Source: Propionibacteriaceae bacterium
GTDB taxonomy: Bacteria; Actinomycetota; Actinomycetes; Propionibacteriales; Propionibacteriaceae
Assembly: GCA_031265725.1 (NCBI GenBank)
Contig: JAISCH010000088.1
Span: 1 to 10,455, forward strand
Direction of reading: 5' to 3'
Length of the DNA: 10,455 nucleotides
The notes under the pieces were generated by a model. It saw only the letters and a program-made list of their open reading frames with translations. It searched no databases and was not told the DNA's origin. Shown in pieces: positions 1-10,455 of this stretch; the stretch's first letter is position 1; every line of letters begins with the position of its first letter. The position numbers and the translations under genes are program-made.

Positions 1-2038
<2,038 letters not shown>

Positions 2039-2046
2039 CCCAAAAT

Positions 2047-2061
2047 CAGTTTCCCAAACTG
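2047..2061. repeat. Small perfect inverted repeat upstream of ligA
   Basis: CAGTTT, CCC, AAACTG form six-base arms around a three-base centre. The repeat lies in the divergent gap, about 20 bp upstream of the ligA start and about 36 bp upstream of the proposed sigma promoter. It could be an operator or a chance palindrome. It has no counterpart upstream of the duplicated membrane-protein gene at 3855. Confidence 0.25.
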
Positions 2062-2096
2062 CCACGAAATGCCCATCCCCAAGCGTAGGTAGGTCG

Positions 2097-2125
2097 TGAA
2101 CGACTTCGCAGCCGTGCAAGATAGA
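2097..2125 (+). promoter_or_regulatory. Proposed ECF promoter of the sigma operon
   Basis: TGAAC (2097-2101) and GATAGA (2120-2125) are separated by 18 bases. The same two boxes with the same spacing recur at 3803-3831, upstream of the duplicated membrane-protein gene. A TGAAC-like -35 box fits ECF promoters, whose -35 element is often GGAAC-like. Placing transcription start about six bases after GATAGA puts it near the ATG at 2129, so the sigma mRNA may be leaderless. The conservation at both loci suggests the sigma factor drives both, including itself. This is inference from two copies. Confidence 0.5.
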
Positions 2126-2128
2126 CCC

Positions 2129-2626
2129 ATGATCGAGCCGATCCGGACAACAGCCGCGCATACGCTGAGCTTCGAGGAATTCGTGTTGAACAACTCGATA
2201 GCCCTGCAAGACTTCGCGTTCCTGGTGATCGGCAACCGGGAAGACGCACTCGACGCTGTTCAAGACGCGCTGATCGGGGCGTTCAAGCATTGGCACTCGA
2301 TGAGCCACAACCCTGGCGCATACGTGCGGAGGTCGATCGTCAACGCCAATATCACCGCCTGGCGCAAACGCCGCAAAGAGACGCCGACGGCTGATTTCAC
2401 CTGGTCGCAGAGCCAGGCCGACGCTCCCGGCGTGGAAACGATGTGGGTGCGGCGAATCTGCGGCCAGCTTCCACGGAAACAAAGGGCAGCCATCGTGATG
2501 CGCTGCTACGAGGACATGTCCTTCGCCGACATCGGGACCGCACTGGGCTGCTCAGCGGCCTCCGCCCGGTCGCTGTATCAGCGCGGAGTGACAAAACTGC
2601 GCACAATCATGAACGGAGAGAAATGA
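2129..2626 (+). CDS. ECF RNA polymerase sigma factor, SigE family
   Basis: This encodes a 165-residue extracytoplasmic-function sigma factor that would direct RNA polymerase to a small stress or envelope regulon. Region 2 covers about residues 15-80 (FEEFVLNNSIALQDF, then DALDAVQDALIGAFKHW and YVRRSIVN). Region 4 covers about 112-160 (LPRKQRAAIVMRCYEDMSF, then the helix-turn-helix GCSAASARSLYQRG). The overall pattern is that of the actinobacterial SigE-type family. A longer form beginning at GTG 2096 adds eleven residues, but those codons coincide with the element conserved at 3802-3834, and every difference between the copies there is non-synonymous, so I prefer ATG 2129. Its TGA overlaps the ATG of the next gene (ATGA), implying translational coupling to its probable anti-sigma factor. 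Confidence 0.85.
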   Translation: MIEPIRTTAAHTLSFEEFVLNNSIALQDFAFLVIGNREDALDAVQDALIGAFKHWHSMSHNPGAYVRRSIVNANITAWRKRRKETPTADFTWSQSQADAPGVETMWVRRICGQLPRKQRAAIVMRCYEDMSFADIGTALGCSAASARSLYQRGVTKLRTIMNGEK

Positions 2627-3636
2627 ACACTGATTTTGAGGACCATGAGCTGAACGAAGCGCTCAAAGCACACTTCAGCGCGGCGGTGGAAGAACAGCCC
2701 GCCCAGCCGATCTTCGCTTCCACTATCAAAGCTGGCCAGCGGAAAATGGGTCGACGGCAGTGGGTGGTCGGCGGCGCGACCGTGCTGGCCGCCGGCATTG
2801 TGACCACCTTGCTGACGATGACGTTCGTCCCGTCCAGCGCGCTTGTCGGCGTGCCAGAGCCGTTGGCCCCGGCTCCGAGTCCAAGCGAGGAAGAGGATCA
2901 GACCCGAACTGTGGTTATCGGCCAGTCAGGACAACCGGCAGATGGCGAGTATTACACCGACCCCGAAACGGGGGAACAGTATTACTACATCGTGGACCCT
3001 GAGACCGGGGAAATCATCAAAGTAATTGTGCCTGATCCAGATTCACCACAAGTGGCTCGCCAGGACCCCGAGACCGGGCAAATCACTCTGATACCGGCTG
3101 TACCAGGCTCAAACCTGCCCGCCCCACCCAAGGACGCGCCCGAGATCGGCGCGTGGACGCCAGGACCGGATTGGAAGACCTACAACTTGAAGACATTCGG
3201 GATCAGTGTGCAACTGCCGAAAAATATGGTGGCCTTCCTGGACAAAGAATTCGACAACGGCTACCGGCTGGACACTAAGGCGACCCGGGCCGGGAAAGAC
3301 ATGAAAGAAATCCTGGTCTGGCCAGAATCATTGGCTGCTGGAAATGGCTCTGAGCCGCCTTACGACCTGGGCAAAGTGCCCGGACTGATGGATGCCAAGG
3401 GCCGCCAGGTTCATATCGGCTATTTCGACAATTCGAATTCAGAAGAGGACTGGGCGGAATTCCTGCTGATGGTGCCCGACGACAGCCAACCAGGCAGTTA
3501 CGACGCCCTGCTCGACTTCGGCAAAGGCAAGGTCTACTTCGGCAGCGACGACAACTGGATGCCGCTCACCAAGAAGGACCAGAAAGACCGCGAACTGATA
3601 GTCGCCATCCTGGCCAGCGTAAAAGTAATCGACTAG
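2623..3636 (+). CDS. Single-pass membrane protein, probable anti-sigma factor/sensor (copy 1)
   Basis: This 337-residue protein has a polar N-terminus (1-46), one membrane segment (about 47-69, WVVGGATVLAAGIVTTLL), a Pro/Ser/Glu-rich linker (about 75-95), a stretch with three DPETG motifs (113-117, 125-129, 148-152) and a C-terminal domain from about 184 to the end (WKTYNLKTFGISVQLPKN onward). It contains no cysteine. The start ATG overlaps the sigma stop codon. Overlap with an ECF sigma gene and a cytoplasm-membrane-exterior layout argue for an anti-sigma factor holding the sigma factor through its N-terminus and sensing with its exterior domain; I recognise no named anti-sigma domain, so this role is inferred. 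A longer upstream reading frame exists but lies inside the sigma gene. A repeat element follows six bases after the stop. Confidence 0.75.
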   Translation: MNTDFEDHELNEALKAHFSAAVEEQPAQPIFASTIKAGQRKMGRRQWVVGGATVLAAGIVTTLLTMTFVPSSALVGVPEPLAPAPSPSEEEDQTRTVVIGQSGQPADGEYYTDPETGEQYYYIVDPETGEIIKVIVPDPDSPQVARQDPETGQITLIPAVPGSNLPAPPKDAPEIGAWTPGPDWKTYNLKTFGISVQLPKNMVAFLDKEFDNGYRLDTKATRAGKDMKEILVWPESLAAGNGSEPPYDLGKVPGLMDAKGRQVHIGYFDNSNSEEDWAEFLLMVPDDSQPGSYDALLDFGKGKVYFGSDDNWMPLTKKDQKDRELIVAILASVKVID

Positions 3637-3640
3637 TTAA

Positions 3641-3763
3641 GCCCCAAAAAGTGTCCTCCCTACGCCTACGCTCCGGTCCGGTACTTTTTGGGGACCCCGA
3701 CATATTTACATTGAAGGGGGACGTCCCCCTTCAACCCCCGCGCTCACTGCGTTCGCCACAACG
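3641..3763 (-). repeat. Dispersed hairpin repeat, copy A (inverted relative to the other copies)
   Basis: Read on the minus strand, this follows the same order as the copies at 7064-7217 and 9290-9561: a GTGGCGAAC-type GC-rich block, GCGGGGGTT, a perfect hairpin, GGGGTCCCC, AAAAAGTACCGGACCGGAGCG and AGGGAGGACACTTTTTGGGGC. It contains a perfect 24-bp palindrome at 3711-3734 (half-site TTGAAGGGGGAC) and an 11-base inverted repeat CCCCAAAAAGT / ACTTTTTGGGG at 3642-3652 and 3683-3693. It separates the two membrane-protein genes and could act as a transcription or mRNA-stability barrier between them. No coding frame in it is credible. Confidence 0.88.
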
Positions 3764-3801
3764 TTTCTTTCTTCCGCACTGATCCATGCGTAGGATGAGT
3801 C

Positions 3802-3858
3802 ATGAACTACTTCGCAGGCGGGCGAGATAGACCCCTAGCGTCAGGGGGAGAAGAATGA
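3802..3858 (+). pseudogene. Possible remnant of a deleted sigma gene (18-codon frame)
   Basis: An 18-codon frame, MNYFAGGRDRPLASGGEE, starts where GTG 2096 lies in the intact copy and ends with TGA overlapping the next ATG (ATGA), exactly as the sigma gene does. Its first eleven codons align with 2096-2128, and its last codons (GGA GAA GAA TGA) resemble the sigma gene's end (GGA GAG AAA TGA). This fits a duplicated sigma/anti-sigma operon that lost almost all of the sigma gene. It may have no function as a peptide: the differences from the intact copy all change the amino acid, which points to conservation as promoter DNA. Confidence 0.4.
3803..3831 (+). promoter_or_regulatory. Duplicate of the sigma-operon promoter
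   Basis: TGAAC (3803-3807), 18 bases, then GATAGA (3826-3831), repeating the arrangement at 2097-2125. The bases between are largely conserved (CTTCGCAG is shared), and similarity runs from about 3781 to 3834. This suggests the second membrane-protein gene belongs to the regulon of the neighbouring sigma factor. Transcription from here would leave a leader of about 20 bases carrying the ribosome binding site GGGGGAG (3844-3850) ahead of ATG 3855. Confidence 0.5.
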
Positions 3859-4868
3859 ACAGCGATTTTTCCGAGAACGAACTGGACGAGACCCTCAAAG
3901 TGCAGTTCAGCGCGGCGGTGGACGGGCAGCCCGTTCAGCCGATCCTCGCGGACGCAGTCAAAGTCAGCCAGCGTAAATCGAGTCGGCAGAAGTGGGTGAT
4001 CGGTGGCGCGACCGTGCTGGTCGCTGGCATTGTGACCACCTTGCTGACGATGACATTAGTCCCATCCAGCGCGCCGCAGCCGATGGCCCCGGCTCCGTCC
4101 GCTAGCGGGGATGAGGGCCAGACTGAGACCGAGACAGTATTTGTCGGCTCTCTCGGCCATTGCGCGGAGCCGAACTCCGGCGAGTATTACACCGATCCTG
4201 AAACGGGGGCACATTATTTCTGCGTCATGGACCCCGCCACCGGGGAAACCACCATCTTTATAGTGCCTGATCACGATTCATCACAAGTGGCTCGCTTCGA
4301 CTACGAGACCGGACAATTCATCCTGTTACCGGTTGCACCAGGCTCAAACCTGCCCGCCCCACCCGAGGACGCGCCCAAGATCGGTGCGACGACACCGGAT
4401 TCGAGTTGGAAGACCTACGACTTGTTGCCCTTCGGGATCAGTGTGCAACTGCCCAAGAACATGAAGGCCTTCAAGGACACGGACTTCTACCGGCTGGACA
4501 CCAAGGCGATCCGGTCCGATGAGGATATGCGCGGGATTATGGTCTTGTCGGAGTTTCTGGCCGTCGAGAATGGCCCCGTTCCGCCATACGATCTGGGCAG
4601 CGTGCCTGGGCTGAAAGACGCCAAGGGCCGACAGGTTCATATCGGCTATTTCGACAATTCGGATTCGACAGAAGACTGGGCGGAATTCATGCTGATAGTG
4701 CCCGACGAAAGCCAACCAGGCGGCTACGACGCCGTGCTCAGTTTCGGCAAAAGCTATGTCTACTTCGGCGGCAACGACCTCTGGGCACCGCTAACCAAGG
4801 ATGGCAAAAAAGACCGCGCCCTTATCGTCGCCATCCTGGCCAGCGTGCAAGTTTCAACCACAAAGTGA
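3855..4868 (+). CDS. Single-pass membrane protein, paralogue of the probable anti-sigma factor (copy 2)
   Basis: This protein is 337 residues, exactly as long as copy 1, and about two-thirds identical by eye. It shows the same plan: a polar N-terminus (1-46), a membrane segment (about 47-69), a Pro/Ser/acidic linker, a repeat-like stretch, and a C-terminal domain from about 185. Only the first DPETG is intact (114-118); the others read DPATG (126-130) and DYETG (149-153). It has two cysteines, Cys103 and Cys123, flanking the first motif in the predicted exterior part, where copy 1 has none; they could form a disulfide. GGGGGAG lies five bases upstream of the ATG. It has no sigma gene of its own, so it may compete for the neighbouring one. 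It is convergent with the MetE-like gene; the 83-bp gap shows no clear terminator. Confidence 0.75.
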   Translation: MNSDFSENELDETLKVQFSAAVDGQPVQPILADAVKVSQRKSSRQKWVIGGATVLVAGIVTTLLTMTLVPSSAPQPMAPAPSASGDEGQTETETVFVGSLGHCAEPNSGEYYTDPETGAHYFCVMDPATGETTIFIVPDHDSSQVARFDYETGQFILLPVAPGSNLPAPPEDAPKIGATTPDSSWKTYDLLPFGISVQLPKNMKAFKDTDFYRLDTKAIRSDEDMRGIMVLSEFLAVENGPVPPYDLGSVPGLKDAKGRQVHIGYFDNSDSTEDWAEFMLIVPDESQPGGYDAVLSFGKSYVYFGGNDLWAPLTKDGKKDRALIVAILASVQVSTTK

Positions 4869-4951
4869 GCTAGCACGGTTGTCCGGCTCAGTCGATGCCG
4901 GGCGATGGCTCCAGGCAGATGAGTGCGGGACGTGGCACGTACCGTCTGAGA

Positions 4952-5944
4952 TCACTCAGCCAATTCAGCCGAGACTTGGGACGCCGCTCGGCCAAGCCTG
5001 CGGAACACCTCTTTGACCGACTGCGTGGGGAAACCTGCCAGTCCGCAGGCGGGAGTGAGGACTAGTCGTCCGGCCAAATCGTTGACAGCGATACGTTCGA
5101 CAACGCCGAGCACGCGCTGACGGAGTTGATCGACGCTGGGCAGGACGCTGGGATCGTTGGTGGGCAAACAACCCAGCCACAATTGCCTGCCTGCCTCGGC
5201 GGTTTGGGCCAATGCCTCGTAGTCGCCAGCGGAGAATTGGTCTTGATCTAGGCTCACTCCGTCGAAACCGGCCGGGCCGGTCATCGCGGCGACCGGAAGA
5301 CCGGGCGCGCAACAGTGGACGACGGCTTGCGCGCCCTCGTCATGTGCCACCTCGGTGAGCAGCGCCAGGGCGTCGCTGGCTTCGGGCAGGTCGATGGCCC
5401 GGTGCCGGAAAAAGCCGCCCGGAGTGGCGATAGCGCCAGCAAGCACCGCTGGCAACGACGGCTCGTCGATTTGCAGGACCAACTGCGCGCCGGGCAGCCG
5501 ACGTTTGACTTCGACCAGCAAATCCCGCACCCCAGCGGCCAATGCCTGCCCCAGGTCGCGCCTGGCCCCCGGATCGGCAAGCACTCGGACGGTGTGCTGG
5601 GCCATCGTGCTCGCGGCCAGCGTCCACGGCCCGGCGACCTGCGTCTTGCAGCGGCCCGAGAAGCCAGCGGCGGTTTCCTCAAGCTGGTCGAGGTCGTCGC
5701 GCAGGGTGACCCGCGCCCGTCTCAAGTCGATCCCAGCGGTGGGAGCGAGCCGCCACTGCCCCGCCTCGTACTGGGCGGGCAGCCCGGACGCCACACCTAA
5801 TCCGCGCCCGATCATCCCCGCCCAAGGCCCACGGGAGGGCAGTTCGGGCAGATAGGGAAATTCCAACTCGAAGGCCGTCCGCAATGCCTGGCCGAAATCA
5901 GTGCCCGGCAGCGATCCCAATCCGGTGTGCTCAATCATGGTCAC
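4952..5944 (-). CDS. Short MetE-like protein (cobalamin-independent methionine synthase C-terminal domain)
   Basis: This 330-residue protein corresponds to the catalytic C-terminal barrel of MetE, the zinc enzyme that transfers a methyl group to homocysteine. It lacks the N-terminal half, as does the mycobacterial protein Rv3015c. Visible features are [11 protein letters not shown] (100-110), the homocysteine-binding-type motif QIDEP (158-162), zinc ligands in VVHCCAPG (His210, Cys212) and LTPACGLA (Cys300). The position of the usual zinc-ligand glutamate appears to read LD (about 232-233). The substrate of these short proteins is uncertain, so methionine synthesis should not be assumed. GTG 5944 overlaps the mnmA TGA (GTGA), with GGAGG four bases upstream; ATG 5938, two codons later, is an equally good start. 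It is probably cotranscribed with mnmA. Confidence 0.88.
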
Positions 5945-7032
5945 TGACCCTCCTCGGGCCCGAATGTGGCCGCTATCGTGGCTGAGCCGACCACCCGATC
6001 TCGGTCGTAACAGACTACCGACTGTCCCGGCGCGATACCGAAGGCGGGTTGGGCCAAGCTGACTCGCAATTCGCCAGCGCGTAATTCGAATTCAGCCGCT
6101 GCCGGTACCGAATGCGCCCGCCATTGCGCCAGTCCATGCCAAGGTCCGGTGACCTCGCCCTCAGTCCAAGTGGGTCGGATCCCAGTCATGCCGACGACCG
6201 CGAGCCGCTGCTGCGGGCCGACCACTACTTCGTTCCTGGCAACATCGACCTTGAGCACGTAGCGCGGGCGTCCATCGGCGGCGGGAACGCTCAACCGCAG
6301 GCCGTGGCGCTGGCCGACGGTGAATTGGTACGCCCCGGAATGCGCTCCGACCACCTCGCCACGCTCGTCCACGATGTCTCCCGGCCGGGTGCCGAAACGC
6401 TCGCGCAGATAGCCGGAAGTGTCCCCACTAGGGATGAAGCAGATGTCATGCGAATCGGGCTTCTTGGCCAGATACAGCCCGCGCGCGGCGGCCTCGGCGC
6501 GGACCTCGGCCTTGGCGGTGACTGGCCCGAGCGGGAACAACGAGTGGGCAAGCTGTTGCTGATTCAGCACCCCGAGCACGTACGACTGGTCCTTGGCCGG
6601 CTCGGCTGAACGCAACAGCCGCACCCCGGCAGCAGTCCGCTGCAATACCGCGTAGTGGCCGGTCGCCACCGCGTCGAAGCCGAGCGCCCGTCCGCGTTCC
6701 AAGACAGCCGCGAATTTGATCCGCTCATTGCAACGCAAGCAGGGATTGGGGGTATGGCCGAGCGCGTACTCGGCCAGGAAGTCGTCGACCACATCCGCTT
6801 TGAACTCATCGGCCAAATCCCAGACATAGAACGGGATGCCGAGCACGTCAGCAGCCCGGCGAGCGTCGTGCGAGTCCTCCAACGAGCAGCACCCCCTGGC
6901 CCCGCTGCGGTAAGTCTCCGGATTCTTCGACAGCGCCAGATGCACCCCGGTCACCTCATGCCCGTCATCCACCAACCGGGCAGCGGCAACCGCAGAATCC
7001 ACTCCGCCAGACAGCGCCGCCAAGATTTTCAC
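5941..7032 (-). CDS. mnmA: tRNA-specific 2-thiouridylase MnmA
   Basis: MnmA adenylates and thiolates uridine 34 of tRNA-Lys, -Glu and -Gln using persulfide sulfur, in the cytoplasm. The 363-residue protein has the PP-loop SGGVDS (8-13), [13 protein letters not shown] with the first catalytic cysteine (Cys98), TGHYA (125-129), and [11 protein letters not shown] with the second catalytic cysteine (Cys198). It is then full-length through the C-terminal barrel. I chose GTG 7032 because the protein then begins [13 protein letters not shown], as in relatives; a longer frame to 7113 reads into the repeat and is not credible. AAGGTAG lies ten bases upstream. Only about 30 bp separate the start from the repeat, so if the gene was once cotranscribed with the cysteine desulfurase, it now needs a promoter within or near the repeat. 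Confidence 0.96.
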
Positions 7033-7063
7033 AACCAGAAGACTACCTTGGTCCAGTTCTAAC

Positions 7064-7217
7064 GCAGCGTAGGGAGGACACTTTGGCGAGCAAAGCGAGC
7101 GCGGGGGTTTCAAGGGGGTCGTCCCCCTTGAATGTCAATTGTTGGGATCCCCGAAAAGTACCGGACCGGAGCGTAGCGAAGGGAGGACACTTTTTGGGGC
7201 AAGGAGGACACTGGCGA
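7064..7217 (+). repeat. Dispersed hairpin repeat, copy B plus the start of a broken unit
   Basis: One full unit runs GGACACTTTGGCGAGC, GCGCGGGGG, a ten-base-arm hairpin (TTCAAGGGGG at 7109-7118, CCCCCTTGAA at 7123-7132, loop TCGT), GGGATCCCC, AAAAGTACCGGACCGGAGCG and GGGAGGACACTTTTTGGGGC. The end pair CCCCGAAAAGT (7149-7159) / ACTTTTTGGGG (7189-7199) has one mismatch. A second unit begins at about 7203 (GGAGGACACTGGCGA) and stops at about 7217, where AT-rich DNA begins. The repeat lies immediately upstream of mnmA. Confidence 0.9.
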
Positions 7218-7300
7218 AATTGTATTCACTCACCTTGATTATTCAGGAACTGTTCCTTACTTACGATTTCAAATATGGAGCGGACACATCAAAACAGCCA

Positions 7301-8512
7301 CTATTTTTTAAGGGGATTTTCTGTTGCTATTTTACAGAAAACTTCAATAAACTTCTCCGATTCTTCCAGATTCGGAGAATGGGCAGAATTAGAAAATGCA
7401 ATAAACTCTTTATAGGGAGCCTCTAAAATATCCAGATATTTTTCTGCAAGAATCCTTGAAACCTGATAATCATAGTCTCCTTGAACGATATAAAATGGGA
7501 TTTCAAACTTCGCTGATGACGTAAAAAGATCATCTTCCAGTATAATAGGGAATAGTTGTACCATAGAAAAATCAGCACCAAGAAACCAGTTTATTTTTTC
7601 GCTTAACGTATATCCCTTGAATCTGAATAAAGCCCTAAAAACCATCCCATTAAAAGTCATCCCTTCTGGAAGCCCTTGATGCAAATGCCCAACCCCGTAT
7701 TTTATCATGGCATCGGTTCTGCCCTTCACAAGATACTCCAAAGTTGGAAAATCATCAGCGTATGGGTCATATTTTTTAAGTCTTTCAATAACATCTTTAT
7801 CGCCGATGTCTTTTGCATGGCTTAACATATAATCATAGGCTAAACGTTCTGATTCCGTTTGATTTGTCACTTGACCAATGCCAATATATGCAAGATAATT
7901 TTCAGGATATTTTTCTATGGTTTTAACGCCAAGATAGGAACCCCAGGAATGCCCCAAAAGATATATTTTTTCCTGATTGAATCGCGATTTGAGGTATTCT
8001 GTAACCTCATGCGTATCTTCCACCATTTGCGCTACTGTCATTGTCGCGGAATCTGCTGATTTAGAGTATGTCATTCCCGCACCGCGCTGATCCCAGTAAC
8101 AAACTGTAAAATATTTCTCAAGACGCTCGTTCGTTTTTTCTAGCTGTTCCAGATAGGAAATAAATTGAAGCATTGGCGTACCGGGTCCGCCGTGCAGGTA
8201 CAGTATTACCGGATTTTGGATATTCTCTCCGCGAATAAACATACCCTGCTTGATTCCATTAATATCAACCCATATTTTCTCGGAAACAGAGCCTTGAATA
8301 ACGTTTCCCTGCTCATTTTTCAGCGGCTCAAGCTTACCGGGGCTGTTTATCAAGATAATCACCACAACCGCAAAAATAACGCCAACTGCTGAAAACAGGG
8401 CTATTAACATCTTCTTTTTCCTCCTCTTATAGGACGCGTTTCGCACTTTGCTCTTTCCATTTTCACAGCCTAATAGTCCTTGCAGTTTCTTATTACGCAT
8501 TTTATTATCCAC
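7301..8512 (-). CDS. Membrane-anchored alpha/beta hydrolase, proline iminopeptidase-like
   Basis: The fold's signatures are all present (numbered from GTG 8512): oxyanion-hole motif HGGPG (107-111), WDQRGAG (140-146), nucleophile elbow GHSWGS with Ser189, a likely catalytic aspartate in GDYDYQ (Asp348) and histidine in SAHSPNLE (His378). HGGPG plus DQRG is typical of proline iminopeptidase-type (S33) enzymes, but the true substrate is unknown. A basic stretch (KRRKKK, 29-34) and a hydrophobic segment (about 35-56) indicate a membrane anchor or uncleaved signal with the enzyme outside. Start is ambiguous: GTG 8512 gives 403 residues, seven bases after the tetR stop; ATG 8410 gives 369 residues, has AGGAGG nine bases upstream, and begins just before the membrane segment. 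Codon use is that of a low-GC donor, probably a Bacillota species. Confidence 0.85.
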   Translation of the reverse strand: MDNKMRNKKLQGLLGCENGKSKVRNASYKRRKKKMLIALFSAVGVIFAVVVIILINSPGKLEPLKNEQGNVIQGSVSEKIWVDINGIKQGMFIRGENIQNPVILYLHGGPGTPMLQFISYLEQLEKTNERLEKYFTVCYWDQRGAGMTYSKSADSATMTVAQMVEDTHEVTEYLKSRFNQEKIYLLGHSWGSYLGVKTIEKYPENYLAYIGIGQVTNQTESERLAYDYMLSHAKDIGDKDVIERLKKYDPYADDFPTLEYLVKGRTDAMIKYGVGHLHQGLPEGMTFNGMVFRALFRFKGYTLSEKINWFLGADFSMVQLFPIILEDDLFTSSAKFEIPFYIVQGDYDYQVSRILAEKYLDILEAPYKEFIAFSNSAHSPNLEESEKFIEVFCKIATENPLKK

Positions 8513-8518
8513 ACTCTC

Positions 8519-9178
8519 TTATTCCTCCAAGAAGCCAATAACAGCCGTTGCTAATGTCTGAAACATTTCTGGAATATCCGTTGCCGATTCGGAATCGCGG
8601 CCATTGCCCTCTGCCGCATTGAATACCACGTTCTGTGCGATTCCATCTATAAAAATACTCACGAATTGGATGACAGAGTGGACAGGGATTTGAGATCTAA
8701 AAACACCTTTATCCATATTGCTCATGGCATATTCCACGATTTTGTTTTGCGCGTATTCAAGACTCTGCTTAAATTTCAATTTAGGAAATATTGCTGTCCT
8801 TTTTTTAAAATCAGAGGAATATAAAACCAGAAGTTCAAAAAATGTTTCGCCGACAACAGATTTCAACAACTCTGCGATATACTCCCCCATCGCTATGAAA
8901 CACGCCTCAAGAATACGTATTTCTTCTTGCTCTGAGTTTAATAGTGCGTCAATCTTTTGTTCCAACGAACTAGCGGTCGTATGCTTATTGATAAAATCCA
9001 CGTAGACTTCATCTAAATTCGCATAATACCGATAAATCACCCCCTGGCTGAACCCAGCCTTCTTAATAATGTCACGCATGGATATTAAATACAGAGGCTT
9101 TTCTTTCAACATTTCCCCCGTACAGTTGAGAATAAAATCTCTTTTGCCCACAAAGTATTCGTCCTTAACTTTAGGCAT
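8519..9178 (-). CDS. TetR/AcrR-family transcriptional regulator
   Basis: This 219-residue protein has an N-terminal helix-turn-helix at about residues 31-57 (ISMRDIIKKAGFSQGVIYRYY), including the family's G-x-I/L-Y-x-Y/H-Y/F core, and a divergent helical C-terminal ligand and dimerisation domain; its length is normal for the family. The start ATG 9178 has GAGGGG about six bases upstream. It is the first gene of an operon with the hydrolase, with six bases between them. Two closely similar palindromes at 9190-9220 and 9246-9274 frame its promoter, so it very probably represses itself and the hydrolase until a ligand binds. The ligand is unknown; it could be a substrate or product of the hydrolase. 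It is AT-rich, like the rest of the cassette. Confidence 0.93.
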   Translation of the reverse strand: MPKVKDEYFVGKRDFILNCTGEMLKEKPLYLISMRDIIKKAGFSQGVIYRYYANLDEVYVDFINKHTTASSLEQKIDALLNSEQEEIRILEACFIAMGEYIAELLKSVVGETFFELLVLYSSDFKKRTAIFPKLKFKQSLEYAQNKIVEYAMSNMDKGVFRSQIPVHSVIQFVSIFIDGIAQNVVFNAAEGNGRDSESATDIPEMFQTLATAVIGFLEE

Positions 9179-9189
9179 ATAAGTCCCCT

Positions 9190-9220
9190 CAATATAAATG
9201 ACACTATGTCATTTATATTG
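9190..9220. promoter_or_regulatory. Operator O1, perfect palindrome over the tetR -10 box
   Basis: Perfect 14-base arms, CAATATAAATGACA (9190-9203) and TGTCATTTATATTG (9207-9220), surround the centre CTA. It overlaps the -10 box and covers the expected transcription start, so a bound TetR dimer would block polymerase. Its left arm ends next to the ribosome binding site. Confidence 0.88.
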
Positions 9221-9245
9221 TAAACCCAACACCGGGGAGTGTCAA
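9217..9245 (-). promoter_or_regulatory. Promoter of the tetR-hydrolase operon
   Basis: On the minus strand TTGACA (9245-9240), exactly 17 bases, then TACAAT (9222-9217). This is a near-consensus housekeeping (sigma-A/sigma-70) promoter of the low-GC Gram-positive type, consistent with the cassette's foreign origin. It lies between operators O1 and O2, with start expected near 9210. Confidence 0.88.
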
Positions 9246-9274
9246 GACATAAATGACATAATGTCATCTATGTC
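9246..9274. promoter_or_regulatory. Operator O2, near-perfect palindrome abutting the -35 box
   Basis: Arms GACATAAATGACA (9246-9258) and TGTCATCTATGTC (9262-9274) match with one mismatch around the centre TAA. The core ATAAATGACA-NNN-TGTCAT is shared with O1. The two centres are 55 bp apart, about five helical turns, so the two sites may be bound on the same DNA face. Confidence 0.82.
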
Positions 9275-9289
9275 TATGCCTGCTTTATT

Positions 9290-9561
9290 CCTAAAAAGTA
9301 CCGGACCAAAGCGAAGCGGAGGGAGGACACTTTGTGGCGAGCGAAGCGAGCGCGGGGGTTTCAAGGGGATCGTCCCCCTTCAGTGTTAAACGTTGGGGTC
9401 CCCAAAAAGTACCGCAGCGTAGCGAGGACACTTTGTGTGAGCGAAGCGAACGCGGGGGTTTCAAGGGGGTCGCCCCCCTTGAATGTCAAATGTAGGGGTC
9501 CCCAAAAAGTACCGGACCGAAGGGAGGACACTTTTTGGGGCAGGGAGGACACTTTATGGGG
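9290..9561 (+). repeat. Tandem array of the hairpin repeat (copies C and D, with partial ends)
   Basis: The array begins with the tail of a broken unit (CTAAAAAGTACCGGACCAAAG), followed by unit C (about 9325-9426) and unit D (about 9427-9540), then a truncated GGACACTTTATGGGGC. Unit D has a perfect ten-base-arm hairpin (TTCAAGGGGG at 9460-9469, CCCCCTTGAA at 9474-9483) and a perfect CCCCAAAAAGT / ACTTTTTGGGG pair (9500-9510, 9530-9540). Unit C has a degraded hairpin (around 9359-9382) and lacks part of the following spacer. The orientation is the same as copy B. Together with the operators and promoter, this accounts for the whole gap between tetR and the cysteine desulfurase. Reading frames crossing it are not credible. 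Confidence 0.9.
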
Positions 9562-10455
9562 CTGTACGGGCTGTACGAGCCTGATCCACTGCGGGCATGA
9601 GGGCATCGACCAGGGCGTCAATATCGGCTTCGCTGGTTTGCCAGCCGAAGGAGAAGCGCAGGCTGGCGCTCGCCTGGGCAACGGTGCGGCCCATCGCCAG
9701 CAGGACCGGACTGGGCCGGTGTACGCCAGCGGTGCAGGCCGAGCCGACCGAGCAACTGATCTGAGCCCGGTCGAGCAGGAGCAGCAGGTCGTCGGCGCGC
9801 AATCCGGCGAAGGTCAGGTTGACGATGGCCGGGCTGCACTCTCCCGAACAGTTGGCGGCGACATCCGGGATGGCTTGGCGGCTGTGGGAGATGAGCCGGT
9901 CATGGAGACGGCGCAACCTCTCAGACTCGGCGGCCAGCTCAGCCGTGGCCTGGCGAACGGCGGCGGCGAAACCCGCTGCCAGCGCCACCGGGACCGTGCC
10001 GGGACGACGTTTGGACTCCTGCTCGCCGCCGAAGCCATAGGGCCGGAAATCTAGCGAGCGGCGGACGACGAGCGCGCCTATCCCCACCGGTCCCCCGATC
10101 TTGTGCGCCGAGAGCGTCATCGCGTCCACGCCAACTCCGGCGAAGTCCAACCGGAGATGGCCGAGCGCCTGCACGGCGTCACTGTGGACCAGCGCCCGCT
10201 GCCGCCGGGCGAATTCCACCACTTCGGCGAGCGGCTGGACGACGCCGGTCTCCCCGTTCACCAATTGCACGCTGAGCAGTTGTGCCCCGGACTCCGACGG
10301 ATCAGTTGTCGGACCGCCGACTCCCGCTGGAAGGACCACCCTCCCGGTAATGTCCACCCGGAGCACTTCCACCTGGGCCAACCGGCCCTGGGCGTTCAGG
10401 ATCGATGGATGCTCCACCGCTGAGACCGCTATTCCGACCCCGCCCAAGCCACGCA
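9554..10455 (-). CDS. Cysteine desulfurase (NifS/IscS family), N-terminus beyond the window
   Basis: This PLP enzyme removes sulfur from cysteine as a persulfide for Fe-S clusters and tRNA thiolation. The window holds about 300 residues. Visible are VEHPSIL, NGETGVVQP (a substrate/PLP-binding asparagine region), HSDAVQALG with the PLP-contacting aspartate, SAHKIGGPVGIGAL with the Schiff-base lysine (codon 10100-10102), GTVPVALAAGFAAA, the active-site loop GSACTAG with the catalytic cysteine (codon 9734-9736), and LRFSFGWQTSEADID. The frame is open to the right edge, so the start lies outside. In actinobacteria this gene usually lies just upstream of mnmA, and a sulfur relay to MnmA is likely; here repeats and the cassette intervene. 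Its TAA stop lies inside a degenerate repeat end (GGACACTTTATGGGGC), so the repeat may have altered the last residues. Confidence 0.95.
   Translation of the reverse strand, partial: RGLGGVGIAVSAVEHPSILNAQGRLAQVEVLRVDITGRVVLPAGVGGPTTDPSESGAQLLSVQLVNGETGVVQPLAEVVEFARRQRALVHSDAVQALGHLRLDFAGVGVDAMTLSAHKIGGPVGIGALVVRRSLDFRPYGFGGEQESKRRPGTVPVALAAGFAAAVRQATAELAAESERLRRLHDRLISHSRQAIPDVAANCSGECSPAIVNLTFAGLRADDLLLLLDRAQISCSVGSACTAGVHRPSPVLLAMGRTVAQASASLRFSFGWQTSEADIDALVDALMPAVDQARTARTAP

Follow-up and report, generated by a model that had tools for sequence, protein, structure and literature searches.

Copies of a hairpin-forming intergenic repeat bracket a low-GC gene pair in a propionibacterial contig and share their core with multi-copy families of other phyla

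The window, by which the whole analysed stretch of 10,455 nt is meant, carries a short repeat at three loci. The motifs quoted for the repeat unit in the original prediction were all found at the positions given, and the three loci lie between genes, one array touching the 3′ end of iscS. Within it, hairpin module A (AAAGTACC...GGACACTTT) occurs five times and another hairpin, B, four times. The single order predicted for every copy is only roughly true, since three A copies keep the 11-base outer inverted repeat (CCCCAAAAAGT/ACTTTTTGGGG) whole (3641-3694, 9499-9541 and, with one G.T pair, 7149-7200), while it is broken in two others (9290-9341 and 9400-9441), both of which fold poorly. Beyond what had been predicted, the repeat is built as a mosaic from modules that can occur apart, and its A core is common to multi-copy families of other phyla. 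The features are as follows.

3641..3698, minus strand: A module, a hairpin with intact arms, plus GGGGTCCCC; A core 3648-3687
3699..3757, minus strand: B module (GAACGCAGTGAGCGCGGGGGTTGAAGGGGGACGTCCCCCTTCAA...); B hairpin 3714-3739
7064..7087, plus strand: partial A module (3′ half, GGGAGGACACTTT)
7088..7143, plus strand: B module; B hairpin 7103-7129, with the AAGGGGG/CCCCCTT hairpin at 7112-7129
7144..7200, plus strand: GGGATCCCC plus A module with intact arms; A core 7155-7193
7201..7213, plus strand: short 3′ fragment of A (AGGAGGACACT)
7214..9289, no strand: foreign low-GC island (38.9% GC over 7218-9285 versus 62-69% around)
7301-8512, minus strand: alpha/beta hydrolase, in the island
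8519-9178, minus strand: TetR regulator, in the island
9290..9341, plus strand: A module with degenerate arms; A core 9295-9333
9339..9403, plus strand: B module plus GGGGTCCCC; B hairpin 9354-9380
9400..9441, plus strand: A module with degenerate arms, 29-nt core form 9406-9434, GC-GTA-GC apex
9439..9503, plus strand: B module plus GGGGTCCCC; B hairpin 9454-9480
9499..9541, plus strand: A module with intact arms; A core 9506-9534
9542..9562, plus strand: partial A module at the iscS 3′ end

The genome to which the window belongs (G000) is a draft metagenome assembly of 1.87 Mb in 368 contigs, 59.7% complete. The expected REP- or MITE-like family, intergenic, present in high copy number and with further members in the genome, was borne out there: the pattern AAAGTACCN{8,36}GGACACTTT has 29 exact matches versus none for the reversed pattern, window positions 9290-9561 match 37 places by blastn, and 26 of 30 A cores lie between predicted genes. 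The A module is separable, being found without B in G000, G021, G024 and G075. The repeats in the window are thus true copies of a small, non-coding repeat that forms a hairpin and appears to be mobile.

The A core, AAAGTACCG...GAGGACACTTT, recurs in Propionibacteriaceae, some Alphaproteobacteria, Treponema, Clostridia, Omnitrophota and one Saprospiraceae genome, a taxon list that is a lower bound (at least 102 genome stretches) and places the core in multi-copy families of at least six phyla, the window's and five others. Elsewhere it often has several copies per genome, up to 50: among 22 core-bearing genomes there are 50 in G075, 32 in G061, 22 in G074, 18 each in G063 and G068, 11 in Treponema putidum and one to five in each of the remaining 16, and the reversed-pattern control gave none in 20 of the 22 and one in each of the other two. 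In a set of 80 genomes of one family, 11 were positive for the repeat. Pairing accompanies the core in 97 of 102 stretches, either as at least five of eight further outer pairs or as an inner stem of at least five pairs, and in 46 as both; the five with neither are L091, L095, L097, L170 and L171, the last of which, like L142, is truncated by a contig end. Chance is taken to explain the matches in L091 (Flavobacteriaceae) and L097 (Mobilisporobacter), and likewise those in IMG/VR, which are four stretches of nearly one sequence with unpaired arms. Phages and plasmids gave no blastn match to 9290-9561, nor plasmids any to an alphaproteobacterial array.

In Treponema, the copies take the form of a roughly 123-bp palindrome with very strong covariation around a kept internal loop (NN-GSA / GA-NN-A); the asymmetric loop reads stem1 - CC or GC - G[C/G]A - stem2 - GA - GG or GC - A - stem1. 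Across an alignment of 62 copies with 49 pairs, 93.3% of cells are paired versus 82.3 ± 0.4 in shuffles, 27 of the 49 pairs are altered on both sides (19.8 in shuffles), and covariation is 0.326, versus 0.137 after shuffling and no more than 0.065 after sliding. This shows that the Treponema stems vary with compensation while the asymmetric internal loop is kept. With groups set manually by the titles of the records (MAGs named ‘proteobacterium’ counted as alphaproteobacterial, L167 of Propionibacteriaceae excluded from its group) and right arms permuted among copies, alphaproteobacterial cores (n = 76) have 536 Watson-Crick pairs versus 364 ± 11, and propionibacterial cores (n = 80) 466 versus 430 ± 5. 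Within a single alphaproteobacterium, Lapin-021, 17 copies have 157 outer-stem pairs versus 110 ± 8 when permuted. A regular expression for a second internal loop matched 33 of 39 in Treponema and only 7 of 76 in Alphaproteobacteria, and therefore no second loop is claimed for all groups.

Kinship between phyla was examined in a held-out test with a model, R1, built from 24 Treponema copies in which the core seen in the window is lacking. Of the loci given, R1 matched both from Omnitrophota, all five from Saprospiraceae, six of eight alphaproteobacterial and one of four clostridial ones, with best E of 1.7e-6 to 0.03 and the hits falling where expected. Among 32 control loci, no match appeared at E ≤ 10. 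It found nothing in the 20 propionibacterial sources given, window included; missing these and three of four clostridial loci, it leaves the window's class tied to the long palindromes by the exact core, by which the genomes linking the two had themselves been selected. Element ends are CTTTTGAAA...TTTCAAAAG in Treponema, TTAAACCCGG...CCGGGTTAA in Omnitrophota and mostly AGTTCTAAA...TTTAGAACT in Saprospiraceae.

Mismatches in the arms bear on the strand that folds. When copies are split by GGGG within the first nine bases after the core, which misplaces a few, the outer arms of the 85 class I cores (positions 1-7) have 66 G.T versus 2 A.C pairs on the plus strand, which supports folding of that strand. 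Against it, the mixed class II set in a simple arm register (positions 1-7, 93 cores) has 30 G.T versus 54 A.C, and class II RNA energies favour the plus strand in only 38 of 81. A forward/reverse-complement energy test with DNA parameters, in which 170 of 184 favour the plus strand, was discounted as support, since every core was picked by one shared motif and the test is thus not independent. A replication-strand bias in Treponema, 62 versus 45 when judged by contig halves among the 107 matches listed and taken by hand, is not convincing.

Regarding mobility, near-identical copies sit in unrelated flanks: the five 187-bp Omnitrophota copies are 98.4-99.5% identical to one of them and have different flanks, and the exact-core copies of two Treponema genomes, eight in G124 and eight in G145, have only one site in common (96.5% over 344 nt of flank). 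By eye, the copies inspected have palindromic ends and no consistent target-site duplication, and no clean empty site was seen at L312, where orthologous sites carry other sequence. No insertion sequence or transposase accounting for the repeat turned up in the searches made, and ORF clusters found in at least three of at least 102 loci include no telling protein, comprising the element's read-through frame and, judged from sequence starts, housekeeping-like or unrelated proteins. Reverse transcriptase (PF00078), in four of 12 genomes tested, and the IS110 recombinase (PF01548), in two of 12, are missing from most element-rich genomes tested; a retron or other RT-linked element and an IS110 bridge-RNA system were accordingly rejected.

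In the window, repeat arrays of like orientation stand at both ends of the low-GC island, with iscS and mnmA on either side. None of 18 relatives in which both genes are readable has the element between them, and 13 of the 18 have a gap of 36-156 nt. The hydrolase-TetR pair enclosed by the arrays is foreign and would have come in between iscS and mnmA, probably through recombination between repeats. We consider it rather improbable that the window was instead misjoined at the repeats, with the island coming from another organism. The GC content does shift at the repeats, and such misjoins are a known hazard in a draft metagenome assembly of 368 contigs; against this, repeat copies separate the island from native genes at each end, and the genes flanking it are neighbours in most of the readable relatives. 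A misjoin, if there is one, leaves the repeat family itself unaffected.

It is possible, though we think it unlikely, that the hairpin works in transcripts, as 3′-end protection, a terminator or a site for an RNA-binding protein, its spread being secondary. Distances to stop codons, a check proposed in the original prediction, fit such a 3′-UTR role in that eight of 30 cores in the window's genome end 10-23 nt from the 3′ end of a gene, and G.U pairs are retained in the Treponema apex stem in 55 and 60 of 62 copies. On the other hand, both orientations relative to genes occur, and within 25 nt of a gene 3′ end the structured strand is, by crude gene calls, antisense in eight cases and sense in two. 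Moreover, 51 of 76 class I apices have the sequence GC-GNA-GC or a 17-nt extension of it, and such apices form very stable mini-hairpins as DNA. That the copies are MITEs that go back to a different, unrelated DDE transposon in each lineage, with inverted ends peculiar to it and the core as cargo, is improbable: the ends indeed differ between Treponema, Omnitrophota and Saprospiraceae, and TTAA is present at both ends of four of five Omnitrophota copies, but the outer stems of Lapin-021 change from copy to copy and remain complementary, as fixed terminal repeats would not, and protein clusters common to the loci include no obvious transposase by eye. Mobilisation as REP elements by a RAYT (Y1) transposase, a link suggested earlier, is highly improbable. 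The small intergenic palindromes, mosaics and nearness to stop codons match the REP description in PMC3733652. The reading is contradicted, barring a Y1 enzyme too diverged for PF01797, in that PF01797 was not found in G000 (at its 59.7% completeness), G021, G024 or the six genomes with at least 10 copies among the 22 (G061, G063, G067, G068, G074, which equals G021, and G075); some Y1_Tnp does occur in nine of the 22 core-bearing genomes and in 14 of 30 of the genus. By reading, moreover, the window and G075 copies of the A module have neither GTAG nor CGTC as a tetranucleotide at the foot of the hairpin; many Treponema copies have GTTAG/GTAAG ahead of the 5′ foot, which is not the REP tag. 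The repeats can hardly be integron attC sites either, with the hydrolase and TetR genes forming a cassette: folded-strand logic and an island between two same-orientation arrays would suit them, whereas the copies are dispersed and not in one array, and the AAC/GTT boxes ending the 63-68 bp attC sites of Treponema (PMC3607928) are absent from the element ends by reading.

With fair confidence, we favour reading the repeats as copies of a mobile hairpin that is non-autonomous and REP/ERIC-like, of which one folded strand would be recognised by an enzyme acting in trans; in the window, the arrays of these copies bracket a foreign gene pair. One particular strand, the window's plus strand for 7064-9561, would fold as single-stranded DNA, or possibly RNA; the enzyme would recognise the folded loop and copy or move the element, which may have picked up module B and other hairpins to form the tandem mosaics. 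A wider proposal is more tentative and may well not hold: one superfamily of selfish hairpins in at least six phyla, whose G-S-A / G-A folded-strand loop is read by one conserved enzyme, an attC-like DNA movement without integrons, able to transport foreign genes that lie between copies, as would be the case in the window. Repeats of the small palindromic type are generally regarded as lineage-specific. In the present case a single internal-loop motif, subject to strong compensatory constraint in the copies that allow it to be measured, is multi-copy in distant phyla without the known REP transposase, so that the mover of such repeats becomes a testable question, and the window's arrays show repeats bracketing a horizontally acquired gene pair.

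The element matches no described family in Rfam or in the open-licence papers searched; the original prediction had not recognised it as one either. No Rfam family, Flavo-1 (RF01705) included, scored above the gathering cut-off on an element in the window and loci scanned; far below it were a plastid psbJ 3′UTR model (9357-9483, E 0.18) and a miRNA model (L128 2660-2726, E 0.28). ERIC and the Rickettsia palindromic elements are imperfect palindromes of 100-150 bp with internal loops. As with them, some copies lie inside ORFs, here the rhs-like ORFs of T. putidum, but our element spans phyla, in a comparison made by description (PMC3733652 and a review). With REP/BIME and their RAYT it shares short intergenic palindromes in many copies, mosaic arrays and some nearness to stop codons, and differs in its asymmetric internal loop common to phyla, no RAYT in the richest genomes tested and neither GTAG nor CGTC at the foot. 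The REPs tagged with CGTC, to which Neisseria dRS3 belongs, have no known dedicated transposase according to PMC3733652, and are similar in this respect but of other sequence and structure. In G021, CGTC-REP-like repeats adjoin the A module by eye, as neighbours and not as the element. Flavo-1, located indistinctly in sense or antisense in F. psychrophilum (PMC9723704), is likewise a dispersed hairpin, with loops that we read as G-N-A/G-N-A in its alignment; Rfam places it on a neighbouring hairpin in L122 (7795-7929), not on our element. Unlike integron attC sites, the element is dispersed, with neither cassette array nor AAC/GTT end boxes, but, like them, it would be recognised as one folded strand and not as duplex sequence.

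The repeats of the window consist of two hairpin modules: A, AAAGTACC-(loop)-GGACACTTT with GGGG/CCCC arms, and B, GAGCGAAGCGAGCGCGGGGGTTTCAAGGGGGTCGTCCCCCTTGAA...GGGGTCCCC. In all, A is represented by five cores and B by four hairpins; three A copies have intact arms, and the remaining two, at 9290-9341 and 9400-9441, have degenerated and form a poor fold. The assembly to which the window belongs as contig C126 (G000; 1,873,755 bases in 368 contigs, 59.7% complete) has 37 places matched by 9290-9561 in blastn and 29 matches to the A pattern (10 forward and 19 reverse), against none for the reversed control. The loci read from this genome contain A+B tandems and also A alone, followed in several loci by a third module (GAGAAGAACAAAACTCGGCT...). 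In 36 of its loci, annotated with a crude gene caller, 30 distinct A cores were counted: 26 are intergenic with respect to the predicted genes, and 8 end 10-23 nt from the 3′-end of a gene.

When the array was searched by blastn against genomes of relatives, matches were found in five of 60, G000 counted among them. Module A is present in G021 and G024. In G021 it occurs also in a short form, CCCCACAAAGTTCTTCGATACTTTGCGGGG, and adjoins GTCATCCCGGAC-type repeats, which look like the CGTC-tagged REPs of Di Nocera (2013; PMC3733652). In G011 and G032 the match is limited to a short B-hairpin piece, and the A pattern has no match in either genome. A B-like hairpin (GCAGGGGGACGACCCCCTTGCAACCCCCG) is present at L033, L037 and L041 (G011) and at L034 and L038 (G032); in some of these loci the hairpin seems to lie 3′ of a stop codon. 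Propionibacteriaceae Gx481_bin45 (G075) carries 50 cores, and in the 20 places read its element is about 115 bp long and often flanked by CTAG tetranucleotides, with additional tandem A units at some of them. At a locus of Propionibacteriaceae TD116_bin66 (L167), one A element stands by eye between two direct tRNA-3′-end-like copies, an arrangement that looks like an integration site.

The core extends far beyond this family. A scan of 84,980 species, each represented by one genome, with the pattern AAAGTACCGN{8,30}GAGGACACTTT found it in at least 102 stretches. Among the matches listed, the majority come from Propionibacteriaceae and Alphaproteobacteria, several of them animal-gut by title; the others include Clostridia (with Limadaptatus), the complete genome of Treponema putidum, two Omnitrophota MAGs, one Saprospiraceae MAG, one Opitutales MAG contig and one Asticcacaulis. 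This pattern demanded neither an inner stem nor further outer pairs, and 97 of the 102 listed stretches nevertheless show such pairing, with five or more of eight further outer pairs or with five or more pairs in an inner stem. Whole-genome counts with GTACCGN{8,34}GAGGACAC gave 50, 32, 22, 18, 18 and 11 in six of 22 genomes and 1-5 in each of the remaining 16; the reversed control gave 0 in 20 genomes and 1 in two. The taxonomic spread is patchy: with the seed genomes included, the core is present in 11 of 80 genomes of the T. putidum family and in two of 385 of the class of another core-bearing genome (G061).

Treponema copies were picked without the core as a criterion and therefore reveal what is conserved. 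A Treponema element with its flanks (L312) has at least 49-63 blastn matches per genome in five Treponema-family genomes (40 candidates scored in each), many of which are diverged copies of the element. Stem 1 exists in quite different versions, GCAAAAAAGTA/CACTTTTTTGC, CTGAAAATAAA/TTTATTTTCAG, CACAAATTAA/TTAATTTGTG, GCAAAAGCGAA/TTCGCTTTTGC and AAATTCCAA/TTGGAATTT. The segment linking stem 1 to the apex stem is CC or GC (once TC) plus G[C/G]A, altered in a few copies, on the 5′ side; on the opposite strand it is GA followed by GG or GC (GA in one copy) and an unpaired A. The C/G changes on the two sides are linked (44 C-G, 17 G-C and 1 U-A in 62 copies). Over 49 pairs in these 62 copies, 93.3% of cells are paired, and both sides have changed in 27 pairs, with 333 such cells compared with 109 in shuffles. 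Covariation is 0.326; shuffling lowers it to 0.137, and slid structures reach no more than 0.065. The RNAalifold fold (42 pairs) closely resembles the counted structure. The window core AAAGTACC/GGACACTTT is one of these versions. At two other Treponema loci (L298 and L307), 5′ halves of the element run at the apex into another kind of hairpin repeat (ACGGTAYAAAATGTAC...), which suggests recombination at this point or nested insertion. In T. putidum (L122), elements at about 7590-7630 and 1761-1801 lie inside rhs-like open frames, in the 5′ portion, and a Flavo-1 hairpin (RF01705, 7795-7929) adjoins one of the two.

A model built from 24 Treponema copies without the window's core (R1) was run on 71 selected sources. 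It matched 2/2 Omnitrophota, 5/5 Saprospiraceae, 6/8 alphaproteobacterial (L083 and L145 had no match) and 1/4 clostridial loci at the core positions; the best E values range from 1.7e-6 to 0.03. Further, weaker repeats of L092 were matched at up to E 1.1, and the sole clostridial locus matched, L156, also gave one off-element match (E 1.2). The 32 control loci, which are RAYT or mnmA loci, had no match at E ≤ 10. The long palindromes of Spirochaetota, Omnitrophota, Bacteroidota, Pseudomonadota and one clostridium thus form one family. R1 matched neither the window nor any other of the 20 propionibacterial sources; the window's class is tied to the long palindromes by 20 exact core positions at equivalent structural places, a link that is strong but less direct.

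The A cores can be split by a GGGG in the first nine bases after the core, and the window belongs to class I. In 85 class I cores, outer-arm wobbles on the + strand comprise 66 G.T and 2 A.C, counts that are common to relatives and hence non-independent. The apex is GC-GNA-GC or NN-GNA-GC-GNA-GC-GNA-NN in 51 of 76 copies of this class, and the outer two pairs of the long apex co-vary (CC/GG 29, AT/AT 3, CT/AG 2, CT/GG 1). d(GCGNAGC) forms a DNA mini-hairpin of very high stability. The wobble bias, the apices and this stability favour one folded strand, perhaps of DNA or possibly of RNA. Class II, which is mixed, is without this asymmetry (30 G.T and 54 A.C), and RNA energies favour its + strand in only 38 of 81.

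One strand of the window carries, in this order, ligA, a gene with a Meth_synt_2 domain, mnmA and iscS. The last two are separated by the following stretch:

7214-9289: low-GC island encoding a hydrolase and a TetR regulator, between iscS and mnmA

A search of 30 genomes of the genus found mnmA in 29, and the order of iscS and mnmA is readable in 18 of 28 mnmA-bearing relatives (nine loci have no iscS match and one is anomalous). None of these 18 has the element between the two genes, which are 36-156 nt apart in 13 of them and 610-1350 nt apart in the other five. The gap in G000 is about 2.5 kb, with arrays on either side of the island (38.9% GC). Named relatives of the two island proteins include Treponema, Lachnospiraceae, Oscillospiraceae, Breznakiella and Leadbettera, and the island is of gut Firmicutes/spirochaete type. 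Contigs of the same length turn up in the two protein searches, which suggests that the pair travels together. Recombination between repeats would be the simplest route of entry. Similar palindromes upstream of the TetR gene, ATGACACTATGTCAT (9198-9212) and ATGACATAATGTCAT (9253-9267), are perhaps its operator. Elsewhere in the window, one repeat unit separates tandem gene copies (2623-3636 and 3855-4868; DNA identity 76-81% in pieces), which adjoin a sigma-70-family (ECF-like) factor (2096-2626) and encode a 337-aa protein with no Pfam match at E 0.001.

As for mobility, five Omnitrophota copies of 187 bp share 98.4-99.5% identity with one of them and have differing flanks, and in Treponema, sharply bounded copies of about 123 bp are set in varied flanks. 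The Treponema genomes G124 and G145, with eight exact-core copies each, have one common site, whose flanks are 96.5% identical over 344 nt; their other flank matches are 75-83% alike and resemble other repeats. Neither a target duplication nor a clean empty site was established, and no recurrent neighbour gene is obvious beside the elements in the loci of the core scan. RAYT, reverse transcriptase and IS110, searched as partner enzymes in element-bearing genomes, do not fit. No element is matched by an Rfam family at or above its cut-off, and two matches overlapping elements, both far below the cut-off (E 0.18 and 0.28), were discounted. No description of the element came up in searches of open-licence papers. 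It differs from REP-RAYT systems in both features tested, a RAYT in the richest genomes and a GTAG/CGTC foot, and in its behaviour it is like REP/ERIC.
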